Below, piece by piece: positions 1 through 64,000 of a DNA stretch of 64,000 nucleotides. How positions within the stretch are numbered: position 1 is the first letter of the stretch; each line of letters begins with the position of its first letter. The DNA lies in contig NZ_FNJR01000004.1 in the NCBI RefSeq assembly GCF_900104475.1, positions 1-64,000 on the forward strand, in the 5' to 3' direction. A program made the translations under genes and the position numbers. Below the pieces are notes generated by a model, which was not told the origin of the DNA, searched no databases, and saw only the letters and a program-made list of their open reading frames with translations. Origin of the DNA: Actinopolyspora xinjiangensis. Its GTDB lineage: Bacteria > Actinomycetota > Actinomycetes > Mycobacteriales > Pseudonocardiaceae.

Positions 1-1
1 C

Positions 2-370
2 AGGGCGTTGCGCTCGGCGTTCGCCTACGCTCACGCCTTGATGGTGGCGGGCGCGATCGTCGTGGCCGTCTCCATCGAGCTGCGCATCAGCCACGCCGAC
101 ACCGACCCCTCGGTGGTGCTGACCACCGTGGGTGGACCGCTGATCTACCTGGCCGGCAACATCCTGTTCCTGCGCTCGCGCACCGGCGCGGTGGCCCGCG
201 CCCGCTACGTGGCCGCCACGGCGCTGGTCGTCGTCGGCGCCCTCGGCCTGGTGCTCGGCCACGCGGTTCCCTCCCTGGCCATCGGAGTGGCCACCGTCGC
301 GGTCATGACCACACTGGCCGTGATCACCCAACTCACCCCACAACAAACATCCCCCACCACGGCGGGGTGA
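2..370 (+). CDS. LtrA-family membrane protein, C-terminal part only
   Basis: This is the 3-prime end of a gene that begins outside the window; about 122 residues remain. The reading frame is open from base 2 and ends at TGA 368-370. The fragment holds four hydrophobic segments and a pattern typical of the end of low-temperature-requirement A (LtrA) proteins: an FAYAHALMVAGAIV helix, a short loop carrying acidic residues, then a GGPLIYLAGNILF helix followed by an arginine-rich turn. LtrA proteins are integral membrane proteins of poorly known function. No catalytic residues can be named from this fragment. The gene is followed by a strong hairpin, so it looks like the last gene of its unit. 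Family assignment is from recall of the motif pattern. Confidence 0.75.
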   Translation, partial: RALRSAFAYAHALMVAGAIVVAVSIELRISHADTDPSVVLTTVGGPLIYLAGNILFLRSRTGAVARARYVAATALVVVGALGLVLGHAVPSLAIGVATVAVMTTLAVITQLTPQQTSPTTAG

Positions 371-411
371 ACCGCGCCTTCCGGTACAGCGGACAGCGCT
401 CCCCGCCCACC

Positions 412-458
412 GGACGATCTCGCCGAACACTCCGCTTCCTCGTTCGGCGAGATCGTCC
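412..458. terminator. 17-bp perfect inverted repeat after the LtrA gene
   Basis: GGACGATCTCGCCGAAC at 412-428 is repeated exactly in inverted orientation at 442-458, with a 13-base loop. It starts 42 bases after the LtrA stop codon. No T-run follows, which is usual for high-GC actinomycete terminators. It probably ends LtrA transcription and insulates the sugar-uptake operon. Confidence 0.7.
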
Positions 459-492
459 ATTGACGTGATGCCGATCACTGTCTACCGTACTG

Positions 493-506
493 TCGAAGCG
501 CTTCGA
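493..506. promoter_or_regulatory. Palindromic operator TCGAAGCGCTTCGA, copy 1
   Basis: A perfect 14-base palindrome with a central GCGC, the form of LacI-family operators that control sugar operons in actinomycetes. A second copy with one mismatch lies at 921-934, close to the start of the sugar-binding protein. No LacI regulator gene lies in the window, so the binding protein would be encoded elsewhere. Confidence 0.5.
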
Positions 507-898
507 AGAATGGAAGCTCGTTCGGTACGGATGAGAACAGCGCATGCCAACGACCGCCGACGCCGCCCGACGCAGCCGGATCCCGACCCACACTCCGCCC
601 CCTGTGATCGGCGACGAGCGGTCCACCTCGGAGAGCGCGGGCGAGCACCCCGATCTCACCCCTCGCGAACCGGGGCACCGACCACCCGGTACGGCGGGAA
701 CGCCCCACCGACCTGTCGGTGGCGTTACCACCGTCGAGCTTCCGCTGTGCAGCGACGCGAACGTGCCCGCGGCCTCCGGGTCCGCCGGATCCGTCGGGGG
801 CGGTGCGCTCCGGCGCGCCCGCTGCGACGCACGGGCCGGGGGCGCTCCACCCCCGGAGCACGCCAGGCACGTCACGGGACCGGAAGAAGGTGGCAGCG

Positions 899-2242
899 GT
901 GCGATTACTTCTCCGCATCGTCGAATCGCTTCGACAACCTCGTTCCAGACTACGCCGAATCCACCACACGTCGGAACACCGACGAGCGGAAGGCCCCACG
1001 AAGCTCCGCCGCCGGAACCGACCGCGCTCCCGTGCGACGGCACGGACCGTCACGGCCGGAATGGCTCTGACCCTGGTCACGAGCGGATGCGCCGGCGGGG
1101 TGAGTTCCCGCCCACCGGACGTGGTCGTCGAACTCGACCACTACACCAGCGCCGAGGCCAGTAGGCAGTTCCGCTCCGTGCTCGACCGGTGCGCCGAACG
1201 GTTCGGACTGCGGATCCGCAGGCAGAACGTTCCGGTGGACCAGCTGATGCCCAAAGTCCTCCGGGACGCCACCGCTCACTCACTTCCGGACCTGCTGTTC
1301 GTCGACAACCCGGACCTCAAGACGGTGGCCGAGACCGGGGCGCTCACCGAGCTCGGTCAGTACGGCCTCAGCGGGGAGGGCTACTTCCCCGGCATCGTCG
1401 AGGCCGGTAAGTACCGGGGAGAACTGTACGGGCTGGCCCCCGGGGTGAACGGACTCGCCCTGTTCTACAACCGCACCGTGTTCGAGCGGGCGGGACTCGA
1501 ACCGCCGGAGACCTGGCGGGAGCTGCGCGCGACGGCCGAAGCGCTCACCAACGGCTCCACCCACGGGATCGCGTTCTCGGCCATCGCCTCCGAGGAGGGC
1601 GCATGGCAGTTCGAACCCTTCCTGTGGAGCAACGGCGGCGAGCTGGACGAACTGGACTCGCGGAAGTCGGTCGAGGCACTGCGGTTCTGGTCCGGCCTGG
1701 TCGAGGACGGCCTGGCGTCCAGATCGGTGGTCAACTGGAACCAGAACGACGTCATCGACCGCTTCACCAGCGGACACGCCACCATGATGATCAACGGGTC
1801 GTGGGCGCTGTCCTCGCTGGATGAGTCGGGGACCGACTACGGGATCGTCCCGCTTCCGACGCCGAGCACCGGCACCCCACCGGTGGTGCCGCTGGGCGGG
1901 GAGATCGGCGCGATCCCGGAGACCACTCCGGAGCGACAGCGCGACGCGGCACGCGTGCTGGGCTGCTTGCTCGAACGGGACAACATGCTGGACTGGACGA
2001 CCGACCACGCCTACGTGCCCGCCCGCACGAATGTGGCCGAGCAGTACGCCCGCGAGCGTCCCGTCATGGAACCGTTCGTCGAGGAAGTGGCGACAGGCCG
2101 AGCCCGCACCGCCGAACTGGGCCCGCGCTACCGCGAGGTCTCGCAGGCGTTGGCCGACGCGATCCAGGCGACGATCGCGGGGTCGACCAGCCCCCGACAG
2201 GCACTGCGGCGAGCCGCGCGTGTCGCGGAGACCGCGGACTGA
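899..2242 (+). CDS. ABC transporter sugar-binding lipoprotein
   Basis: Extracellular solute-binding protein of the carbohydrate (family 1) type, the capture subunit of the importer whose two permeases follow. The lipobox is LVTSGCAGG, so the mature protein should be a lipoprotein starting at that cysteine. Binding-protein features include a PDLLFVDNPDLK segment, an APGVNGLALFYNRTVFE segment and a MMINGSWAL segment. The start is uncertain. GTG at 899 has a GGAAGAAGG site nine bases ahead, but gives about 60 residues before the cysteine, too long for a signal peptide. ATG at 1061 leaves only nine residues before it. An ACG at 998 after GGAAGG (988-993) would give a textbook signal beginning with lysine and several arginines. 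Linkage to xylan genes suggests xylo-oligosaccharides as the ligand; this is inference. Confidence 0.85.
   Translation: MRLLLRIVESLRQPRSRLRRIHHTSEHRRAEGPTKLRRRNRPRSRATARTVTAGMALTLVTSGCAGGVSSRPPDVVVELDHYTSAEASRQFRSVLDRCAERFGLRIRRQNVPVDQLMPKVLRDATAHSLPDLLFVDNPDLKTVAETGALTELGQYGLSGEGYFPGIVEAGKYRGELYGLAPGVNGLALFYNRTVFERAGLEPPETWRELRATAEALTNGSTHGIAFSAIASEEGAWQFEPFLWSNGGELDELDSRKSVEALRFWSGLVEDGLASRSVVNWNQNDVIDRFTSGHATMMINGSWALSSLDESGTDYGIVPLPTPSTGTPPVVPLGGEIGAIPETTPERQRDAARVLGCLLERDNMLDWTTDHAYVPARTNVAEQYARERPVMEPFVEEVATGRARTAELGPRYREVSQALADAIQATIAGSTSPRQALRRAARVAETAD
921..934. promoter_or_regulatory. Operator-like sequence TCGAATCGCTTCGA, copy 2
   Basis: This differs from the palindrome at 493-506 by one base. 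It falls inside the longest conventional reading of the sugar-binding-protein gene. An operator there would fit better if translation really starts downstream, near base 998 (see the next gene). Confidence 0.4.
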
Positions 2243-2270
2243 CATCGACACTGTCGAGTGGGTGGTTGCC

Positions 2271-3233
2271 ATGACGACGAAACCGGAACCGGTGAACGGC
2301 ACCGCACCGGTACGACGCGTTCGGAGCGGTACGAGTGGTGGTCGGCAACGTCTGGTCCAGTGGACCTTCGTCCTGCCGATGGTGGTCTTCCTGCTGCTGT
2401 TCTTCTGCTACCCGGTGCTGCGGAACCTGACGATGAGTTTCCAGGAGTGGACCGTGGCCTCGTTCTACGAGGGCGGTTCTCCCTTCGTGGGGCTGGACAA
2501 CTACGTCGAGCTGGTCACCGATCCGATCTTCGGCACCGCCGTGCTCAACACCGTCCTGTTCACGGTGGGATCGCTGGCGCCGCAGTTCGCGATCGGGCTG
2601 GGGCTGGCGGTGTTCTTCCAGCGGCGCTTTCCACTCAGTGGAGCGCTGCGCGGACTGCTGCTGCTGCCTTGGTTGTTGCCGCTGGTGGTTTCCGGCGCGG
2701 TGTTCCGCTGGATCTACGACGAGGGGTTCGGGGCGCTCAACCAGTTGCTGCTGGGGCTGCACCTGATCTCGGACCCGGTCCCGTGGTTGTCGAGCACGCG
2801 GTACGCGCTGCTCTCGGCGATCATAGCCAACGTCTGGGTGGGCGTTCCCTTCAACCTGGTCATCCTCCACAGCGGACTGCAGGCCGTGCCGGGGTCACTC
2901 TACGAGGCGGCCGCCCTGGACGGCGCCGGCCCGTGGCAGCGCTTCCGGCACATCACCCTGCCGCTGCTGCGCCCCGTGATCGCCATCGTGCTGATGCTGG
3001 GGCTGATCTACACGCTCAAGGTGTTCGACGTGATCATGATTCTCACCGGCGGTGGCCCCGCCAACGCCAGCGAGACGCTGACCACCTGGTCGTTCGCGCT
3101 CTCGTTCGAGGAGTTCGACTTCGGGCAGGGGGCTGCGGTGGGCAACATCCTCATCGTGATCGCGCTCGTGTTCGCGCTGTTCTACCTGCGGTCCATCCGG
3201 GACACCTTCCGCTCACGAGGAGGACGGGGATGA
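2271..3233 (+). CDS. ABC sugar importer, permease 1 (MalF/UgpA type)
   Basis: Integral membrane subunit of a carbohydrate importer, 320 residues with six predicted membrane helices after a basic N-terminus. The EAA-loop that contacts the ATPase is visible as EAAALDGAGPWQRF, followed by the usual TLPLL helix. ATG at 2271 lies 28 bases after the stop of the binding-protein gene and fits the hydrophobic N-terminus; the longer upstream frame is a shadow. The stop overlaps the start of the next permease in an ATGA motif, which indicates translational coupling. No ATP-binding gene lies in the operon. Many actinomycete sugar importers share one MsiK-type ATPase encoded elsewhere, and that probably applies here. 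Confidence 0.92.
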   Translation: MTTKPEPVNGTAPVRRVRSGTSGGRQRLVQWTFVLPMVVFLLLFFCYPVLRNLTMSFQEWTVASFYEGGSPFVGLDNYVELVTDPIFGTAVLNTVLFTVGSLAPQFAIGLGLAVFFQRRFPLSGALRGLLLLPWLLPLVVSGAVFRWIYDEGFGALNQLLLGLHLISDPVPWLSSTRYALLSAIIANVWVGVPFNLVILHSGLQAVPGSLYEAAALDGAGPWQRFRHITLPLLRPVIAIVLMLGLIYTLKVFDVIMILTGGGPANASETLTTWSFALSFEEFDFGQGAAVGNILIVIALVFALFYLRSIRDTFRSRGGRG

Positions 3234-4048
3234 GTACCACCCAACGTGTGATCAACACGCTCGTCGGGATCGTCCTGGTGCTCGTCTTCCTCGCACCGGT
3301 CTACTGGATGATCAATGTGTCGTTGCAGAGCAGTGAGGCGCTGCTGCGGACGCCCCCGGTGTGGTTCCCCTTCGACCCCACTTGGAGCGGCTACGCCGAG
3401 GCCCTGCGCACACAGGGTTCGCACCTGCTCACCAGCCTGGTGATCGCGCTGGGCACGGTGTTGTTCACCCTGCTGGTGAGCGCGCCGGCCGCTTACGCCC
3501 TCGCCAGGTTCCGGCTGCGCGGCACGCTGGCCCTGGTGCTGGTCGTGCTGCTGGTGCAGATGGTGCCCGGCATCGTGATGGCCAACTCCCTCTACCCGGT
3601 GTTCAGCCAGCTCGGACTGCTGGACAGCTATGCCGGCATGATACTGGCCGACTCGACGCTGACCGTCCCGTTCGCGGTTCTGATCCTGCGCACCTTCATG
3701 AGCGGGGTGCCCGGCGAGCTGATCGAGGCGGCCCGGGTGGACGGCTGTGGCCAGTGGCGCGCCTTCGGATCGGTGGTGCTGCCGGTGTGCCGCAACGCGC
3801 TGATCACGGCCGGACTGTTCAGCTTCCTGTTCGCCTGGGCCGACTTCCTGTTCGCGGTCAGCTTCACCACGGGCAACACCATCCAGCCGATCACCGTCGG
3901 CATCTACCGCTTCGTCGGCAACCAGACCACCAACTGGAACGGCGTCATGGCCACCGCCGTGCTCGCGTCGATCCCGGCCGCTTTCCTGCTGCTCACCGCG
4001 CAACGGTACGTGGCGGCGGGCATCACCGGGGGCGGTGTGAAGGAATGA
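3230..4048 (+). CDS. ABC sugar importer, permease 2 (MalG/UgpE type)
   Basis: Second membrane subunit of the importer, 272 residues with six predicted helices. The EAA-loop reads EAARVDGCGQWRAF, the form seen in MalG-like permeases. The start ATG overlaps the previous stop (ATGA at 3230-3233). The C-terminus is short and ends GGGVKE, as is common in this family, where the C-terminal tail sits against the ATPase. The pair with the preceding permease should form the heterodimeric channel. The next gene, a GH31 glycosidase, starts 138 bases downstream and is probably co-transcribed. Confidence 0.92.
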   Translation: MSTTQRVINTLVGIVLVLVFLAPVYWMINVSLQSSEALLRTPPVWFPFDPTWSGYAEALRTQGSHLLTSLVIALGTVLFTLLVSAPAAYALARFRLRGTLALVLVVLLVQMVPGIVMANSLYPVFSQLGLLDSYAGMILADSTLTVPFAVLILRTFMSGVPGELIEAARVDGCGQWRAFGSVVLPVCRNALITAGLFSFLFAWADFLFAVSFTTGNTIQPITVGIYRFVGNQTTNWNGVMATAVLASIPAAFLLLTAQRYVAAGITGGGVKE

Positions 4049-4186
4049 GGCCACGGCGGTCACCGGTCACGAGGGAGCCGCACCGCCCGGTGACCCGTTC
4101 CCGACACCGGTTTCGGGACGACGTGCGCTCTTCCCGCGACGTGGGCCGGACGGCCCCGACCATCCACCGCGACAGGAGGAAGGATC

Positions 4187-6169
4187 ATGCGAGGTGCCCG
4201 CGAGGACGACGGTGCCCTGGAATGGACGAGCGGCCAGGAGATCGTGCGGATCGAACCGTGGGGCGCGGACAGTCTGCGGATACGCGCCGGGTTCGCTCCC
4301 CTGCTCGACGACCTGCCGAGCGCGCTCGGGGAGCGGCCCGACTCGGGCGGGTCCCCGGTGATCGACATCGGGGACCATCTCGCCCGGATCACGCACGGTG
4401 CGCTGTGCGCCGAGGTCGATCCGGAGGGGATGCTGCGTTTCGTCGACGCCGACGGTGCGGAGCTGCTGGCCGAGCGGCCCGCGCACTTCTGGTGGCCCGG
4501 ACCGAGGCTGTACGGCTCCGGGACGGGTCACAGCCGGCGCATGGAGCAGTGCTTCCGGGCCTACGAGGGGGAACGGATCTACGGGCTCGGGCAGCACACG
4601 CACGGGCTGCTCGACCAGAAGGGAACCGTACTGGACCTGGTCCAGCGAAACGCCGAGGTCTCCATCCCCTTCCTGTTGTCGAGCAGGGGGTACGGCTTCC
4701 TGTGGAACAACCCGGCGGTGGGCCGGGTCGAGTTCGCCCACAACGGGACCCGGTGGGTCGCCGACAGCACCAGGCAGCTCGACTACTGGGTCACCACGGG
4801 CGGAACACCGGCCGAACTGCTGGGGCACTACGCCGAGGCCACCGGGCACCCGCCGATGCTCCCCGAATGGGCGGCGGGGTTCTGGCAGAGCAAGCTGCGG
4901 TACCGCTCCCAGGAGGAACTGCTGGAAGTGGTCCGGGAGTACCGGCGCCGCGAGCTGCCGTTGTCGGTGATCGTCTCCGACTTCTTCCACTGGACCCATC
5001 TCGGTGACTGGAGGTTCGACCCCGTCGAGTACCCGGACCCGGCCGCGATGATGCGTGAGCTGGACGCGGCCGGAGTTCGGCTGATGGTCTCGATCTGGCC
5101 CTCGGTCAACCCGCTCAGCGAGAACTTCGAACGGATGAGCCGGGAGGGGATGCTGGTCGGGACCGAGGCCGGTGTGCCGTACCACGCGCCGTGGCGAGAC
5201 AAGGGCTTCGACGTCGCCATGCCCGTGGCCTTCTACGACCCCACGAACCCCCGGGCTCGCCGGTTCGTCTGGGACAGGGCCAGGGAGAACTACTACGACC
5301 TGGGGGTCCGGGTGTGGTGGTTGGACGCTTGCGAGCCGGAGGTCCTGCCCGGAACCCCGGAGAACCTGCGGTTCGAGGAAGGACCCGGCCAGGAGGTCTT
5401 CAACCTGTACCCGCTGCGCCACGCGCAGGGCTTCCACGACGGTATGCGGGCCGAGGGCGAGACCGAGGTCGTGTCGCTGTGCCGCTCCGCGTGGGCGGGG
5501 AGCCAGCGCTACGGCGCGGCCCTGTGGTCCGGCGACATCGACGCAACGTTCGAGTCGCTGCGGGCGCAGGTGCGCGCCGGGCTGAACGTCGCGCTGTCCG
5601 GGATTCCCTGGTGGACCACGGACATCGGCGGGTTCCACGGCGGGGATCCCGATTCGGAGTACTTCCGGGAGCTGGTGGTGCGCTGGTTCCAGTACGGGGT
5701 CTTCTGCCCGTTGTTCCGGCTGCACGGCAATCGCGATCCCCGCATGCCGCTGGGGCCCGAGATGACCGGTGGCCCCAACGAGGTGTGGTCGTTCGGGCAG
5801 CGGGCCTACGAACTGATCCGGGAGATGCTGTTCCTGCGGGAACGGCTCCGGCCCTACCTCATGGAACAGATGCGCGTGGCCCACGAACGCGGTCTGCCTC
5901 CGATGCGGCCGCTGTTCGTCGACCATCCCGACGACGAACGCGCGTGGGAGGTGGACGACGAGTTCCTGTTGGGGCCGGACGTGCTCGTCGCCCCGGTGAC
6001 CGAGTACGGCGCCCGGGAGCGCTCGGTTCACCTCCCTGGCGACAGCCGGTGGACCGGTGCCTGGGACGGGCGAATGTTCGAGGGCGGGACCACGACCACG
6101 GTTCCGGCACCGCTGGAGAGCGTCCCGGTGTTCCTCCGGGAGGGCACGACAGTGGACCTGGGCCGATGA
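4187..6169 (+). CDS. GH31 glycoside hydrolase, probable alpha-xylosidase
   Basis: 660 residues, the size of single-domain-set GH31 enzymes with an N-terminal galactose-mutarotase-like region and a central TIM barrel. The nucleophile is expected to be Asp380 in WWLDACEPE and the acid/base Asp450 in WSGDIDATF; both signatures are intact. There is no signal peptide, so the enzyme should act in the cytoplasm on imported oligosaccharides. The start ATG has a strong AGGAGGA site six bases ahead. Its position behind the importer and near xylan genes favours alpha-xylosidase (for example on isoprimeverose from xyloglucan), but alpha-glucosidase activity cannot be excluded from sequence. The family call is firm, the substrate is inferred. 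Confidence 0.9.
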   Translation: MRGAREDDGALEWTSGQEIVRIEPWGADSLRIRAGFAPLLDDLPSALGERPDSGGSPVIDIGDHLARITHGALCAEVDPEGMLRFVDADGAELLAERPAHFWWPGPRLYGSGTGHSRRMEQCFRAYEGERIYGLGQHTHGLLDQKGTVLDLVQRNAEVSIPFLLSSRGYGFLWNNPAVGRVEFAHNGTRWVADSTRQLDYWVTTGGTPAELLGHYAEATGHPPMLPEWAAGFWQSKLRYRSQEELLEVVREYRRRELPLSVIVSDFFHWTHLGDWRFDPVEYPDPAAMMRELDAAGVRLMVSIWPSVNPLSENFERMSREGMLVGTEAGVPYHAPWRDKGFDVAMPVAFYDPTNPRARRFVWDRARENYYDLGVRVWWLDACEPEVLPGTPENLRFEEGPGQEVFNLYPLRHAQGFHDGMRAEGETEVVSLCRSAWAGSQRYGAALWSGDIDATFESLRAQVRAGLNVALSGIPWWTTDIGGFHGGDPDSEYFRELVVRWFQYGVFCPLFRLHGNRDPRMPLGPEMTGGPNEVWSFGQRAYELIREMLFLRERLRPYLMEQMRVAHERGLPPMRPLFVDHPDDERAWEVDDEFLLGPDVLVAPVTEYGARERSVHLPGDSRWTGAWDGRMFEGGTTTTVPAPLESVPVFLREGTTVDLGR

Positions 6170-6210
6170 CCCCCGTCGTGGGAGTCGCTCGTCCGGCGGG
6201 GTGAGGTACG

Positions 6211-6245
6211 CGTGGTTCCGCGCCGTGCCACGGTGCGGAACCACG
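6211..6245. terminator. Hairpin after the GH31 gene
   Basis: CGTGGTTCCGC at 6211-6221 and its exact inverse at 6235-6245, separated by 13 bases, 41 bases after the GH31 stop. A probable terminator for the importer-GH31 operon; there is no T-run. Confidence 0.6.
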
Positions 6246-6294
6246 TGGACGGTAGCTCCCGGCCCCGCGCTGTGGTGACCTCGCCCTACCGGCG

Positions 6295-6319
6295 TCGGAG
6301 CGTCACGGTGACGCTCCGA
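6295..6319. repeat. Perfect 12-bp-arm palindrome TCGGAGCGTCAC/GTGACGCTCCGA
   Basis: Two 12-base arms around one central base (6307). The one-base centre makes it look more like a protein-binding site than a simple terminator, though as RNA it would fold into a strong hairpin. It lies in an otherwise empty stretch between the GH31 terminator and a decayed regulator gene. Confidence 0.45.
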
Positions 6320-6579
6320 AACCGGTTCGGGTGGCGCCGAATCCCGTGGGCACCACCGGAACGCGCTCGGTACCGACGGGGCGGTCACCCCCGCACGGCG
6401 TCCGGACGCAGCCACTCGCGTACCGCGATGAGCAGGTTGCTGATTCCCCTGGGAAGCGCCGCCTCCGGGGCGGGGGAGTCGTTCGGTGAGTGGTTCGAGA
6501 CCGTGCCGGGTGGCAATTCACCCGTCGCCAGCGGTTCGAGGTCCCGCTCGGAGAAGCGGGCCGGGGCGGCACCGCCGAA

Positions 6580-6841
6580 GTGCCGAAGGGACTGAGCCGA
6601 CTTCGGCGCTTCGACTTCTCGCTACTGCTCGCCCTCAACGCCGACGCCCGCCGCGGTTACGCCGAGCTGGCGCGCGAGACCGGGCTCGGCGAGACCGCGG
6701 TGTGAAGACGGCTGAGTCGGATGCTCCGGCACCGGGAGCTGTGCTTGCGGTGCGACCTCGCCCACGATCCGGCCGGTTGACCCGTCATCGTCACTTACCG
6801 GTTGAACGTTCCCGCCGGTGAGTTGGAGAACCTCGCCGGGA
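6580..6841 (+). pseudogene. Remnant of an Lrp/AsnC-family regulator
   Basis: Read in one frame from GTG 6580, the sequence gives the start of an Lrp/AsnC helix-turn-helix region (FDFSLLLALNADAR, then YAELARETGLGETAV), an in-frame TGA at 6703-6705, a further stretch RRLSRMLRHRELCLRCDLA, a second TGA at 6778-6780, and then PVIVTYRLNVPAGELENLAG. The frame is kept throughout, so the damage is two point changes; the first stop falls where such proteins have arginine and the second where they have tryptophan. The relic runs into the end of the convergent GH115 gene and lacks the C-terminal half. It cannot make a working protein. Homology is from recall of the pattern. Confidence 0.7.
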
Positions 6842-9800
6842 TCACCGCCGCATGCTCTCCGGCGGGCCCAGGTAGCTGTACTCGACTCCGCCGGTGTCGA
6901 CCACGATCCGCTGCACCACCACCGTGGGATCGACCATCCAGATCCTGAGGGTGTGCCTGCCCGCCTTCCGGATGGTGTGCGAGGTGGTGGTCCGGTTGAC
7001 GTTGTCGGAAGTGTTGCGCTGCCACTGCCTGTTCATGGCGGTGGCGTCGGCACCGGTGGCCGCGATGACGTCGACGGTCCGGGGGTTCTCGTCGTCGAAG
7101 GAGATCGCGTACCGCAGTCCCGGTGTGGGGAGAACGTCGTTTCGCGGGGACAGGTACACCGTGACCTCGACCTTCCCGGTGGTGAACAGGGTGAGGTCGT
7201 ACTCCAGCCGGGGACTCGCCCGTCCGGGACGCCGGGAGGGCGCGGTGACCGGGAAGGGTTCCATCCCGGATCCGGCGCTTCCGATGTCGGGCACGCACCG
7301 CCAGCCCGCGTCCCGGGCGGGAATAGCACGACTGTGGTGCTCCGCTTCGATGGCCACGTACCCACCTGCCTCGACGAATCCGTGCCCCCATCCGCCACGC
7401 AGCCGTGGGTTGTCGACGACGGCCCGCAGCTCGACGCTGGTCCCCTCCGAACCGGAGACGGTGATCGGCACACGGCTCGTCCCACGCGGGGCTCGTTTCC
7501 AGTCGACCCGCAGTCCGACGCGTACCTGGTCGGTCACCCTTCCCCGCCCGGAGTCGGGAACCAACCACGCGACCCCGGACTCGATGGTGTAGTCGAACGG
7601 TTCGGTCCCCCGGTTGAACACCTCGACGTACTGCGCGGGGACGGTCTGGTACGGGCTGAACCTCGGCAGCACGGGTGTGCCTTCCGCGCGGGGCCACCAC
7701 GAGCCTGAGCCATCGATCGCCACTCCCATCTCGGCGGTGGCGGGGAGTTCGATCCGGCGTACGGGCGGGTAGATGGCGTCGGGAAGGGCCCGCTGGTCGC
7801 GCTGCGGCTGCTGCCAGGGAGCATCGGGGCCGTAGCGCCGCACGTCGCCGTAACCGATCTTCGGCTGCGTCTGAAAGCCCTTCCACTTCCCGCCTACCAG
7901 CTCGTCGTTGTAGTAATCCGACATCGCCTGGTCGTCGGCGAACCGCGCTTCGGCCACATCGGCCAGTCGGTTCGTGCGGGCCCGCCCCTGCTCGGCGTAG
8001 TGGATGTTGGTGAACTCCGCCTCGCGGAGTTCGTACAGATTGGCGGTCGCCTTCACCCGGTACAGCACGAGCTGGTAGTAGGCGTCGCGGTCCGAGGCCG
8101 GTAACCGGTCGCGGACGCGCTCGGCCTCCTCGGCCAGGCGCCTCCACTCCTCGGTGACTCGCTCGATCTCACGGTAGTTGGTCAGGCTGAAGGGGGTGGC
8201 CTCGTCGTCGTAGACGACCGCCGAAGGGTCGTTCGCGAGATCCCCTTCGGGATCGATCGTGATGCGCCGGTTCAACAGTTCGGGTTTGCGGCGGGCCTGC
8301 AGGGCGGCGTAACCGTGCAGCACGTCCGCGATGGGGCCGGCCTGATCAGGACCGAAGTTGAGTTCGACGAACCCGCGCTCCCACTCCGGGAGGCGGTGCG
8401 ACGGCCAGCGTTCCGGATTCCACGCGTAGTCCAGGAAGAACTGCAGCGGACGTTCCATTCCCTTGAAGTCGCCCACGTTGACCACCCACAGTCGGTCCAC
8501 TCCGTAGCTGTAGGCCTGGTTGAGCTGGTCCCAGATATTGGGCAGCGGACTGGTGTCGACCCACTTGTAGTTGCGACCGAGCCCGACGTAGTCGTAATGG
8601 TAGTAGAGCCCGTAACCGCCCTCGCGTTCCGGCAGCTCCGGGTCGGGGAGCTTTCGGATGTTTCCCCAGTTGTCGTCGGTGATCACGACGGTGACGTCGT
8701 CCGGTGGTCGCAGTCCCTTGTCCCAGTAGCGCTGCACCTCCTTGTACAGGGTCCACACCTGTGGGATCTCGGCGAGGTCGGCGCCGCCCTCCTGTCGGAG
8801 GATACGGCGCTGGCTGTCGACGATGCGGCTCATCAGATCCATGGAGTCGCCGTCTCCCAGCGCGAAGTCGCCGTTTCCACGCATTCCGAGCGTGACGACT
8901 CCCTCGAATCCCCGCTCGGCCTTCCGGCGAATCCCCTCGGTCCAGTAGGACTCGATCGCGGCGCGGTTGCGGCGGAAGCTCCACTCCCCCGTTCCGCCGT
9001 AGGGGTCGTGCCCCGGTTCGACGATGTTTCCATCGTCGTCGCGTTCGGCGGGAACCGCGTGACGGTTCCACTCCTCTATTCCGCGCATCATGGGTTCGTT
9101 GTGAGCGGTCCCCAGGACGATTCCGTACTTTCTCGCCGTCTCCAGATTGCGTGGATCGTCCTCGGCGAACGCCTTTCCCCACATGGCGGGCCACAGGTAG
9201 TTGGCCCTGAGCCGCAGCATGGTCTCGAAAACCCTGGCGTAGAACTCGTGGTTGAATCCACCGGGATGCCCCGGCGCCTTTCCCGGACCGAAGTGGTTGG
9301 GCACCCACCGGGCGAGGGCGGGCGCCTCGTCGTTGATGAACAAGCCCCGGTACTTGACCGCCGGTGGCCCCTGAGTGTGCCTGCCCGGAAGCGCGTACAG
9401 CCGGTCGTGTCGCCGCGGCGGGACATCGTCGAACCAGTACCAGGGGGAAACGCCGATCCGCGCGGAGACGTCGTAGCAGCCGTAGATCGTTCCGCGCTGA
9501 TCGCTCCCGACGATCACCAGAGCGCGCCTCACCCCTTGGAAGGGATTTTCCACCAGCTGCACGAGGGAGGTCTCCCACTGTCCGGCGACATCGGTCACGT
9601 CGAGTTCGCGCTGGTTCACCAGACGGTCGATCAGTCGGCTACGTCCGATCGTCCCGATCAGGATCACGTGGTCGTGTCCGGCGATCGAGTCGTGCTCGAG
9701 GTCCGGTTCGACGTCCGCCACGGCGCGCAGGTCCCCGCGGAGGTCGTCGACGGCGCGGCGCACTCCCTCGAAGTCCGAGGAGTCGACGACCAGCGGCGCC

Positions 9801-9973
9801 GCCCTCCCGTGGTCCACCAGCGGAAATCCACCGGGAACGGGCCGCGTGGCTATGTATTCCCCCCTTTGGGGGGAATCAGCACCGGCCGTTTTCGACGATG
9901 CGGAAAGCAGTGCGATTCCCGTGGCCGCGGCACCGGAAGTTCTCAGAAACGTTCTCCTGCCGTACTCGGGCAT
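6842..9973 (-). CDS. Secreted GH115 xylan alpha-(4-O-methyl)glucuronidase
   Basis: 1043 residues, in the range of GH115 enzymes, which remove (4-O-methyl)glucuronic acid from xylan, including internal side groups. The N-terminus has a Tat signal, GRRTFLRTSG followed by a hydrophobic stretch and an AGA cleavage region, so export is folded through Tat. Family blocks include WYWFDDVPPR, YRGLFINDEAPAL, HFGPGKAPGHPGGFNHEFYA, LRANYLWPAMWGKAF and GTAHNEPMMR. The C-terminal third is beta-rich and probably carries the accessory domains typical of the family. The start ATG at 9973 has an AGGAGGAAGA site directly ahead; the longer frame upstream lacks both. It faces the GH31 operon and shares the xylan theme with GH3 and xylAB. 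Confidence 0.92.
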   Translation of the reverse strand: MPEYGRRTFLRTSGAAATGIALLSASSKTAGADSPQRGEYIATRPVPGGFPLVDHGRAAPLVVDSSDFEGVRRAVDDLRGDLRAVADVEPDLEHDSIAGHDHVILIGTIGRSRLIDRLVNQRELDVTDVAGQWETSLVQLVENPFQGVRRALVIVGSDQRGTIYGCYDVSARIGVSPWYWFDDVPPRRHDRLYALPGRHTQGPPAVKYRGLFINDEAPALARWVPNHFGPGKAPGHPGGFNHEFYARVFETMLRLRANYLWPAMWGKAFAEDDPRNLETARKYGIVLGTAHNEPMMRGIEEWNRHAVPAERDDDGNIVEPGHDPYGGTGEWSFRRNRAAIESYWTEGIRRKAERGFEGVVTLGMRGNGDFALGDGDSMDLMSRIVDSQRRILRQEGGADLAEIPQVWTLYKEVQRYWDKGLRPPDDVTVVITDDNWGNIRKLPDPELPEREGGYGLYYHYDYVGLGRNYKWVDTSPLPNIWDQLNQAYSYGVDRLWVVNVGDFKGMERPLQFFLDYAWNPERWPSHRLPEWERGFVELNFGPDQAGPIADVLHGYAALQARRKPELLNRRITIDPEGDLANDPSAVVYDDEATPFSLTNYREIERVTEEWRRLAEEAERVRDRLPASDRDAYYQLVLYRVKATANLYELREAEFTNIHYAEQGRARTNRLADVAEARFADDQAMSDYYNDELVGGKWKGFQTQPKIGYGDVRRYGPDAPWQQPQRDQRALPDAIYPPVRRIELPATAEMGVAIDGSGSWWPRAEGTPVLPRFSPYQTVPAQYVEVFNRGTEPFDYTIESGVAWLVPDSGRGRVTDQVRVGLRVDWKRAPRGTSRVPITVSGSEGTSVELRAVVDNPRLRGGWGHGFVEAGGYVAIEAEHHSRAIPARDAGWRCVPDIGSAGSGMEPFPVTAPSRRPGRASPRLEYDLTLFTTGKVEVTVYLSPRNDVLPTPGLRYAISFDDENPRTVDVIAATGADATAMNRQWQRNTSDNVNRTTTSHTIRKAGRHTLRIWMVDPTVVVQRIVVDTGGVEYSYLGPPESMRR

Positions 9974-10522
9974 TCTTCCTCCTGCTGTGTTGGGAAACGA
10001 TCGCCCCGTGCTCACCCGCGAGTCCACGACCGGGGAATGCGCGGAAAGCGACGGTGGCGAGCGGTTCCGCGCTCCCCATCGGATGGAATCGTTCCTCCAG
10101 GGGTTACGCGATCGATCCGGGACATCCGAGCGCGATTTTCGGCCGCGCATCGAGTTCCCGCGGTGTTCACGGCGACGCGACCGTCTCCGACGAGACGGAA
10201 TTAGTTCATCGGCTATCCGAAACAGTGCTCGGCGAGACTCGCAACACCGACATGGACAGTCAACACTTTCACGATCAAGAAGCGAACAACATAGCCCGAA
10301 CGTCGCATCGGAGGCCACCACCGGAAGGGAAGCTCCCGAACGGGGGACGACGGTGCGGCTCCACCACGGGGGCGCCTCCCCGGAGTCCCACGAGGGGCCG
10401 CGTGCCACCGTCGAATCCGGAACCGGTGAAGACCCCGATCCACGAGCGGTTCCACACCCCGCGGCGGCGCACCGGAGCGAGGTGGGACTCCCGGCACCAC
10501 AGCGCCCGGCAACCGGGGTCCC
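9974..10522. other. Promoter region of GH115, otherwise empty
   Basis: 549 bases between two minus-strand genes (ROK regulator ends at 10523, GH115 starts at 9973). It should hold the GH115 promoter. On the minus strand a TTGACT hexamer (10263-10258) with a poor -10 is the best -35-like match I see. Open frames here are out of step with any domain. No clear operator palindrome was found. Confidence 0.45.
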
Positions 10523-11707
10523 CTACTCGAAAGTCGTGAGAAAACTGCTCACCGCGGCTTCGGCCGCCCCCAGTAGATGTCCCTGCTCTCCCAGCTGAGC
10601 GGGCGCCAACTCCACCGGCAGCTCGGGCAGTCCGCGCAGGCGGTCGAGCGAGTCGTGCAGTTCCCGCTCGGCGTGACGCAGCACGGGACGCAGCAGCCCA
10701 CCGAGCAGGATCAGCTTCGGGTCGAAGATGTTGACCAGGTTGGCCAGTCCGGTGGCCACCGGAGCACAGAGGAACCGGAACGCCTCGAGGGCCTCGGCTT
10801 CCGCGCGTTCGGCCCGTTCGAAAAGGTGCTCCAGTTCGGCCTGCCTGTCCGGTGGGTCCACCACACCGACTTGTCGCAACAGGGCGTCGGCACCGATCTC
10901 GGTCTCCCAGCACCCGCGGGCGCCGCAGTGGCACGCTCTGCCGCCGGGGTTGGTGATCATGTGCCCCACCTCGCCCGCGTAACCGGTACTGCCGGTGAGC
11001 AGCTGGTCGTGGGCCACGACTCCGGCACCGACGCCGACACCGGCCGAGACGTACACGAGGTCGGCCCGGTCCCTGCCCGCGCCGCGCCGGTGCTCGGCGA
11101 GCGCCGCCAGCCGCGCCTCGTTACCGACCACCACGGGGACGCTGAGCCCGGCGAGGTCACACAACCGCTCCCCCAGCCCGAGATCGCGCCAGCCGAGGTT
11201 GGGAGCGCGGGTGACCAGCCCGTCCTCGGCCCGCACGAGTCCGGGCACCGCCACCCCCACGGCGATGGGACCGGCATCGGCCGTCCCCGCCCACTCGCGG
11301 AGCAGGCGAGCCAGCTGCTCCAGGCTGGCGGTGGGATCACCCGGAACGTGCTCGTGCTGGGTGGTCATCTCCTCGAGGACGTTGCCACCCAGCCCCACCC
11401 TGCCGATGCGGACGGTGTCCACGTCGAGGGCCACGGCCAGCACGTAGGCGCGTTCGTCGCGCGGCGAGACGATCAGCGGGGGCCGCCCCCTGCTGGGCTG
11501 CGGCTGGCTCGAGCCGCTCTCCGTCGTCAGCCCGCGCTCGGTCAGCTCCCCGACCAGGTCGGCGATGGCGCTGCGGGTCAGCCCGGTCACCTCACCGAGC
11601 CGGACCCGGCTGGTGGGTCCCTGCAGGTGCAGGTGGCGCAGCAGCGCCCGGAGATTGTGACGCCGCAGGCTGGCCGGATCGCGGCCCTGTGCGGTCGATG
11701 TGGTCAC
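10523..11707 (-). CDS. ROK-family transcriptional repressor, XylR-like
   Basis: 394 residues with an N-terminal winged helix-turn-helix (LTRSAIADLVGELTERGL) and a C-terminal ROK sugar-kinase-like fold. The ROK signature is present (SAGVGVGAGVVAHDQLL followed by GYAGEVGHM), as is the zinc site motif CHCGARGCWE. It lies divergent from the GH3-xylA-xylB operon, the usual place for XylR, and probably releases DNA when xylose binds. GTG at 11707, with GAGGA ahead, gives the family start (VTTSTAQGRDP then LRRHNLRALLRHL). The open frame extends about 98 codons further upstream, but that part has no domain and is proline and arginine rich, so I left it out. Confidence 0.88.
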   Translation of the reverse strand: MTTSTAQGRDPASLRRHNLRALLRHLHLQGPTSRVRLGEVTGLTRSAIADLVGELTERGLTTESGSSQPQPSRGRPPLIVSPRDERAYVLAVALDVDTVRIGRVGLGGNVLEEMTTQHEHVPGDPTASLEQLARLLREWAGTADAGPIAVGVAVPGLVRAEDGLVTRAPNLGWRDLGLGERLCDLAGLSVPVVVGNEARLAALAEHRRGAGRDRADLVYVSAGVGVGAGVVAHDQLLTGSTGYAGEVGHMITNPGGRACHCGARGCWETEIGADALLRQVGVVDPPDRQAELEHLFERAERAEAEALEAFRFLCAPVATGLANLVNIFDPKLILLGGLLRPVLRHAERELHDSLDRLRGLPELPVELAPAQLGEQGHLLGAAEAAVSSFLTTFE

Positions 11708-12323
11708 GGGGTCCTCGCTTCGGGGATCGCTGCTCTGTTCATCGGAGTTCTCCGTTCGGTTCGCCGGCTCCGCACTCGGAACCTCCCACAGGTTCTCGCC
11801 CGGAGGACGAGGACCCGGGTGGGCACCGCAACACGTCGGAGCCGACGCACGGGAAGTCGGGGCGACGGCCCCACGGCAGCACGGGGCACGCGACGGGGCC
11901 TGGGCGCCTGGCAGCACCACCCCGCCGAGCGCGGTGGAAAGGCACCCGCCAGTCAACGTCGCACCGCTGTGCGGCACCAACAGGTGTGGGGGTTGACACA
12001 TCGCTCATTTTGTTTTTACCTCTTACAAATCATATTTCTAGGTCGGGGGTGAACGCTCGATGAGCACGGTGGGCCGGCGGGGACGCGGCGAACGAACGGC
12101 GTGCCCGGCGGTGCCGGTTCGCCGCGGACCGGACCGCTCGGCACCGGTGCTGATGGCCCGTCTCGTGGCACCGCCGCCGCCCGGTCACGCGTACGAACCG
12201 AACTCACCGGTCGCCCCGGTACCTGCGAGCCCCATCCCCGTACGACCGTTCCGGTCCCCGACCGGAGCTGATCCCGACCGACGGGATCGGAAACGTCCTA
12301 CACCGAGTTGACGGAGATTCCGG
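11708..12323. other. Divergent regulatory region between XylR-like gene and GH3
   Basis: 616 bases. Besides the AT-rich promoter near 12000 it holds small hairpins just ahead of GH3: CCGGTC/GACCGG at 12251-12265 and GATCCCG/CGGGATC at 12270-12288. These lie in what would be the GH3 mRNA leader (about 290 bases long). No gene is supported here. Confidence 0.5.
11993..12030 (+). promoter_or_regulatory. Promoter and probable XylR site for GH3-xylAB
   Basis: A TTGACA hexamer lies at 11993-11998, followed by an AT-rich run unlike anything nearby. Within it TTTGT (12009-12013) and ACAAA (12025-12029) form an inverted pair around eleven bases, the general form of ROK/XylR operators. A TTACCT-like -10 would fall near 12016-12021. 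The site lies about 300 bases upstream of GH3 and could serve both directions. Confidence 0.5.
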
Positions 12324-15041
12324 ATGAGACGACGACCCACACGTCTCCTGATGACTCTCGGGCTCTGCGTGACCTGCGCCCTGTCCACGGCGCCGGCACT
12401 GGCCCAGGAGAGACCAGAAGAGACCCCCGTGTACCTCGACCAGAACTACTCGGCCCGGGAACGCGCCGCCGATCTGGTCTCACGGATGACGCCCTCCGAG
12501 AAGGCGTCGCAGCTGATCAGCAGTCAGGCACCGGCCATCCCACGACTGGGGGTACGCGCCTACGGCTGGTGGAACGAGGCAGCGCACGGCGTCGCCCGGG
12601 AGCAGTACAACGACGACGGCAACCCCGAGATACTGACCAACACCACCTCGTACCCGGTCAGCCTGTCCATGGGCTCCACCTGGAACCCCGATCTGATGTA
12701 CCGGGTGGGGCAGGCGACCTCCAGCGAGGCGCGGGAGGTCGTGCGCGACAACAGCCTCGACCTCAACTTCTACTCACCGACGATCAACCTGAGCCGCGAT
12801 CCGAGGTGGGGCCGCAACGACGAGACCTTCAGCGAGGACCCCGGCCTGACCGCGGCCATGGCCTCGCAGTACGTCAACGGCATGGAGGGCAAGGACAAGC
12901 AGGGCAACCTGCTGCCCTCCTCGGAGGGCTACCTCAAGACCAGCACCACCATCAAGCACTTCGCGGCGAACAACAGCGAGTTCAACCGCCTCACCGGCAC
13001 GTCGAACATGGACGAACGGACGCTGCACGAGTACTACACGGCTCCGTTCAGGGAAGTGATCCGTAACAGCTCGCCCGGTTCGATCATGAGCGCCTACAAC
13101 CGGGTCAACGGGGTTCCCGCCTCGGCCAGCGTCGGCCTGCTGGACACCCTGGCCCGCAAGACCTTCGGGTTCGACGGGTTCTTCACGTCCGACTGCGACT
13201 CGGTCTACGAGATCCAGCACGGTCACGACTGGAAGCCGGAGGGCGAGGAGGAACCGCTCGACCACGTCGAGCGCAACGCCTACGCCAACGCGGCCGGTGT
13301 GGACCTCAACTGCAACCAGGGCTACCACGACGAGCACCACTTCGGGAACACGCTGCCCGAGGCGGCCGACGAGAAGATCCAGACCCACAACGGCGTCTAC
13401 ACCGAGAACTTCATGGACGCCTCGCTGATCCGGATGTTCACGGTGCGGATCAAGCTCGGCGAGTTCGACGACGCCGAGCAGGTGCCCTGGGTGCGACGCG
13501 CCCGCGAACGCGTACCCGAAGGCAGCTGGGAGAACTCCGAGTCCAACAACGCGGTGACCCAGACACCACAACGGCTGGACCTGGCCCGCGAGGCGGCCTC
13601 CGAGTCCATCGTGCTGCTGCGCAACCAGCCCTCCGAGGACGGCGGCGAGCTGCTGCCGCTGCGGATTCCCGAGTCCGGGGCCTACCGCCTCGCCGTGGTC
13701 GGTGACCACGCCAATCCGGAACAGATGTACCTGGGTGGCTACTCCAGCGACCAGGGTCCCTCCGGCAGGGCCAACAGCGTCAACGGTTACGAAGGGCTCA
13801 AGAAGGCCGTCGAGGAGATCAACCCCAAGGCGGTCGTGGACTACCTCCCCGGAACGAAGCCGGGAACCGAGCACCAGCTCAACCGGAACTCGGTGCGTGT
13901 CTCCGCCGACTACGACGCGGTGGTCGTCTACGGCGGCACGGACGAGACCACCGCCAAGGAGGACGAGGACCGGGAGTCGCTGCGACTGCCCCAGCCACAG
14001 ACGAAGCTGATCAACGAGGTCGCCGCGAACAACCCCAACACGGTGGTCTACCTGGAGACCATCGGAGCGGTCGACGTGAGCAGCTTCGCCTCCGACGTGT
14101 CGGCGATGCTGTGGAGCTCCTACAACGGGCAGCGCAAGGGCGAAGCGCTGGCCGACGTGCTGCTGGGCGAGAGCAACCCGAGCGGGCACCTGCCGTTCAC
14201 CTGGTACCGCGACGAGTCCCAGCTGCCCTCGATCGGTGACTACTCGATCAGGCCCGCGGACTCGCGGCCGGGTCGGACCTACATGTACTTCGACGGGCCC
14301 GCGGCCTACCCGTTCGGCCACGGTCTCGGCTACACCGACTTCGAGTACGGTGACCTCCGGATCGAGCGCGACCACGTCAACGTCAACGGCACGGTGCGCG
14401 CGAGCGCACGGGTCACCAACACCGGCGGGGCCGCCGGCTCCGACGTGGTGCAGCTCTACGCGGCCTCGTCGAAGGCGGACCGGGCCGATCGCCCGGACGA
14501 GCGGCTCGTCGGTTTCGAGAAGGTCTCGCTGCGGCCCGACGAGACCAAGCGGGTCGAGTTCACGGTGCCGGTGCGCGACCTCGCACTGTTCGACCAGAGC
14601 CGGGATCGTTACGAGATCGGCGAGGGCGATTACGAGTTCCGGCTGGGGCACTCGAGCTCGGACGTCGCCGACAGCGAACGGGTGACGGTGCACGGCAAGC
14701 TGCGCCCGGCTCCCGAGAACGTCAGCACCACGCCGCGGGCGGCCGGTGACGAGGAGCGCGGGATCACGATCCGCAGGATCTTCGACCGCGACACCGTGAT
14801 CCGGCCGCGCACGACGGTTTCGCTCAACGACGGCACGCTCGTCGGGCACGTCGCGGACGAGCGGGACAAGCCCCTGCCTCCCGGAATGCGGGTGCACTAC
14901 CGCAGCAACCGACCGGGGGTCGTGTCGGTGGATCCGCACGGGGTGATCCGCACCCGTGATTCCGGGGTCGCCACGGTTACCGCGACCGTGCGCTATCGCG
15001 GTCACACCGAGTCGACGGAGTTCGTCGTCAAGGTTCGGTGA
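12324..15041 (+). CDS. Secreted GH3 beta-xylosidase with C-terminal Ig-like domain
   Basis: 905 residues. A signal peptide (MRRR, then a hydrophobic stretch ending APALA) indicates export. The GH3 N-domain has SRDPRWGRNDETFSEDP, IKHFAANNSE and the nucleophile Asp290 in FTSDCDSVYE, a form common in beta-xylosidases and arabinofuranosidases. The GH3 C-domain has PFTWY and YPFGHGLGYTDFEY, followed by a fibronectin-III-like domain. The last 90 or so residues look like a bacterial Ig-like (Big2) domain ending VRYRGHTESTEF. It heads an operon with xylA and xylB, so xylobiose or xylo-oligosaccharides are the likely substrates, releasing xylose outside the cell. Substrate is inferred from context and motif. 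Confidence 0.9.
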   Translation: MRRRPTRLLMTLGLCVTCALSTAPALAQERPEETPVYLDQNYSARERAADLVSRMTPSEKASQLISSQAPAIPRLGVRAYGWWNEAAHGVAREQYNDDGNPEILTNTTSYPVSLSMGSTWNPDLMYRVGQATSSEAREVVRDNSLDLNFYSPTINLSRDPRWGRNDETFSEDPGLTAAMASQYVNGMEGKDKQGNLLPSSEGYLKTSTTIKHFAANNSEFNRLTGTSNMDERTLHEYYTAPFREVIRNSSPGSIMSAYNRVNGVPASASVGLLDTLARKTFGFDGFFTSDCDSVYEIQHGHDWKPEGEEEPLDHVERNAYANAAGVDLNCNQGYHDEHHFGNTLPEAADEKIQTHNGVYTENFMDASLIRMFTVRIKLGEFDDAEQVPWVRRARERVPEGSWENSESNNAVTQTPQRLDLAREAASESIVLLRNQPSEDGGELLPLRIPESGAYRLAVVGDHANPEQMYLGGYSSDQGPSGRANSVNGYEGLKKAVEEINPKAVVDYLPGTKPGTEHQLNRNSVRVSADYDAVVVYGGTDETTAKEDEDRESLRLPQPQTKLINEVAANNPNTVVYLETIGAVDVSSFASDVSAMLWSSYNGQRKGEALADVLLGESNPSGHLPFTWYRDESQLPSIGDYSIRPADSRPGRTYMYFDGPAAYPFGHGLGYTDFEYGDLRIERDHVNVNGTVRASARVTNTGGAAGSDVVQLYAASSKADRADRPDERLVGFEKVSLRPDETKRVEFTVPVRDLALFDQSRDRYEIGEGDYEFRLGHSSSDVADSERVTVHGKLRPAPENVSTTPRAAGDEERGITIRRIFDRDTVIRPRTTVSLNDGTLVGHVADERDKPLPPGMRVHYRSNRPGVVSVDPHGVIRTRDSGVATVTATVRYRGHTESTEFVVKVR

Positions 15042-15046
15042 CCGCG

Positions 15047-15076
15047 GCGGGGAGCCGGCCTCGCCCGGCTCCCCGC
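15047..15076. terminator. 12-bp hairpin between GH3 and xylA
   Basis: GCGGGGAGCCGG at 15047-15058 and its exact inverse at 15065-15076 with a six-base loop, five bases after the GH3 stop and 51 bases before xylA. It may partly stop transcription or stabilise a processed mRNA end. Confidence 0.55.
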
Positions 15077-15127
15077 TTCCTCCCCCGAGCAGTGGACGGC
15101 AGGGCCGTCCCGTGAAAGGAGCAGCAA

Positions 15128-16291
15128 GTGAACGACTACACGCCCACCGCCGCCGACAGGTTCTCGTTCGGACTGTGGACGGTCGGTTTCCAGGGGGCCG
15201 ATCCGTTCGGCGCGCCCACTCGGCCGGACCTCGACCCCGTGCGGGCGGTGCACCGGCTCGCGGAGCTGGGGGCTTGGGGCGTCACGTTCCACGACGACGA
15301 CCTGATCCCGTTCGCCGCCGACGAGTCGGAACGGCAACGGGTGGTCTCGCGCTTCCGCCAGGCACTGGACGAGACCGGCATGACCGTGCCGATGATCACC
15401 ACCAACCTGTTCGGGCACCCGGTGTTCAAGGACGGCGCACTGACGGCCAACGACCGTGACGTACGGCGGTTCGCGCTGCGCAAAGTGCTGCGCAATGTCG
15501 AACTGGCCGCCGAGCTCGGCGCCAGGACCTTCGTCGCCTGGGGCGGCAGGGAAGGTTCCGAGACGGACGCTGGGATCGACGCCCGAGCCGCCTTCGCCCG
15601 TTACAAGGAGGGCATCGACGCGGTCTGCGAGTTCATCCGGGAGCGCGGCTACGACCTGCGGCTGGCACTGGAACCCAAGCCCAACGAACCGCGCGGCGAC
15701 ATCCTGCTACCGACCGTGGGGCACGTGCTGTCGTTCATCGAACAACTCGAACACCCCCACATGGTCGGTGTGAACCCCGAGGTGGGGCACGAGCAGATGG
15801 CCGGGCTCAACTACGTGCACGGCATCGCCCAGGCGCTGTGGGCGGGCAAGCTGTTCCACCTGGACCTCAACGGTCAGCACGGCGCCAAGTTCGACCAGGA
15901 CCTGCGCTTCGGAGCCGGCGACCTCAAGAGCGCGTTCTTCACGGTGGACCTGCTGGAGAACGCGGGTTACGAGGGGCCGAGGCACTTCGACTTCAAACCG
16001 TCGCGCACCGAGGACGACGAGGGCGTGTGGGCCTCCGCCGCCGGTTGTATGCGCAACTACCTGATTCTGCGGGAGAAGTCGGCGGCCTTCCGCGCCGATC
16101 CGCGTGTCCGGGAGGCGCTGCGGGCATCCAGGGTGGACGAACTCGCCCGCCCCACGCTCGCCTCCGGTGAGAAGCCCGAGGAACTGCTCGGCTCCTCGGA
16201 AGGATTCGACCCCGAGGAGGCCGGTCAGCGGGCCATGCACTACGAGCGGCTCGACCAGCTCGCCCTGGAGCACCTGATGGGGCTGCACTGA
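15128..16291 (+). CDS. xylA: Xylose isomerase
   Basis: Converts D-xylose to D-xylulose in the cytoplasm using two divalent metal ions. 387 residues, the size of the short class I isomerases of actinomycetes. The catalytic histidine lies in VTFHDDDL (His55). Metal and substrate segments are intact: [53 protein letters not shown] and [12 protein letters not shown] at 15128 follows a GAAAGGAG site. It lies between GH3 and xylulokinase on the same strand, forming the classic xylose entry pathway with xylB. Confidence 0.97.
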
Positions 16292-16300
16292 GCTCCCACA

Positions 16301-16322
16301 CTCCTTCCCTCCCGGGAAGGAG
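16301..16322. repeat. 9-bp hairpin after xylA
   Basis: CTCCTTCCC (16301-16309) pairs exactly with GGGAAGGAG (16314-16322) around a four-base loop, nine bases after the xylA stop. The right arm carries a purine-rich ribosome-site-like sequence, but no start codon follows it. Confidence 0.5.
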
Positions 16323-16341
16323 CACCATCCACGGTGGGTAC

Positions 16342-16390
16342 CGCACGGGTCGGGCGCGTGTGCTCGGAGCACACGCGCCCGACCCGTGCG
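16342..16390. terminator. 24-bp perfect inverted repeat between xylA and xylB
   Basis: The arms 16342-16365 and 16367-16390 are exact inverses around one central base; the left arm begins CGCACGGGTCGGG. As RNA this would be a very stable hairpin of about 22 pairs with a small loop. It begins 50 bases after xylA and ends about 100 bases before xylB. It could be a terminator, making xylB depend on read-through or its own promoter, or an mRNA stabiliser. Confidence 0.7.
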
Positions 16391-16489
16391 TTCACGCGAA
16401 AGCCCGACGTCCGGGATCCGTCCGGAGATCCCGGCAGACCGAGCGCGCCCCGGCGCGCCCTTCCTCATGTTTTCCGAAAAGGAGTCGTC

Positions 16490-17899
16490 GTGTTCGTTCT
16501 GGGGATAGATTCCTCCACCCAGTCCACGAAGGCGCTCGTCGTCGACGCCGAGGACGGCAGCCTCGTAGCCGAGGGCAGAGCGTCCCACCCGCCCCATTCC
16601 GAGATCGACCCGGAGGTGTGGTGGCGGGCGTGTGGCGAGGCCGTGCGACAGGCCGTGAGCGCGGCTCCCGCACCGGTCGAGGCGGTGGCCGTGGCAGGAC
16701 AGCAGCACGGCATGATCGCGTTGGACTCCACCGGAGCGGTGTTGCGGGACGCGCTGCTGTGGAACGACACCCGTTCGGCCCCGCAGGCACGGCGGTTGAC
16801 CGAGCGGCACGGCGCCGCCGCGCTGGCCGAACGCACCGGGCTGGTGCCGGTGGCGAGCTTCACGCTCACCAAGCTCGCCTGGCTCGCCGAGAACGAACCG
16901 GAGAACGCGGGGCGACTCGACCGAGTACTGCTGCCGCACGACTGGCTGACCTGGCGGTTGTCCGGTCGCCCCGACCGTGCCATCACCGACCGGGGGGACG
17001 CCTCGGGTACCGGGTACTTCTCCCCCGCCTCCGGCGAGTGGGCGCCGGAGTTGTGCGAGGAAGTGCTGCCAGGAGCCGCTCCACGGCTGCCCGACGTGCT
17101 CTCACCCTCCCAGGTGGCCGGCGAGGTCACCGATCTCGAGGAGCTGCGTGGGGCGACACTCGGGCCCGGAACCGGCGACAACATGGCAGCCGCGCTCGGG
17201 CTCGGCGTCGAGCCCGGCGACGTGGTCGTCTCCGTCGGGACCTCCGGCACCGCCTTCGCCGTGACCGAACGACCGTGTGCAGACCCGACCGGGAACGTGG
17301 CGGGATTCTGCGACGCCACCGGCCGCTACCTACCGCTGGTGGCCACGCTCAACGCCGCCCGGGTGCTGGACTCGACCGCGAACATGCTGGGCACCGACCT
17401 CGACGGGCTCAGCGAACTGGCATTGCGAGCAGCTCCCGGCGCTGAGGGGCTGACCCTGCTGCCCTACCTCGACGGGGAACGCACCCCCGATCTTCCGGAG
17501 GCCACCGGCACGCTCACCGGGATGCGCACGGCGAACCTCACGCCGGAGAACGTTGCGCGCGCGGCGGTGGAGGGGATGCTGTGCGGACTCGCCGACGGCA
17601 TCGACGCACTGCGCGAAGTGGGGGTGGCCGTGCGGCGAGTACTGCTGATCGGAGGGGCGGCGGAGTCGGCGGCGGTGCGCGCGATCGCTCCCGTGCTGTT
17701 CGGAGTGGACGTGCAGGTTCCGGAACCGGCCGAGTACGTCGCCCTCGGTGCCGCCAAGCAGGCGGCGTGGGTGGCCAACGGGACCGACCAACCCCCGAAC
17801 TGGCCGCTGCGCTGCGAATCGTACGAGGCCGGGGACGTGGCGCGGGGCAGCGAGATCCGCGAGACCTATCGCCGTGCCGTGCGGCGGATGCACGGCTAG
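16490..17899 (+). CDS. xylB: Xylulokinase
   Basis: FGGY-family kinase that phosphorylates D-xylulose to xylulose-5-phosphate, the entry to the pentose phosphate pathway. 469 residues. The N-terminal phosphate-binding motif LGIDSSTQSTKALVVD, the substrate segment VAGQQHGMIALD with LLWNDTRS, and the catalytic-base region GPGTGDNMAAALG are all present, as is the C-terminal LLIGGAAESAAVR. The start is GTG at 16490 with AAGGAG five bases ahead; the open frame upstream has no homology. Its TAG stop shares the tetramer CTAG (17896-17899) with the stop of the convergent MFS gene. Confidence 0.95.
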   Translation: MFVLGIDSSTQSTKALVVDAEDGSLVAEGRASHPPHSEIDPEVWWRACGEAVRQAVSAAPAPVEAVAVAGQQHGMIALDSTGAVLRDALLWNDTRSAPQARRLTERHGAAALAERTGLVPVASFTLTKLAWLAENEPENAGRLDRVLLPHDWLTWRLSGRPDRAITDRGDASGTGYFSPASGEWAPELCEEVLPGAAPRLPDVLSPSQVAGEVTDLEELRGATLGPGTGDNMAAALGLGVEPGDVVVSVGTSGTAFAVTERPCADPTGNVAGFCDATGRYLPLVATLNAARVLDSTANMLGTDLDGLSELALRAAPGAEGLTLLPYLDGERTPDLPEATGTLTGMRTANLTPENVARAAVEGMLCGLADGIDALREVGVAVRRVLLIGGAAESAAVRAIAPVLFGVDVQVPEPAEYVALGAAKQAAWVANGTDQPPNWPLRCESYEAGDVARGSEIRETYRRAVRRMHG

Positions 17900-19362
17900 T
17901 CCGAACCGGACGGCTCGGTGGGGTCGAGGTGGTCCCACCGAGCGCTCCGGGAGGCACTTCCGGGAGGGGTCCCTCTGTACTCACGTTGACGGCAGAGGGC
18001 CACGACAACGGCTCCGAGCAGTGAGAGCACGGCCGAGACGAGTGCCGCACAGGTCATTCCGGTGGCGAACTCCCGGCTCGGTCCCTGCCCGTCCGGAGCC
18101 AACGAGAGCATCGCGGCGATCAGTGCGATCCCCAGTGACGAGCCGACGTAGCGAGCGGTGTTGTTGGCTCCGGAGCCCATCGCCACCCGGTGGGGCGGCA
18201 CACTCCGCACGGCCAGCCCCGCCAGGGCGGCGTTGGCGAATCCACTGCCGAGTCCGGCCAGCGCCAGGCCCGGGACCATCCACCACCACGAGGACCACTC
18301 GGTGATCCCGACCAGGGCCAACTCACCAACACCGCACAGGGCCAACCCACCCGCGATCTGGTACCGGGCACCGACGACTCCGATCAACCGACGGGCCTGC
18401 GGTGCTACCACGAAGGAGAGACCGGACCAGACTCCGAGGATGCCCGCCCCCGCGAGCGGGTCGAGACCGAGCACCCGCTGTACCGCCGCTGGTACGTAGG
18501 TCATGAACCCGATCACGGCGACACCGATCATCACCGCTCCCACCGTGGCGGCGAGGAACGCGGGACGCCGCAGCAGTTCCAGCTCCAGCATCGGCTCCGC
18601 GACCGTTCGTTCGACCAGGACGAAGGCGATCAGCAGTGCCAGCCCGAGTACGAGGAACACCAGTACCTTCGGCTGCGCCCATCCCTGCCGACTCTCGGTG
18701 AGGGCCGCCACGAGGAGCGCGAGACCGCCGCCGAGGGTGATCACTCCGGCGATGTCGAGTCCACGCGGATGCTCGCTGCGGGACTCCTCGAGTCCCAGCG
18801 CCGCCCAGAGCGTCAGCAGGACGGCGAGAACCGCGATGACCCAGTAGGCCATCGGCCAAGCGGCTACCTTGACCAACAGCGCCGAGAACACCGGCCCCAC
18901 GGCGATACCGGCGCCCACCATCGCTCCCCACAGCCCCGTGGCACGTGCCTGCTCCACCCCGGAGGAGAAGACGTGTCCCAGCAACCCGAGACCCGAGGCC
19001 AGCAGTGCGGCACTGGCACCTCCCTGCACGCTGCGGGCGAGCACGAACACCACCGTGGTGGGCGCGAGGGCGCACGCCGCGCTGGCGATCCCCAGCAACG
19101 CGCCGCCGAGCACGAAGACCCTCTTGCGCCCGAAATCGTCGGCCAGACTCCCGGAGACCAGCAGGAACGCGGCCAGGCCGAGGCTGATGCTGCCCAGGAT
19201 CCAGGTCCGACCCGACGTTCCGGAGCCGAGGTCCGCACCGATGATCCCCACTGTCGAGACGGGTGCGGTGAAGTTGATGAGAACAAGCAGAGTGGCCAAG
19301 CACGACAACGTCAGCGTCACACGCGCTGCCGCCGCTCGGTCGGCCACGGATTCGGTCGTCAC
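17896..19362 (-). CDS. MFS drug-efflux transporter (DHA2-like)
   Basis: 488 residues with many hydrophobic helices; the count (12-14) and the sequence fit the DHA2 drug:proton antiporters. Motif A is seen as GSLADDFGRKRVFV after the second helix, and a motif-C-like GLWGAMVGAGIAVGP lies in helix five. GTG at 19362 has GGGGA seven bases ahead and places the start just before the first helix; the longer frame runs across the divergent promoter and is not real. It is divergent from an HxlR regulator that probably represses it. Transported compound unknown. Confidence 0.87.
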   Translation of the reverse strand: MTTESVADRAAAARVTLTLSCLATLLVLINFTAPVSTVGIIGADLGSGTSGRTWILGSISLGLAAFLLVSGSLADDFGRKRVFVLGGALLGIASAACALAPTTVVFVLARSVQGGASAALLASGLGLLGHVFSSGVEQARATGLWGAMVGAGIAVGPVFSALLVKVAAWPMAYWVIAVLAVLLTLWAALGLEESRSEHPRGLDIAGVITLGGGLALLVAALTESRQGWAQPKVLVFLVLGLALLIAFVLVERTVAEPMLELELLRRPAFLAATVGAVMIGVAVIGFMTYVPAAVQRVLGLDPLAGAGILGVWSGLSFVVAPQARRLIGVVGARYQIAGGLALCGVGELALVGITEWSSWWWMVPGLALAGLGSGFANAALAGLAVRSVPPHRVAMGSGANNTARYVGSSLGIALIAAMLSLAPDGQGPSREFATGMTCAALVSAVLSLLGAVVVALCRQREYRGTPPGSASRSARWDHLDPTEPSGSD

Positions 19363-19393
19363 TACTATTCCCCGAAGTTCGGTGACTGAACTG

Positions 19394-19454
19394 TTCAATG
19401 GCCACACTAGCAGTGACGATTCAATGAGTGAACTATCGCATTCGGCGATTGAAT
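19394..19454. promoter_or_regulatory. Operator repeats TTCAAT in the MFS/HxlR intergenic region
   Basis: Three copies of TTCAAT: 19394-19399 and 19420-19425 direct, 19448-19453 inverted. The last two form an ATTCAAT/ATTGAAT inverted repeat (19419-19425 and 19448-19454). They overlap the start regions of both genes and are the likely HxlR binding sites. A TAGGGT -10 at 19458-19463 serves the regulator. Confidence 0.5.
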
Positions 19455-19469
19455 TGTTAGGGTGGTCGC

Positions 19470-20003
19470 GTGGGATTGGGACGCGGCTACGCAGCACAGG
19501 ACTGCTCACTGGCACACGCACTGGAAACCATCGGGGAACGATGGACACTTCTCGTGCTTCGGGACTGCTTCTACGGGGTGAGGCGGTTCAAGGACTTCCA
19601 AGCACACCTGGACATCCCGCGCGCCGTGCTGGCCGATCGGTTGAAAACCCTCACCTCGACGGGCGCGCTCGAACGACGGGAACACTCGACCGGGGTGTAC
19701 TACCTGCTCACCGAGCAGGGAATGGAACTGTGGCCCGCGATATTCTCCCTCGCCCAGTGGGGCGAACGCTGGCTCTCCCCGCACGGCTCCCGTCGCGTCT
19801 TCAGCCACGCCGAGTGCGACACCGACCTGGAGACCACCGGCCGCTGTCCCACGTGCGGCACCTTTCCCGGACCCGGCGAGCTGCTGGTCCGGGAAGGCCC
19901 TGGGGCGGACCGCACGCTGCGGGACGACCGGATCAGCGCGGCACTTCGCCGTGGCCCGCACCGCCTGTTGACCAACCCGTTCCCGGAACCCGACTACGCC
20001 TGA
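19470..20003 (+). CDS. HxlR-family transcriptional regulator
   Basis: 177 residues. The N-terminal 110 residues are an HxlR winged helix: CSLAHALETIGERWTLLVLRD, then FKDFQAHLDIPRAVLADRLKTL and a wing ending YYLLTEQGMEL. The cysteine near the N-terminus is typical and may sense oxidants or electrophiles. The C-terminal tail carries CPTCG, a possible metal or redox site not found in the shortest family members. GTG 19470 follows a TAGGGT box by six bases, so the mRNA is probably leaderless. Divergent from the efflux pump, which is its likely target. Confidence 0.88.
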   Translation: MGLGRGYAAQDCSLAHALETIGERWTLLVLRDCFYGVRRFKDFQAHLDIPRAVLADRLKTLTSTGALERREHSTGVYYLLTEQGMELWPAIFSLAQWGERWLSPHGSRRVFSHAECDTDLETTGRCPTCGTFPGPGELLVREGPGADRTLRDDRISAALRRGPHRLLTNPFPEPDYA

Positions 20004-20178
20004 ACGAGGGGGTCCTGAACGCGAATCCGGGACGGCGATCGGAGTTCGACGCGGTGGACCTCCGTCGCACCACCACGAATCCCGAGACTCCCCCGGCGAC
20101 GCGACGGCGGGCGGTACGACCGTCATCCGACAGTGTGTAGGTTGGCGCGGAAACACCGGCGTCCGCCACGGAGGAAGC

Positions 20179-20694
20179 ATGCACGCGATCGAGCTGAACG
20201 GGACGACTCCGACCGTCCGGCAGGGGGCCTGGGTCGCCCCGACCGCCACACTGGCCGGTGAGGTCACTCTCGCCGAGGAGGCGAGCGTCTGGTACGCCTC
20301 GGTGGTGCGGGCCGACTGCGACAGCATCTCGATCGGACGCCGCAGCAATCTCCAGGACGGTTGCGTGGCGCACGCCGACCCCGGGATACCGGTGAGCATC
20401 GGCGAGCACGTCTCGGTCGGGCACCGCGCCGTGCTGCACGGCTGCACCGTCGAGGACAACGTGCTGGTGGGCATGAGCGCGACCGTGCTCAACGGAGCCC
20501 GCATCGGCACCGGCAGCATCATCGCGGCCGGAACGGTGATCCTGGAGGGCACCGAGATCCCGCCGAACTCGCTGGTGGCGGGCGTACCGGGCAAGGTGCG
20601 GCGCGAGACGACCGACGAGGAGCGGGAGCTCATCACGGCCAACGCCCAGCACTACCTCACACTCAAGAACCAGCACTCCCAGGCCACGAGCTGA
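20179..20694 (+). CDS. Gamma-carbonic-anhydrase-like hexapeptide-repeat protein
   Basis: 171 residues of left-handed beta-helix repeats with the three metal-binding histidines in the expected places: one in DGCVAHAD and two in VGHRAVLHGC. This is the YrdA/PaaY-like branch of gamma carbonic anhydrases, cytoplasmic trimers of often unclear activity. ATG 20179 has GGAGGA ahead. A TAGGTT box at 20138-20143 may be its -10. The next gene is a small thioesterase on the same strand, a pairing also seen in phenylacetate-type gene sets, but no paa genes are present here. Confidence 0.88.
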   Translation: MHAIELNGTTPTVRQGAWVAPTATLAGEVTLAEEASVWYASVVRADCDSISIGRRSNLQDGCVAHADPGIPVSIGEHVSVGHRAVLHGCTVEDNVLVGMSATVLNGARIGTGSIIAAGTVILEGTEIPPNSLVAGVPGKVRRETTDEERELITANAQHYLTLKNQHSQATS

Positions 20695-20788
20695 ACGCCC
20701 GGACCGGAACCGGCGTGTCCCCCGAGGTGCCGTGGCCGCACTCACACCTCGCTTCCCCGCGGCGAGACCGGATGTAGCGTTGGCGCCC

Positions 20789-21310
20789 ATGAACCATGCG
20801 AGCGCAACCGGATACGACTGGGGCGAACCACGCACCAAAACCGTCACCTGGTACGACCCGTCCACGGGTGCCGAGGCGGCTACCGTGATGTCCGGATTGG
20901 ACTACCTCTCGGCGATGCGCCGGGGCGAGCTTCCGCCCCCACCGATCAGCGCGCTGTTCGGTGACATGCGGATCAGCGGCGTGGCCGAGGGCGAAGTGGA
21001 GTTCACCTGCGTTCCCGACGAGTCGGTCTACAACCCGATCGGCATGGTGCACGGCGGGCTGGCGTGCACGCTGCTCGACTCGGTCACCGGCTGTGCCGTG
21101 CACAGCACGCTCCCAGCGGGCACGGGGTACAGTTCGGCCGAGATCAAGGTGAACTACCTGCGCGCCATCCATCTCGACTCCGGGGAGCTGCACGCGCGTG
21201 GCCGAGTGACCAAACCGGGGCGGCGTGTGGCGTTCGCGGAGGGTGAGCTCCGAGACGCCTCGGGCAAACTGCTCGCCACGGCGTCGAGCACCTGCACCGT
21301 GTTCGGCTGA
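20789..21310 (+). CDS. PaaI-type hotdog thioesterase
   Basis: 173 residues with one hotdog domain. The catalytic region is visible as NPIGMVHGGLACTLLDSVTG, where the HGG turn and the aspartate ahead of SVTG match the PaaI/YdiI class that hydrolyses acyl-CoA thioesters. No signal peptide. ATG 20789 is preceded by TAGCGT at 20774-20779 and no ribosome site, which suggests a leaderless message and supports this start over the longer frame. Substrate unknown. Confidence 0.85.
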   Translation: MNHASATGYDWGEPRTKTVTWYDPSTGAEAATVMSGLDYLSAMRRGELPPPPISALFGDMRISGVAEGEVEFTCVPDESVYNPIGMVHGGLACTLLDSVTGCAVHSTLPAGTGYSSAEIKVNYLRAIHLDSGELHARGRVTKPGRRVAFAEGELRDASGKLLATASSTCTVFG

Positions 21311-21393
21311 TCCCGACGGCTCGCGACCGAGGCGAACACACACGGCCCGCGTCGCGGAAGGCGAACCGCGCCGGGAACTCGCGGTGCGGGCGG

Positions 21394-22194
21394 TCAGTCC
21401 GGACGCGTGGTCTCGGAGGAGGTCACCGGCGCGGTGAGCGCGCGGGATATCCCGCGCGCCGCCATCCGGACGGCGGGGGCCAACGAACTCGGCCGGACGC
21501 TGCCGAACCGCAGCACCACCGAGAGCGCCGCCACCACCTCTCCGGAACCCCCGAACACGGGAGCCGCGACCGAGAGGGCGTCCGAGGTCACCTGACGGTC
21601 GCTGATCGCGAACCCGTCCCGCCTGACGTCGGAGAGCACGCTTCGCACCCGTTCCGGGTCGGTCAGCGTGTGGGGGGTGAACCGTCGCAGCGGAGCCTCC
21701 AGCACTCGTTGCCGGACCTCGGAGGGGGCATGGGCGAGCAGCACCAGCCCCAGTCCCGTCGGGGGCATCGGAAACCTACCGCCGAGCCTGGTTCGCACCC
21801 CCACCGAAGCGCGTCCTGCGATGCGTTCGACGAACACGACCTCGTCCTCGGCACGGACACCGAGCTGCACGTTCTCCCGGGTGACCTCGTAGAGGTCCTC
21901 CATGTACGGCAGGGCGACCTCGCGCAGTCCCGGACCGCGAGGAGCCAGGGCCGCTATCTCGAACAACGCCAGCCCGATCCGGTAACGGCGGTCGGAGTCC
22001 CGCTCCAGAATCCCGCGTTCGACCAGCTCACCCACCAACCGGTGCACCGTGGTCACGGCCAGGCCGGAGCGGTGGGCGATCTCGCTGAGCGTCAGCACTG
22101 TTCTGCGCGGTGAGAACACCGACAGCAACGTGAACAGCTTCCCGGTGACGGAACGGTCGTCACGCCCACCCGCTCCCTCCTTGTTCGGTGGCAT
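21394..22194 (-). CDS. IclR-family transcriptional regulator
   Basis: 266 residues. The helix-turn-helix reads LTLSEIAHRSGLAVTTVHRL near the N-terminus, followed by the IclR effector domain (VFVERIAGRAS, then PTGLGLVLLAHAP and a C-terminal VAALSVVLRFG). It is divergent from a MetE-like methyltransferase gene and two palindromes lie between them, so it is the likely regulator of that gene. The effector is unknown. The extended serine, threonine and arginine tail is poorly conserved. Confidence 0.88.
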   Translation of the reverse strand: MPPNKEGAGGRDDRSVTGKLFTLLSVFSPRRTVLTLSEIAHRSGLAVTTVHRLVGELVERGILERDSDRRYRIGLALFEIAALAPRGPGLREVALPYMEDLYEVTRENVQLGVRAEDEVVFVERIAGRASVGVRTRLGGRFPMPPTGLGLVLLAHAPSEVRQRVLEAPLRRFTPHTLTDPERVRSVLSDVRRDGFAISDRQVTSDALSVAAPVFGGSGEVVAALSVVLRFGSVRPSSLAPAVRMAARGISRALTAPVTSSETTRPD

Positions 22195-22369
22195 ATCACG
22201 CTCCCGCTGGTCGGTTCGGGCACGACGGGGCAGTCACCCTCCCGGACTCTTGAGCCACCACCGCCGGGGAGTCAACCCGTCGGGGCTCCGCCGCGGCATC
22301 GACAGGCCCCTGCGGGGATCGGACCATCCTTTCGAGGATGTTGCGGATCACTCCGACACGGAACCGGGT

Positions 22370-22386
22370 TTTCCGTTGAACGGAAA
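22370..22386. promoter_or_regulatory. Palindrome TTTCCGTTGAACGGAAA
   Basis: Eight-base perfect arms around a central G in the IclR/MetE-like intergenic region. IclR proteins bind short palindromes of this size, so it is a plausible operator. It lies about 180 bases upstream of the IclR start and 118 bases upstream of the MetE-like start. Confidence 0.45.
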
Positions 22387-22461
22387 CGAAATCACCGAAG
22401 AACCGGGAACCGAGGCACCCCGCTGGGGTGGAACGGCTGCTCAGCGGCACTCGCCTTCTTC

Positions 22462-22477
22462 GGAACCCATGGGTTCC
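22462..22477. promoter_or_regulatory. Perfect 16-base palindrome GGAACCCATGGGTTCC
   Basis: It lies over the expected -35 of the MetE-like gene, whose probable -10 is TACGGT at 22491-22496, so a bound protein would block or contact polymerase. The GGAA-N8-TTCC form resembles IclR operators. The divergent IclR is the obvious candidate. Confidence 0.5.
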
Positions 22478-22503
22478 ACGATGGGTGCCCTACGGTCACG
22501 GGT

Positions 22504-23625
22504 ATGACGCGACGTTCTTTCCCGCCCTACCGGGCGGACCACGTGGGCAGCCTGCTGCGCCCCTCCTACCTGCGTTCGGCACGCGAGGAGTTCTCGGCGG
22601 GCAGGCTCTCCACCGAGGCGCTGCGCGAGACCGAGGACCGCGCGGTGCGCGAAGTGGTGGCCATGCAGGAGGAGATCGGGCTCTCCACCGCCACCGACGG
22701 TGAGTTCCGGCGCTCGACGTGGCACATGGACTTCATCTACAAGCTCGATGGAATCAGCGCGAGCGAGACCACGATGTCCGTGCGGTTCCACAACGAGGCG
22801 GGCGACATCGAGTTCGCCCCCTCCGCCACCCGGGTGGACGGCAGGATCGGTTTGCGGGAACCGATCTTCGCCGACGACTTCGCCTACCTGGCGAGCCAGG
22901 TCAGCACGGCCACTCCCAAACTGACGATGCCCTCGCCGAGCATGGTCCACTACCGAGGTGGTCCCGCGGCGATCAGCACCGAGGTCTACCCCGACATCGA
23001 GGAGTTCTGGAACGACCTCTCGGCCGCCTACGCCGAGCAGATCAGGGCGCTGGGCGCGAGGGGATGCGAGTACCTGCAACTGGACGACACCAGCCTGGCC
23101 TACCTCAACGATCCTTCCCAGCGGGCCCAGCTCGCCGAGCGCGGCGACGACGCGGAGCACCAGCACCTGCGCAACATCAAGCAGATGAACGCGGCGCTGG
23201 CGGCGCGCCCGGCCGGCATGGCGGTGACCACGCACATGTGCCGGGGCAACTACCGATCCTCGTGGGTGGCCGAGGGCGGCTACGACTTCGTCGCCGAGGC
23301 GGTGTTCAACGAGCTCGACGTGGACGGCTTCTTCCTGGAGTTCGACGACGAGCGCTCCGGCGGGTTCGCGCCGCTGCGGTTCGTGCCCGAGGACAAGGTG
23401 GTCGTGCTCGGACTGGTCACCACCAAACGCGGCGAGCTGGAGTCCAAGGACGAGCTGAAGCGGCGCATCGAGGAAGCCACCCGCTACATAGACATCGACC
23501 AGCTGTGCCTGTCGCCGCAGTGCGGCTTCGCGTCCACGGAGGAAGGCAACGCGCTGGATCACGAACAGCAGGTGGCCAAGCTGCGACTGATCGCCGAAAC
23601 CGCCGAGGAGGTCTGGGGCGACTGA
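22504..23625 (+). CDS. Stand-alone MetE-like cobalamin-independent methyltransferase
   Basis: 373 residues matching only the C-terminal catalytic half of MetE, as in YxjG/YxjH-type proteins. The zinc-ligand regions are recognisable: TTHMCRGN, a glutamate in FFLEFDD, and LSPQCGFAST near the C-terminus. YLQLDDTSLAYL matches the homocysteine-site strand. The first residues RADHVGSLLRP are the family signature. It would move a methyl group to homocysteine or a related thiol, but without the N-terminal half the donor may not be methyl-tetrahydrofolate. Regulated probably by the divergent IclR. Donor and acceptor cannot be told from sequence. Confidence 0.87.
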   Translation: MTRRSFPPYRADHVGSLLRPSYLRSAREEFSAGRLSTEALRETEDRAVREVVAMQEEIGLSTATDGEFRRSTWHMDFIYKLDGISASETTMSVRFHNEAGDIEFAPSATRVDGRIGLREPIFADDFAYLASQVSTATPKLTMPSPSMVHYRGGPAAISTEVYPDIEEFWNDLSAAYAEQIRALGARGCEYLQLDDTSLAYLNDPSQRAQLAERGDDAEHQHLRNIKQMNAALAARPAGMAVTTHMCRGNYRSSWVAEGGYDFVAEAVFNELDVDGFFLEFDDERSGGFAPLRFVPEDKVVVLGLVTTKRGELESKDELKRRIEEATRYIDIDQLCLSPQCGFASTEEGNALDHEQQVAKLRLIAETAEEVWGD

Positions 23626-24044
23626 ACCGTGGGCCGGGAACCACGCCGAGCCGCGTCGGTCCGGTTCCCGTGACGTCCCGGTGTCGGACGCCCCTCGCCG
23701 GGGCCTCCGGCACCGGGAGGTCCACCACCACCGGTGGGTTCGCGGCCGCCGGCGAACCGCCGCCCCGGCCGCAGCGCTTTCCGGCTGCGGGATCGCGGAA
23801 ACCGACGGATCACCGCGTTCGTGCTCCATTCGAGCGAACTCGATCAGCGGCGGTACCCCAGCACCACGTCCAGCAGGTAGGCACGGGGCGTGAGCGCGCG
23901 ATCCGGCCACCCGTTCGGCACCGATCACCGGCACCACCGTTCGAAACGCGCGGGTCCGGGGTGCCGCCGCCACTTCGGACGACCGCGACGCCGGAGCTCG
24001 CGTCGCCGCATCGGCGCAGTCGACCTCGTCGAGGAGGCCCGGTC
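23626..24044. other. Gene-free stretch after MetE-like gene
   Basis: About 420 bases. It holds the terminator at 23680-23714 and, at its end, the GAGGAGG ribosome site (24031-24037) of the next gene. The open frames here show no domain. No clear promoter motif was seen, though one must serve the next gene if the hairpin terminates. Confidence 0.45.
23680..23714. terminator. Hairpin after the MetE-like gene
   Basis: Fifteen-base arms (23680-23694 and 23700-23714) pair with two mismatches around a five-base loop. It lies 54 bases after the stop codon and is a probable terminator. Confidence 0.55.
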
Positions 24045-25262
24045 ATGACCGATGAGGAAAAGGCCCTGCTGGGCGCACTCGGCGGAGTGGCCGCGATCGT
24101 CCCACTGGTGCTCGGCCTGGCCGCGGGGTGGCCGGTCTGGCTGTGGCTGCCGCTGCTGCTGGCGTTGGCGGCCGCCCCCCTACCACTGGGCAGACGGCTC
24201 ACCCGGCGACGCGAGGAACAGCGGATTCACGAGGAGATACGCCAGCAGCAGGACCAGCGACAGGCGCAGCAACCCGAGCCGGCACCGTCCACCCACCCGT
24301 CGCACCAGGTCGCCGACCTGTGGGTGCCCACCCAGCATCCGGAGTACCGACTGCTGTTCTCGGCCACGGTGCACTGGATTCCCGCTCCCGGAGCGGCGGG
24401 CCCCTCCCCCGAGCGGCAACAGGCCATCGCGGTGGACGCGATCTACCGACGCGCCTGCGTGGTGACGGCGGAGACCGGCGCGTTGGACCACCGGATCACC
24501 GAACACCGGCTGAGCGACGCGCTTGGGGTGATGCTGGGCGACCCGGCCGGACATCTGCGGGCCTGGGCGCAGGACGTCTCGCTGAAGCTCCGGGAGTCCG
24601 ACGAGCAGCGGCTCCAGGCGCTCGGCGAGGCCGCCAAAGACGAGGAGATACGCCAACGCAGACGAGACGGGGAGCGTGGCTTCCGCGAGTACCTGACCAA
24701 CGACGCGCTCTCCGACACCGCCAACGCTGTGGTGTGGTGGCTCGCACAGGAGGACGTGTCCCGGGAGCGGCTGGAGGAAGCAGTCGGGCTGGTCGACACC
24801 CTCTCGCAGCTGTCGGCCCTGGCCCACGGTCCGGAGCAGGCCGCCCGGCGCGGAGCCCCCGCAGGGCAGTGGGTGCCCGCCACCGGTTTCTTCGCGGCGG
24901 AGCACTCGGTCGGTGGCACCCGGTTCGCACGGCAGACGTTCGCCGCGAACGGCGCTGAGAGCCCGGCGGAGATATCGGGAATCGGTGAGCGGCAGGACCC
25001 CGCGAGCCTCCGCGTTCTCCTCGCCGAGCAGCTGGTCGAGGCGAGCGGCCCCGAGGACGACGAGCGACGTCCACGCTTCGCGCTGCGACTGGCCGACGTG
25101 CTCGACGAGCACGGGATGTCCCGGGAAGCTGGTGAGATCCGAGCGCGGTACGAGGGCGGTGGCGCCGATCCGGGGGACGCCGCTGAGGAGACCACGCTCA
25201 TAACGAGTGAGGAGATGGACGAGCACCGCAGCGGCAACGACCGGGGGCCGAGCCAGGGGTGA
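24045..25262 (+). CDS. Membrane-anchored protein of unknown function
   Basis: I do not recognise this 405-residue protein. Two hydrophobic segments lie near the N-terminus (about residues 8-27 and 30-47), followed by a basic turn (RRLTRRREEQ) and a glutamine-rich helix of coiled-coil character. The rest is soluble and mostly helical, with a repeated pattern of charged helices (for example LRESDEQRLQALGEAAKDEE) and a C-terminal segment resembling short helical repeats (FALRLADVLDEHGMSREAGEIRARY). The tail is acidic. The topology suggests a cytoplasmic domain hung from the membrane by a hairpin anchor. GAGGAGG precedes ATG 24045. It stands alone between a MetE-like gene and a convergent IclR gene. 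Confidence 0.8.
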   Translation: MTDEEKALLGALGGVAAIVPLVLGLAAGWPVWLWLPLLLALAAAPLPLGRRLTRRREEQRIHEEIRQQQDQRQAQQPEPAPSTHPSHQVADLWVPTQHPEYRLLFSATVHWIPAPGAAGPSPERQQAIAVDAIYRRACVVTAETGALDHRITEHRLSDALGVMLGDPAGHLRAWAQDVSLKLRESDEQRLQALGEAAKDEEIRQRRRDGERGFREYLTNDALSDTANAVVWWLAQEDVSRERLEEAVGLVDTLSQLSALAHGPEQAARRGAPAGQWVPATGFFAAEHSVGGTRFARQTFAANGAESPAEISGIGERQDPASLRVLLAEQLVEASGPEDDERRPRFALRLADVLDEHGMSREAGEIRARYEGGGADPGDAAEETTLITSEEMDEHRSGNDRGPSQG

Positions 25263-25468
25263 GGTGCCTTTCGGGGAGTTCGACCCCGCGAGGTGGCCGC
25301 GTGGTCGAGCCCCGCGGTCCTGAGCGGAACTCCCGGGCGGCGTCTCCTCTCGAACTCGTGCGCACACCATTGGGGAGAGGGGAGGAACTCCCGCCTCGCG
25401 ACCGGCGAAGCGGACTCCGCTGTCCACGGACCCGGGCACCACGTGTCCCTAGCGGAACCGCCGAACGG

Positions 25469-26260
25469 TCAGGACTCCAGATAACCGAGCTGGGCCGACA
25501 ACTCCTTGGAGGCCACCGTCATGGCATCGACGAGTTCGCGCATCCTCCTACGGGAGAACCGGTAGGAAGGTCCGGAGGCGCTCAGCGCGGCGACGACTCC
25601 TCCGTTGTGGTTGTGGACCGCCACGGCCGCCGCGTTGAGCCCGAGTTCGAGTTCCTCGTAGCTGGTCGCGTAGCCGTCGCGTTCGATGGCCTGGAACTCC
25701 TTGCGGAGCTCCTCCGGATCAGTGATGGTTCGCGCCGTGTAGCGCTGCAGCTCCTCGCCGAGCAGATCCTCCTGGTCCTCGGTCGGGGCGTGCGCGAAGA
25801 GCACCTTGCCGCTCGAAGTGGCGTGCAACGGGGTCCGCTGCCCCACCCAGTTGTGGGCGGTGACGGAGGCGGTCCCTCTCGCCTGACTGATGTTGATCGC
25901 CACGTCGTGGTCCCGGATGGCGATGTTGACGGTCTCACCCAGTTCGGCTGCCAGCGAGTCGCAGTAGGGGGCACCCAACCGGGGCAGGTCCATCCGCTCG
26001 GTGGCGGCACCGGCGAGCCGTACCACCCCGAAACCGATGGTGTACTTTCCCCTGTCCTTGAGCTGTTCCACCAAGCCGCGCGTCTCCAACACGCTGACCA
26101 GCCTCGACGCGGTGGACTTGTGCACGCCCAGCTCCCCGGCGATCTCGGTTATCCCCACTTCGCCGTTGCGTGCCACGAGTTCCAGGATCGTCACCGCGCG
26201 GTCCACCGACTGGACCAACGCCCCCGATCCCCTACCGCGTGCGTCCGCTGATTCACTCAC
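25469..26260 (-). CDS. IclR-family regulator next to sarcosine oxidase genes
   Basis: 263 residues with an N-terminal helix-turn-helix (GITEIAGELGVHKSTASRLVS) and an IclR effector domain (LGETVNIAIRDHD, then TPLHATSSGKVLFAHAP and GVVAALSASGPSYRF). It lies downstream of soxG on the same strand, so it may report on betaine or sarcosine breakdown products; this is inference from position. GTG 26260 follows a TACGGT box by six bases and has no ribosome site, so its own message is probably leaderless and starts in the gap after soxG. Confidence 0.88.
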   Translation of the reverse strand: MSESADARGRGSGALVQSVDRAVTILELVARNGEVGITEIAGELGVHKSTASRLVSVLETRGLVEQLKDRGKYTIGFGVVRLAGAATERMDLPRLGAPYCDSLAAELGETVNIAIRDHDVAINISQARGTASVTAHNWVGQRTPLHATSSGKVLFAHAPTEDQEDLLGEELQRYTARTITDPEELRKEFQAIERDGYATSYEELELGLNAAAVAVHNHNGGVVAALSASGPSYRFSRRRMRELVDAMTVASKELSAQLGYLES

Positions 26261-26595
26261 GACTCAACCGTATCCGTCCGGGGACAATTGCCGGAACCAA
26301 CCGGTTTTCCTCGATCCGCCGCGGAAACCTCCTCGACAGCGACCCGAAAACACCGTCCGTGGTCCCGTTGTACGCAACAAAGCGCTCGTCCTGTACGACG
26401 AACCCGGCGGTACCGGCGAGTTCACCGGCTGCGATACCACCATGCGACCGGCACGGTTCCCACACCGCCTCGGCCCTGCGTCAGGTTTACCGTATCGCAG
26501 ACGGTAACAACCGGGAAGCCCGAGACGTGCGGGGACGACTACCGAACGCTTTCGCCTTCGAGCGGTGGCGCTTCGCCTTCCGGCCACGGGCGGCC
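26261..26595. other. Gap between soxG and IclR with several dyads
   Basis: 335 bases. It includes GGTTTTCC (26303-26310) facing GGAAACC (26322-26328), the short palindrome GTTGTACGCAAC (26367-26378), and TTACCGT/ACGGTAA (26487-26507). The last could end the sox transcript; the first two could be sites for the IclR protein. ACGCAACA here also occurs upstream of the dimethylglycine oxidase gene at 32665. Confidence 0.45.
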
Positions 26596-27231
26596 TCAGC
26601 CGTCGAGGAACTCGGCCATCGCGTCCAACAGCAGATCGACCAGGTAGTCGGCGAAGGAGCAACGCACCATGATGCGGTAACCGGGCTCCCGGTCCAGCTG
26701 CCACAGCACCACGATCACCCGCCCCAGCAGGGTCTGCGCACAGTCCCCCGGGCCGAAGGAGCGCGGGTGCAGGTCGAGCGAGCACAGCTTCTCCAGCACC
26801 TCGCGCGCCGCGGGTCCGGAGAGGCGCAGCGTGGTGCGGTTGGCCGAGACGTCCACCGCCGAGCCGGAGCCGCCCCGCTGGGCGTCCCGGACGGTGCGCA
26901 GCAGGTGCTCGGCGCGCCCGTCCGGGGCCACGATCAGCGACTCGTCGGGCCCCAGCCAGAGCACCGCGTGGTGCTCGTCGCCACTGACCCTGTTGACCGT
27001 GGGCAACGGCAGTCCCAGCGAATCCGACACAGCCGAGGACTCGACACCGCCCGGCGGGGTGCGGAGGTTGATCTGGCTCAGGAACGGTTCCTCGTGGAGC
27101 CTGACACCACGAGCTCCCGAGGTCGAACGGCGTTCGAGCTCGGCGGCGCGGTGCTCCAGGGGGCTGTGTCGCGCCGCGGTGGCGGTTTCGGGCGCGGCGG
27201 TTTCGGACTCAACCTTGTTCAGGACCGTCAC
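26596..27231 (-). CDS. soxG: Sarcosine oxidase gamma subunit
   Basis: 211 residues, related to the aminomethyltransferase fold and the least conserved of the four subunits of heterotetrameric sarcosine oxidase. Visible features include LWLGPDESLIVAP and the C-terminal REVLEKLCSLDLHPRSF and FADYLVDLLLDAMAEFL. GTG 27231 has AAGGAG seven bases ahead and overlaps the end of soxA by 23 bases, which fits coupled translation. Last gene of the soxBDAG operon. Confidence 0.85.
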   Translation of the reverse strand: MTVLNKVESETAAPETATAARHSPLEHRAAELERRSTSGARGVRLHEEPFLSQINLRTPPGGVESSAVSDSLGLPLPTVNRVSGDEHHAVLWLGPDESLIVAPDGRAEHLLRTVRDAQRGGSGSAVDVSANRTTLRLSGPAAREVLEKLCSLDLHPRSFGPGDCAQTLLGRVIVVLWQLDREPGYRIMVRCSFADYLVDLLLDAMAEFLDG

Positions 27232-30115
27232 GTCGGGCTCCTTCCGGGTCGTAGAACACGGGGCTGGTGATCTCCACCTCGACGTCGCGACCACCGACCG
27301 GGGCACACAGCACCTCTCCGATGCGCTGCCGTCCGCCGCTGATCAGGCCGAGCGCGAAGGTTCGTTCGAGAGCGGCGCTGTGGTAGCTCGAGGTGACGTG
27401 GCCCGCCATCGGCACCGGAGGCCGCCTCGACACGTCGGGCTCGACCAGGTGAGCGCCCTCCGGCAGGAGTGTCGTGGTGTCGGTGGGCAACAGACCGACC
27501 AGCTGAACGCGGTCCTGCCGCACCAGGTCGGGGCGACTCAGCGAGCGCTTGCCGATGAAGTCCTTGTGCTTGGAAACGGCCCAGTCCATTCCCAGGTCCA
27601 CGGGGGTAACAGTCCCGTCGGTGTCCTGGCCCACGATCACGAAGCCCTTCTCGGCGCGCAGCACGTGCATCGCCTCGGTACCGTAGGGAGTGATGTCCAG
27701 GTCGGAGCCCGCCGTCATGGTGGCCTCCCAGAGTGCCTGGCCGTACCAGCGGGCTACGTTGACCTCGAAGGCCAGTTCCCCGGAGAACGAGACCCTGGAG
27801 ATCCTGGCGGGGATGCCGCCGACGAGCACGGTCTCGTGGAAGCGCATGAAGCCGAAGGACTCGGCCGACACGTCGAGGTCGGGGGCCAGGCGGCCCACCA
27901 CCGTGCGGGAGTCCGGGCCGACCACCGCGACGGCCGCCCACTGCTCGGTGACCGAGGTGCAGTAGACGTCCAGTTCCGGCCACTCGGTCTGCAGCCACTC
28001 CTCGAGCCAGTCCAGCACCTTGGCAGCGCCACCGGTGGTGGTGCTCATCAGGTAGCGGTCCTCGGCCAGCCGCATCGAGACGCCGTCGTCGAGCACCATC
28101 CCGTCCGCGCCGCACATCATCCCGTAACGGGCCTTGCCGACCGCCAGCTTGGCGAACCCGTTGGTGTAGATCCGGTCGAGGAACTCCGGCGCGTCCGAGC
28201 CGACGATCTCGATCCGTCCGAGAGTGCTGACGTCCTGGACGGCCACTCCGGTACGCGCGGCCGAGCACTCGCGCAGTACGGCTGCGTGCATGTCCTCGTT
28301 ACCGCGCGGGTAGTAACGGGGGCGCTTCCACTGCCCCACGTCCTCGAAAACCGCGCCTGCCTCGACGTGCTGCCGGTGCATCGGCGTGGTGCGCACCGGA
28401 TCGTACAACCGCCCCGTGGTTCGCCCGGCGAACAGCGCGAGCGGCACCGGAGTGTAGGGCGGGCGGAAGGTGGTAGTGCCCACTTCCCCCGGCGAACCCG
28501 CCGACAGCGCGTCGGCCAGCACCCCGACCGCGTTGACACCGGAGCTCTTTCCCTGCTCCAGGCCGGTCGAGATGGTCGTGTAGCGCTTGACGTGCTGCAC
28601 GGAGCGCATTCCGGTCCCGAGAGCGTGGTGAATGTCGGCCACCGTGGCGTCACGCTGCTGGTCCACGAAGTGCTCGGTGCACTCCTCCGGGGAGCGCGAC
28701 TCGTCCGGGACCAGCCATACCGGGCGCGGCCTGCTCGCCTGCCGGTCCCCATCGACCTGCGGCACCGGCGGCGGGGCGGTGCGGAAGCCGCTGAGCGTGG
28801 CGGCTTCCGCACCCGAGGCGAAGCCCTGCGCCAGGCATCCGGCCAGGTCGTAGGTTCCCCGGGCCGCTCCCACGACCCTCGCTGAGCGCCCACCGGCTCC
28901 GCTGGGCACGAACCCGGCCACCACGGGGTCCCAGCGCACCGCTCCCCCGCTCTGCGCGAACAGCTGGACGGCCGGGTTCCAACCGCCACAGACCGCCAGC
29001 AGGTCGCAGGGGAACTCGGCGCTCCACTCGGTGAGGGAGCCGTTCCCGTCGATACCGCGTACCCGGACTCCGGAGACGCGGTGCTCCCCACCGGTCGCCA
29101 CCACCGCCGCCGAGGTCACGACGTGGGCCCCCGCCGCACGAACCTGTTCGACCAGCCGAGTGGGTGGTTCGGGGCGCGTGTCCACGATGGCGGGCACTCT
29201 GGCCCCTGTACCCAGCAGGTCGAGCGCGGTGCTGTAGGCACTGTCCGAAGTGGTGAACACCACCGCCTCGCGTCCGGGCAGCACGGCGTGGCGGTTGAGG
29301 TAGGAGCGCACGGCCGAGGCGAGCATCACACCGGGGCGGTCGTTGTCGGCGAAGACCAGCGGACGTTCGTGAGCCCCCGTGGCGAGTACCACCTGCTTCG
29401 CCCTGACGTGCCAGAGCCGTTGCCTGATCGTGGGAGACGGCGGGGCATCGGGGTGGTCCGCGCGACGTTCCGCGATGAGCAGGTAGTTGTGGTCGTAGCA
29501 CCCGAGCGCCGTGGCGCGGGTCAGCACACGGACCTGCTCGTTCTCCGCCAGTTCGCGCGCGGCGCGCCCGATCCACTCGGTGGCGGGGTGGCCCGCGATG
29601 TGGGCCTGGCCGTCCAGCAGCATCCCCCCGAGCTCGCGGTGCTGATCGACGAGCATGACTCGTGCACCGCCGCGCGCCGCGGCCAGGCTCGCCGCTATAC
29701 CGGCGGGTCCCGCCCCGACCACGACCACGTCGGAGTGCACGAACTTCTTGTCGTAACCGGCGGTGTCACGTTGTTCGCTCAACCAGCCGACCCCGGAGAG
29801 CGTCTCGACACGCAGTCCGTCCTGGAGCTCGATCTCGGTTGCGGGCAGCATCGGTTCCGGGCAATCGCCGTCCAACCGCTGCACCAGCGCGTTCGGTTCG
29901 GTGCAGTCGGCGCTGAACACCCCCCTCGGGCGCCCGCGCTGGATCGACGGGCCGACCTCGATGTCGCCGCCGGCCAACATGGCCGAGGCCAGGGTGTCCC
30001 CCGGCCTGCCCGGTACCGCGCGTCCGTCCACTGTGGCATGTATCGTGCGGGTGCGGTCGATCCGCCCCGGACGGACCGAGGCGTTGAGACGGTTGGGGTT
30101 CGACGAGCTCATCAT
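27209..30115 (-). CDS. soxA: Sarcosine oxidase alpha subunit
   Basis: 968 residues. The N-terminal part resembles a 2Fe-2S-ferredoxin-like plug domain (RTIHATVDGRAVPGRPGDTL), followed by a FAD/NAD-binding region with VVVVGAGPAGIAASLAA and LVDQHRELGGMLLDG, and a C-terminal GcvT-like tetrahydrofolate domain. In the complex the beta subunit oxidises sarcosine to glycine; the alpha subunit's folate domain captures the methyl as 5,10-methylene-tetrahydrofolate. The C-terminal third (about residues 590-960) carries the GcvT pattern, including LSFSGELAFEVNV-like and ADGMVLDDGVSMRLAED segments. It starts four bases after soxD. Confidence 0.93.
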   Translation of the reverse strand: MMSSSNPNRLNASVRPGRIDRTRTIHATVDGRAVPGRPGDTLASAMLAGGDIEVGPSIQRGRPRGVFSADCTEPNALVQRLDGDCPEPMLPATEIELQDGLRVETLSGVGWLSEQRDTAGYDKKFVHSDVVVVGAGPAGIAASLAAARGGARVMLVDQHRELGGMLLDGQAHIAGHPATEWIGRAARELAENEQVRVLTRATALGCYDHNYLLIAERRADHPDAPPSPTIRQRLWHVRAKQVVLATGAHERPLVFADNDRPGVMLASAVRSYLNRHAVLPGREAVVFTTSDSAYSTALDLLGTGARVPAIVDTRPEPPTRLVEQVRAAGAHVVTSAAVVATGGEHRVSGVRVRGIDGNGSLTEWSAEFPCDLLAVCGGWNPAVQLFAQSGGAVRWDPVVAGFVPSGAGGRSARVVGAARGTYDLAGCLAQGFASGAEAATLSGFRTAPPPVPQVDGDRQASRPRPVWLVPDESRSPEECTEHFVDQQRDATVADIHHALGTGMRSVQHVKRYTTISTGLEQGKSSGVNAVGVLADALSAGSPGEVGTTTFRPPYTPVPLALFAGRTTGRLYDPVRTTPMHRQHVEAGAVFEDVGQWKRPRYYPRGNEDMHAAVLRECSAARTGVAVQDVSTLGRIEIVGSDAPEFLDRIYTNGFAKLAVGKARYGMMCGADGMVLDDGVSMRLAEDRYLMSTTTGGAAKVLDWLEEWLQTEWPELDVYCTSVTEQWAAVAVVGPDSRTVVGRLAPDLDVSAESFGFMRFHETVLVGGIPARISRVSFSGELAFEVNVARWYGQALWEATMTAGSDLDITPYGTEAMHVLRAEKGFVIVGQDTDGTVTPVDLGMDWAVSKHKDFIGKRSLSRPDLVRQDRVQLVGLLPTDTTTLLPEGAHLVEPDVSRRPPVPMAGHVTSSYHSAALERTFALGLISGGRQRIGEVLCAPVGGRDVEVEITSPVFYDPEGARRDGPEQG

Positions 30116-30119
30116 GGCG

Positions 30120-30389
30120 TTACCGACTTTCCCGACGTCGTGGAATGTCCGGGCTCATCTCGTTGGTGGCGGTGTCCCGCACGAGCGAGAACCAGCGGCG
30201 GCACCCGGCGGTGTGCACCCAGCGCTCGTTGAACGAGCCGAGCGGGTTGGCACGCACGAACAGGTATTCGCCCCAGGCGGCGTCATCGAGCTGGTGGGGG
30301 TCGGCCGGGTAGTCGACGTCGGCCTGCCCGCCGTAGCGGAACTCCGCCTCGTCACGGTCACCGCACCAGGGGCATCGGACGAGTAGCAT
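30120..30389 (-). CDS. soxD: Sarcosine oxidase delta subunit
   Basis: 89 residues, the small zinc-binding subunit of heterotetrameric sarcosine oxidase. The zinc ligands are visible: CPWCG near the N-terminus and a histidine and cysteine in WVHTAGCRRWF. The stretch FRYGGQADVDYP and the NPLGSFNERW segment are typical. ATG 30389 has GAGGAGG ahead. The longer open frame upstream overlaps soxB and has no homology. Confidence 0.92.
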   Translation of the reverse strand: MLLVRCPWCGDRDEAEFRYGGQADVDYPADPHQLDDAAWGEYLFVRANPLGSFNERWVHTAGCRRWFSLVRDTATNEMSPDIPRRRESR

Positions 30390-30436
30390 CTGCGACCTCC
30401 TCGGGGACTCGTCGCGGAGCGGACGGGAGCACTCCG

Positions 30437-31660
30437 TCAGTGGGCCACGGCGGCCGCGCCGTGTTCGTCTATGAGCGCTCCGGTGGTGAACCGCTCCATC
30501 CCGTAGGGCTCGTTGAGCGGGTGCGGGGCTCCGGTGGCGATGGTGTGCGCGAACACCCATCCGGCCCCCGGGGTCGCCTTGAAGCCACCCGTGCCCCAGC
30601 CACAGTTGACGAAGAGGTTCTCGTAGGGGGTCGGGCCGATGATCGGCGAGGCGTCGGGGGTCACATCCACGGTGCCCGCCCAGGTCCGCAGCAGGTGCGC
30701 CCTGGCGAACACGGGGAACAGCTCCACGGCCGCCGCCAGCTGGTTCTCCACCACGTGCACCGAACCGCGCTGCGCGTACCCGTTGTGCGTGTCGATGCCC
30801 GCCCCCAGCACGAGCTCTCCCTTGTGGGCCTGGCTGGTGTAGACGTGCACGTGATTGGACATGACCACGCAGGGGTGCACGGGTTCCAGGATCTCGGTGG
30901 CCATCGCCTGCAGCGGGTGGCTCTGCAACGGCAGCCGCAGCCCGAGGGTGTCGGTGAGCAGCGTGGTTCTGCCCGCAGCAGCCAGGCCCACGCGCCCCGC
31001 CCCGATGTCGCCCTTGTCGGTGCGCACTCCGACCACCCGGTCCTCATCGGTGAGGAACCCGGTGACCTCGCGATTCTGGATGAAGTCCACTCCCATCTCG
31101 TCGCACTTGCGGGCCAGCCCCCAGGCGACGAGGTCGTGCTTGGCGATACCGGCCCTGCGCTGGTAGGTGGCACCGAGCACCGGGTAACGCAGGTTCGGCG
31201 AGGTGTCGAGGATGGGGCAGACCTCGGCGATCTCGTCCGGGGTCAGCCACTCTGCGTCCACCCCGTTGAGCTCGTTGGCGAACGCGCGGCGGCGGGCGTC
31301 GCGGACCTCCTGCTCGGTGTGGGCGAGGTTGAGCACGCCCCGCTGGCTGAAGTGGAACTCGTATTCGAGCTCCTCGGGAAGTTCCTCCCAGAGCCGCAGC
31401 GCGTGGTCGTAGAGCGCGGCGCTGGCGTCGAGCAGGTAGTTGGAGCGGATGATCGTGGTGTTGCGGGCCATGTTGCCGCCCGCGAGCCACCCGCGCTCGA
31501 CGACGGCGATGTCGGTGATGCCGTGGTTGCGCGCCAGGTAGTAGGCGGTGGCCAGTCCGTGCCCGCCCGCACCGACGATCACCACGTCGTAGTTGCGTTT
31601 CGGCTCCGGATTGCGCCACAGCCGCTCCGGAGGAGCTGGGGTGTTGCCGTCAGCGACCAA
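30437..31660 (-). CDS. soxB: Sarcosine oxidase beta subunit
   Basis: 407 residues of the DAO/FAD-dependent amine oxidase fold; the catalytic subunit that oxidises sarcosine. The dinucleotide-binding motif is [18 protein letters not shown], followed by the conserved [14 protein letters not shown] region and a C-terminal [16 protein letters not shown] that closes the flavin site. The start codon is TTG (31660) with AAGGAG six bases ahead. It heads the operon soxB-soxD-soxA-soxG, the standard order. Its promoter lies divergent from the GntR gene. Confidence 0.93.
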
Positions 31661-31790
31661 CGGTGGCTCCTTGCTGGCTGTTCTCGGGGTGCTCGCGGGG
31701 TGAGGGACTCGGGACCGTCCCCTCGAAGGCAGGACTCGAAGAGCTGTCGAACCGTGCGGGACGCACTGCGGGAAAAGGTGAACGTCGTTA

Positions 31791-31835
31791 CATATAAGTG
31801 GACAACAACTGAAATGTCAGTCTGTGCGGTAGGCT
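31791..31835. promoter_or_regulatory. Divergent promoters for soxB and the GntR regulator
   Basis: On the minus strand CTGACA (31820-31815) and TATATG (31796-31791) with an 18-base spacer fit a sox promoter. On the plus strand TAGGCT at 31830-31835 is seven bases before the GntR start. The two overlap, and the AT-rich tract between (ACATATAAGTGGACAACAAC, 31790-31809) is the probable GntR site. Confidence 0.5.
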
Positions 31836-31842
31836 ACGAGCC

Positions 31843-32511
31843 GTGTCGGAAGCGGTCAATTCCCCATCGGGTGACAGTTCGCCGCAACGGCTCTCGCAGG
31901 CGGAGCGTGCCTACCTGACCCTGCGGGAGGAGATCCTGTCGCTGCGCCTGGCCCCGGGCTCCCCGGTGCAGGAGGAGGCCCTCACGCGCGAGCTCGACCT
32001 CGGCCGCACTCCGTTCCGGGAAGCCGTGAAGCGGCTCGCCGCCGAGTCACTGGTGGCCATCTACCCCCGCAGGGGAACCTTCGTCACCGAGGTCAACATC
32101 ACCGACCACGCACTGATCGCCGACGTGCGGCGCAGGCTGGAGGGACACGCGGCCCGCCGGGCGGCCGAGCGGGCCACCGAGGCCGAGCGAACCGAGCTCG
32201 CCGAGCTGGTCGAGCTCGTCGAGCGGGTACCCGAGCAACCGGACTCGGTGATGGACGTGGACGCGCGGGTGCACCGCGCGCTGTACCGCTGCACACACAA
32301 CGGCTACCTGGAAAGCACGCTCGGTCAGTACTACAACCTCGCACTGCGCATCTGGGGACTGTTCTTCGACCGGCTGGACGACGTCACGAGCCACGTCGCC
32401 GAACACACCGAGTTGCTGAAGGCCGTCATCGCCGCCGACGCGGACCGCGCGGACCGCGTCGCGGTGAACCATGTCGATCACTTCGAGAACTCGATCCGCC
32501 AAGTACTCTGA
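31843..32511 (+). CDS. GntR-family (FCD subfamily) regulator
   Basis: 222 residues. The N-terminal winged helix contains VQEEALTRELDLGRTPFREAVKRL and the wing AIYPRRGTFV. The C-terminal FCD domain has the metal-site pattern with an aspartate and histidines (DARVHRAL, then SHVAEHTELL and NHVDHFE). It sits between the sox operon and the dimethylglycine oxidase operon, divergent from the first and ahead of the second, so it probably controls both. The GTG start follows TAGGCT by seven bases, so the message is likely leaderless. Confidence 0.9.
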   Translation: MSEAVNSPSGDSSPQRLSQAERAYLTLREEILSLRLAPGSPVQEEALTRELDLGRTPFREAVKRLAAESLVAIYPRRGTFVTEVNITDHALIADVRRRLEGHAARRAAERATEAERTELAELVELVERVPEQPDSVMDVDARVHRALYRCTHNGYLESTLGQYYNLALRIWGLFFDRLDDVTSHVAEHTELLKAVIAADADRADRVAVNHVDHFENSIRQVL

Positions 32512-32602
32512 CGCCTCGCGCGCAGCAGCGCGGGAGATTCGGCGCTCCCCCAGGACAACTCCGCGATCTTGCCCGACGAGTCAATCACTTGTCGCCCGAA
32601 TG

Positions 32603-32672
32603 TGTGTCTTGACGCACATAGCGCGTCGGGCGCACTGTTGCGAGTGACGCAGATGGTTGTTCTAGACGCAAC
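32603..32672 (+). promoter_or_regulatory. Upstream region of dimethylglycine oxidase with GACGCA repeats
   Basis: GACGCA occurs at 32611-32616, 32646-32651 and 32665-32670 as direct repeats. The first is part of TGTG-N8-CACA (32603-32618) and a TTGACG hexamer. The last lies in GTTG-N9-CAAC. Spacing suggests several protein-binding sites; neither the IclR nor the GntR can be assigned to them from sequence. Confidence 0.35.
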
Positions 32673-32703
32673 ACCGGTTCCCGATATTCGACAGGGGGCG
32701 GCC

Positions 32704-35196
32704 ATGGCTTCGATGCTCGATTCGAGTGCACGCATCGTGATAATCGGCGCTGGAATCGTCGGATGCAGCACCGCCTACCACCTCGCCCAGCGCGGGGTGA
32801 CGGACGTACTCGTGGTCGAGCAGGGGCCACTCTTCGCCACCGGGGGGTCCAGTTCGCACGCCCCCGGACTGGTGTTCCAGACCAGCGGCTCCCAGACGAT
32901 GACCCAACTGGCGCGCTACACGGTGGAGCGGTTCTCCGCCGCGAGCGTGGACGGCCGACCCTGCTTCCACCAGGTGGGGGGAATCGAGGTGGCCACCTCC
33001 CGAGCGCGGTGGGACGAGTTGCACCGCAAGCACGGTCTCGCCACCGCATGGGGGCTCTCGGGCGACCTGCTGACCCCGAAGGAGGTCCGGGATCGGATTC
33101 CGCAGCTGGATCCGGACCGGATATACGGCGGTTTCCACGTGCCCACCGACGGCATCGCCAAACCCGTGCGCGCCGCGGAGTCCATGGCGCGCGAGGCGCA
33201 GCACATGGGAGTGCGCTTCGCCGAGCACACCGAAGTGACCGGCTTCGACGTGGCCGACGGGCGGATCAACGCGGTGCGGACCGACCGGGGAACGGTCACC
33301 GCCGAGCGGGTGCTGTGCTGCGCGGGCATCTGGGGTCCCCGCATCGGCGAGATGGCGGGCGTGTCGATACCGGTTCAGCCGGTGGCGCACCAGTACGCGG
33401 TCACCGAGCCGGTCGAGGGACTGGTCGCGGGCTCCGAGGAGGTCGAACAGCCCATTCTGCGCCAGCAGGACAGCTCCCTGTACTTCAGGCAGATCCACGA
33501 CCGCTACGGGATCGGCTCCTACCAGCACCGGGTCATCCCCGTCTCCTGCGACGAGCTGGCCCCGACCAAGGCCCCGGGAGACGGCACCGAGGCCCCGCCG
33601 GAAGGCGGCGGCTGGAAGGGGATGTCCTCGGTGCATCCCTTCACCCCCGAGGACTTCGCCAAACCGTTCGGCGAGGCCGGGGAACTGATCCCCGCGCTGC
33701 GGCACACCGAGGTCGCCGAGGGCATGAACGGGATCTTCCTGTTCACCGCCGACGGGGCGCCGGTGCTGGGACCGACCCGGGAGGTGGACAACTTCTGGGT
33801 GGCCGAGGCGGTGTGGATCACGCACTCCGCCGGTGTGGGGCTGGCGATGGCCGAGTGGATGACCGATGGTGTGCCCAGCATCGACCTGCGCTCGGCGGAC
33901 GTGCGCCGGTTCGAGAACTTCGCGCACAGCGACAGCTACGTGGCCGAGCGCAGCGCGCAGACCTTCCGCGAGGTCTACGACATCATCCACCCTCAGCAGC
34001 CCCCGGAGCACCCCAGGCCGCTGCGCACCAGCCCGTTCTACCCGAGGCAGCTGGAACTCGGCGGGTTCTTCCTGGAGGCCAGCGGCTGGGAGCGCCCGCA
34101 CTGGTTCGACGCCAACGCCTCCCTGGTCGACGACCGCGAGATCGCCACCCCCGGACCGTGGGCGAGCCGCTACTGGTCCCCGATCATCGCGGCCGAGCAC
34201 CAGGTGACCCGCGAGCGGGTGGCCATGTACGACATGACCTCGCTGTGCCGCGCCGAGGTCAGCGGCCCCGGAGCGCTGGAGCTGCTGCAACGGTTGACGA
34301 CCAACCAGCTGGACCGCGCCCCCGGCTACGTGACCTACACGCTGATGCTCGACCCCACGGGCGGCATCCGCTCCGACATCACGGTGGCTCGGCTCTCCGA
34401 GAACACCTTCCAGGTCGGCTGCAACGGACAGCGCGACATCGCCTGGATGCGCGACCACGCGGACGAGTCGACGGCGGTGCGCGACATCACCGGCGGTACG
34501 TGCTGCATCGGGCTGTGGGGACCCTACGCCCGGGCGGTGCTGCAGTCGCTGACCGAGACGGACGTCTCGCACGAGCAGTTCCGCTTCTTCCGGGCCAAGC
34601 AGCTGTTCGTCCGCGAGGTACCGGTCACGGCGCTGCGACTGTCCTACGTGGGTGAGCTGGGCTGGGAGCTCTACACCACGGCCGACTTCGGTCTGCGGCT
34701 GTGGGACCTGCTGGCCGGGGCGGGCGCCGAGTACGGCGTCATCGCGGGCGGCCGGGGCGCCTTCAGCAACCTCAGGCTGGAGAAGGGGTACCGGGCCTGG
34801 GGCGGTGACATGTGGAGCGTGCACACCCCCGACGAGGCGGGACTGGCCTTCGCGGTGAAACCGGACAAGGGCCAGTTCGTCGGTCGTGACGCGCTGCTCC
34901 GCCGCCGCGAGCAACCGGTACGACGCAAGTTGTGCTGCCTGTCCGTCGACGACGGCACGGTAGTGATGGGTTCCGAGCCGGTCTTCGCCGGTCCGCGGGA
35001 CCGGCGGGCCTGCGGTTTCACCACGAGTACGGGCTACGGCCACAGCATCGGGCTCAGCCTCGCCTACGCGTGGTTGCCCTCGGAACTGTCCGAGGCGGGC
35101 ACTTCCGTCGAAGTGGCCTACTTCGGTCAACGGCATCCCGCCACGGTGATGTCCGATCCGGTATTCGACCCCGAGATGAAACGGATGCGCTGCTGA
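32704..35196 (+). CDS. Dimethylglycine oxidase/dehydrogenase, folate-dependent
   Basis: 830 residues in two parts. The N-terminal half is a FAD-dependent amine oxidase (IVIIGAGIVGCSTAYHLAQR) with GGSSSHAPGLVFQ, where His52 matches the histidine that binds FAD covalently in this family. The C-terminal half is a GcvT-like tetrahydrofolate domain plus its barrel tail. The enzyme removes a methyl from N,N-dimethylglycine, giving sarcosine and 5,10-methylene-tetrahydrofolate. Length and architecture match the actinobacterial dimethylglycine oxidase; whether oxygen or an electron-transfer flavoprotein accepts electrons is not visible. ATG 32704 follows a GGGGG site; it is the first gene of an operon ending with formate-THF ligase. 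Confidence 0.9.
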   Translation: MASMLDSSARIVIIGAGIVGCSTAYHLAQRGVTDVLVVEQGPLFATGGSSSHAPGLVFQTSGSQTMTQLARYTVERFSAASVDGRPCFHQVGGIEVATSRARWDELHRKHGLATAWGLSGDLLTPKEVRDRIPQLDPDRIYGGFHVPTDGIAKPVRAAESMAREAQHMGVRFAEHTEVTGFDVADGRINAVRTDRGTVTAERVLCCAGIWGPRIGEMAGVSIPVQPVAHQYAVTEPVEGLVAGSEEVEQPILRQQDSSLYFRQIHDRYGIGSYQHRVIPVSCDELAPTKAPGDGTEAPPEGGGWKGMSSVHPFTPEDFAKPFGEAGELIPALRHTEVAEGMNGIFLFTADGAPVLGPTREVDNFWVAEAVWITHSAGVGLAMAEWMTDGVPSIDLRSADVRRFENFAHSDSYVAERSAQTFREVYDIIHPQQPPEHPRPLRTSPFYPRQLELGGFFLEASGWERPHWFDANASLVDDREIATPGPWASRYWSPIIAAEHQVTRERVAMYDMTSLCRAEVSGPGALELLQRLTTNQLDRAPGYVTYTLMLDPTGGIRSDITVARLSENTFQVGCNGQRDIAWMRDHADESTAVRDITGGTCCIGLWGPYARAVLQSLTETDVSHEQFRFFRAKQLFVREVPVTALRLSYVGELGWELYTTADFGLRLWDLLAGAGAEYGVIAGGRGAFSNLRLEKGYRAWGGDMWSVHTPDEAGLAFAVKPDKGQFVGRDALLRRREQPVRRKLCCLSVDDGTVVMGSEPVFAGPRDRRACGFTTSTGYGHSIGLSLAYAWLPSELSEAGTSVEVAYFGQRHPATVMSDPVFDPEMKRMRC

Positions 35197-35295
35197 CGGC
35201 GTATCGAGCTCCATCCCCCCGACGAACCGAACCGCTCACCACCTCCGGTGGGCGGTCCGGCCGAATCACTCCATCAACCCCGTGAGGAGTCCCCC

Positions 35296-36507
35296 ATGAG
35301 CATCAACCCGACCCCCGCGATCCTGCAGTACCCCCGTATCCGCAAGTCCCCGTTCTTCTACGCTTCGCGCAGGCACGGAGTGGGGATGTACAGCGTGTAC
35401 AACCACACCTACCACGCCAGGCACTACGGTGACCCCGTAGCCGAGTACTGGCACCTGCTCAACGGCGTGACGCTGTGGGACGTCGGCGTCGAGCGCCAGG
35501 TGGAGATCACCGGACCGGACGCCTTCGAATTCACCAACATGCTGGTTCCCCGTGATCTGAACAAGTGCCGGGTCGGGCAATGCAAGTACGTGTTCATCAC
35601 CGCCGAGGACGGGGGCATCATCAACGACCCCGTGCTGCTGCGGCTCGGGGAGAACCACTTCTGGCTGTCGCTGGCCGACAGCGACGTGTTGCTGTGGGCC
35701 AAGGGGCTCGCCTACAGCATGGGGATGAACGTCCAGATCCGTGAGCCCGACGTGGGGCCGGTCCAGGTGCAGGGCCCGAAGTCCCGCGAGGTCATGGTGG
35801 ACCTGTTCGGGGAGTCCATCCAGGACATCCCGTACTACTACGCCGTGGACCGGCAGCTGGACGGCATGGACGTGATCGTCTCGCGCACCGGCTACACGGC
35901 CGAGCTCGGGTACGAGATCTACCTGCACAACGCCAGCCAGGACGGGGTTCGCCTCTGGGAACGGATCTGGGAGGCCGGCCGCCCCTACGACATGCGGGTG
36001 ATCGGTCCCTGCCACATCCGCCGCATCGAGGCGGGCATCCTCTCCTGGGGCTGCGACATCACCTACGACACCAACCCGTTCGAGGTCGGCTACGGCTTCG
36101 AGGCGACCTGGATGGTCGACCTCAACCAGGAGGCGGACTTCATCGGCAAGTCGGCGCTGACCCGGATCTACAACGAGGGGATCACCCGCAAGCTGGTGGG
36201 TGTGGCCATGGGCGGCCCCGAGGTGGGCAGCTTCAACGACGGCTCGATGATCGACACCTTCCCGGTCCGGGACCCCAACGGACTGCGCATCGGCGACGTC
36301 ACCTCCGCCTGCTACTCACCGAGGCTGGAACGCAACATCGGCTACGCGATGGTGCCGATCAGCTACCACGAGGTGGGAACCCCGCTCGTGGTGGAGACCC
36401 AGCACGGTCCGCAGGAAGCCGAGGTGGTGGAAAAGCCCTTCCTCGACCCGAAGAAGCAGATCCCCAAGCAGTTCGAACGGCAGGAAGAAGCGGCGGTGTC
36501 GAAATGA
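35296..36507 (+). CDS. GcvT/DmdA-like tetrahydrofolate methyltransferase
   Basis: 403 residues, a stand-alone GcvT-fold protein. It resembles the dimethylsulfoniopropionate demethylase (DmdA) branch more than true glycine-cleavage T protein: YNHTYHARHYGDPVAEYWHL and LWDVGVERQVEITGPD at the N-terminus, IRRIEAGILSWGCDIT with NPFEVGYG in the middle, and SACYSPRLERNIGYAM near the end. DmdA moves a methyl from DMSP to tetrahydrofolate, making 5-methyl-THF. Here it lies between dimethylglycine oxidase and MetF, so glycine betaine or another N-methyl compound is an alternative substrate. ATG 35296 has GAGGAG ahead. Its stop overlaps the metF start (ATGA). Subfamily is by recall; substrate is open. 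Confidence 0.85.
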   Translation: MSINPTPAILQYPRIRKSPFFYASRRHGVGMYSVYNHTYHARHYGDPVAEYWHLLNGVTLWDVGVERQVEITGPDAFEFTNMLVPRDLNKCRVGQCKYVFITAEDGGIINDPVLLRLGENHFWLSLADSDVLLWAKGLAYSMGMNVQIREPDVGPVQVQGPKSREVMVDLFGESIQDIPYYYAVDRQLDGMDVIVSRTGYTAELGYEIYLHNASQDGVRLWERIWEAGRPYDMRVIGPCHIRRIEAGILSWGCDITYDTNPFEVGYGFEATWMVDLNQEADFIGKSALTRIYNEGITRKLVGVAMGGPEVGSFNDGSMIDTFPVRDPNGLRIGDVTSACYSPRLERNIGYAMVPISYHEVGTPLVVETQHGPQEAEVVEKPFLDPKKQIPKQFERQEEAAVSK

Positions 36508-37349
36508 CGACGAACGCGCATCAACAGCTACAGCGTTACCTCCGCAACGCCCGCTACGAGGTGCTGCCACTGCGGGGGGTCGTCGAGCAGGTGCGGGAGC
36601 TGCCCGCCGGGACCACGGTAACGGTGACGTCCTCCCCCGCCAAGGGGACCGAAGCGACCCTCGACACGGCGGCGCGGCTGCGCGACGAGGGGATGCACGT
36701 GGTCCCCCACCTGGCGGCACGGCTGGTCAGGGACTCCGCCCACCTGACCGACCTGATGGCCCGCGTGGATGACCTCGGGCTGACCGAGGTGTTCGTCATC
36801 GCGGGGGACGCCGAACGCCCGGCCGGCAGGTTCACCGACGCGCTCTCGTTACTGCGGGGGTTGGAGGAGATCGGCACCAGGCCGTACCGGCTCGGGATCA
36901 CCGGTTATCCGGAGCAGCACGCTTTCATCCCGGATCGGATGACCATCCAGGCCACCGACGAGAAGGCACGTTACGCCGACTACATCGTCTCGCAGATCTG
37001 CTACGACCCGAACACGATCGCCTCATGGGTCAAGGGTATGCGGGCCAGGGGCGTCGAACTGCCGGTCTACATCGGTGCGCCGGGCTCGATCGATCCGAGC
37101 AAGCTGCTGCGTATCTCGATGAAGATCGGGCTGGGCCAGTCCATGCGCTTCCTGCGCAAGCAGCACGGCGTGGTGAGCAAGCTGCTGACCCGCTACACCC
37201 CGGAGAACGTGTTCGACGAGTTGTCGCCCTACATCGTGGATCCGGACTACAACATCGCGGGTTGGCACCTGTTCACCTTCAACGAGATCACCAAGACCCG
37301 GCAATGGGTCGTCGAGATGGCGGACCGGTTGCAGGAGGTGCCCGCATGA
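36504..37349 (+). CDS. metF: MetF-like methylenetetrahydrofolate reductase
   Basis: 281 residues with a TIM-barrel MetF pattern: VTVTSSPAKGTEATLD, then EVFVIAGDAE, RLGITGYPEQH and ADYIVSQICYDPNTI, ending WHLFTFNEITKTRQW. MetF normally reduces 5,10-methylene-THF to 5-methyl-THF using flavin. In a catabolic operon behind a DmdA-like methyltransferase, the reverse direction, feeding methyl-THF into oxidation, is more likely; this is inference. Start and stop overlap the neighbours by four bases (ATGA at both ends), so translation is coupled with the DmdA-like gene and fhs. It is divergent from housekeeping MetF. Confidence 0.85.
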   Translation: MTTNAHQQLQRYLRNARYEVLPLRGVVEQVRELPAGTTVTVTSSPAKGTEATLDTAARLRDEGMHVVPHLAARLVRDSAHLTDLMARVDDLGLTEVFVIAGDAERPAGRFTDALSLLRGLEEIGTRPYRLGITGYPEQHAFIPDRMTIQATDEKARYADYIVSQICYDPNTIASWVKGMRARGVELPVYIGAPGSIDPSKLLRISMKIGLGQSMRFLRKQHGVVSKLLTRYTPENVFDELSPYIVDPDYNIAGWHLFTFNEITKTRQWVVEMADRLQEVPA

Positions 37350-39043
37350 ACATGCCGTCCGACCTGGACATATCGCGCTCCTCGCCACGCAGGCCGCTGG
37401 AGGAGGTCGCAGCGGACCTGGGGCTGGCTCCCCATCTGCTGGAGCCGTACGGCCGGGACGTCGCCAAGGTCTCCCTGAACGCCCTCGACGAGCTCGGGGA
37501 GCGGAAGCGGGCCAAGTACGTCCTGGTGTCGGCGATCACGCCCACCCCGCTCGGCGAGGGCAAGACCACGACCACCGTCGGGCTCGGCCAGGCGCTGCGT
37601 CACCTGGGCAAGAGGTCGGCCGTGGCGATCCGGCAGCCGTCCATGGGGCCGACGTTCGGCATCAAGGGCGGCGCCGCCGGTGGTGGCTACAGCCAGGTGG
37701 TGCCCATGGAGGCGCTGAACCTGCACCTGACCGGGGACATGCACGCCGTCACCGCCGCCAACAACATGCTGGCGGCGATGGTGGACAACCACCTGCACAA
37801 GGGAAACGCTCTCGGGCTGGACCCACACCGCATCACCTGGCGACGCGTGATCGACATCAACGACCGGGAGTTGCGCAACGTGGTGACCGGGCTCGGCGGC
37901 AGTGCCGACGGGACGCCGCACCAGACCGGCTTCGACATCACCGCCGCGAGCGAGGTGATGGCGGTGCTGGCGCTGTCCAACTCGCTGCACGACATGCGTG
38001 AGCGGTTGGGGCGTGTCGTGGTGGGCTACACCTACCAGGGGAAGCCGGTAACAGCCGAGCAACTGGGCGCCGCGGGCGCGATGACGGTGATCATGCGGGA
38101 GGCGATCAAGCCCAACCTGATGCAGACCGTGGAGAACACGCCGGTGCTGGTGCACGCGGGACCGTTCGGCAACATCGCGCACGGCAACTCCTCGATCGTG
38201 GCCGACCGCATCGCCAGCAGGTGCGCGGACTACGTGGTCACCGAGGCCGGTTTCGGTGCCGACATGGGGGCCGAGCGGTTCTTCAACATCAAGTGCCGGA
38301 CTTCCGGGCTGCGGCCGGACGCGGCGGTGCTGGTCGCCACCGTCCGGGCGTTGAAGGCCCACTCCGGGCGGTTCCGCGTGGTGGCGGGCAAGGACCTCCC
38401 GGAGGACATGCTCGCCGAGAACCCGGAGGACGTGCTCGCCGGGGCCGACAACCTCCGCAAGCAGATCGAGAACCTGCGCCTGCACGGTGTCTCGCCGGTG
38501 GTCGCGGTGAACGCCTTCCCCACCGACCACCCCAGCGAGCACCGGGCCATCCGGGAGGTGGCCGAGGAGGCGGGGGCCCGGGTGGCCGTCAGCACCCACT
38601 TCACCGATGGTGGGAAGGGGGCGGTCGAACTGGCGGAGGCGGTCGGCGAGGCCGCCGAGGAGCCCAGCCGGTTCGAACTGCTCTACCCGGATTCCGCGGA
38701 CCTGCGCACCAAGATCGAGACGATCGCCACCAGGGTCTACGGCGCCGAGGGGGTCTCGTACGAACCGGCGGCGGCACGGGCGTTGCGGAGTTACGCGGAC
38801 AACGGGTTCGACTCGCTTCCGGTCTGCATCGCCAAGACGCACCTGTCGCTGAGCTCCGACCCCACCCTGCTGGGGGCTCCCACGGGGTGGACGCTGCCGG
38901 TCCGTGAGGTCCGCGCTTCGGTGGGGGCTGGTTTCGTCTACGCCATCTGCGGCGACATCCGCACCATGCCGGGGTTGAGCTCCCGGCCGGCCGCGGAGCA
39001 CATCGACATCGACGAGCACGGCGAGGTCGTCGGGTTGAGCTGA
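37346..39043 (+). CDS. fhs: Formate-tetrahydrofolate ligase
   Basis: 565 residues. The P-loop region TPTPLGEGKTTTTVGLGQAL and the RQPSMGPTFGIKGGAAGGGY segment are characteristic. The enzyme interconverts 10-formyl-THF, ADP and phosphate with THF, formate and ATP. At the end of a demethylation operon it can run toward formate and gain ATP. ATG 37346 overlaps the metF stop and has AGGAGG seven bases ahead. FolD, which links methylene- and formyl-THF, is not in the window and must be supplied from elsewhere. Followed by a strong hairpin. Confidence 0.95.
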   Translation: MNMPSDLDISRSSPRRPLEEVAADLGLAPHLLEPYGRDVAKVSLNALDELGERKRAKYVLVSAITPTPLGEGKTTTTVGLGQALRHLGKRSAVAIRQPSMGPTFGIKGGAAGGGYSQVVPMEALNLHLTGDMHAVTAANNMLAAMVDNHLHKGNALGLDPHRITWRRVIDINDRELRNVVTGLGGSADGTPHQTGFDITAASEVMAVLALSNSLHDMRERLGRVVVGYTYQGKPVTAEQLGAAGAMTVIMREAIKPNLMQTVENTPVLVHAGPFGNIAHGNSSIVADRIASRCADYVVTEAGFGADMGAERFFNIKCRTSGLRPDAAVLVATVRALKAHSGRFRVVAGKDLPEDMLAENPEDVLAGADNLRKQIENLRLHGVSPVVAVNAFPTDHPSEHRAIREVAEEAGARVAVSTHFTDGGKGAVELAEAVGEAAEEPSRFELLYPDSADLRTKIETIATRVYGAEGVSYEPAAARALRSYADNGFDSLPVCIAKTHLSLSSDPTLLGAPTGWTLPVREVRASVGAGFVYAICGDIRTMPGLSSRPAAEHIDIDEHGEVVGLS

Positions 39044-39063
39044 ACGGATACCACCGACCGGTC

Positions 39064-39101
39064 GTCGGGTCGTCGCCGTACGCGCACGGCGACGACCCGA
39101 C
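39064..39101. terminator. 16-bp perfect hairpin between fhs and ArsR gene
   Basis: GTCGGGTCGTCGCCGT (39064-39079) and its exact inverse (39086-39101) with a six-base loop. It lies between two convergent genes, so it can end transcription from both sides. Confidence 0.75.
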
Positions 39102-39125
39102 TCGTGTCGGGGACGTCTTCGGGCC

Positions 39126-39473
39126 CTACCGCTCCAACGAGGCCGGGTGCAGGTGCTCGACCCGGTTCACCGCCTCGTCCAGGAACTGCGCGACGTGCGA
39201 GTCGTAGAGCGAGTAGACCACCGCTCGGCCCGCGCGGTCCCCCTTGACCAGCCAGAGGGAGCGCAGCACCCGGAGCTGGTGCGAAACCGCTGACTGCCCC
39301 ATCCCCACGGCCTCGGCCAGCTGGTTCACCGACCGTGCTCCCTGCCGCAGCTCGCTGAGGATCAGCAGACGCGACGGGGTGGCCAGCGCCTGCAGCGTCT
39401 CGGCGACCGTGGCGGCCGACTCCTGAGTCAGTCGCGCGGTCGGGGTAGCAGCGTCGCGGAGTCCGTGACCCAT
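39126..39473 (-). CDS. ArsR/SmtB-family regulator
   Basis: 115 residues with the ArsR winged helix: ATPSRLLILSELRQGARSV, then LAEAVGMGQSAVSHQLRVLR and the wing GDRAGRAVVYSLYD. The C-terminal helix DSHVAQFLDEAVNRVEHLH resembles the alpha-5 metal site of SmtB/NmtR sensors (Asp, His, then two ligands 11 and 14 residues later), but the third position is arginine, not histidine; two histidines follow. It may sense a metal with altered geometry, or not at all. No metal transporter lies beside it; the Ohr gene upstream on the same strand has its own regulatory dyad. Confidence 0.87.
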   Translation of the reverse strand: MGHGLRDAATPTARLTQESAATVAETLQALATPSRLLILSELRQGARSVNQLAEAVGMGQSAVSHQLRVLRSLWLVKGDRAGRAVVYSLYDSHVAQFLDEAVNRVEHLHPASLER

Positions 39474-39688
39474 GAGCGCAGTCTATCGGGGGCCGCGGGG
39501 TCGTGATCGGCCAACGCCTCGGGTGTGGCGGGTACCGCTCGTCACCCCGCCGAACCGGGGACCGCCGGTCACAGCCGGGAAATGCTCCCGGAGCGGGCCG
39601 TCTGGACCGCCGCTCGGCGAGCCGTGACGAACGACCGGGCGTGAAAACAGCGATCTCACTCACATCCCGGTTCCGCGCTCCGAGGCCG

Positions 39689-40108
39689 TCATGCGACTTC
39701 GAGCTCGATGTCGACGTTACCGCGCACCGCGTTGGAGTAGGGGCAGACCCTGTCGGCCGCTTCGGCCAGTTCGAGCGCCCGCTGCCGGTCGAGTCCGGGA
39801 AGTCCGACGCGCAACGACAGGCTCAGCCCGTACCCACCGTCGCCGTTCGGCCCCATCCCGACTCGCGCGGTGACGGTGGACTCGTCCACGCTCACCCCGG
39901 CGCGGCGAGCCACCACCCGGAGGGCGCTGTGGAAGCAGGCCGCGTACCCGGCCGCGAAGAGCTGTTCCGGGTTGGTGGCCTCCTCCCCCGGGCCGCCGAG
40001 TTCCTTGGGCACGGACAGCCCCAGGTCGAGCACGCCGTCCGAGGAACGGGTGCGGCCGTCCCGCCCTTCGCCGCTGGCCGTGGCCTCGGCCGTGTACAAC
40101 GTCGTCAT
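39689..40108 (-). CDS. ohr: Organic hydroperoxide resistance protein (Ohr)
   Basis: 139 residues, Ohr/OsmC family, a thiol peroxidase that reduces organic hydroperoxides with electrons from a lipoylated partner. The two active cysteines are in AACFHSAL and RVCPYSNAVRGN. NPEQLFAAGYAACF is the Ohr rather than OsmC form. ATG 40108 is chosen because it gives the family start (MTTLYTAEATASG); the open frame runs further up through the promoter. Its promoter region has a dyad of the OhrR type but no ohrR gene is adjacent. Confidence 0.93.
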   Translation of the reverse strand: MTTLYTAEATASGEGRDGRTRSSDGVLDLGLSVPKELGGPGEEATNPEQLFAAGYAACFHSALRVVARRAGVSVDESTVTARVGMGPNGDGGYGLSLSLRVGLPGLDRQRALELAEAADRVCPYSNAVRGNVDIELEVA

Positions 40109-40171
40109 CGTCACTCTCCCGATCACCGGTCGGTTGCGTTGGGGTGGTCGCCCGGCGCGACCTTCCCACAA

Positions 40172-40207
40172 AAGATAGCGCAAAATTAAGTTGCGTGCAA
40201 TCCAATT
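40172..40207 (-). promoter_or_regulatory. ohr promoter with OhrR-like dyad
   Basis: Minus-strand -35 TTGCAC (40200-40195) and -10 TATCTT (40177-40172) with a 17-base spacer. The dyad AATT-N3-TTGC-GT-GCAA-N3-AATT (40184-40207) covers the -35 and spacer. AT-rich dyads of this shape are typical for MarR-type OhrR. Confidence 0.6.
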
Positions 40208-40269
40208 GGGCAATAAGTAACACGGGCAGCCCCGGGACCGATGTTCCGAGGACAAGCCTCGGAATCCGA

Positions 40270-42789
40270 TCAGTACTGGTCGAACCGCCCCACGTCGGTG
40301 ACCCGGACCACCGCGACACCGGCCTCGTCGGAGGCGGGCAGATCGATCTCGGCGCTGATGCCCCAGTCGTGGTCGCCCGAGGGATCGCTGAAGATCTGGC
40401 GCACCAGCCAGCGCTGGTCCTCCTCGGTGACCATGAACAGGCTCGGCCCCCGGGCGTCGGCGTCGGTGCCGATCTCGTCATGCTCGGCGAAGTACTCGTC
40501 CATCGCGGACTGCCACTCCTGGGCGGTCCAGCCTTCCTCGCCGTCGAGCTCGCCGAGCTCGTCGAAGCGCTCCCGGGCGGCGAGCTCCACGCGCCGGAAC
40601 ATGGCGTTGCGCACCTGGACCCGGAACGCCCGCTTGTTCTCGGTGAGCCTGGCGGGACCCTCGTCGACTGGTTCGCCCCCCGAGTCGTCCCTACCTGGGT
40701 TGCGCAGTCGCTCCCACTCGTCGAGCAGACTGGAGTCGACCTGGCGGACCAGCTCGCCGAGCCACTCGATGATGTCGCCGAGCTCCTCGCTCTTGGCGTC
40801 GTCGGGAACGGTGTGCCGCAGCGCCTTGTAGACGTCGGCCAGGTACCGCAGCACCAGTCCCTCCGAGCGGGCCAACCCGTAGTGGTTGACGAACTCCACG
40901 AAGTTCATCGCCCGCTCGTACATGTCCCTGGCGACGGACTTGGGGGAGAGCTCGTGCTCGGAGACCCACGGGTGCCCCTGGCGGTAGGTCTCGTAGGCGG
41001 CTTCGAGCATCTCGGCCAACGGCCGCGGATGGGTGATGTCCTCGATCATCTCCATGCGCTGCTCGTACTCGATACCCTCGGCCTTCATCCGCGCGATCGC
41101 CTCACCGCGCTCCTTGGCCTGCTGGGCGCCGAGCACCTGGCGCGGGTCGTCCAGTGTGGCCTCGATGACCGAGAGCACGTCGACCGCGTAACTGGACGAG
41201 GTCGGGTCGAGCAGCTCGATGGCGGCCAGCGCGAACGGCGACAGCGGCTGGTTGAGCGCGAAGTCGAACTGCAGGTCCATGGTCAGCCGGACCAACCTGC
41301 CCTGTTCGTCGGGCTCGTCCAGCTGCTCGACCACCCCGGCCGCCACCAACGCGCGGTAGATGGAGATGGCACGCAGCATGTGCTTGCGCTGGGAGGGACG
41401 GTCCTCGTGGTTGTCGGTGAGCAGCTCGCGCATGGCCGCGTAGGTGTCGCCGGGCCGGCTGATCACGTTGAGCAGCATGGCGTGGGTGACGTTGAAGCTG
41501 GAGGTCAGCGGCTCCGGCTCGGCCTCGACCAGCTTGTCGAAGGTCTTCTGTCCCCAGGAGACGAACCCTTCCGGGGCCTTCTTCTTGACGACCTTGCGGC
41601 GCTTCTTGGGATCGTCACCGGCCTTGGCCAGGGCCCGCTCGTTCTCGATGACGTGCTCGGGGGCCTGCACCACCACGTAGCCGTCGGTGTCGTAGCCCGC
41701 GCGTCCGGCCCGGCCCGCCACCTGGTGGAACTCCCTGGCCTTGAGGTGGCGGGTACGGCTGCCGTCGAACTTGGTCAGCCCGGTCAGCAGCACGGTGCGG
41801 ATGGGGACGTTGATCCCCACGCCCAGGGTGTCGGTGCCGCAGATGACCTTGAGCAGCCCCGCCTGGGCGAGCTGTTCGACCAGCCTGCGGTAGCGCGGCA
41901 GCATGCCCGCGTGGTGCACACCGATGCCGTGCCGGATCAGGCGTGAGAGCGTCTTGCCGAACCCCGCCGTGAAGCGGAAGTCGCCCAGCTTCTCCGCTAT
42001 CGCGTCGCGCTCGGCACGGCTGGCCACGTTCATGCTGACCAGCGCCTGGGCCTGCTCCACGGCGGAGGCCTGGTTGAAGTAGACCACGTAGATCGGGGCC
42101 TGCTGCCCCCGCAGCAACTCCTCGATGGTCTCGTGCAGCGGGGTCATCGCGTAGCGGAAGGTCAGCGGCACCGGACGTTCGGCCGAACTGACCACCGCGG
42201 TCTCGCGCCCGGTACGGCGCGTGAGGTCGTTCCGGAACCCGGTGACGTCGCCGAGGGTCGCCGACATCAGCACGAACTGCGCCTGCGGCAGCTCCAGCAT
42301 CGGCACCTGCCACGCCCAGCCGCGCTGGGGTTCGGCGTAGAAGTGGAACTCGTCCATGACCACCTGGCCGACCTCGGCGCGCTCACCGTCGCGCAGCGCG
42401 ATGTTGGCCAGGATCTCGGCGGTGCAGCAGATGATCGGCGCGTCCGGATTGACGCTGCTGTCGCCGGTGAGCATCCCGACGTTGTCGGCCCCGAACAGGT
42501 CCACCAGCGAGAAGAACTTCTCCGAGACGAGCGCCTTGATCGGTGCGGTGTAGAAGCTGCGCTGCTTGTTCGCCAGGGCGGTGAAGTGAGCGCCGACCGC
42601 GATCAGGCTCTTGCCCGAGCCGGTCGGGGTGCTGACGATCACGTTGGAGCCCGACACGACCTCCATGAGCGCCTCCTCCTGCGCCGGATAGAGGTCGAAC
42701 CCCTGCTCGCCGGTCCAGCCGGTGAAGCTGTCGAGCAGGGCGTCCGGGTCGGTGTCGGGCGTCGGGGGGAGCCGGTCGGTAAGCGTCAT
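40270..42789 (-). CDS. DEAD/DEAH-box helicase with DUF3516 domain
   Basis: 839 residues. Ski2-like helicase core: Walker A STPTGSGKS (about residues 53-61), the DEFHFY box, SATLGD, and motif VI QVAGRAGRAGYDTDG. The C-terminal half is the actinobacterial DUF3516 region with helical repeats, ending in an acidic segment and a short beta domain. Probably an RNA helicase; its target is unknown. The start ATG 42789 has GGAGAG ahead; the longer frame crosses the divergent promoter. A KKRRKVVKKKAPEG basic insertion lies between the helicase and DUF3516 parts and may bind nucleic acid. Confidence 0.92.
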   Translation of the reverse strand: MTLTDRLPPTPDTDPDALLDSFTGWTGEQGFDLYPAQEEALMEVVSGSNVIVSTPTGSGKSLIAVGAHFTALANKQRSFYTAPIKALVSEKFFSLVDLFGADNVGMLTGDSSVNPDAPIICCTAEILANIALRDGERAEVGQVVMDEFHFYAEPQRGWAWQVPMLELPQAQFVLMSATLGDVTGFRNDLTRRTGRETAVVSSAERPVPLTFRYAMTPLHETIEELLRGQQAPIYVVYFNQASAVEQAQALVSMNVASRAERDAIAEKLGDFRFTAGFGKTLSRLIRHGIGVHHAGMLPRYRRLVEQLAQAGLLKVICGTDTLGVGINVPIRTVLLTGLTKFDGSRTRHLKAREFHQVAGRAGRAGYDTDGYVVVQAPEHVIENERALAKAGDDPKKRRKVVKKKAPEGFVSWGQKTFDKLVEAEPEPLTSSFNVTHAMLLNVISRPGDTYAAMRELLTDNHEDRPSQRKHMLRAISIYRALVAAGVVEQLDEPDEQGRLVRLTMDLQFDFALNQPLSPFALAAIELLDPTSSSYAVDVLSVIEATLDDPRQVLGAQQAKERGEAIARMKAEGIEYEQRMEMIEDITHPRPLAEMLEAAYETYRQGHPWVSEHELSPKSVARDMYERAMNFVEFVNHYGLARSEGLVLRYLADVYKALRHTVPDDAKSEELGDIIEWLGELVRQVDSSLLDEWERLRNPGRDDSGGEPVDEGPARLTENKRAFRVQVRNAMFRRVELAARERFDELGELDGEEGWTAQEWQSAMDEYFAEHDEIGTDADARGPSLFMVTEEDQRWLVRQIFSDPSGDHDWGISAEIDLPASDEAGVAVVRVTDVGRFDQY

Positions 42790-43002
42790 CTCTCCTACAT
42801 CTTCCCTGTTCAGCTCGCGTGGTGGACATGTGGGGTCGAACACCGTGCTCCGGAGTCGTTTCGGAGCACCTTTCGCGTTACGTCCCCTCGTCCCCCGGTA
42901 CGGCCCTCCCCGGCCCACCACGACTCCCTCCCGGCGCCGCGCCCGCCGCCTCGCGGGCGAGCACACGTCCCGGCATCAACCGATCCAGCACCGAATGCGA
43001 CC

Positions 43003-43050
43003 TTGACAATAAGGCAACAACGGGCAGAATCAGTCATCAACAAAAATGAC
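43003..43050 (+). promoter_or_regulatory. Promoter and operator of the DeoR gene
   Basis: TTGACA at 43003-43008, CAGAAT at 43025-43030 (16-base spacer). Just downstream GTCAT (43033-43037) and ATGAC (43046-43050) form an inverted repeat, a likely autoregulatory site for the DeoR protein encoded next. Confidence 0.6.
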
Positions 43051-43067
43051 AACGGAGGAAAACAGGC

Positions 43068-43829
43068 ATGTACGGGGCGGAGCGCCGGCAACTGTTGGCG
43101 CAGCGGGTCCGCCGCGACGGTCGTGTCGACGTCGCCGAGGCGTCCGCGGAACTGGAGGTCGCGCCGGAGACCATCCGGCGCGACCTCGGCGCGTTGGAGC
43201 GCCGCGGCCTGGTGCGCCGCGTCTACGGCGGAGCGATCCCGCAGGAACGGCTCGACTTCGAACCCGGTGTCCCACAGCGCGACCAGACCGCCTCGGCGGA
43301 GAAGGACCGGGTGGCACGCGCCGCGCTGGACCTGCTGCCCGGTGAAGGAACCCTGCTGCTGGACACGGGAACCACGACGAGCAGGGTGGCGGGCCTGCTC
43401 CCACCCGAACGCGAACTGACCGTGGTCACCAACTCCCTGCCGGTGGCCAACCAGCTGGCGGGTCGGGGCAACGTCGACCTGCACCTGCTCGGCGGGCGGG
43501 TGCGGGGGACCACGCTGGCCGCCGTCGAATCCTGGGCGCTGGACGTCCTGGACGGGCTGACCGTCGACATCGGACTGCTCGGCGCGAACGGGTTCTCGGC
43601 CGCGCGAGGGTGCACCACCTCGGACAGCGCGGAGAGCGCGGTGAAGTCGGCGATGGTGCGGGCCTGCCGCAAGCGGGTGCTGCTGGCCGACCACACCAAG
43701 TACGGATACGAGCACTTCAGCCGCTTCGCCGCGATGTCCGACCTCGACGTGCTGGTCACCAGCAGCGGGCTGGACGACGCGGCGGTGTCGGAGCTGCGCG
43801 AGCGCGGAACGGAGGTGGTCCTCGCGTGA
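43068..43829 (+). CDS. DeoR-family regulator, FruR-like
   Basis: 253 residues. N-terminal helix-turn-helix (VDVAEASAELEVAPETIRRDLGAL) with YGGAIP wing, and the DeoR sensor domain with the phosphosugar-site pattern LLDTGTTTSRVA, VVTNSLPVANQLA and LGANGFSAARGCTTSD, ending ADHTKYG. Placed directly before a fruK relic with a GTGA overlap, it looks like the fructose-operon regulator FruR, normally answering to fructose-1-phosphate. With the operon broken its present target may be elsewhere. ATG 43068 follows a GGAGG site. Confidence 0.9.
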   Translation: MYGAERRQLLAQRVRRDGRVDVAEASAELEVAPETIRRDLGALERRGLVRRVYGGAIPQERLDFEPGVPQRDQTASAEKDRVARAALDLLPGEGTLLLDTGTTTSRVAGLLPPERELTVVTNSLPVANQLAGRGNVDLHLLGGRVRGTTLAAVESWALDVLDGLTVDIGLLGANGFSAARGCTTSDSAESAVKSAMVRACRKRVLLADHTKYGYEHFSRFAAMSDLDVLVTSSGLDDAAVSELRERGTEVVLA

Positions 43830-44112
43830 TCGTCACCATCACCCCGAACCCCAGTCTGGACCGCAGCGTGCTGCTCGACCGGCTCGACCGGGGCGAGGTG
43901 CACCGCGCCGGCGGGGTGCGCGTGGAGCCGGGCGGCAAGGGGGTCAACGTCGCCCGGGCGCTGACGGCCACCGACCACAGCGCGGTGTGGCCCTGCTGCC
44001 GACCGGAGGGGCGCAGGGCAGCAGCCTCGCCGAGCTGGTCGGCCCCGGAGCTCGTGGCCAGTCCCCGCCACGCGGACCGAACGACGAAGAACTCCGTCCA
44101 GCTCGTCCCTAG
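43826..44112 (+). pseudogene. fruK: Truncated, frameshifted 1-phosphofructokinase relic
   Basis: GTG 43826 overlaps the DeoR stop. The first 54 codons give a clear FruK/PfkB start: IVTITPNPSLDRSVLLDRL and VRVEPGGKGVNVARAL. At 43985-43989 a GT dinucleotide is duplicated; dropping it restores ALLPTGGAQGSSLAELVGP in the next frame, which then ends at TAG 44110-44112 after unrelated sequence. The remaining two thirds of the protein, including the ATP-binding GAGD region, and the fructose PTS gene fruA are absent. The product would be inactive. Confidence 0.75.
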
Positions 44113-44244
44113 CCGAGGCGGCGGGCACCGCTCCCGCCACGGAGTTCGAAGAAGCTGGACTCGCCGACCGTGGCACGAGCCCTTCGGCCGAGGCGTCGAC
44201 GAGATCGGTGTTGCGATCAGGCAGCGACGGGGAGACGCGCGGAA

Positions 44245-44258
44245 AGTGAGCGCTCCCA
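44245..44258. promoter_or_regulatory. CebR-like box, imperfect (12 of 14)
   Basis: AGTGAGCGCTCCCA matches the 14-base cellulose-regulator palindrome TGGGAGCGCTCCCA at all but two positions. It lies 212 bases upstream of the AA10 oxidase gene, and a perfect copy lies 156 bases downstream of it. Confidence 0.5.
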
Positions 44259-44377
44259 AGAAAGATGACTATTTCTCCCCTGTTCAGTTCATACATTCTC
44301 CGTGGAGCCGAACGAACTCCGCGCGATCTTGAGCCCTTTTCGGACCAATCAGGAGGAGAAGTCGCGCTGTGAGAGGG

Positions 44378-44406
44378 TTCACAACTTCGAGTGAACTCGT
44401 TACAGT
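44378..44406 (+). promoter_or_regulatory. Promoter of the AA10 oxidase gene
   Basis: TTCACA (44378-44383) and TACAGT (44401-44406) with a 17-base spacer. A GTTCAC/GTGAAC inverted repeat (44377-44382 and 44391-44396) overlaps it. The perfect CebR-type box begins eight bases after the -10, so a bound repressor would block the start site. Confidence 0.5.
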
Positions 44407-44413
44407 TCTGCTT

Positions 44414-44427
44414 TGGGAGCGCTCCCA
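44414..44427. promoter_or_regulatory. Perfect CebR/CelR box TGGGAGCGCTCCCA
   Basis: An exact match to the known 14-base operator of the LacI-family cellobiose repressors CebR (Streptomyces) and CelR (Thermobifida), placed 30 bases before the AA10 gene. It strongly suggests cellobiose-type induction of the oxidase. The repressor itself is not in the window. Confidence 0.8.
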
Positions 44428-44456
44428 CATCCCGTGTCCTCTCCCGAGGAGTAGAA

Positions 44457-45137
44457 ATGTCAAAGCGTTCCGTTCGTCGACGTACCGGCGTCCTCACCCG
44501 GATGGTGGCCCTGTCCGCGGCCGCCGCCGCGATGTTCGCCGGAATGCAGATGGGCCAGCCGCAGGAGGCCAGCGCCCACGGGTCCGCGACCAACCCGCCC
44601 ACCCGCAACTACGGTTGCTGGGACCGGTGGGCCGACGACTTCCAGTCGCCCGCGATGGAAGAAGAGGACCCGATGTGTTGGCAGGCGTGGCAGGCCAACC
44701 CGAACGCGATGTGGAACTGGAACGGTCTGTACGTCAACGGGGTCAACGGCAACCACGAGACCGCCATCCCCGACGGCCAGCTTTGCAGCGCCGGAAGGGA
44801 TCGCTACGCCGCGCTCGACGAGCCCGGCCCGTGGAAGACCGTCACGAAGGACAACCAGTTCTCGGTGACCATCACCGATCAGGCCCAGCACGGTGCGGAC
44901 TACTACAAGGTCTACATCACCAAGCAGGGCTTCGACCCCACGACCCAGCGACTCGGCTGGGACAACCTCGAACTGGTCACCGAGACCGGCTCACGGCCGC
45001 CCGCGACGACCACGACCATCGACAACATCGACGCGGGGGACCGCACCGGCCGCCACATCGTCTACACGGTCTGGCAAGCCTCGCACATGGACCAGTCCTA
45101 CTACTTCTGCAGCGACGTGAAGTTCACCGGAAACTGA
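44457..45137 (+). CDS. AA10 lytic polysaccharide monooxygenase, secreted
   Basis: 226 residues. A signal peptide with a long n-region (MSKRSVRRRT) ends EASA, so the mature protein starts at His41 in HGSATNPPTRNYGCW; the N-terminal histidine is half of the copper histidine brace. The second histidine is in WQASHMDQSYYFCSDV. Single catalytic domain, no binding module. The sequence around DPMCWQAWQANPNAMWNWNG and IPDGQLCSAG recalls the Streptomyces LPMO10B type, which cleaves cellulose (and chitin) oxidatively. The exact CebR box upstream supports cellulose as the signal. GAGGAG precedes ATG 44457. Substrate not provable from sequence. Confidence 0.93.
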   Translation: MSKRSVRRRTGVLTRMVALSAAAAAMFAGMQMGQPQEASAHGSATNPPTRNYGCWDRWADDFQSPAMEEEDPMCWQAWQANPNAMWNWNGLYVNGVNGNHETAIPDGQLCSAGRDRYAALDEPGPWKTVTKDNQFSVTITDQAQHGADYYKVYITKQGFDPTTQRLGWDNLELVTETGSRPPATTTTIDNIDAGDRTGRHIVYTVWQASHMDQSYYFCSDVKFTGN

Positions 45138-45147
45138 CACGGCGGAT

Positions 45148-45220
45148 GACGGAGGCGCCACACGTCGATGCTCGGGACTCACTGCCCGGGCATCGACGCG
45201 TTCCTGCCCGAGCCTCCGTC
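45148..45220. terminator. Nested hairpin after the AA10 gene
   Basis: An inner stem of 14 pairs (45163-45176 with 45185-45198, one wobble, eight-base loop) is enclosed by an outer perfect nine-pair stem GACGGAGGC (45148-45156 with 45212-45220). It starts eleven bases after the stop and is a likely strong terminator. Confidence 0.65.
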
Positions 45221-45349
45221 GCACCCCGCCAGCTCGGTCTGGCGGGCCGTCCGATCCGGCGTCCCCCGTCCCGGGGCACGCCGGGCCGGTGGAGCGATGA
45301 TCCCTAGAGTCGGGGCACTCCCCTCCACCAGGCAGCCCCAGGAGAACCA

Positions 45350-46555
45350 GTGCGCATCGCGTTCAGCAGTCAGCCGGTCTACTCTCATCTCGTCCCCGCC
45401 CTGCTCCCCCTGGCCCGGGCCACGGCCGAAACGGGCAACGAGGTCGGGGTGTTGACCTCCCCCGACCTCGCCGCAGAAGTACGCGCCTTCGGCCTGGATC
45501 CGCTGGAACTACCGAACGCGACCGGTCCCAGGGACGTCCTCCAGCGCCCCCAACTCGCCGAACGCCTCGGTGTCGACACCTCCGCGATGGCAGAGCTGGG
45601 AAACCGCACGGTGCGCCCGAGCCCCGACCACTTCGCACGTGTCTTCGCCGGACCGCTCGCGGGCGACACCGCCGAAGAATCGATCGAGGCGTTGCGCTCG
45701 TTCGGTCCCGACCTGCTGGTGCGCGAGGTGGCCGACTACCCCGGCTACTACGCCGCGGAATACCTCGGCATCCCGCAGGCGGTGCTGGACACCGGGCCGC
45801 TGGCCCCGCACGACCACGAGGACGTGCTGGCCAGGATCAACGAGCAACGCGACCGGCTGGGACTTTCCGCCGTCTCCGACCCGCTGCACCCGTTGCGCGG
45901 CGGCAGGCTCGGCATGGTGCCCGAGAGCTTCTACCCGAAGCACCTGCGGCTGGACTCGACCGTTCACCACCGCCCACCGCGCGCGGCGGAGCAACGGCTG
46001 GACCCCACCATCGCGGGACTACCGGGGGACCGTCCACTCGTGCTCGCCACGTTGGGATCCAACGCGGCCGCGCTGCACGGGAGGGGAACCCGGACCCTGC
46101 TGGACACGATCGTCGAGGTGCTCGGCGACCTCCGGGTCACCGGCGTGGTGGCGCTGGGCAGGGGGATCGAACCGGACGAGTGGCGGGGCGCCCGACCGGA
46201 CAACGTGCACCTGACCTCCTTCGTGCAGCAGCAGCTGTTGCTGCCCGCCTGCGACGCCTTCATCACCCACGGCGGTTTCAGCGGTGTCCGGGAGGCGATG
46301 AGCAGCGGGGTGCCGATGGTGGTGGTGCCGATGTTCGCCGAACAGCCCGCCAACGCCGACCGGGTCGAACAGCTCGGGGTCGGAAAACGGATCGACGTCG
46401 AGGACATCTCGCACGACTCGCTACGCACCACGGTGGGAACAGTGCTCGCCGACTCCGCCCACCGGCACCGAGCCAGGGCCGTCGAACGGGAGTTCCTGGC
46501 GCTGCCGCCGTTCCACGAGATGGTCGTGGAGCTGGAGCGGCTGGGCGGGCGGTGA
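45350..46555 (+). CDS. GT1-family glycosyltransferase (MGT-like)
   Basis: 401 residues, GT-B fold. The N-terminal acceptor half begins RIAFSSQPVYSHLVPALLPLA. The C-terminal donor half contains the nucleotide-sugar motif region HLTSFVQQQLLLPACDAFITHGG, then GVREAMSSGVPMVVVPMFAEQPANADRV, the macrolide-glycosyltransferase pattern. Such enzymes attach sugars to small molecules (antibiotics, flavonoids, lipids). No biosynthetic cluster is adjacent, so it may serve in detoxification. GTG 45350 with AGGAG ahead. No signal peptide or membrane helix. Confidence 0.88.
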   Translation: MRIAFSSQPVYSHLVPALLPLARATAETGNEVGVLTSPDLAAEVRAFGLDPLELPNATGPRDVLQRPQLAERLGVDTSAMAELGNRTVRPSPDHFARVFAGPLAGDTAEESIEALRSFGPDLLVREVADYPGYYAAEYLGIPQAVLDTGPLAPHDHEDVLARINEQRDRLGLSAVSDPLHPLRGGRLGMVPESFYPKHLRLDSTVHHRPPRAAEQRLDPTIAGLPGDRPLVLATLGSNAAALHGRGTRTLLDTIVEVLGDLRVTGVVALGRGIEPDEWRGARPDNVHLTSFVQQQLLLPACDAFITHGGFSGVREAMSSGVPMVVVPMFAEQPANADRVEQLGVGKRIDVEDISHDSLRTTVGTVLADSAHRHRARAVEREFLALPPFHEMVVELERLGGR

Positions 46556-46652
46556 GCACTCCCCAGGGTTAACGCTTCCTAACAAATTTGGGACACGCGT
46601 CACACCTCGGGCAGGTCTCGATCAGCGGAGCACCGGAATACCATCGGCTCCC

Positions 46653-48575
46653 ATGACGGCGTCGGAACGCTCAGCGTCGAGCGAGCACGGGGACCGGGCG
46701 GACCTGATGGCGGGCTTCGAATCGCCCACGCACCGGCAGTGGCAGGAGCAGGTCGAACAGGTGCTGCGCAAGTCCGGTCTGCTGGACCGGGAGGCACCCG
46801 CACCGGACGCACCGGAGGAACTGCTGACCACCGGTCTCTACGACGGCTTCCAGGTCCACCCCCTCTACACCTCCCGCGCGGAGCACGCCGCACGCGGCAC
46901 CCCCGGTGCCGCTCCGTTCACCAGGAACACCCTGGTGTCGGGGGCCGTCGAGGGCGGATGGGACGTCCGGCAGTACCACGAGGACCCCGACGTGGCCACC
47001 ACCAACCGGGAGGTCCTCGCCGACCTGGCGGGTGGGGCGAGTTCGGTGTGGCTGCGCGTCGGGCCCGGCGGCGTCGCGGTGGACGACCTGGGTGAGGCGC
47101 TGCAGGGAGTACACCTGGACATGGCCGGTGTGGTGCTACGCGCGGGCGAGCACTACGAGGCCGCGGCGGACGAGCTGCTGCGGCTGGCCGAGTGGTGGCG
47201 CGTGCCGCGCGGTTCGCTGCGCGGCAATCTCGGCGCCGATCCCATCGGGCTGCGGGCGCGAACCGGTCGGGAGCACGAGGTGACCCCGGCCGTCGAGCTC
47301 GCGCGACGCTGGGCCGACGACTGCCCGGGGATGCACGTGATCAGTGTGGACGGACTGCCCTATCACGACGCGGGCGGTTCGGACGCCGAGGAACTGGGCT
47401 GCGCCGTGGCCGCCGGGGTGGAGTACCTGCGTTCGCTGGCCGAGGCGGGGATGGACCTCGACACCGCGGCCGGGCTGCTGGAGTTCCGCTTCGCCGCCAC
47501 CGTCGACCAGTTCAGCACCACGGCCAAGCTGCGCGCCGCGCGCCGGATGTGGGAGCGGGTGCTGCGCGCCTGCGGGGTCGCCGAGAGGGCCCGGGGGCAG
47601 CACCAGCACGCCGTCACCTCCTCGGCCATGCTCACCCGGCGCGATCCGTGGGTGAACATGCTGCGTTCGACGATCGCGGCCTTCGCGGCCGGAGCGGGTG
47701 GGGCGCGGGCGGTGACGGTCCAGCCGTTCGACGCGGCCATCGGCCTGCCGAACGCGTTCTCCCGCAGGATTGCCCGCAACGTCCAGGCGCTGCTGCTGCA
47801 CGAAACCCACCTGGGCCAGGTGATCGACCCGGCAGGTGGTTCGTACTACGTGGAGTCGCTGACCGACGAGCTCGCCGAGGCGGGCTGGCGCTGGTTCCAG
47901 CGTGTCGAGTCCGAGGGCGGCGTCACGGCGGCGCTGGCCTCGGGGATGGTCGCCGAGCGGCTGGCCACGACGTGGCGGAGCCGCACGGAGGCCCTCGCCC
48001 ACCGGACCGATCCGATAACCGGTGTCAGCGAGTTCCCGGACCCGACCGAGGAACCGCTCGTCCGCAGGGCGCGCCCGGCCGAGCCGGAGACCGGCGGACT
48101 GCCCCGCCACCGCTACGCCGAGGACTACGAGCGGCTGCGGGACGCGGCCGACCTGGCCGCCGAGCGGCCGGAGGGACGTCCCCGGGTCTTCCTGGCGACG
48201 CTGGGGCCGCTGGCCTCCTACACGGCTCGGGCTTCGTTCACCCGGAACCTGCTGGCGGCCGGAGGTGTGGAGGCCGTGGAGGCGGGCGAGACCGACGACG
48301 CGGCGGCGGTGGTCGCGGCGTTCGAACGGGCGGAAACCCCGCTGGTCTGCCTGTGCTCGACGGACCGCCTCTACGACGAGCGCGCCGAGGCGACCGCGCT
48401 GGCGCTCCGGGAGGCGGGAGCTCGGCTGGTGCTGCTCGCGGGCAACCCCCGGGGATCGAGTGCGGAGAGCGTGGACGGGTTCGTGCACGCCGGCGGCGAC
48501 GCACTGCGGGTACTGACCGACATCCATCAGCGCTGGGGTGTGGCGGCCCCGGCCGTATCGGGAGCGACATCATGA
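46653..48575 (+). CDS. mutA: Methylmalonyl-CoA mutase small subunit
   Basis: 640 residues. The barrel domain matches the mutase pattern ([14 protein letters not shown], then [21 protein letters not shown] and [27 protein letters not shown]), but the C-terminal cobalamin-like domain lacks the DxHxxG motif, as expected for the non-catalytic subunit. It pairs with mutB to interconvert (R)-methylmalonyl-CoA and succinyl-CoA. ATG 46653 follows a TACCAT box by eight bases, so the message looks leaderless. A GTTA-N8-TAAC dyad (46568-46583) lies upstream and may be an operator. Its stop overlaps the mutB start (ATGA). Confidence 0.94.
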
Positions 48576-50806
48576 GCAGCCACGGCAGGATTCCGGACTT
48601 CACCGAGGTCGAGCTGGACGAACCACCGGCAGGGGACGGGAGTCCGCAGTGGCACCGACGCCTGCGGGAGACGACCGGCCGGGACGCGGAGTCGTTGACC
48701 TGGCACGCCCCCGAGGGCGTCGACATCAAGCCGCTCTACACCGAGGAGGACACCTCGGGACTGCGCTTCCCGCACGGTTACCCGGGCATCGCACCGTACC
48801 TGCGGGGGCCGTACTCCACGATGTACGTCAACAAGCCGTGGACCGTCCGGCAGTACGCGGGCTTCTCCACGGCGGCCGAGTCCAACGCGTTCTACCGGCG
48901 CAACCTCGCGGCGGGGCAGAAGGGCCTGTCGGTGGCCTTCGACCTCGCCACGCACCGCGGTTACGACTCGGACCACCCCCGGGTGTCCGGTGACGTGGGG
49001 ATGGCGGGCGTGGCCATCGACTCGATCCTGGACATGCGGCAGCTGTTCGACGGGATCCCGCTGGACGGCATGAGCGTGTCCATGACCATGAACGGGGCGG
49101 TGCTGCCGGTCCTGGCGCTGTTCATCGTCGCGGCCGAGGAGCAGGGTGTGCCGCCGGAGAAGCTGGCGGGGACCATCCAGAACGACATCCTCAAGGAGTT
49201 CATGGTCCGCAACACCTACATCTACCCGCCGCGTCCCTCGATGCGGATCATCTCCGACATCTTCGCCTACACCTCGGCGCGGATGCCGAAGTTCAACTCC
49301 ATCTCCATCTCCGGCTACCACATCCAGGAGGCCGGGGCCACGGCCGATCTGGAGCTGGCCTACACGCTGGCCGACGGGCTCGACTACATCCGGGCCGGGT
49401 TGGACGCGGGGCTGGACATCGACTCCTTCGCTCCCCGGTTGTCATTCTTCTGGGGGATCGGGATGCACTTCGGCATGGAGGTGGCGAAGCTGCGCGCCGC
49501 CAGGCTGCTGTGGGCGCGGTTGGTCTCCGGGTTCCACCCCGCCGACTCCAAGTCGCTGTCGCTGCGCACCCACTCGCAGACCTCGGGGTGGTCGCTGACC
49601 GCGCAGGACGCGTTCAACAACGTCGCACGCACCTGCGTGGAGGCCATGGCCGCCACGCAGGGGCACACCCAGTCGCTGCACACCAACGCGTTGGACGAAG
49701 CGCTGGCGCTGCCCACCGACTTCTCGGCCCGCATCGCGCGCAACACCCAGCTGGTGCTGCAGCAGGAGTCGGGCACCACCCGCACCATAGACCCCTGGGG
49801 CGGCAGCCACTACGTCGAAAGCCTCACGCGCGACCTCGCGGAACGGGCCGGGACACATCTGGACGAGATCGAGCGGGCGGGTGGGATGGCCGCCGCGATC
49901 GAGGCGGGCATCCCGAAGATGCGCATCGAGGAGGCCGCGGCCCGCACCCAGGCCCGCATCGACTCCGGACGCCAGCCGCTGATCGGGGTCAACCTGTTCC
50001 AGCCGGAGGAGACCGGGCAGGAGGGCGGCCCCGAGGTGCGCAAGGTGGACAACAGCGCGGTCCGCGCCGAACAGCTCGACAAACTGCGCAGGCTGCGGGC
50101 AGAGCGTGACGAGCGGGTCTGCTCCGACGCGCTGCGCAGGCTCACCGCCGTGGCCCAGGCCACCGTGGACGGCGACCGCCCGAACGATCTCGAGCACAAC
50201 CTGCTCACGCTGACCGTGGACGCCGCGCGTGCCCACGCCACGGTGGGGGAGATCTCGGACGCCCTCGAGGCCGCGTTCGGCCGCCACTCCGGCCAGGTCC
50301 GTACCATCTCCGGGGTGTACAGCGAGGAGGCCGGTCACGACAACTCGGTCGAGCGGGTGAGCTCGGTGGTGGCGGAGTTCGCCGAGTCGGAGGGGCGCAG
50401 GCCCAGGATCCTGGTCGCCAAGATGGGCCAGGACGGTCACGACCGGGGCCAGAAGGTGATCTCCACCGCGTTCGCCGACCTCGGTTTCGACGTCGACGTC
50501 GGCCCGCTGTTCCAGACCCCGACCGAGGTGGCCCAGCAGGCCGCGGAGTCCGACGTGCACATCGTCGGCGTCTCCTCGCTGGCGGCGGGGCACCTGACGC
50601 TGGTCCCCGCGCTTCGGGCGGAGCTGGACGCGCTGGGGCGCGAGGACATCACGATCGTGGTGGGCGGGGTCATCCCACCCGCCGACCACGAGGCACTGCA
50701 CGAGGCGGGAGCGGCCGCCGTGTTCGGTCCCGGCACCGTCATCGCCGAAGCGGCGGAACGACTGCTGCGACAGCTGCGGGCCGAGTTGGGCCACGAGGAG
50801 TCCTGA
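48572..50806 (+). CDS. mutB: Methylmalonyl-CoA mutase large subunit
   Basis: 744 residues, catalytic subunit. The substrate barrel has [20 protein letters not shown] and [20 protein letters not shown]; the C-terminal cobalamin domain has [13 protein letters not shown], the DxHxxG motif that supplies the lower axial histidine, and the [15 protein letters not shown] segment. It links propionyl-CoA and odd-chain or branched-chain breakdown to the citric acid cycle. Translation is coupled to mutA by a four-base overlap. meaB follows 58 bases downstream. Confidence 0.96.
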
Positions 50807-50864
50807 ACCGCGCCGGGATCTGAACCACGACGGGCACAGCACCCGAGAAACGAGTTGTGCAGCC

Positions 50865-51851
50865 ATGCCGCGCACCATCAATGTGGACGAGCTCGCCGAG
50901 GGCGTGCTGGGCGGATCCCGCACCACGCTGGCGCGGGCGATCACTCTGGTGGAGTCGACCCGGTCCGACCACCGGGAGAAGGCCCAGCGCCTGCTGGCCG
51001 AACTGCTGCCCCGCTCCGGAGGGGCGCACCGTATCGGTGTCACCGGCGTCCCCGGCGTGGGAAAGTCGACCTTCATCGAGTCGCTGGGAACCAAGCTCAC
51101 CGGTGAGGGGAACCGGGTTGGGGTGCTGGCCGTGGACCCCTCGTCGAACCGCAGCGGGGGGAGCATCCTGGGCGACAAGACCCGGATGGGAGCGCTGGCC
51201 TCCGACCCGGCCGCTTTCGTGCGCCCCTCCCCCAGCGCGGGGACGCTCGGCGGGGTGGCGAGGGCCACCAGGGAGACCATCGTGCTCATGGAGGCGGCCG
51301 GATTCGACGTGGTCCTGGTGGAGACCGTCGGAGTCGGACAGTCCGAGGTGACCGTCGCCGGCATGGTGGACTGCTTCCTGCTGCTGACCATCGCCCGCAC
51401 CGGTGACCAGTTGCAGGGCATCAAGCGGGGCGTGCTGGAGCTGGCCGACATCGTGGCCGTGAACAAGGCCGACGGCCCGCACGAGGACGAGGCCCGCCAG
51501 TCCGCCCGGGAGTTGCGGGGGGCGCTGCGGCTGCTGAGCCCGCCGAGCTCCTCCTGGAAACCGCGGATCACCACCTGCAGCGGACTCAACGGCACGGGAC
51601 TGGACGAACTCTGGCAGCAGGTGCTGGCGCACCGTGCCGCGCTGTCCGAGAGCGGTGAGCTGGTGGAGAAGCGCAGCGAACAGCGCCTGGAGTGGACCTG
51701 GGAGCTGGTGCGGGACCAGCTGATGGGCGAGCTTCTCGCCGATCCCGAGGTGCGGCGGACCCGCGCGGAGATCGAACAACGGGTACGCGACGGCGAGGTG
51801 ACCGCCGGGATGGCGGCCGAGCGGATCCTGCGCGCCTTCCGGGAGCGGTGA
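50865..51851 (+). CDS. meaB: MeaB/ArgK GTPase, mutase chaperone
   Basis: 328 residues, SIMIBI-class GTPase. The P-loop is [13 protein letters not shown], followed by [36 protein letters not shown] and NKADGP. MeaB gates cofactor loading and protects methylmalonyl-CoA mutase from inactivation. The short C-terminal helices match the dimerisation arm. Its place after mutAB is the standard order. The overall call is firm. Confidence 0.95.
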
Positions 51852-52073
51852 ACGGCCCCGGCGGGCGGACCGCCCTCCGGGAGCGAGGGCGCACCGGAGG
51901 AACGGTCCCCACCCGTCCACCGCCGACCCCGTGCCCCGGCGAAACCGACGGTGAGCACCCGCACCCTGCCACGCTGAGCGCCGAAATCCGCCTCATGACC
52001 ATGTCCGCCGGTTACGGTTCCGGCCGTACCGATCCTTCTGGGGGCGAGGGACTCCACCGGCGGGGGAGGCGAC

Positions 52074-53126
52074 GTGCGCTGGCGGCGATCCGGAACGGGC
52101 GGCGGGAAGCGGGAGGAGGGCGCGGAGGCGCGCCGCGGACTCCTCGGCCGAGTGGTGAGCATAACTCCGCGACGCAGGCAGGAGGTCGTGGAGAAGCTCT
52201 TCCCGGAGGGGGCCGAGTTCACCTCCTACCTCCACCGCTTCGCGGTGATGCAGGTCCTGTCGGTGCTGATCGCCGTCTTCGGGCTGCTCTCCGGCTCCAC
52301 GTCCATCGTGATCGGGGCGATGCTCGTGGCACCGCTGATGAACCCGCTGCTGGCGGTGGGAGCGGCGATGGTCTCCGGGTGGCCCGCACGGGAGGGCAAG
52401 TTCTTCACCGTGGTGGTGGTCACGAGCGTGCTCTCCGCACTGCTGGCCTGGGCGGTGACGAAGTCGCTGGCACCGGCCGACTTGCCGATCTCCGAGGAGA
52501 TCCTGTCGCGTACCAGTCCGACGGTCATGGATCTCGGAGTGGCGCTGGCGGCCGGTGCCGCGGGCGCCTACGCCACGGTGCGCAGGGAGGTCGGCGAGGC
52601 GCTGTCCGGTGTGGCCGTGGCCGTGGCGCTGGTTCCACCGCTGGCGACGGTCGGCATCACGTTCGGACTGGGCAGGAACGATCTGGCTCGCGGCGCGCTG
52701 CTGCTCTACCTGACCAACCTGGCGGTGATCGTGTTCGTGGGAGCGCTGGTGTTCCTGTTCACCGGTTTCGCCCCCGAGTGGCGGTTGATACGCGAGAGCA
52801 ACCGGGTCCGGCTCGGACTCGCGGTCGCGGCCCTGGCCGTGCTGGCGGTCTCCGTCCCCCTCGCACGGCACTCGCTGAACGAGGTGCGCATCAACCGCGA
52901 CACCAGCGCGGCCGCGACGCGGGTCGAGCAGTGGCTGCGGGGAACCGAACTGCGGCAGACCGGCGTCACGGTGAAAGGTGATCAGGTGAACGTGGACGTG
53001 ATCGGCCCCACCGAGCCTCCTCCGGCACGCCCACTGGCTGGGAAACTGGCCCGCGCGTTCGACCATCCGGTGCGGGTGCGGGTCCGGTGGGTACAGCGCC
53101 GGACGAGCACCGCCGAAAGCCGGTGA
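52074..53126 (+). CDS. DUF389 membrane protein
   Basis: 350 residues with a basic cytoplasmic N-terminus, about six hydrophobic segments (residues 60-290) and a C-terminal soluble tail. The SGSTSIVIGAMLVAPLMNPLL segment is the signature of DUF389 (TIGR00341-like) proteins, whose function is not established. GTG 52074 is preceded by GGGGGAGG. The tail (residues 290-345) alternates strand and helix and might bind a small ligand. It stands alone between meaB and a convergent signalling gene. Confidence 0.87.
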   Translation: MRWRRSGTGGGKREEGAEARRGLLGRVVSITPRRRQEVVEKLFPEGAEFTSYLHRFAVMQVLSVLIAVFGLLSGSTSIVIGAMLVAPLMNPLLAVGAAMVSGWPAREGKFFTVVVVTSVLSALLAWAVTKSLAPADLPISEEILSRTSPTVMDLGVALAAGAAGAYATVRREVGEALSGVAVAVALVPPLATVGITFGLGRNDLARGALLLYLTNLAVIVFVGALVFLFTGFAPEWRLIRESNRVRLGLAVAALAVLAVSVPLARHSLNEVRINRDTSAAATRVEQWLRGTELRQTGVTVKGDQVNVDVIGPTEPPPARPLAGKLARAFDHPVRVRVRWVQRRTSTAESR

Positions 53127-53322
53127 CCGAGAAACGCGCGATGACGTGCCCCGGAGCATGCGCCACAGCCGACTCCCGACCGACTCCGGTCTCCGAGGCC
53201 GAGCTCACTGCACCGGAGACGAAACGCGTCCTTTCCCTGAACGAGGGCGAACGGAGGCCGGACGCGGAACGGGTCCGCCCCGGAGTCCTCACGATGCCCT
53301 GCTCCACGGTCTCTTCCCTCCG

Positions 53323-55524
53323 CTACGAGACCTCCGACGCCGAGGCGCCCTCCCGCAGGAACTCGGTCATGTCGGCGGTTGACAGCGCCTCCGAGCAGAA
53401 AGGGCCGGAGCCGATGTCACAGCCCTGCTCCCGCCAGACCCGGGCCTGTCGCTCGGTGCGCAGGTCCGGCACCGCCAACGGGATGCCGCAGGAACGCACC
53501 AGGGGAATCATGCCACCGAGCGCCCGGAGTTCGGGGGATTCGAAAGTCTCGTCCTCCGCCGCGAGCTGGACCAGATCGGGCGCCAGCAGCACGGCGTGAG
53601 TGGGAAACCTCCGCAGGAAACGCAGCTCGGCGGGTGCGGCGCGGAACTCGTGCGCCGCGGTGCGTATCCCCGTCTCGGCCAGCGTAGCCACGTTGTCCGA
53701 GGCCTCGCCGCCGGTGCTCATCAGCGCCGTCATCGACATGCACAGCAGCAGCCAGCCCGCATCCGGCGAGTCGACCTCCTCGACGACACGCCGAACACCC
53801 GCCACCAGGTCGGGATCACGGGACTGGTTGGGGCTGAGCCCCACCACGAGGCGGTAGCGCAGCCCTTCGGCGTGCCACTCGGACAGCTGCCGCCAGGCGG
53901 TGCGCAGTACCCAGTCGCGCAGCGCCAGCGTGATCCCGGAGCGCTCCGCCAGGCGGAGGCAGTCGTCGTGCTCCAGCCTGGCGTGCTCCTCCGGTTGCCA
54001 GGCCAGTCGCGCCTCGACGGCCACGACCTCCCCGTCGGTCAACGACACCAGCGGCCGGTATCGGATCTCGAACTCCCCGAGTTCCAGGGCACCCGGCATC
54101 ACGGCGGCGAGCCTGGCCTCATCCAGTTCGATGGGAGCACGGTGCGGATCGAACACGGCCCACTGCCGCTTTCCCGCCTGCTCGGCGCTGCGCAGTGCCA
54201 CTTCGGCCGCCCACAGCATGTCGGTGGGGCTGCTGTCGCCCACCGAACGCTGTACGACGCCGATGCTGGCTGTGGGGGCGAGGCCGTTCCCGTTGATGTA
54301 GATCGGCTCGTCGAGCTCGGCGTTGATCATCTCTGCGAACTCGGCGATTCCCGGCGTGTCGGGGCGCTGCCGGAGCAGCACGGCGAACTCGGTACCGCCG
54401 ATGCGGGCGACCAATCCGTCCTCGCCCGCCACGAGTCCGAGCAGCCGGTTGCCGACCGACTGCACGATGCTGTCGCCGATCTCGTAGCCGAGCCCCTCGT
54501 TGATGAGCCCGAACCCGTCCAACCGCAGCTGGTAGAGGGTGAGTCTCTCGTTCGGGTCGAAGGCGCCGAGCGCACGTTCCAGTCGGGAGCGGAAGTGCTG
54601 CCGGTTGGGCAGGCCGGTGATCGAGTCGTGCAGCGTCTGGTAATAGAGCTGCTCCTGCAGGTCGTTGAGCTCCCGCAGGTCCTCGACCATCAACATGATC
54701 TGGTGAGGATCGCCCTCGGAATCGCGCAACACCGAGGCGGCGATGTAGGTCCACGCCCTGCTGCCGTCGGCCCGCACCAGGTTGCGGCGCTCGCGCAGCC
54801 CGCTGCGCTCTCCCCGAAGCAGCTCGGCGTACTCGGTGGTGACGACCTCCGGTTCAGCCGGGTCGAACAGCTCGGTCACGGTGGTGGAACGCAGCTCCCG
54901 CTCGCTGTAGCCGAGCGTTCGCTCCAACGCGGAATTGACCTCGACGAACTTGCCGTCGAGCTCGCAGATCCCCATGCCGATCGGTGTCGTGTTGAAAACC
55001 TCGCGGAAGCGGTCCTCGCTGGTGCGTAACCTGCGTTCGGCATCCAGTTTGGACCACAGTAGTGCCCGTTTGAGGGTTTCCTGCTGTTCGAGGGCACTGC
55101 CGCGATCGGCGTCGGCGTAACCGGAGGCCACGGAGGCCAGCATCGTCAGCACCTGGCGCGCGGACTCGTTCGAGGGGTCCGGCAGGAGGGTGCCGCACAG
55201 CAGTTCCAGACTGCGGGTGAGACTCTCCTCGCCGGTGGCGTGCAATCGGACCAGCCGGGTGCCCACCGAGTGCCCGGCGCTCTTGGCCCGTTCCGGTTCC
55301 CCGCTACCGTCCCTGAGGCCCTCGAGGATCAGCTCGATCAGCTCGTGGAGCTCGGACTCCAGCGCCTCGCGAGCCATCGGTATGTAGGAGGTGCGGCTCA
55401 GCCATCGCGCCCACCGCGTGGCCAGCTCCGCGCACCATCGCCCGCTCTCCCACATCGGCGCCCGCTCCTGTCGACCGGACTCGCCCCCTGCCGGGGCACC
55501 TCTGTCGGAACTCGCGCGGCTCAT
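53323..55524 (-). CDS. PAS-GGDEF-EAL protein with altered catalytic motifs
   Basis: 733 residues, soluble. An N-terminal helical region (1-170) is followed by a PAS domain (about 171-285), a GGDEF domain (296-460) and an EAL-like domain (470-720). The cyclase signature is GGTEF (376-380) instead of GGDEF or GGEEF, and the phosphodiesterase signature is EAR (504-506) instead of EAL; the DDFGTG-type metal motif is not recognisable either. The protein probably binds or senses cyclic di-GMP, or acts through protein contacts, rather than making or breaking it. ATG 55524 is chosen as the first start with a sensible N-terminus; no strong ribosome site is visible. Confidence 0.88.
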   Translation of the reverse strand: MSRASSDRGAPAGGESGRQERAPMWESGRWCAELATRWARWLSRTSYIPMAREALESELHELIELILEGLRDGSGEPERAKSAGHSVGTRLVRLHATGEESLTRSLELLCGTLLPDPSNESARQVLTMLASVASGYADADRGSALEQQETLKRALLWSKLDAERRLRTSEDRFREVFNTTPIGMGICELDGKFVEVNSALERTLGYSERELRSTTVTELFDPAEPEVVTTEYAELLRGERSGLRERRNLVRADGSRAWTYIAASVLRDSEGDPHQIMLMVEDLRELNDLQEQLYYQTLHDSITGLPNRQHFRSRLERALGAFDPNERLTLYQLRLDGFGLINEGLGYEIGDSIVQSVGNRLLGLVAGEDGLVARIGGTEFAVLLRQRPDTPGIAEFAEMINAELDEPIYINGNGLAPTASIGVVQRSVGDSSPTDMLWAAEVALRSAEQAGKRQWAVFDPHRAPIELDEARLAAVMPGALELGEFEIRYRPLVSLTDGEVVAVEARLAWQPEEHARLEHDDCLRLAERSGITLALRDWVLRTAWRQLSEWHAEGLRYRLVVGLSPNQSRDPDLVAGVRRVVEEVDSPDAGWLLLCMSMTALMSTGGEASDNVATLAETGIRTAAHEFRAAPAELRFLRRFPTHAVLLAPDLVQLAAEDETFESPELRALGGMIPLVRSCGIPLAVPDLRTERQARVWREQGCDIGSGPFCSEALSTADMTEFLREGASASEVS

Positions 55525-55659
55525 CTCATCAATCCCACGTTCAGGGTATTTACTTCCGGAAGTGAGCAGGCTATCGCAACGGTACGTATTTCGGCAGTCC
55601 GCCTGACCCACATGGTCCACTCCCCGACGACAGAATCACGCGGAGATACTCCGGGATCA

Positions 55660-56466
55660 TCACTTCTTGTAGCCGACGCCCGCGTAGATCTGTGAGGCTC
55701 CGGGAACGTCGGCGTGCGATTCGTCCTCCGGACGCCACAGCGCTGTACCGACCACGCCCGGCTCGAGCAGCTCGAATCCCTCGAACAGTTCCGTGATCTC
55801 GGGACGGGAGCGGGGATGAATCGGATCGGCGCTCTGCCGCATCACCTCGGATACCTCCCGCATCTCCCGCGGCCTTATGTCGGCGGTGAAGTGCGAGACG
55901 GCCAGATAACTCCCCGCCGGTAACGCCTCCCTGTAACGACGCATGACTTCCACCGGGTTGTGCTCGGGAGCGGCGAAGTGCAGTACTCCCACCATCAACA
56001 GCCCGACGGGCCGGGAGAGATCCAGTAGTTTCGCGGTACGCGGATGGCCGAACACTCCTTCCGGGTCGAGCAGGTCGGCCTGCAGCATGACCGCGTTCGG
56101 ATCGTCCCGCAGCAACAACTCGCTGTGGGCCACGGCGACGGGCTCATTGTCCACGTAGACCACCTTGGAGTCCGGGTCCACCTCCCGCGCGATCTCGTGC
56201 ACGTTGCCGACCGTGGGAATACCCGAACCGATGTCGATGAACTGCCGGATACCGGCCTCGCCGAGAGTGAGTACCGCGCGCCGCAGGAACGCGCGGTTGA
56301 GACGGGCGACGTGCCGTGCGCTCGGCAACGCCGCCAGGAACCTCTCGCCCAGCCTCCTGTCCGCAGCGAAATTGTGCGCACCCCCGAGCAGGTAATCGTA
56401 TATCCGTGCCGCGCTGGGGATCTCCTCGTCCACATCGCGCGGAAGCCACTCCGTCTGCTCCGTCAC
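55660..56466 (-). CDS. SAM-dependent methyltransferase, DUF574 type
   Basis: 268 residues, of the S-adenosyl-methyltransferase family that is numerous in actinomycetes. Motifs: SAARIYDYLLGGAHNFAADR at the N-terminus, FIDIGSGIPTVGNVHEIA for SAM binding, YVDNEPVAVAHSE, and VGVLHFAAPEHNP. Substrate unknown. GTG 56466 (or the neighbouring GTG 56469) follows AAGGGGG; the 63 codons of open frame upstream have no family match. It is the next gene upstream of the PAS-GGDEF-EAL gene, with 135 bases between. Confidence 0.9.
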   Translation of the reverse strand: MTEQTEWLPRDVDEEIPSAARIYDYLLGGAHNFAADRRLGERFLAALPSARHVARLNRAFLRRAVLTLGEAGIRQFIDIGSGIPTVGNVHEIAREVDPDSKVVYVDNEPVAVAHSELLLRDDPNAVMLQADLLDPEGVFGHPRTAKLLDLSRPVGLLMVGVLHFAAPEHNPVEVMRRYREALPAGSYLAVSHFTADIRPREMREVSEVMRQSADPIHPRSRPEITELFEGFELLEPGVVGTALWRPEDESHADVPGASQIYAGVGYKK

Positions 56467-56670
56467 CACGCCCCCTTGCCGATTCGTTCGCGTGCACACG
56501 AGATTACTGGGTGACCCGGACATCGCGAACCTCGCACCGGAAACGCGGAAACACCGGCGACCGCCCGCGTCCGCCCGGACGGCGAACGATCGGTTCCACG
56601 GGAACGGAGCATCGTCACAGTGACGATGCTCGTCCAACCGGACCTCGGTTGACAACCGGAAGCAGGAAGA

Positions 56671-57375
56671 TCACCAGAACCGGAACGGACTTGCCAGCAG
56701 CCAGTTCGCCCCCAGGACCAGCGCGCCGAGCGCGATCAGCGACCACAGCGACATCCAGAGCACCGCGGGAGCTCCGGTCAGCCGAGCGAGCTGGTCGGCA
56801 TCGGAGTCGCCCGCCCTCCCCCGACGACGCTTGCCGGACAGCTCGAACAACGGGCGAACACCCCCCAACAGCAGGAACCACCCGAGCAACCGCGCGCACA
56901 ACAACCGGATCTCGGGATCGGCCCACCAGGAGACGACGAACAGCGCGGCTCCGGTCAGCAGTACGGACAGCAGTCCGTAAAGATTGCGCAGCGCAACGAG
57001 CAGCAACGCCAGCGCCACCACGGAAGCGCGCAGCAACAGCGTCACCCGATCGACGGAAACCAGCCACGCCGCCATCAGACCGAGCAACGAGACCGCCGGG
57101 TAACCGGCGAACAACGTGAGGACCATGCCGGGGCCGCGTGACGGACCGGTGGAAACGGTCAGCCCCGAGGTGTCCGAATGCAACCTGATCCCGTTGAGCC
57201 TGCGACCGCTGAGCAGCGCGACGAGCGCGTGCCCGCCCTCGTGCGCGATGGTGACCACGTTGCGCAGCACTCCCCAGCTCACCCGATAGGAGATCAGAGC
57301 GAGCGCCACCAGCGCGACCATCGAGGCGGGCAGTGCCCCGAGGAAGTCGGGAACCGACCTGACGACTTCTTCCAC
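56671..57375 (-). CDS. M50B-like membrane peptidase family protein
   Basis: 234 residues with several membrane helices. The zinc motif HEGGHALVALLSG follows the first helix, as in the actinobacterial M50B-like family, and a polar loop with an R-rich tail precedes the last helix. The usual distant aspartate ligand of site-2 proteases is not obvious, so activity is uncertain. GTG 57375 has AGGAGGG eight bases ahead, which decides the start against the longer frame. Confidence 0.83.
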   Translation of the reverse strand: MEEVVRSVPDFLGALPASMVALVALALISYRVSWGVLRNVVTIAHEGGHALVALLSGRRLNGIRLHSDTSGLTVSTGPSRGPGMVLTLFAGYPAVSLLGLMAAWLVSVDRVTLLLRASVVALALLLVALRNLYGLLSVLLTGAALFVVSWWADPEIRLLCARLLGWFLLLGGVRPLFELSGKRRRGRAGDSDADQLARLTGAPAVLWMSLWSLIALGALVLGANWLLASPFRFW

Positions 57376-57526
57376 AGCGGACCCTCCTGCGCTTCGGGGC
57401 ACTACCGCCCGCCGTCCCCGTTCACGAGAGTCACCACGAGTAGTCGACGGGTGGTGAGACCACACCGGCGACACGGCGACCGGCTCGCGGAAACCCCGCA
57501 CGGACACCGACGGCGGGAAACAACGT

Positions 57527-58327
57527 TCAGCCGGGCCCGGGAGTTTTTCCACTCGTCAGGGACTCCGCCGGGGTCCGCTCCTCCGGCCATCGCGAACCCA
57601 GCACTCGATGCCCCAGCAGAGTTCCGCCGACGACAGCGGCCGGAACGACCACGAGCTGGGCCACCGGTATCAGGCACAGCAGGTACGTCGGTACCGCGAA
57701 CCCGAGCACCGTGCGCCGGTGGCGCCACAGTATCCGGTGGCGTCCGCCCACCGTCGTCCCCCGCCGCTGGAACACCGGACCGGTCAGTTCCAGGGCGATC
57801 AGCCACCCGCCGAAGAGCAGCCCCACCACCGGCACGACGGTCTGGCCCAGCAACGGCACGAACCCGAGCGCGAACAGGACCACCGCACCGACCACACCGA
57901 CACAGACCAACCGCAGGGCATCGGCCAGCCCCCGCCACAGCAGGCGCACCCCACCCGCCCCGTCACCGTCGTCAGCGAGGCCGCGTTCCCGCTCGGTGCG
58001 TTCGGCGATGTGGTCGTAGAAGGGGCCCCCGATCAGCAGCGTCAGGGCTATGAACGACACCGAGCCGAGCAGCACCGCCCCGGCGACCAGCGTGATGGCC
58101 AGCAGAAGCCGCAACGAACGACGCCACCACCACGACCACTCGTCGGCGAACGGGGTCAGCCAGCTCGCGACGTCCCCGCTGTGGAGGGCGAGCACGACGA
58201 CGCAGGTGAGCAGCAACAGACTGCTGAGCAGCGCGGGGACCCCGCCCAGCAGCAACATCCGCGGCGAGCGGACGATGCTGGTGAATCCGCTCCCGAGATC
58301 ACGGAACCCGGCGGACATCTCGTTCAT
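57527..58327 (-). CDS. EI24/CysZ-like membrane protein
   Basis: 266 residues with four or more hydrophobic helices. The pattern IGGPFYDHIAERTERE, with a long charged loop and later FVPLLGQTVVPVVGLLFGGW, matches the EI24/CysZ family; CysZ proteins pass sulfate, but members in actinomycetes are uncharacterised. ATG 58327 (MNEMSAG) or ATG 58318 are both possible. No sulfate genes lie nearby. Confidence 0.85.
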   Translation of the reverse strand: MNEMSAGFRDLGSGFTSIVRSPRMLLLGGVPALLSSLLLLTCVVVLALHSGDVASWLTPFADEWSWWWRRSLRLLLAITLVAGAVLLGSVSFIALTLLIGGPFYDHIAERTERERGLADDGDGAGGVRLLWRGLADALRLVCVGVVGAVVLFALGFVPLLGQTVVPVVGLLFGGWLIALELTGPVFQRRGTTVGGRHRILWRHRRTVLGFAVPTYLLCLIPVAQLVVVPAAVVGGTLLGHRVLGSRWPEERTPAESLTSGKTPGPG

Positions 58328-58570
58328 CAGGTACGGACCTCGAAAGTGGACGGCGTTTGTCCCCCACGATCCTATGGGAACTCGTCCGATCGGTGGATGC
58401 GGTGGCTGCCACCCCGGGGCCCGACCCGGCGGTGGCACGCGGCGACGACGGTGCGACACCGGCGGGCAGCCTCTCGAACTCCTCGCCGCACCGGTATCAC
58501 GCCGAACGGCACGCCTCCCACTGCCGGTCGCGGCGTTCCCGGCCGCGAGTGACCCGTCGCAGATTCCGCC

Positions 58571-58589
58571 CCGCCCTGAGGCAGGGCGG
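58571..58589 (-). terminator. Second hairpin after the PDH operon
   Basis: CCGCCCTG/CAGGGCGG, eight exact pairs and a three-base loop (58571-58578 with 58582-58589). It backs up the hairpin closer to the gene. Confidence 0.5.
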
Positions 58590-58604
58590 CCACGGCGGTG
58601 GAAG

Positions 58605-58642
58605 CGGTTCTCCGCCGTCGCGGCGAACCCGGCGGAGAACCG
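58605..58642 (-). terminator. Terminator hairpin of the PDH operon
   Basis: CGGTTCTCCGCC (58605-58616) pairs exactly with GGCGGAGAACCG (58631-58642), with a 14-base loop, six bases beyond the E2 stop. Confidence 0.65.
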
Positions 58643-58648
58643 GCGAAA

Positions 58649-59938
58649 TCAGGCGATGATCCGGATGGGATCCTGCAGCAGCGAGGTGAGCTGCTGCATG
58701 AACACGGCGCCCACGGCGCCATCCACCGCGCGGTGGTCGGCGGACAGGGTCATGCGCATCATCTTGCGCACCACGAACTCGCCGTCCTGAACCTGCACCT
58801 CCTCACGGGTCGCACCGACGGCGAGAATGGCGGCCTCCGGCGGGTTGATGACCGCGGAGAACTCCTCGATGCCGAACATGCCCAGGTTGGACACGCTGAA
58901 GGTGCTCCCCGACATCTCGTCCGGCTTGAGTTTGCCGTCCCTGGCTCGCTCGGCCTTCTCCTTGCCCTCGGCGGCGATCTCCGAGACGCTCTTGCGATCG
59001 GCGTCGGGGATGACCGGCACGACCAGTCCCGAGTCCAGCGCCACGGCGACACCGAGGTGGACCCGCTTGTGCTGGAACAGCTTCTCGTCCCGGAACGAGA
59101 CGTTGACCGAGGGGTTGGCGCGCAGGGCGGTGGCGCAGGCCTTGACCACCAGGTCGTTCACGCTGACCTTCGGTCCCCCCGAAGCCTGCAGCCGCTCGTT
59201 GAGGTCGGCGCGGAACGAGACCAGGTCGGTGACGTCGACGGCGCTGGTCAGGTAGAAGTGCGGCGCCTGCTGCTTGCTCTCGGTCAGCCGCCGGGCCGTG
59301 ACCTTGCGGATGTTGCTCAGCGGGATCTCCTCGAGTTCCGGATCCCGCTGCTCGGCTTCCGAACGCTCGGCGGGACGCGACTCGGGCGCCTGCGACCGCC
59401 GCTGCTCCGCACCACCGGCGGCCTCGGCGGCGGCCTCGATGTCGACCCGGATGATGCGCCCGCCTGGGCCGGTGCCGGTCACGGTGGAGAGGTCCACCCC
59501 CTTCTCCCTGGCGACGGCACGCGCGAGCGGGGATGCCTTGGGGCGACCGTGCGGCTCGGCTCCGGACTCGGCCGGGGAAGCGGCCGCGGGGCGAGGCGCG
59601 GCCTCCGCCGCCGCGGAGTCGGCGCTCGCCCCGGCCTCTCCGGAACCAGTCGACGATTCCTGTGCATCGCTTTCGGAGGGTCCGGCCGCCGCGGCGGCCC
59701 CCGAACCGTCCCCCATCAGCCCGATGGGGACGCCGATGGGCACGGTCTCCCCCTCGCCGACGAGGATCTTCTCCAGCACCCCGTCGTCGTAGGCCTCCAT
59801 CTCCATGACGGCTTTGTCCGTCTCGATCTCGGCCACGACGTCGCCGCGGTTGATCTGGTCACCCACCTGCTTGTGCCAGGTGGAGATAACGCCTTCCTCC
59901 ATCGTGTCGGAAAGGCGCGGCATGTGAATCTCGGTCAT
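58649..59938 (-). CDS. Dihydrolipoamide acyltransferase (E2), PDH type
   Basis: 429 residues in three parts: an N-terminal lipoyl domain with the lipoyl-lysine in IETDKAVMEMEA, an alanine-rich linker, the E3/E1-binding domain (ASPLARAVAREKGVDL, then GTGPGGRIIRVD), and the catalytic domain with SADHRAVDGA, the HRxxDG site. The substrate is pyruvate, branched-chain ketoacids or acetoin depending on the E1; the E1-alpha here looks most like pyruvate dehydrogenase. Last gene of the lpd-E1a-E1b-E2 operon. Confidence 0.92.
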   Translation of the reverse strand: MTEIHMPRLSDTMEEGVISTWHKQVGDQINRGDVVAEIETDKAVMEMEAYDDGVLEKILVGEGETVPIGVPIGLMGDGSGAAAAAGPSESDAQESSTGSGEAGASADSAAAEAAPRPAAASPAESGAEPHGRPKASPLARAVAREKGVDLSTVTGTGPGGRIIRVDIEAAAEAAGGAEQRRSQAPESRPAERSEAEQRDPELEEIPLSNIRKVTARRLTESKQQAPHFYLTSAVDVTDLVSFRADLNERLQASGGPKVSVNDLVVKACATALRANPSVNVSFRDEKLFQHKRVHLGVAVALDSGLVVPVIPDADRKSVSEIAAEGKEKAERARDGKLKPDEMSGSTFSVSNLGMFGIEEFSAVINPPEAAILAVGATREEVQVQDGEFVVRKMMRMTLSADHRAVDGAVGAVFMQQLTSLLQDPIRIIA

Positions 59939-60060
59939 GGTCTTCCTCGGATCCTGGTGGTCCGGCTCACCCCGGTCCCGTCTCGAACGAGCTCCGCCGG
60001 TGCTTTCCCTCGGTCATCGGAGCGATTCCGAGGTGAGCCTGCGCCTTGCTGCGGGGTGTG

Positions 60061-61053
60061 TCAGCGACGGTGTCCGACCGCCTCCAGCGTCTGCCGCACC
60101 GCGGTGTTGAGCGACTCGGCGGAGGGCAGCGCCGCGCGTTCCAGTGGCTTGGCGTACGGCAGCGGAACCTCGGCGGCGGCGACGCGACGGACCGGGGCGT
60201 CGAGGTAGTCGAAAGCGCCGTCGGAGATGGAGGCCGCGATCTCCGCACCGACACCGTAAGTCAGCCAGTCGTCCTCGGCGATCACGGCGCATCCGGTCTT
60301 ACGGACGGATTCCACCAGGGTCTCGCGGTCCAGCGGACGGAGGCTGCGCAGGTCGATCACCTCGGCGGAGACACCCTCCTCGCTCAGCTGGTCGGCGACC
60401 TGGGTGGCCACTGTGGCCATGCGCGAGTACCCGATGATGGTGATGTCACTGCCGACCCGGGTGACGCCGGCCTTTCCGATCTCGGCGGGCGGGGCGTCCT
60501 CGGGAACCTCGCCCTTGGTGTTGTAGAGCGCGAGGTTCTCCAGGAACAGCACCGGATCGTTGTCGGCGAGCGACGCCTTCAGCAGCGCCCGGGCATCGGC
60601 GGGAGTACTCGGCGCGACGACCTTCAGACCGGGGACGAACGCGTAGTACAGCTCGATGTTCTGCGAGTGGGTCGCCCCCAGCTGCTGCCCACCCCCACCG
60701 GGGGTGCGTAGCACCATCGGGGCGCTGGACTGGCCACCGAACATGCCGTAGATCTTCGCGGCGTGGTTGACGATCTGGTCCAACGCCAGCAGCGAGAAGT
60801 TGATCGTCATCAGCTCGACGACCGGACGCAGCCCCAGCATCGCGGCTCCCACCGCGGCACCGACGAAGCCCTCCTCGGCGATCGGGGTGTCGCGCACCCG
60901 CTTCTCGCCGAACTCCTCGAGCAGGCCGGCGGTGATCTTGTAGGAGCCCTCGAAGACTCCGATCTCTTCTCCGATGAGGAAGACGTTCTCGTCGGAGAGC
61001 ATTTCCTCGCGCAGCGTGTCGTGCAGCGCTTGCCGATAGGTGATGACGGCCAA
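60061..61053 (-). CDS. Pyruvate dehydrogenase-type E1 beta subunit
   Basis: 330 residues, transketolase-like pyrimidine-binding fold. Segments include NVFLIGEEIGVFEGSYKITA, DTPIAEEGFVGAAVGAAM and APMVLRTPGGGG, and the C-terminal DLRSLRPLDRETLVESVRKT. It pairs with the alpha subunit as an alpha2-beta2 enzyme. The start codon is TTG 61053 with GGAG eight bases ahead. Gaps of about 130 bases separate it from both neighbours in the operon; a GGGGCCGC hairpin (61084-61103) lies upstream. Confidence 0.93.
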   Translation of the reverse strand: MAVITYRQALHDTLREEMLSDENVFLIGEEIGVFEGSYKITAGLLEEFGEKRVRDTPIAEEGFVGAAVGAAMLGLRPVVELMTINFSLLALDQIVNHAAKIYGMFGGQSSAPMVLRTPGGGGQQLGATHSQNIELYYAFVPGLKVVAPSTPADARALLKASLADNDPVLFLENLALYNTKGEVPEDAPPAEIGKAGVTRVGSDITIIGYSRMATVATQVADQLSEEGVSAEVIDLRSLRPLDRETLVESVRKTGCAVIAEDDWLTYGVGAEIAASISDGAFDYLDAPVRRVAAAEVPLPYAKPLERAALPSAESLNTAVRQTLEAVGHRR

Positions 61054-61187
61054 CGGTCTATCTCCTGGACATGGTCGCGCCGTGGGGCCGCTCGCGCGGC
61101 CCCGGCGCCTCGTGGCGGGGTGTGATTCGATGGTTCGCTCTCGCGAGAGGGCCGGGGGACCGTCGCGCGAGTTCGGGACTGTCCCCG

Positions 61188-62306
61188 TCAGAAGACGGGA
61201 TCGGCCGGCAGCCTTCGGGAGTCGTTGGCGACCGGGGTGGCGTAGGTGTAGTCGAACAGGGTGGCCGGGTCCGGGTGCGGACTGTCGTCGGCGAAAGCCA
61301 CGGCGGCGTCCACATCGGCCTGTACCGCGCGCTCGATCTCGGCGGCGCCGTCCTCGTCGAGCACACCCGCCGAGATCAGCTGGGAACGGAACGTCGCGAC
61401 CGGGTCGGCCTCCCGCGCGGCCTCGGCGTCCTCGGCACTGCGGTACTTCGCCGGATCGACGACCGAGTGGCCCTTCATCCGGTGGCTGACCGCCTCCAGC
61501 ATGGCCGGCTCACCGGTTTTCCTGGCGTGTTCGACCAGTCGACCGGCCGCCTCCTGGACGGCCACCACGTCGTTGCCGTCGACCCGCTCACCGTGCATGC
61601 GGTAGGCGACCGCACGCTTGTACAGCTCGGACTCCGCGGAGGACATGTCCACCGTGGTTCCCATGCCCAGATAGTTGTTGATCACCACGAACACCACGGG
61701 CAGGTTCCACAGCGCCGCGATGTTCATCGACTCGTGGAAGGCACCGATGTTGGTCGTACCGTCGCCCATCTGGCACATCACGACCTCGTCGCCGCCCCGG
61801 TAGTCGATGGCGAGCGCGGCGCCGGTGGCCAGCGGAATCTGCCCTCCGACGATGCCGTAACCGCCGAGCAGCCCCACCTCGGTGTCGAACATGTGCATGG
61901 AGCCGCCCAGCCCCTTGGAGGTCCCGGTGGTGCGGCCGTACAGCTCGGCCATCACCCTGCCGGGCTCGATCCCCTTGGCGATGGCGTAACCGTGCTCCCG
62001 GTAGTTGGTGAAGAGGTAGTCGGAACGGCGCAGCGCACTCATGAGCCCGACCACCGTGGCTTCCTCACCCAAATTGAGGTGGCAGTAACCACCGACCTTG
62101 GCCTGGGTGTAGCCCTGTGCGGCGCGTTCCTCGAACCGCCGGATGAGACTCATCTGCCGAAAGTAGTCACGCAGGGTTTCCTGGGACTCGGAACCCAACG
62201 CGGTATTCCCCTGACGCTGCTGCACCCGATTGCCGCCCGAACGGGTGCCGCGGCGGCTCTTCGATCCGGAGCTTGCCGGCTTGCTACGGGTAGCGGTCTC
62301 CGCCAT
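61188..62306 (-). CDS. Pyruvate dehydrogenase-type E1 alpha subunit
   Basis: 372 residues. The thiamine diphosphate motif GDGTTNIGAFHESMNIAALW, closing with VVINN, is intact. YREHGYAIAKG, LGGSMHMFD and HRMKGHSVVDPAKYRS match pyruvate dehydrogenase E1-alpha rather than the branched-chain type. The first 35 residues are basic and probably disordered. ATG 62306 has AAGGGGA ahead. Most actinomycetes use a single-chain AceE for pyruvate, so a two-subunit complex is likely an extra or alternative enzyme; acetoin dehydrogenase cannot be ruled out. Confidence 0.92.
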   Translation of the reverse strand: MAETATRSKPASSGSKSRRGTRSGGNRVQQRQGNTALGSESQETLRDYFRQMSLIRRFEERAAQGYTQAKVGGYCHLNLGEEATVVGLMSALRRSDYLFTNYREHGYAIAKGIEPGRVMAELYGRTTGTSKGLGGSMHMFDTEVGLLGGYGIVGGQIPLATGAALAIDYRGGDEVVMCQMGDGTTNIGAFHESMNIAALWNLPVVFVVINNYLGMGTTVDMSSAESELYKRAVAYRMHGERVDGNDVVAVQEAAGRLVEHARKTGEPAMLEAVSHRMKGHSVVDPAKYRSAEDAEAAREADPVATFRSQLISAGVLDEDGAAEIERAVQADVDAAVAFADDSPHPDPATLFDYTYATPVANDSRRLPADPVF

Positions 62307-62448
62307 GAGAGATCCCCTTTTTCGAGTGGGTGGTTGCGGCGTCGCTGCGACCGGGGACGACGCGGTGCGTGCGAGGACGGTCGGACGCCGATGCCTTGGT
62401 GCGGTCCCGCCCGGGGAGGCGGGACCGAGTTCGGGAGCTCCGCCGCGC

Positions 62449-63909
62449 TCAGCGACGTCGCGGCGGCGCGGTGTGCAGCGGTAGCCCCAACGCCGACATG
62501 GCGGACTCCATACCGATCTCCCCCAGCGTGGGGTGGGCGTGGATCGTGTCGGCGAGTTCGTCGAGGGTGGCCTCGAGACTGATGGCCAGGGTTCCCTCGG
62601 TGATCAGATCGCTGGCGGACGGGCCTATGACGTGCACGCCGAGGATCTCGCCGTGCTTGCTGCCCGCCACGATCTTCATGAAACCCTCCTCGTCCCCGGT
62701 GGTCTTGGACCTTCCCAGGGCGGCGAAGGGGAAACGGCTGGTGACGACGTCGTGGCCGTGCTCCTTGGCGGTCGCTTCGGTGAGACCGACGCTGGCGATC
62801 TCCGGGTGGGTGAACGTGGCAGCGGGAACCACGCCGTAGTCGATGTGGGCCTCGTGGCCGGTTATGGTCTCGGCGGCGACCACTCCCTGATGGGAGGCCA
62901 CGTGCGCGAGCAGCGCCCTGCCCGTGACGTCCCCGATGGCGTAGACGTGGTCGACGTTGGTCCGCAGCTTCTCGTCGACCCGCACGAAACCGCGCTCGTC
63001 GGTGGCGACGCCGGTCGCGTCGAGTCCGAGGGACGCGGTGTTGGGCTTGCGGCCCACCCCCATCAGGACCACATCGACGTCGAGCTGCTGTGCCTTGGCG
63101 CCGTCCACGTGGACCCGCAGCGCCCCCTCGGCCCGCTCGATGGCGGAGACCGTGGAGTCGGTGAGCACCCGCACCCCGCTCTTGCTCATGGAACGGCCGA
63201 GAGCCTTGCCGATCTCGGCGTCCTCGATCGGAACCAGGCTGGAGGCCATCTCCACCACGGTGACCTCGCTGCCGAAGGTGGCGAACATGCTGGCCCACTC
63301 CGCCCCGACGGCGCTGCCGCCGATCACGGCGATCCGCTTCGGAACCTCCTGGAGCCCGAACGCACCGTCGGAGGTGATCACGCCGGGGAGGTCTGCCCCT
63401 GGGATGGGCAGCCGGGCGGGCACCGACCCGGCCGCGATGATCACGTCGCGCCCGGTGACCCGCTCGACGGGCTGCCCGCCCGCCGGCTCGGCCGCGTAGC
63501 GCGGGCCTCCCTCACCGAGCGGAGACTCCCCGTTGGGGTGGACGTCCACGGTGTTGGGGCCGGTGAACCGGGCGTGGCCGTCGATGACGGTGACCCCGTT
63601 GGCCTTGAGCAACCCGGCCACGCCGTCGGTGAGGTTCTTGACGACACCGTCCTTGCGGCGGGTCACCGCCCCGAAGTCCAGCGCCACGTTCTCCGCCCGC
63701 ACCCCGAAGTCCGCGGAGTGCAGCACCGTCTCGTAGACCTCGGCGGAGCGCAGCATCGCCTTGGTCGGGATGCACCCCCAGTTCAGGCACACACCGCCCG
63801 CTTTCTCCTTCTCCACCAGACCGACCGACAGGCCCCGCTGGGCCGCACGGATCGCCGCGACGTAGCCACCAGGGCCGCCGCCCACCACAAGGAGGTCGAA
63901 TTCCTGCAC
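62449..63909 (-). CDS. lpd: Dihydrolipoyl dehydrogenase (E3)
   Basis: 486 residues. FAD motif LLVVGGGPGGYVAAIRAA, redox-active disulfide CLNWGCIPTKA, NAD motif AVIGGSAVGAEWASMFATFG, and the C-terminal HAHPTLGEIGMESAM with the catalytic histidine. It reoxidises the lipoyl arms of E2. GTG 63909 with AAAGGAG ahead gives the family start (VQEFDLLVVGGGP); the open frame beyond it has no homology. First gene of the operon. Confidence 0.94.
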   Translation of the reverse strand: MQEFDLLVVGGGPGGYVAAIRAAQRGLSVGLVEKEKAGGVCLNWGCIPTKAMLRSAEVYETVLHSADFGVRAENVALDFGAVTRRKDGVVKNLTDGVAGLLKANGVTVIDGHARFTGPNTVDVHPNGESPLGEGGPRYAAEPAGGQPVERVTGRDVIIAAGSVPARLPIPGADLPGVITSDGAFGLQEVPKRIAVIGGSAVGAEWASMFATFGSEVTVVEMASSLVPIEDAEIGKALGRSMSKSGVRVLTDSTVSAIERAEGALRVHVDGAKAQQLDVDVVLMGVGRKPNTASLGLDATGVATDERGFVRVDEKLRTNVDHVYAIGDVTGRALLAHVASHQGVVAAETITGHEAHIDYGVVPAATFTHPEIASVGLTEATAKEHGHDVVTSRFPFAALGRSKTTGDEEGFMKIVAGSKHGEILGVHVIGPSASDLITEGTLAISLEATLDELADTIHAHPTLGEIGMESAMSALGLPLHTAPPRRR

Positions 63910-64000
63910 TTCGCTGTGCTCCTTTGCTTCGCACCCACCGAGAAGCCTCGAACTGTCGCGTTTCGAGTGTCGTGACCGGGACCACGGTGGCGCCATGCCG

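Follow-up and report, generated by a model that had tools for sequence, protein, structure and literature searches.

The window, a 64,000-nucleotide stretch of Actinopolyspora xinjiangensis DNA, carries a gene for an apparent lytic polysaccharide monooxygenase (LPMO) with a candidate cellobiose-repressor operator in front of it, which raises the question of which regulator controls this gene and from where it acts. The gene (44457..45137, + strand) encodes a secreted, single-domain protein of 226 aa; a GAGGAG ribosome-binding site precedes its ATG, which the orthologs share. Pfam assigned LPMO_10 to residues 41-221 with 168.8 bits (cut-off 23) and detected neither a carbohydrate-binding module nor any other further domain in this protein. 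Its nearest solved relatives are 5uiz, 6ndq and 4oy6, and His41, the predicted N-terminus of the mature enzyme behind a putative cleavage site, aligned with residue 1 of the latter two AA10 proteins. His41 and His145 were invariant in eight family homologs, which fits the requirement for a copper histidine brace. By domain and histidine criteria the product is an AA10 enzyme, with putative activity in oxidative cellulose or chitin cleavage.

We examined the region in front of the start codon for promoter elements and operators (operator sites and the deletion junction below are given without strand). The CebR/CelR palindrome TGGGAGCGCTCCCA, reported as exact by the first-pass annotation, indeed matched at 14 of 14 letters (44414..44427, 0 mismatches). 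By consensus reading, the predicted -35 element is TTCACA (44378..44383, +) and the predicted -10 element TACAGT (44401..44406, +) follows after 17 bp; the box begins 8 bp past this -10 and ends 29 bp upstream of the start codon. Since the predicted transcription start falls at ~44412-44415, the CebR box would lie on the start site, the arrangement of a classic steric block. The genome-wide search that had been called for yielded three exact copies in 5.04 Mb, against a chance expectation of ~0.05 per genome under a dinucleotide model (~3e-6 per any 300 bp) and no copy of a reversed control pattern, while sites with 0-1 mismatch numbered eight versus ~2.3 expected. Across seven Actinopolyspora genomes all 14 columns of the box at the AA10 promoter were invariant, compared with 27 of 120 other promoter columns (Fisher p = 1e-8). 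These data supported the presence, by sequence, of a CebR/CelR operator in front of the AA10 gene, and such invariance argues against a relict.

An operator in this position calls for a regulator, which the first-pass annotation had expected to act in trans on a gene remote from any cellulase gene. Both expectations held up. When ten cellulose-use proteins of this genome were searched against the window, just two gave matches, the paralogous AA10 (to the gene described here) and, weakly, CebE (to a sugar-binding ABC protein at 1082-1903, with 25% similarity to CebE), and the annotation's proviso that cellobiose control would fail if the genome lacked a LacI-family CebR was answered by a CebR candidate on another contig (G000:C32:170032-171060, equal to L026:8032-9060). 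With genes called by a simple script based on codon usage, that locus reads bglC-cebGFE and, divergently, GH6-AA10-GH12, then cebR, the bglC being GH1-like and the transporter genes cebEFG-like. The candidate was named by its position, Pfam and its nearest structure; in NCBIfam it gave generic LacI matches alone, with no CebR equivalog model in the output. Its best solved relative was 5ysz at 1.5e-103 (next, 3e-40), which we take to be T. fusca CelR, although the search output names it merely 'LacI family'.

The genome encodes nine proteins with a LacI-type HTH, so that the box might be bound by another of them, or be a relict, leaving the oxidase outside cellobiose control. We consider this very improbable: the recognition helix of the CebR candidate, GVSRGTVSRV, is close to GVGRGTVSRV of 5ysz and unlike that of the other eight, the candidate also sits with cebEFG, and the three relatives that lack it lack the boxes as well. 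In the genus, an AA10 ortholog (85-99% identity), a cebR ortholog and exact boxes occurred together in 7/10 genomes, and the remaining three were without all of them alike. In one of the seven (G007, L069) the order GH6-AA10-GH12-cebR was kept, with an MFS-like gene rather than cebEFG-bglC among the called neighbours on that side. At the family level, AA10 was detected at E <= 1e-40 in 111 of 390 genomes, and an exact box was present in 109 of these 111 versus 90 of the 279 others, a raw count uncorrected for shared ancestry. Among 23 further AA10 loci of the family, 13 had an upstream box with 0-1 mismatch, six stood directly behind an apparent GH6 gene, and three had neither a good box nor a GH6 gene in front.

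The remaining boxes outline what else CebR may control. Boxes with 0-1 mismatch precede cebE and GH6, as well as genes for a GH10 xylanase, a BNR-repeat protein (GH74-like, judged by its repeats and length) and a sodium/solute symporter, and another lies between genes for a GDSL hydrolase and an amidohydrolase. An exact box was also found 147 bp upstream of a gene for a secreted GSDH-family (glucose/sorbosone dehydrogenase-like) protein (L028:9672-11059, on G000:C8), and this box recurs in G001, G003 and G006; it raises the idea that the oxidase's electron donor is co-induced, the GSDH-family protein being a possible donor for AA10 oxidases.

What the sequences show is where the sites lie and how well they are conserved, which regulator genes are present, and how these features co-occur; binding, the start site, induction and any effect of Crp are inferred in the following scheme. 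Without cello-oligosaccharides, a CebR dimer supplied by the ceb locus would occupy 44414-44427 and block initiation. Cellobiose or cellotriose, imported via CebEFG, would free CebR from the box, and the oxidase would then be made alongside the products of other boxed genes, namely GH6, GH10, the GH74-like enzyme and the transporter. A Crp/GlxR-type site over the -35, described below, would by motif prediction most likely add a cAMP-linked input of carbon status. With a probability of roughly 0.88, we regard the AA10 gene as belonging, on its own, to the CebR cellulose regulon, with a CebR-blocked start and a likely cAMP input.

A second box had been proposed further upstream. The near-copy AGTGAGCGCTCCCA (44245..44258, 169 bp upstream) does match the operator at 12 of 14 positions, that is, with two mismatches. 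Sites with <=2 mismatches numbered 51 in the genome versus ~44 expected (25 for the reversed control); for a 450-bp upstream stretch the expectation is ~0.004 such sites. A <=2-mismatch site occupied this position in four of seven genomes, with the sequence of the G000/G003 pair differing from that of the G001/G006 pair, and none was present at the orthologous promoters of G005, G007 and G008. Thus, the exact box is significant by itself and the near-copy, as a class, is hardly enriched; neither a strong operator at this place nor a second working box was supported, on both chance level and conservation. The near-copy is probably a weak or non-functional box. It might still serve as an auxiliary operator that aids repression through cooperation or looping, as the shared position in four genomes and the imperfect second boxes preceding S. 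scabies cellulase genes (PMC5332605) would allow, but the scant genome-wide enrichment, the three promoters devoid of it and the divergence between the two pairs make this role unlikely.

The near-copy had further been suggested to be captured together with the oxidase, on account of its closeness to a decayed fruK, and comparison with relatives gave another account of this region. Upstream of the AA10 gene lie a DeoR-family (fruR-like) regulator gene of the fructose operon (43068..43829, +; a neighbour outside the CebR unit), a frameshifted, deletion-cut 5' remnant of fruK (1-phosphofructokinase, PfkB family; 43826..44037, +) and a 3' remnant of an SGNH/GDSL-hydrolase gene (44025..44112, +), the latter intact in G003 (L134:1638-3008). 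G003 has the genes fruR-fruK-EIIA-fruA-HPr-SGNH hydrolase-AA10 in this order with all reading frames open, and the arrangement, with or without the SGNH gene, is common to relatives. The window aligned with G003 up to ~44037 and again from 44025, the overlap being the 13-mer CCTCGCCGAGCTG (44025..44037), which in G003 occurs twice, once in fruK and once in the SGNH tail, with 5,747 bp between the copies. The distance from fruK to AA10 is 631 bp in the window and 6,378 bp in G003, a difference of exactly 5,747 bp, and this agreement between spacing and distance points to a microhomology-type deletion in the window. As read from one assembly, a 5,747-bp deletion has joined the beginning of fruK with the SGNH-hydrolase tail, removing most of fruK, EIIA, fruA, HPr and most of the SGNH-hydrolase gene. 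Since the cluster is intact in G003, the A. xinjiangensis strain appears to have lost this fructose PTS cluster. What was taken for decay of fruK is a deletion scar, and the shared synteny together with this scar refutes the capture of the box with the oxidase and leaves it no link to fruK. In G003 the near-copy box is likewise present, in the SGNH-AA10 intergenic region, and no CebR box with up to 3 mismatches was found within 700 bp before its intact SGNH gene.

The promoter also holds a site that the first reading had missed. A perfect TGTGA-N6-TCACA palindrome of the Crp/GlxR type, TGTGAGAGGGTTCACA (44368..44383), contains the whole predicted -35 element, and 16 of its 16 columns were invariant in the seven genus genomes (p = 1e-9); in the nearest other genus (G210) the corresponding site reads CGTGAGGGGGTTCACA. 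The genome's Crp ortholog (L139:1106-1780) matched the M. tuberculosis Crp structures 3h3u, 3mzh and 3d0s at ~5e-121, and an ortholog was present in 10/10 genus genomes. Exact copies of the palindrome numbered three in the genome, versus about one by a base-composition estimate. One of them precedes a resuscitation-promoting-factor (rpf) gene; in M. tuberculosis and C. glutamicum, genes of this kind are targeted by Crp or GlxR (PMC4005916; PMC3972247). The third copy (L121:1501-1516, G000:C28:59639-59654) lies just upstream of a gene for a 234-aa protein. A one-mismatch site was located between cebE and GH6.

Two readings of this palindrome were weighed. Dual control of the stand-alone AA10 gene, by a CebR block released by cellobiose and a Crp/cAMP input over the -35, is in our view an evenly balanced proposition. 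Somewhat short of even odds is the reading in which the palindrome is merely an extended -35 or the site of another regulator, with no role for Crp and control by CebR alone: TTCACA suffices as a -35 by itself, about one exact copy would be expected by chance where three were found, and no exact copy was seen at any other CebR-boxed promoter in the stretches read of this genome. Against this, the left half TGTGAGAGGG, which the -35 does not cover, shows the same invariance as the right half, an exact copy also stands before rpf, a classic Crp/GlxR target, and the genome encodes a Crp that closely resembles the M. tuberculosis protein. If Crp does bind here, the direction of its effect may depend on position, as GlxR activates or represses according to where its site lies (PMC3972247); because the whole -35 is inside the site, we lean slightly to repression by bound Crp.

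We compared this arrangement with known systems. In cellulolytic Streptomyces, AA10 genes of clades A1 and A2 are controlled by CebR (PMC4898821), and in Actinosynnema mirum three CBM33 (now AA10) genes carry CelR sites (PMC3377646). CebR control of AA10 genes is thus already established, and the Actinopolyspora gene is a further case. As in the Streptomyces regulon (PMC4898821), the identical 14-bp palindrome precedes the AA10 gene, the protein is single-domain like those of clade A2, cebR lies elsewhere in the genome, and GH6 and other cellulases belong to the regulon; in contrast, Actinopolyspora has far fewer boxes (three exact) and a Crp-type site over the -35, and its case is made at the sequence level, whereas the Streptomyces design is backed by cebR deletion and expression evidence (PMC4898821). 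With the CelR systems of T. fusca and A. mirum (PMC3377646) it shares a LacI-type regulator adjoining a cellobiose ABC transporter and a beta-glucosidase, with a box before the transporter, but the Actinopolyspora regulon is smaller and its cebR is convergent with GH6-AA10-GH12, on the opposite side from cebEFG. S. scabies, where single genes have multiple or imperfect CebR boxes (PMC5332605), resembles it in having a perfect box and weaker copies upstream of cellulase genes, except that the weaker copy in Actinopolyspora lacks conservation and is likely to have little effect. A survey in which cellobiose raised cellulase activity in only one tested actinobacterium (PMC3377646) counts against cellobiose control as an explanation. 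The Crp-type site agrees with mycobacterial and corynebacterial Crp/GlxR operators (PMC4005916, PMC3972247) in its TGTGA-N6-TCACA form, the Crp ortholog and the rpf site, and differs from them in lying over the -35 of an AA10 gene that also has a CebR box. Searches of the open-access literature turned up no report on CebR in Actinopolyspora and none on actinobacterial LPMO genes being regulated by Crp, and the Crp-type site might be the sole feature that sets the Actinopolyspora case apart.

With these results the CebR cellulose regulon and its oxidase arm reach into Actinopolyspora, a salt-loving bacterium, where the boxes form a compact set of some eight sites, few enough to be tested together. 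The Crp-type site over the -35 offers a handle on whether cAMP signalling reaches an actinobacterial LPMO gene; dual control, if true, would tie the AA10 gene to cAMP status and so set it apart from the remaining CebR targets that were read in this genome.

Finally, 84,980 species were scanned for TGTGA-N6-TCACA followed 20-50 bp on by GGGAGCGCTCCC, a scan from which the records of the window's own genome were perhaps left out. The pairing of a Crp-type and a CebR site before an AA10 gene occurred in Actinopolyspora only. A general actinobacterial design of this composite kind was rejected, as the other matches were mostly one Streptomyces divergent promoter. In ~28 Streptomyces-type records (L140-L145, L147-L149, L151-L155, L157-L162, L164-L169, L172, L174, L175), this promoter contains a Crp-type site (in most cases TGTGACTCAAGTCACA) with the CebR-box core after it; the gene downstream is, judged by eye, flavin-reductase-like, and neither of the promoter's genes is a cellulase. 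Matches from Allokutzneria and from two MAGs appear to be incidental.
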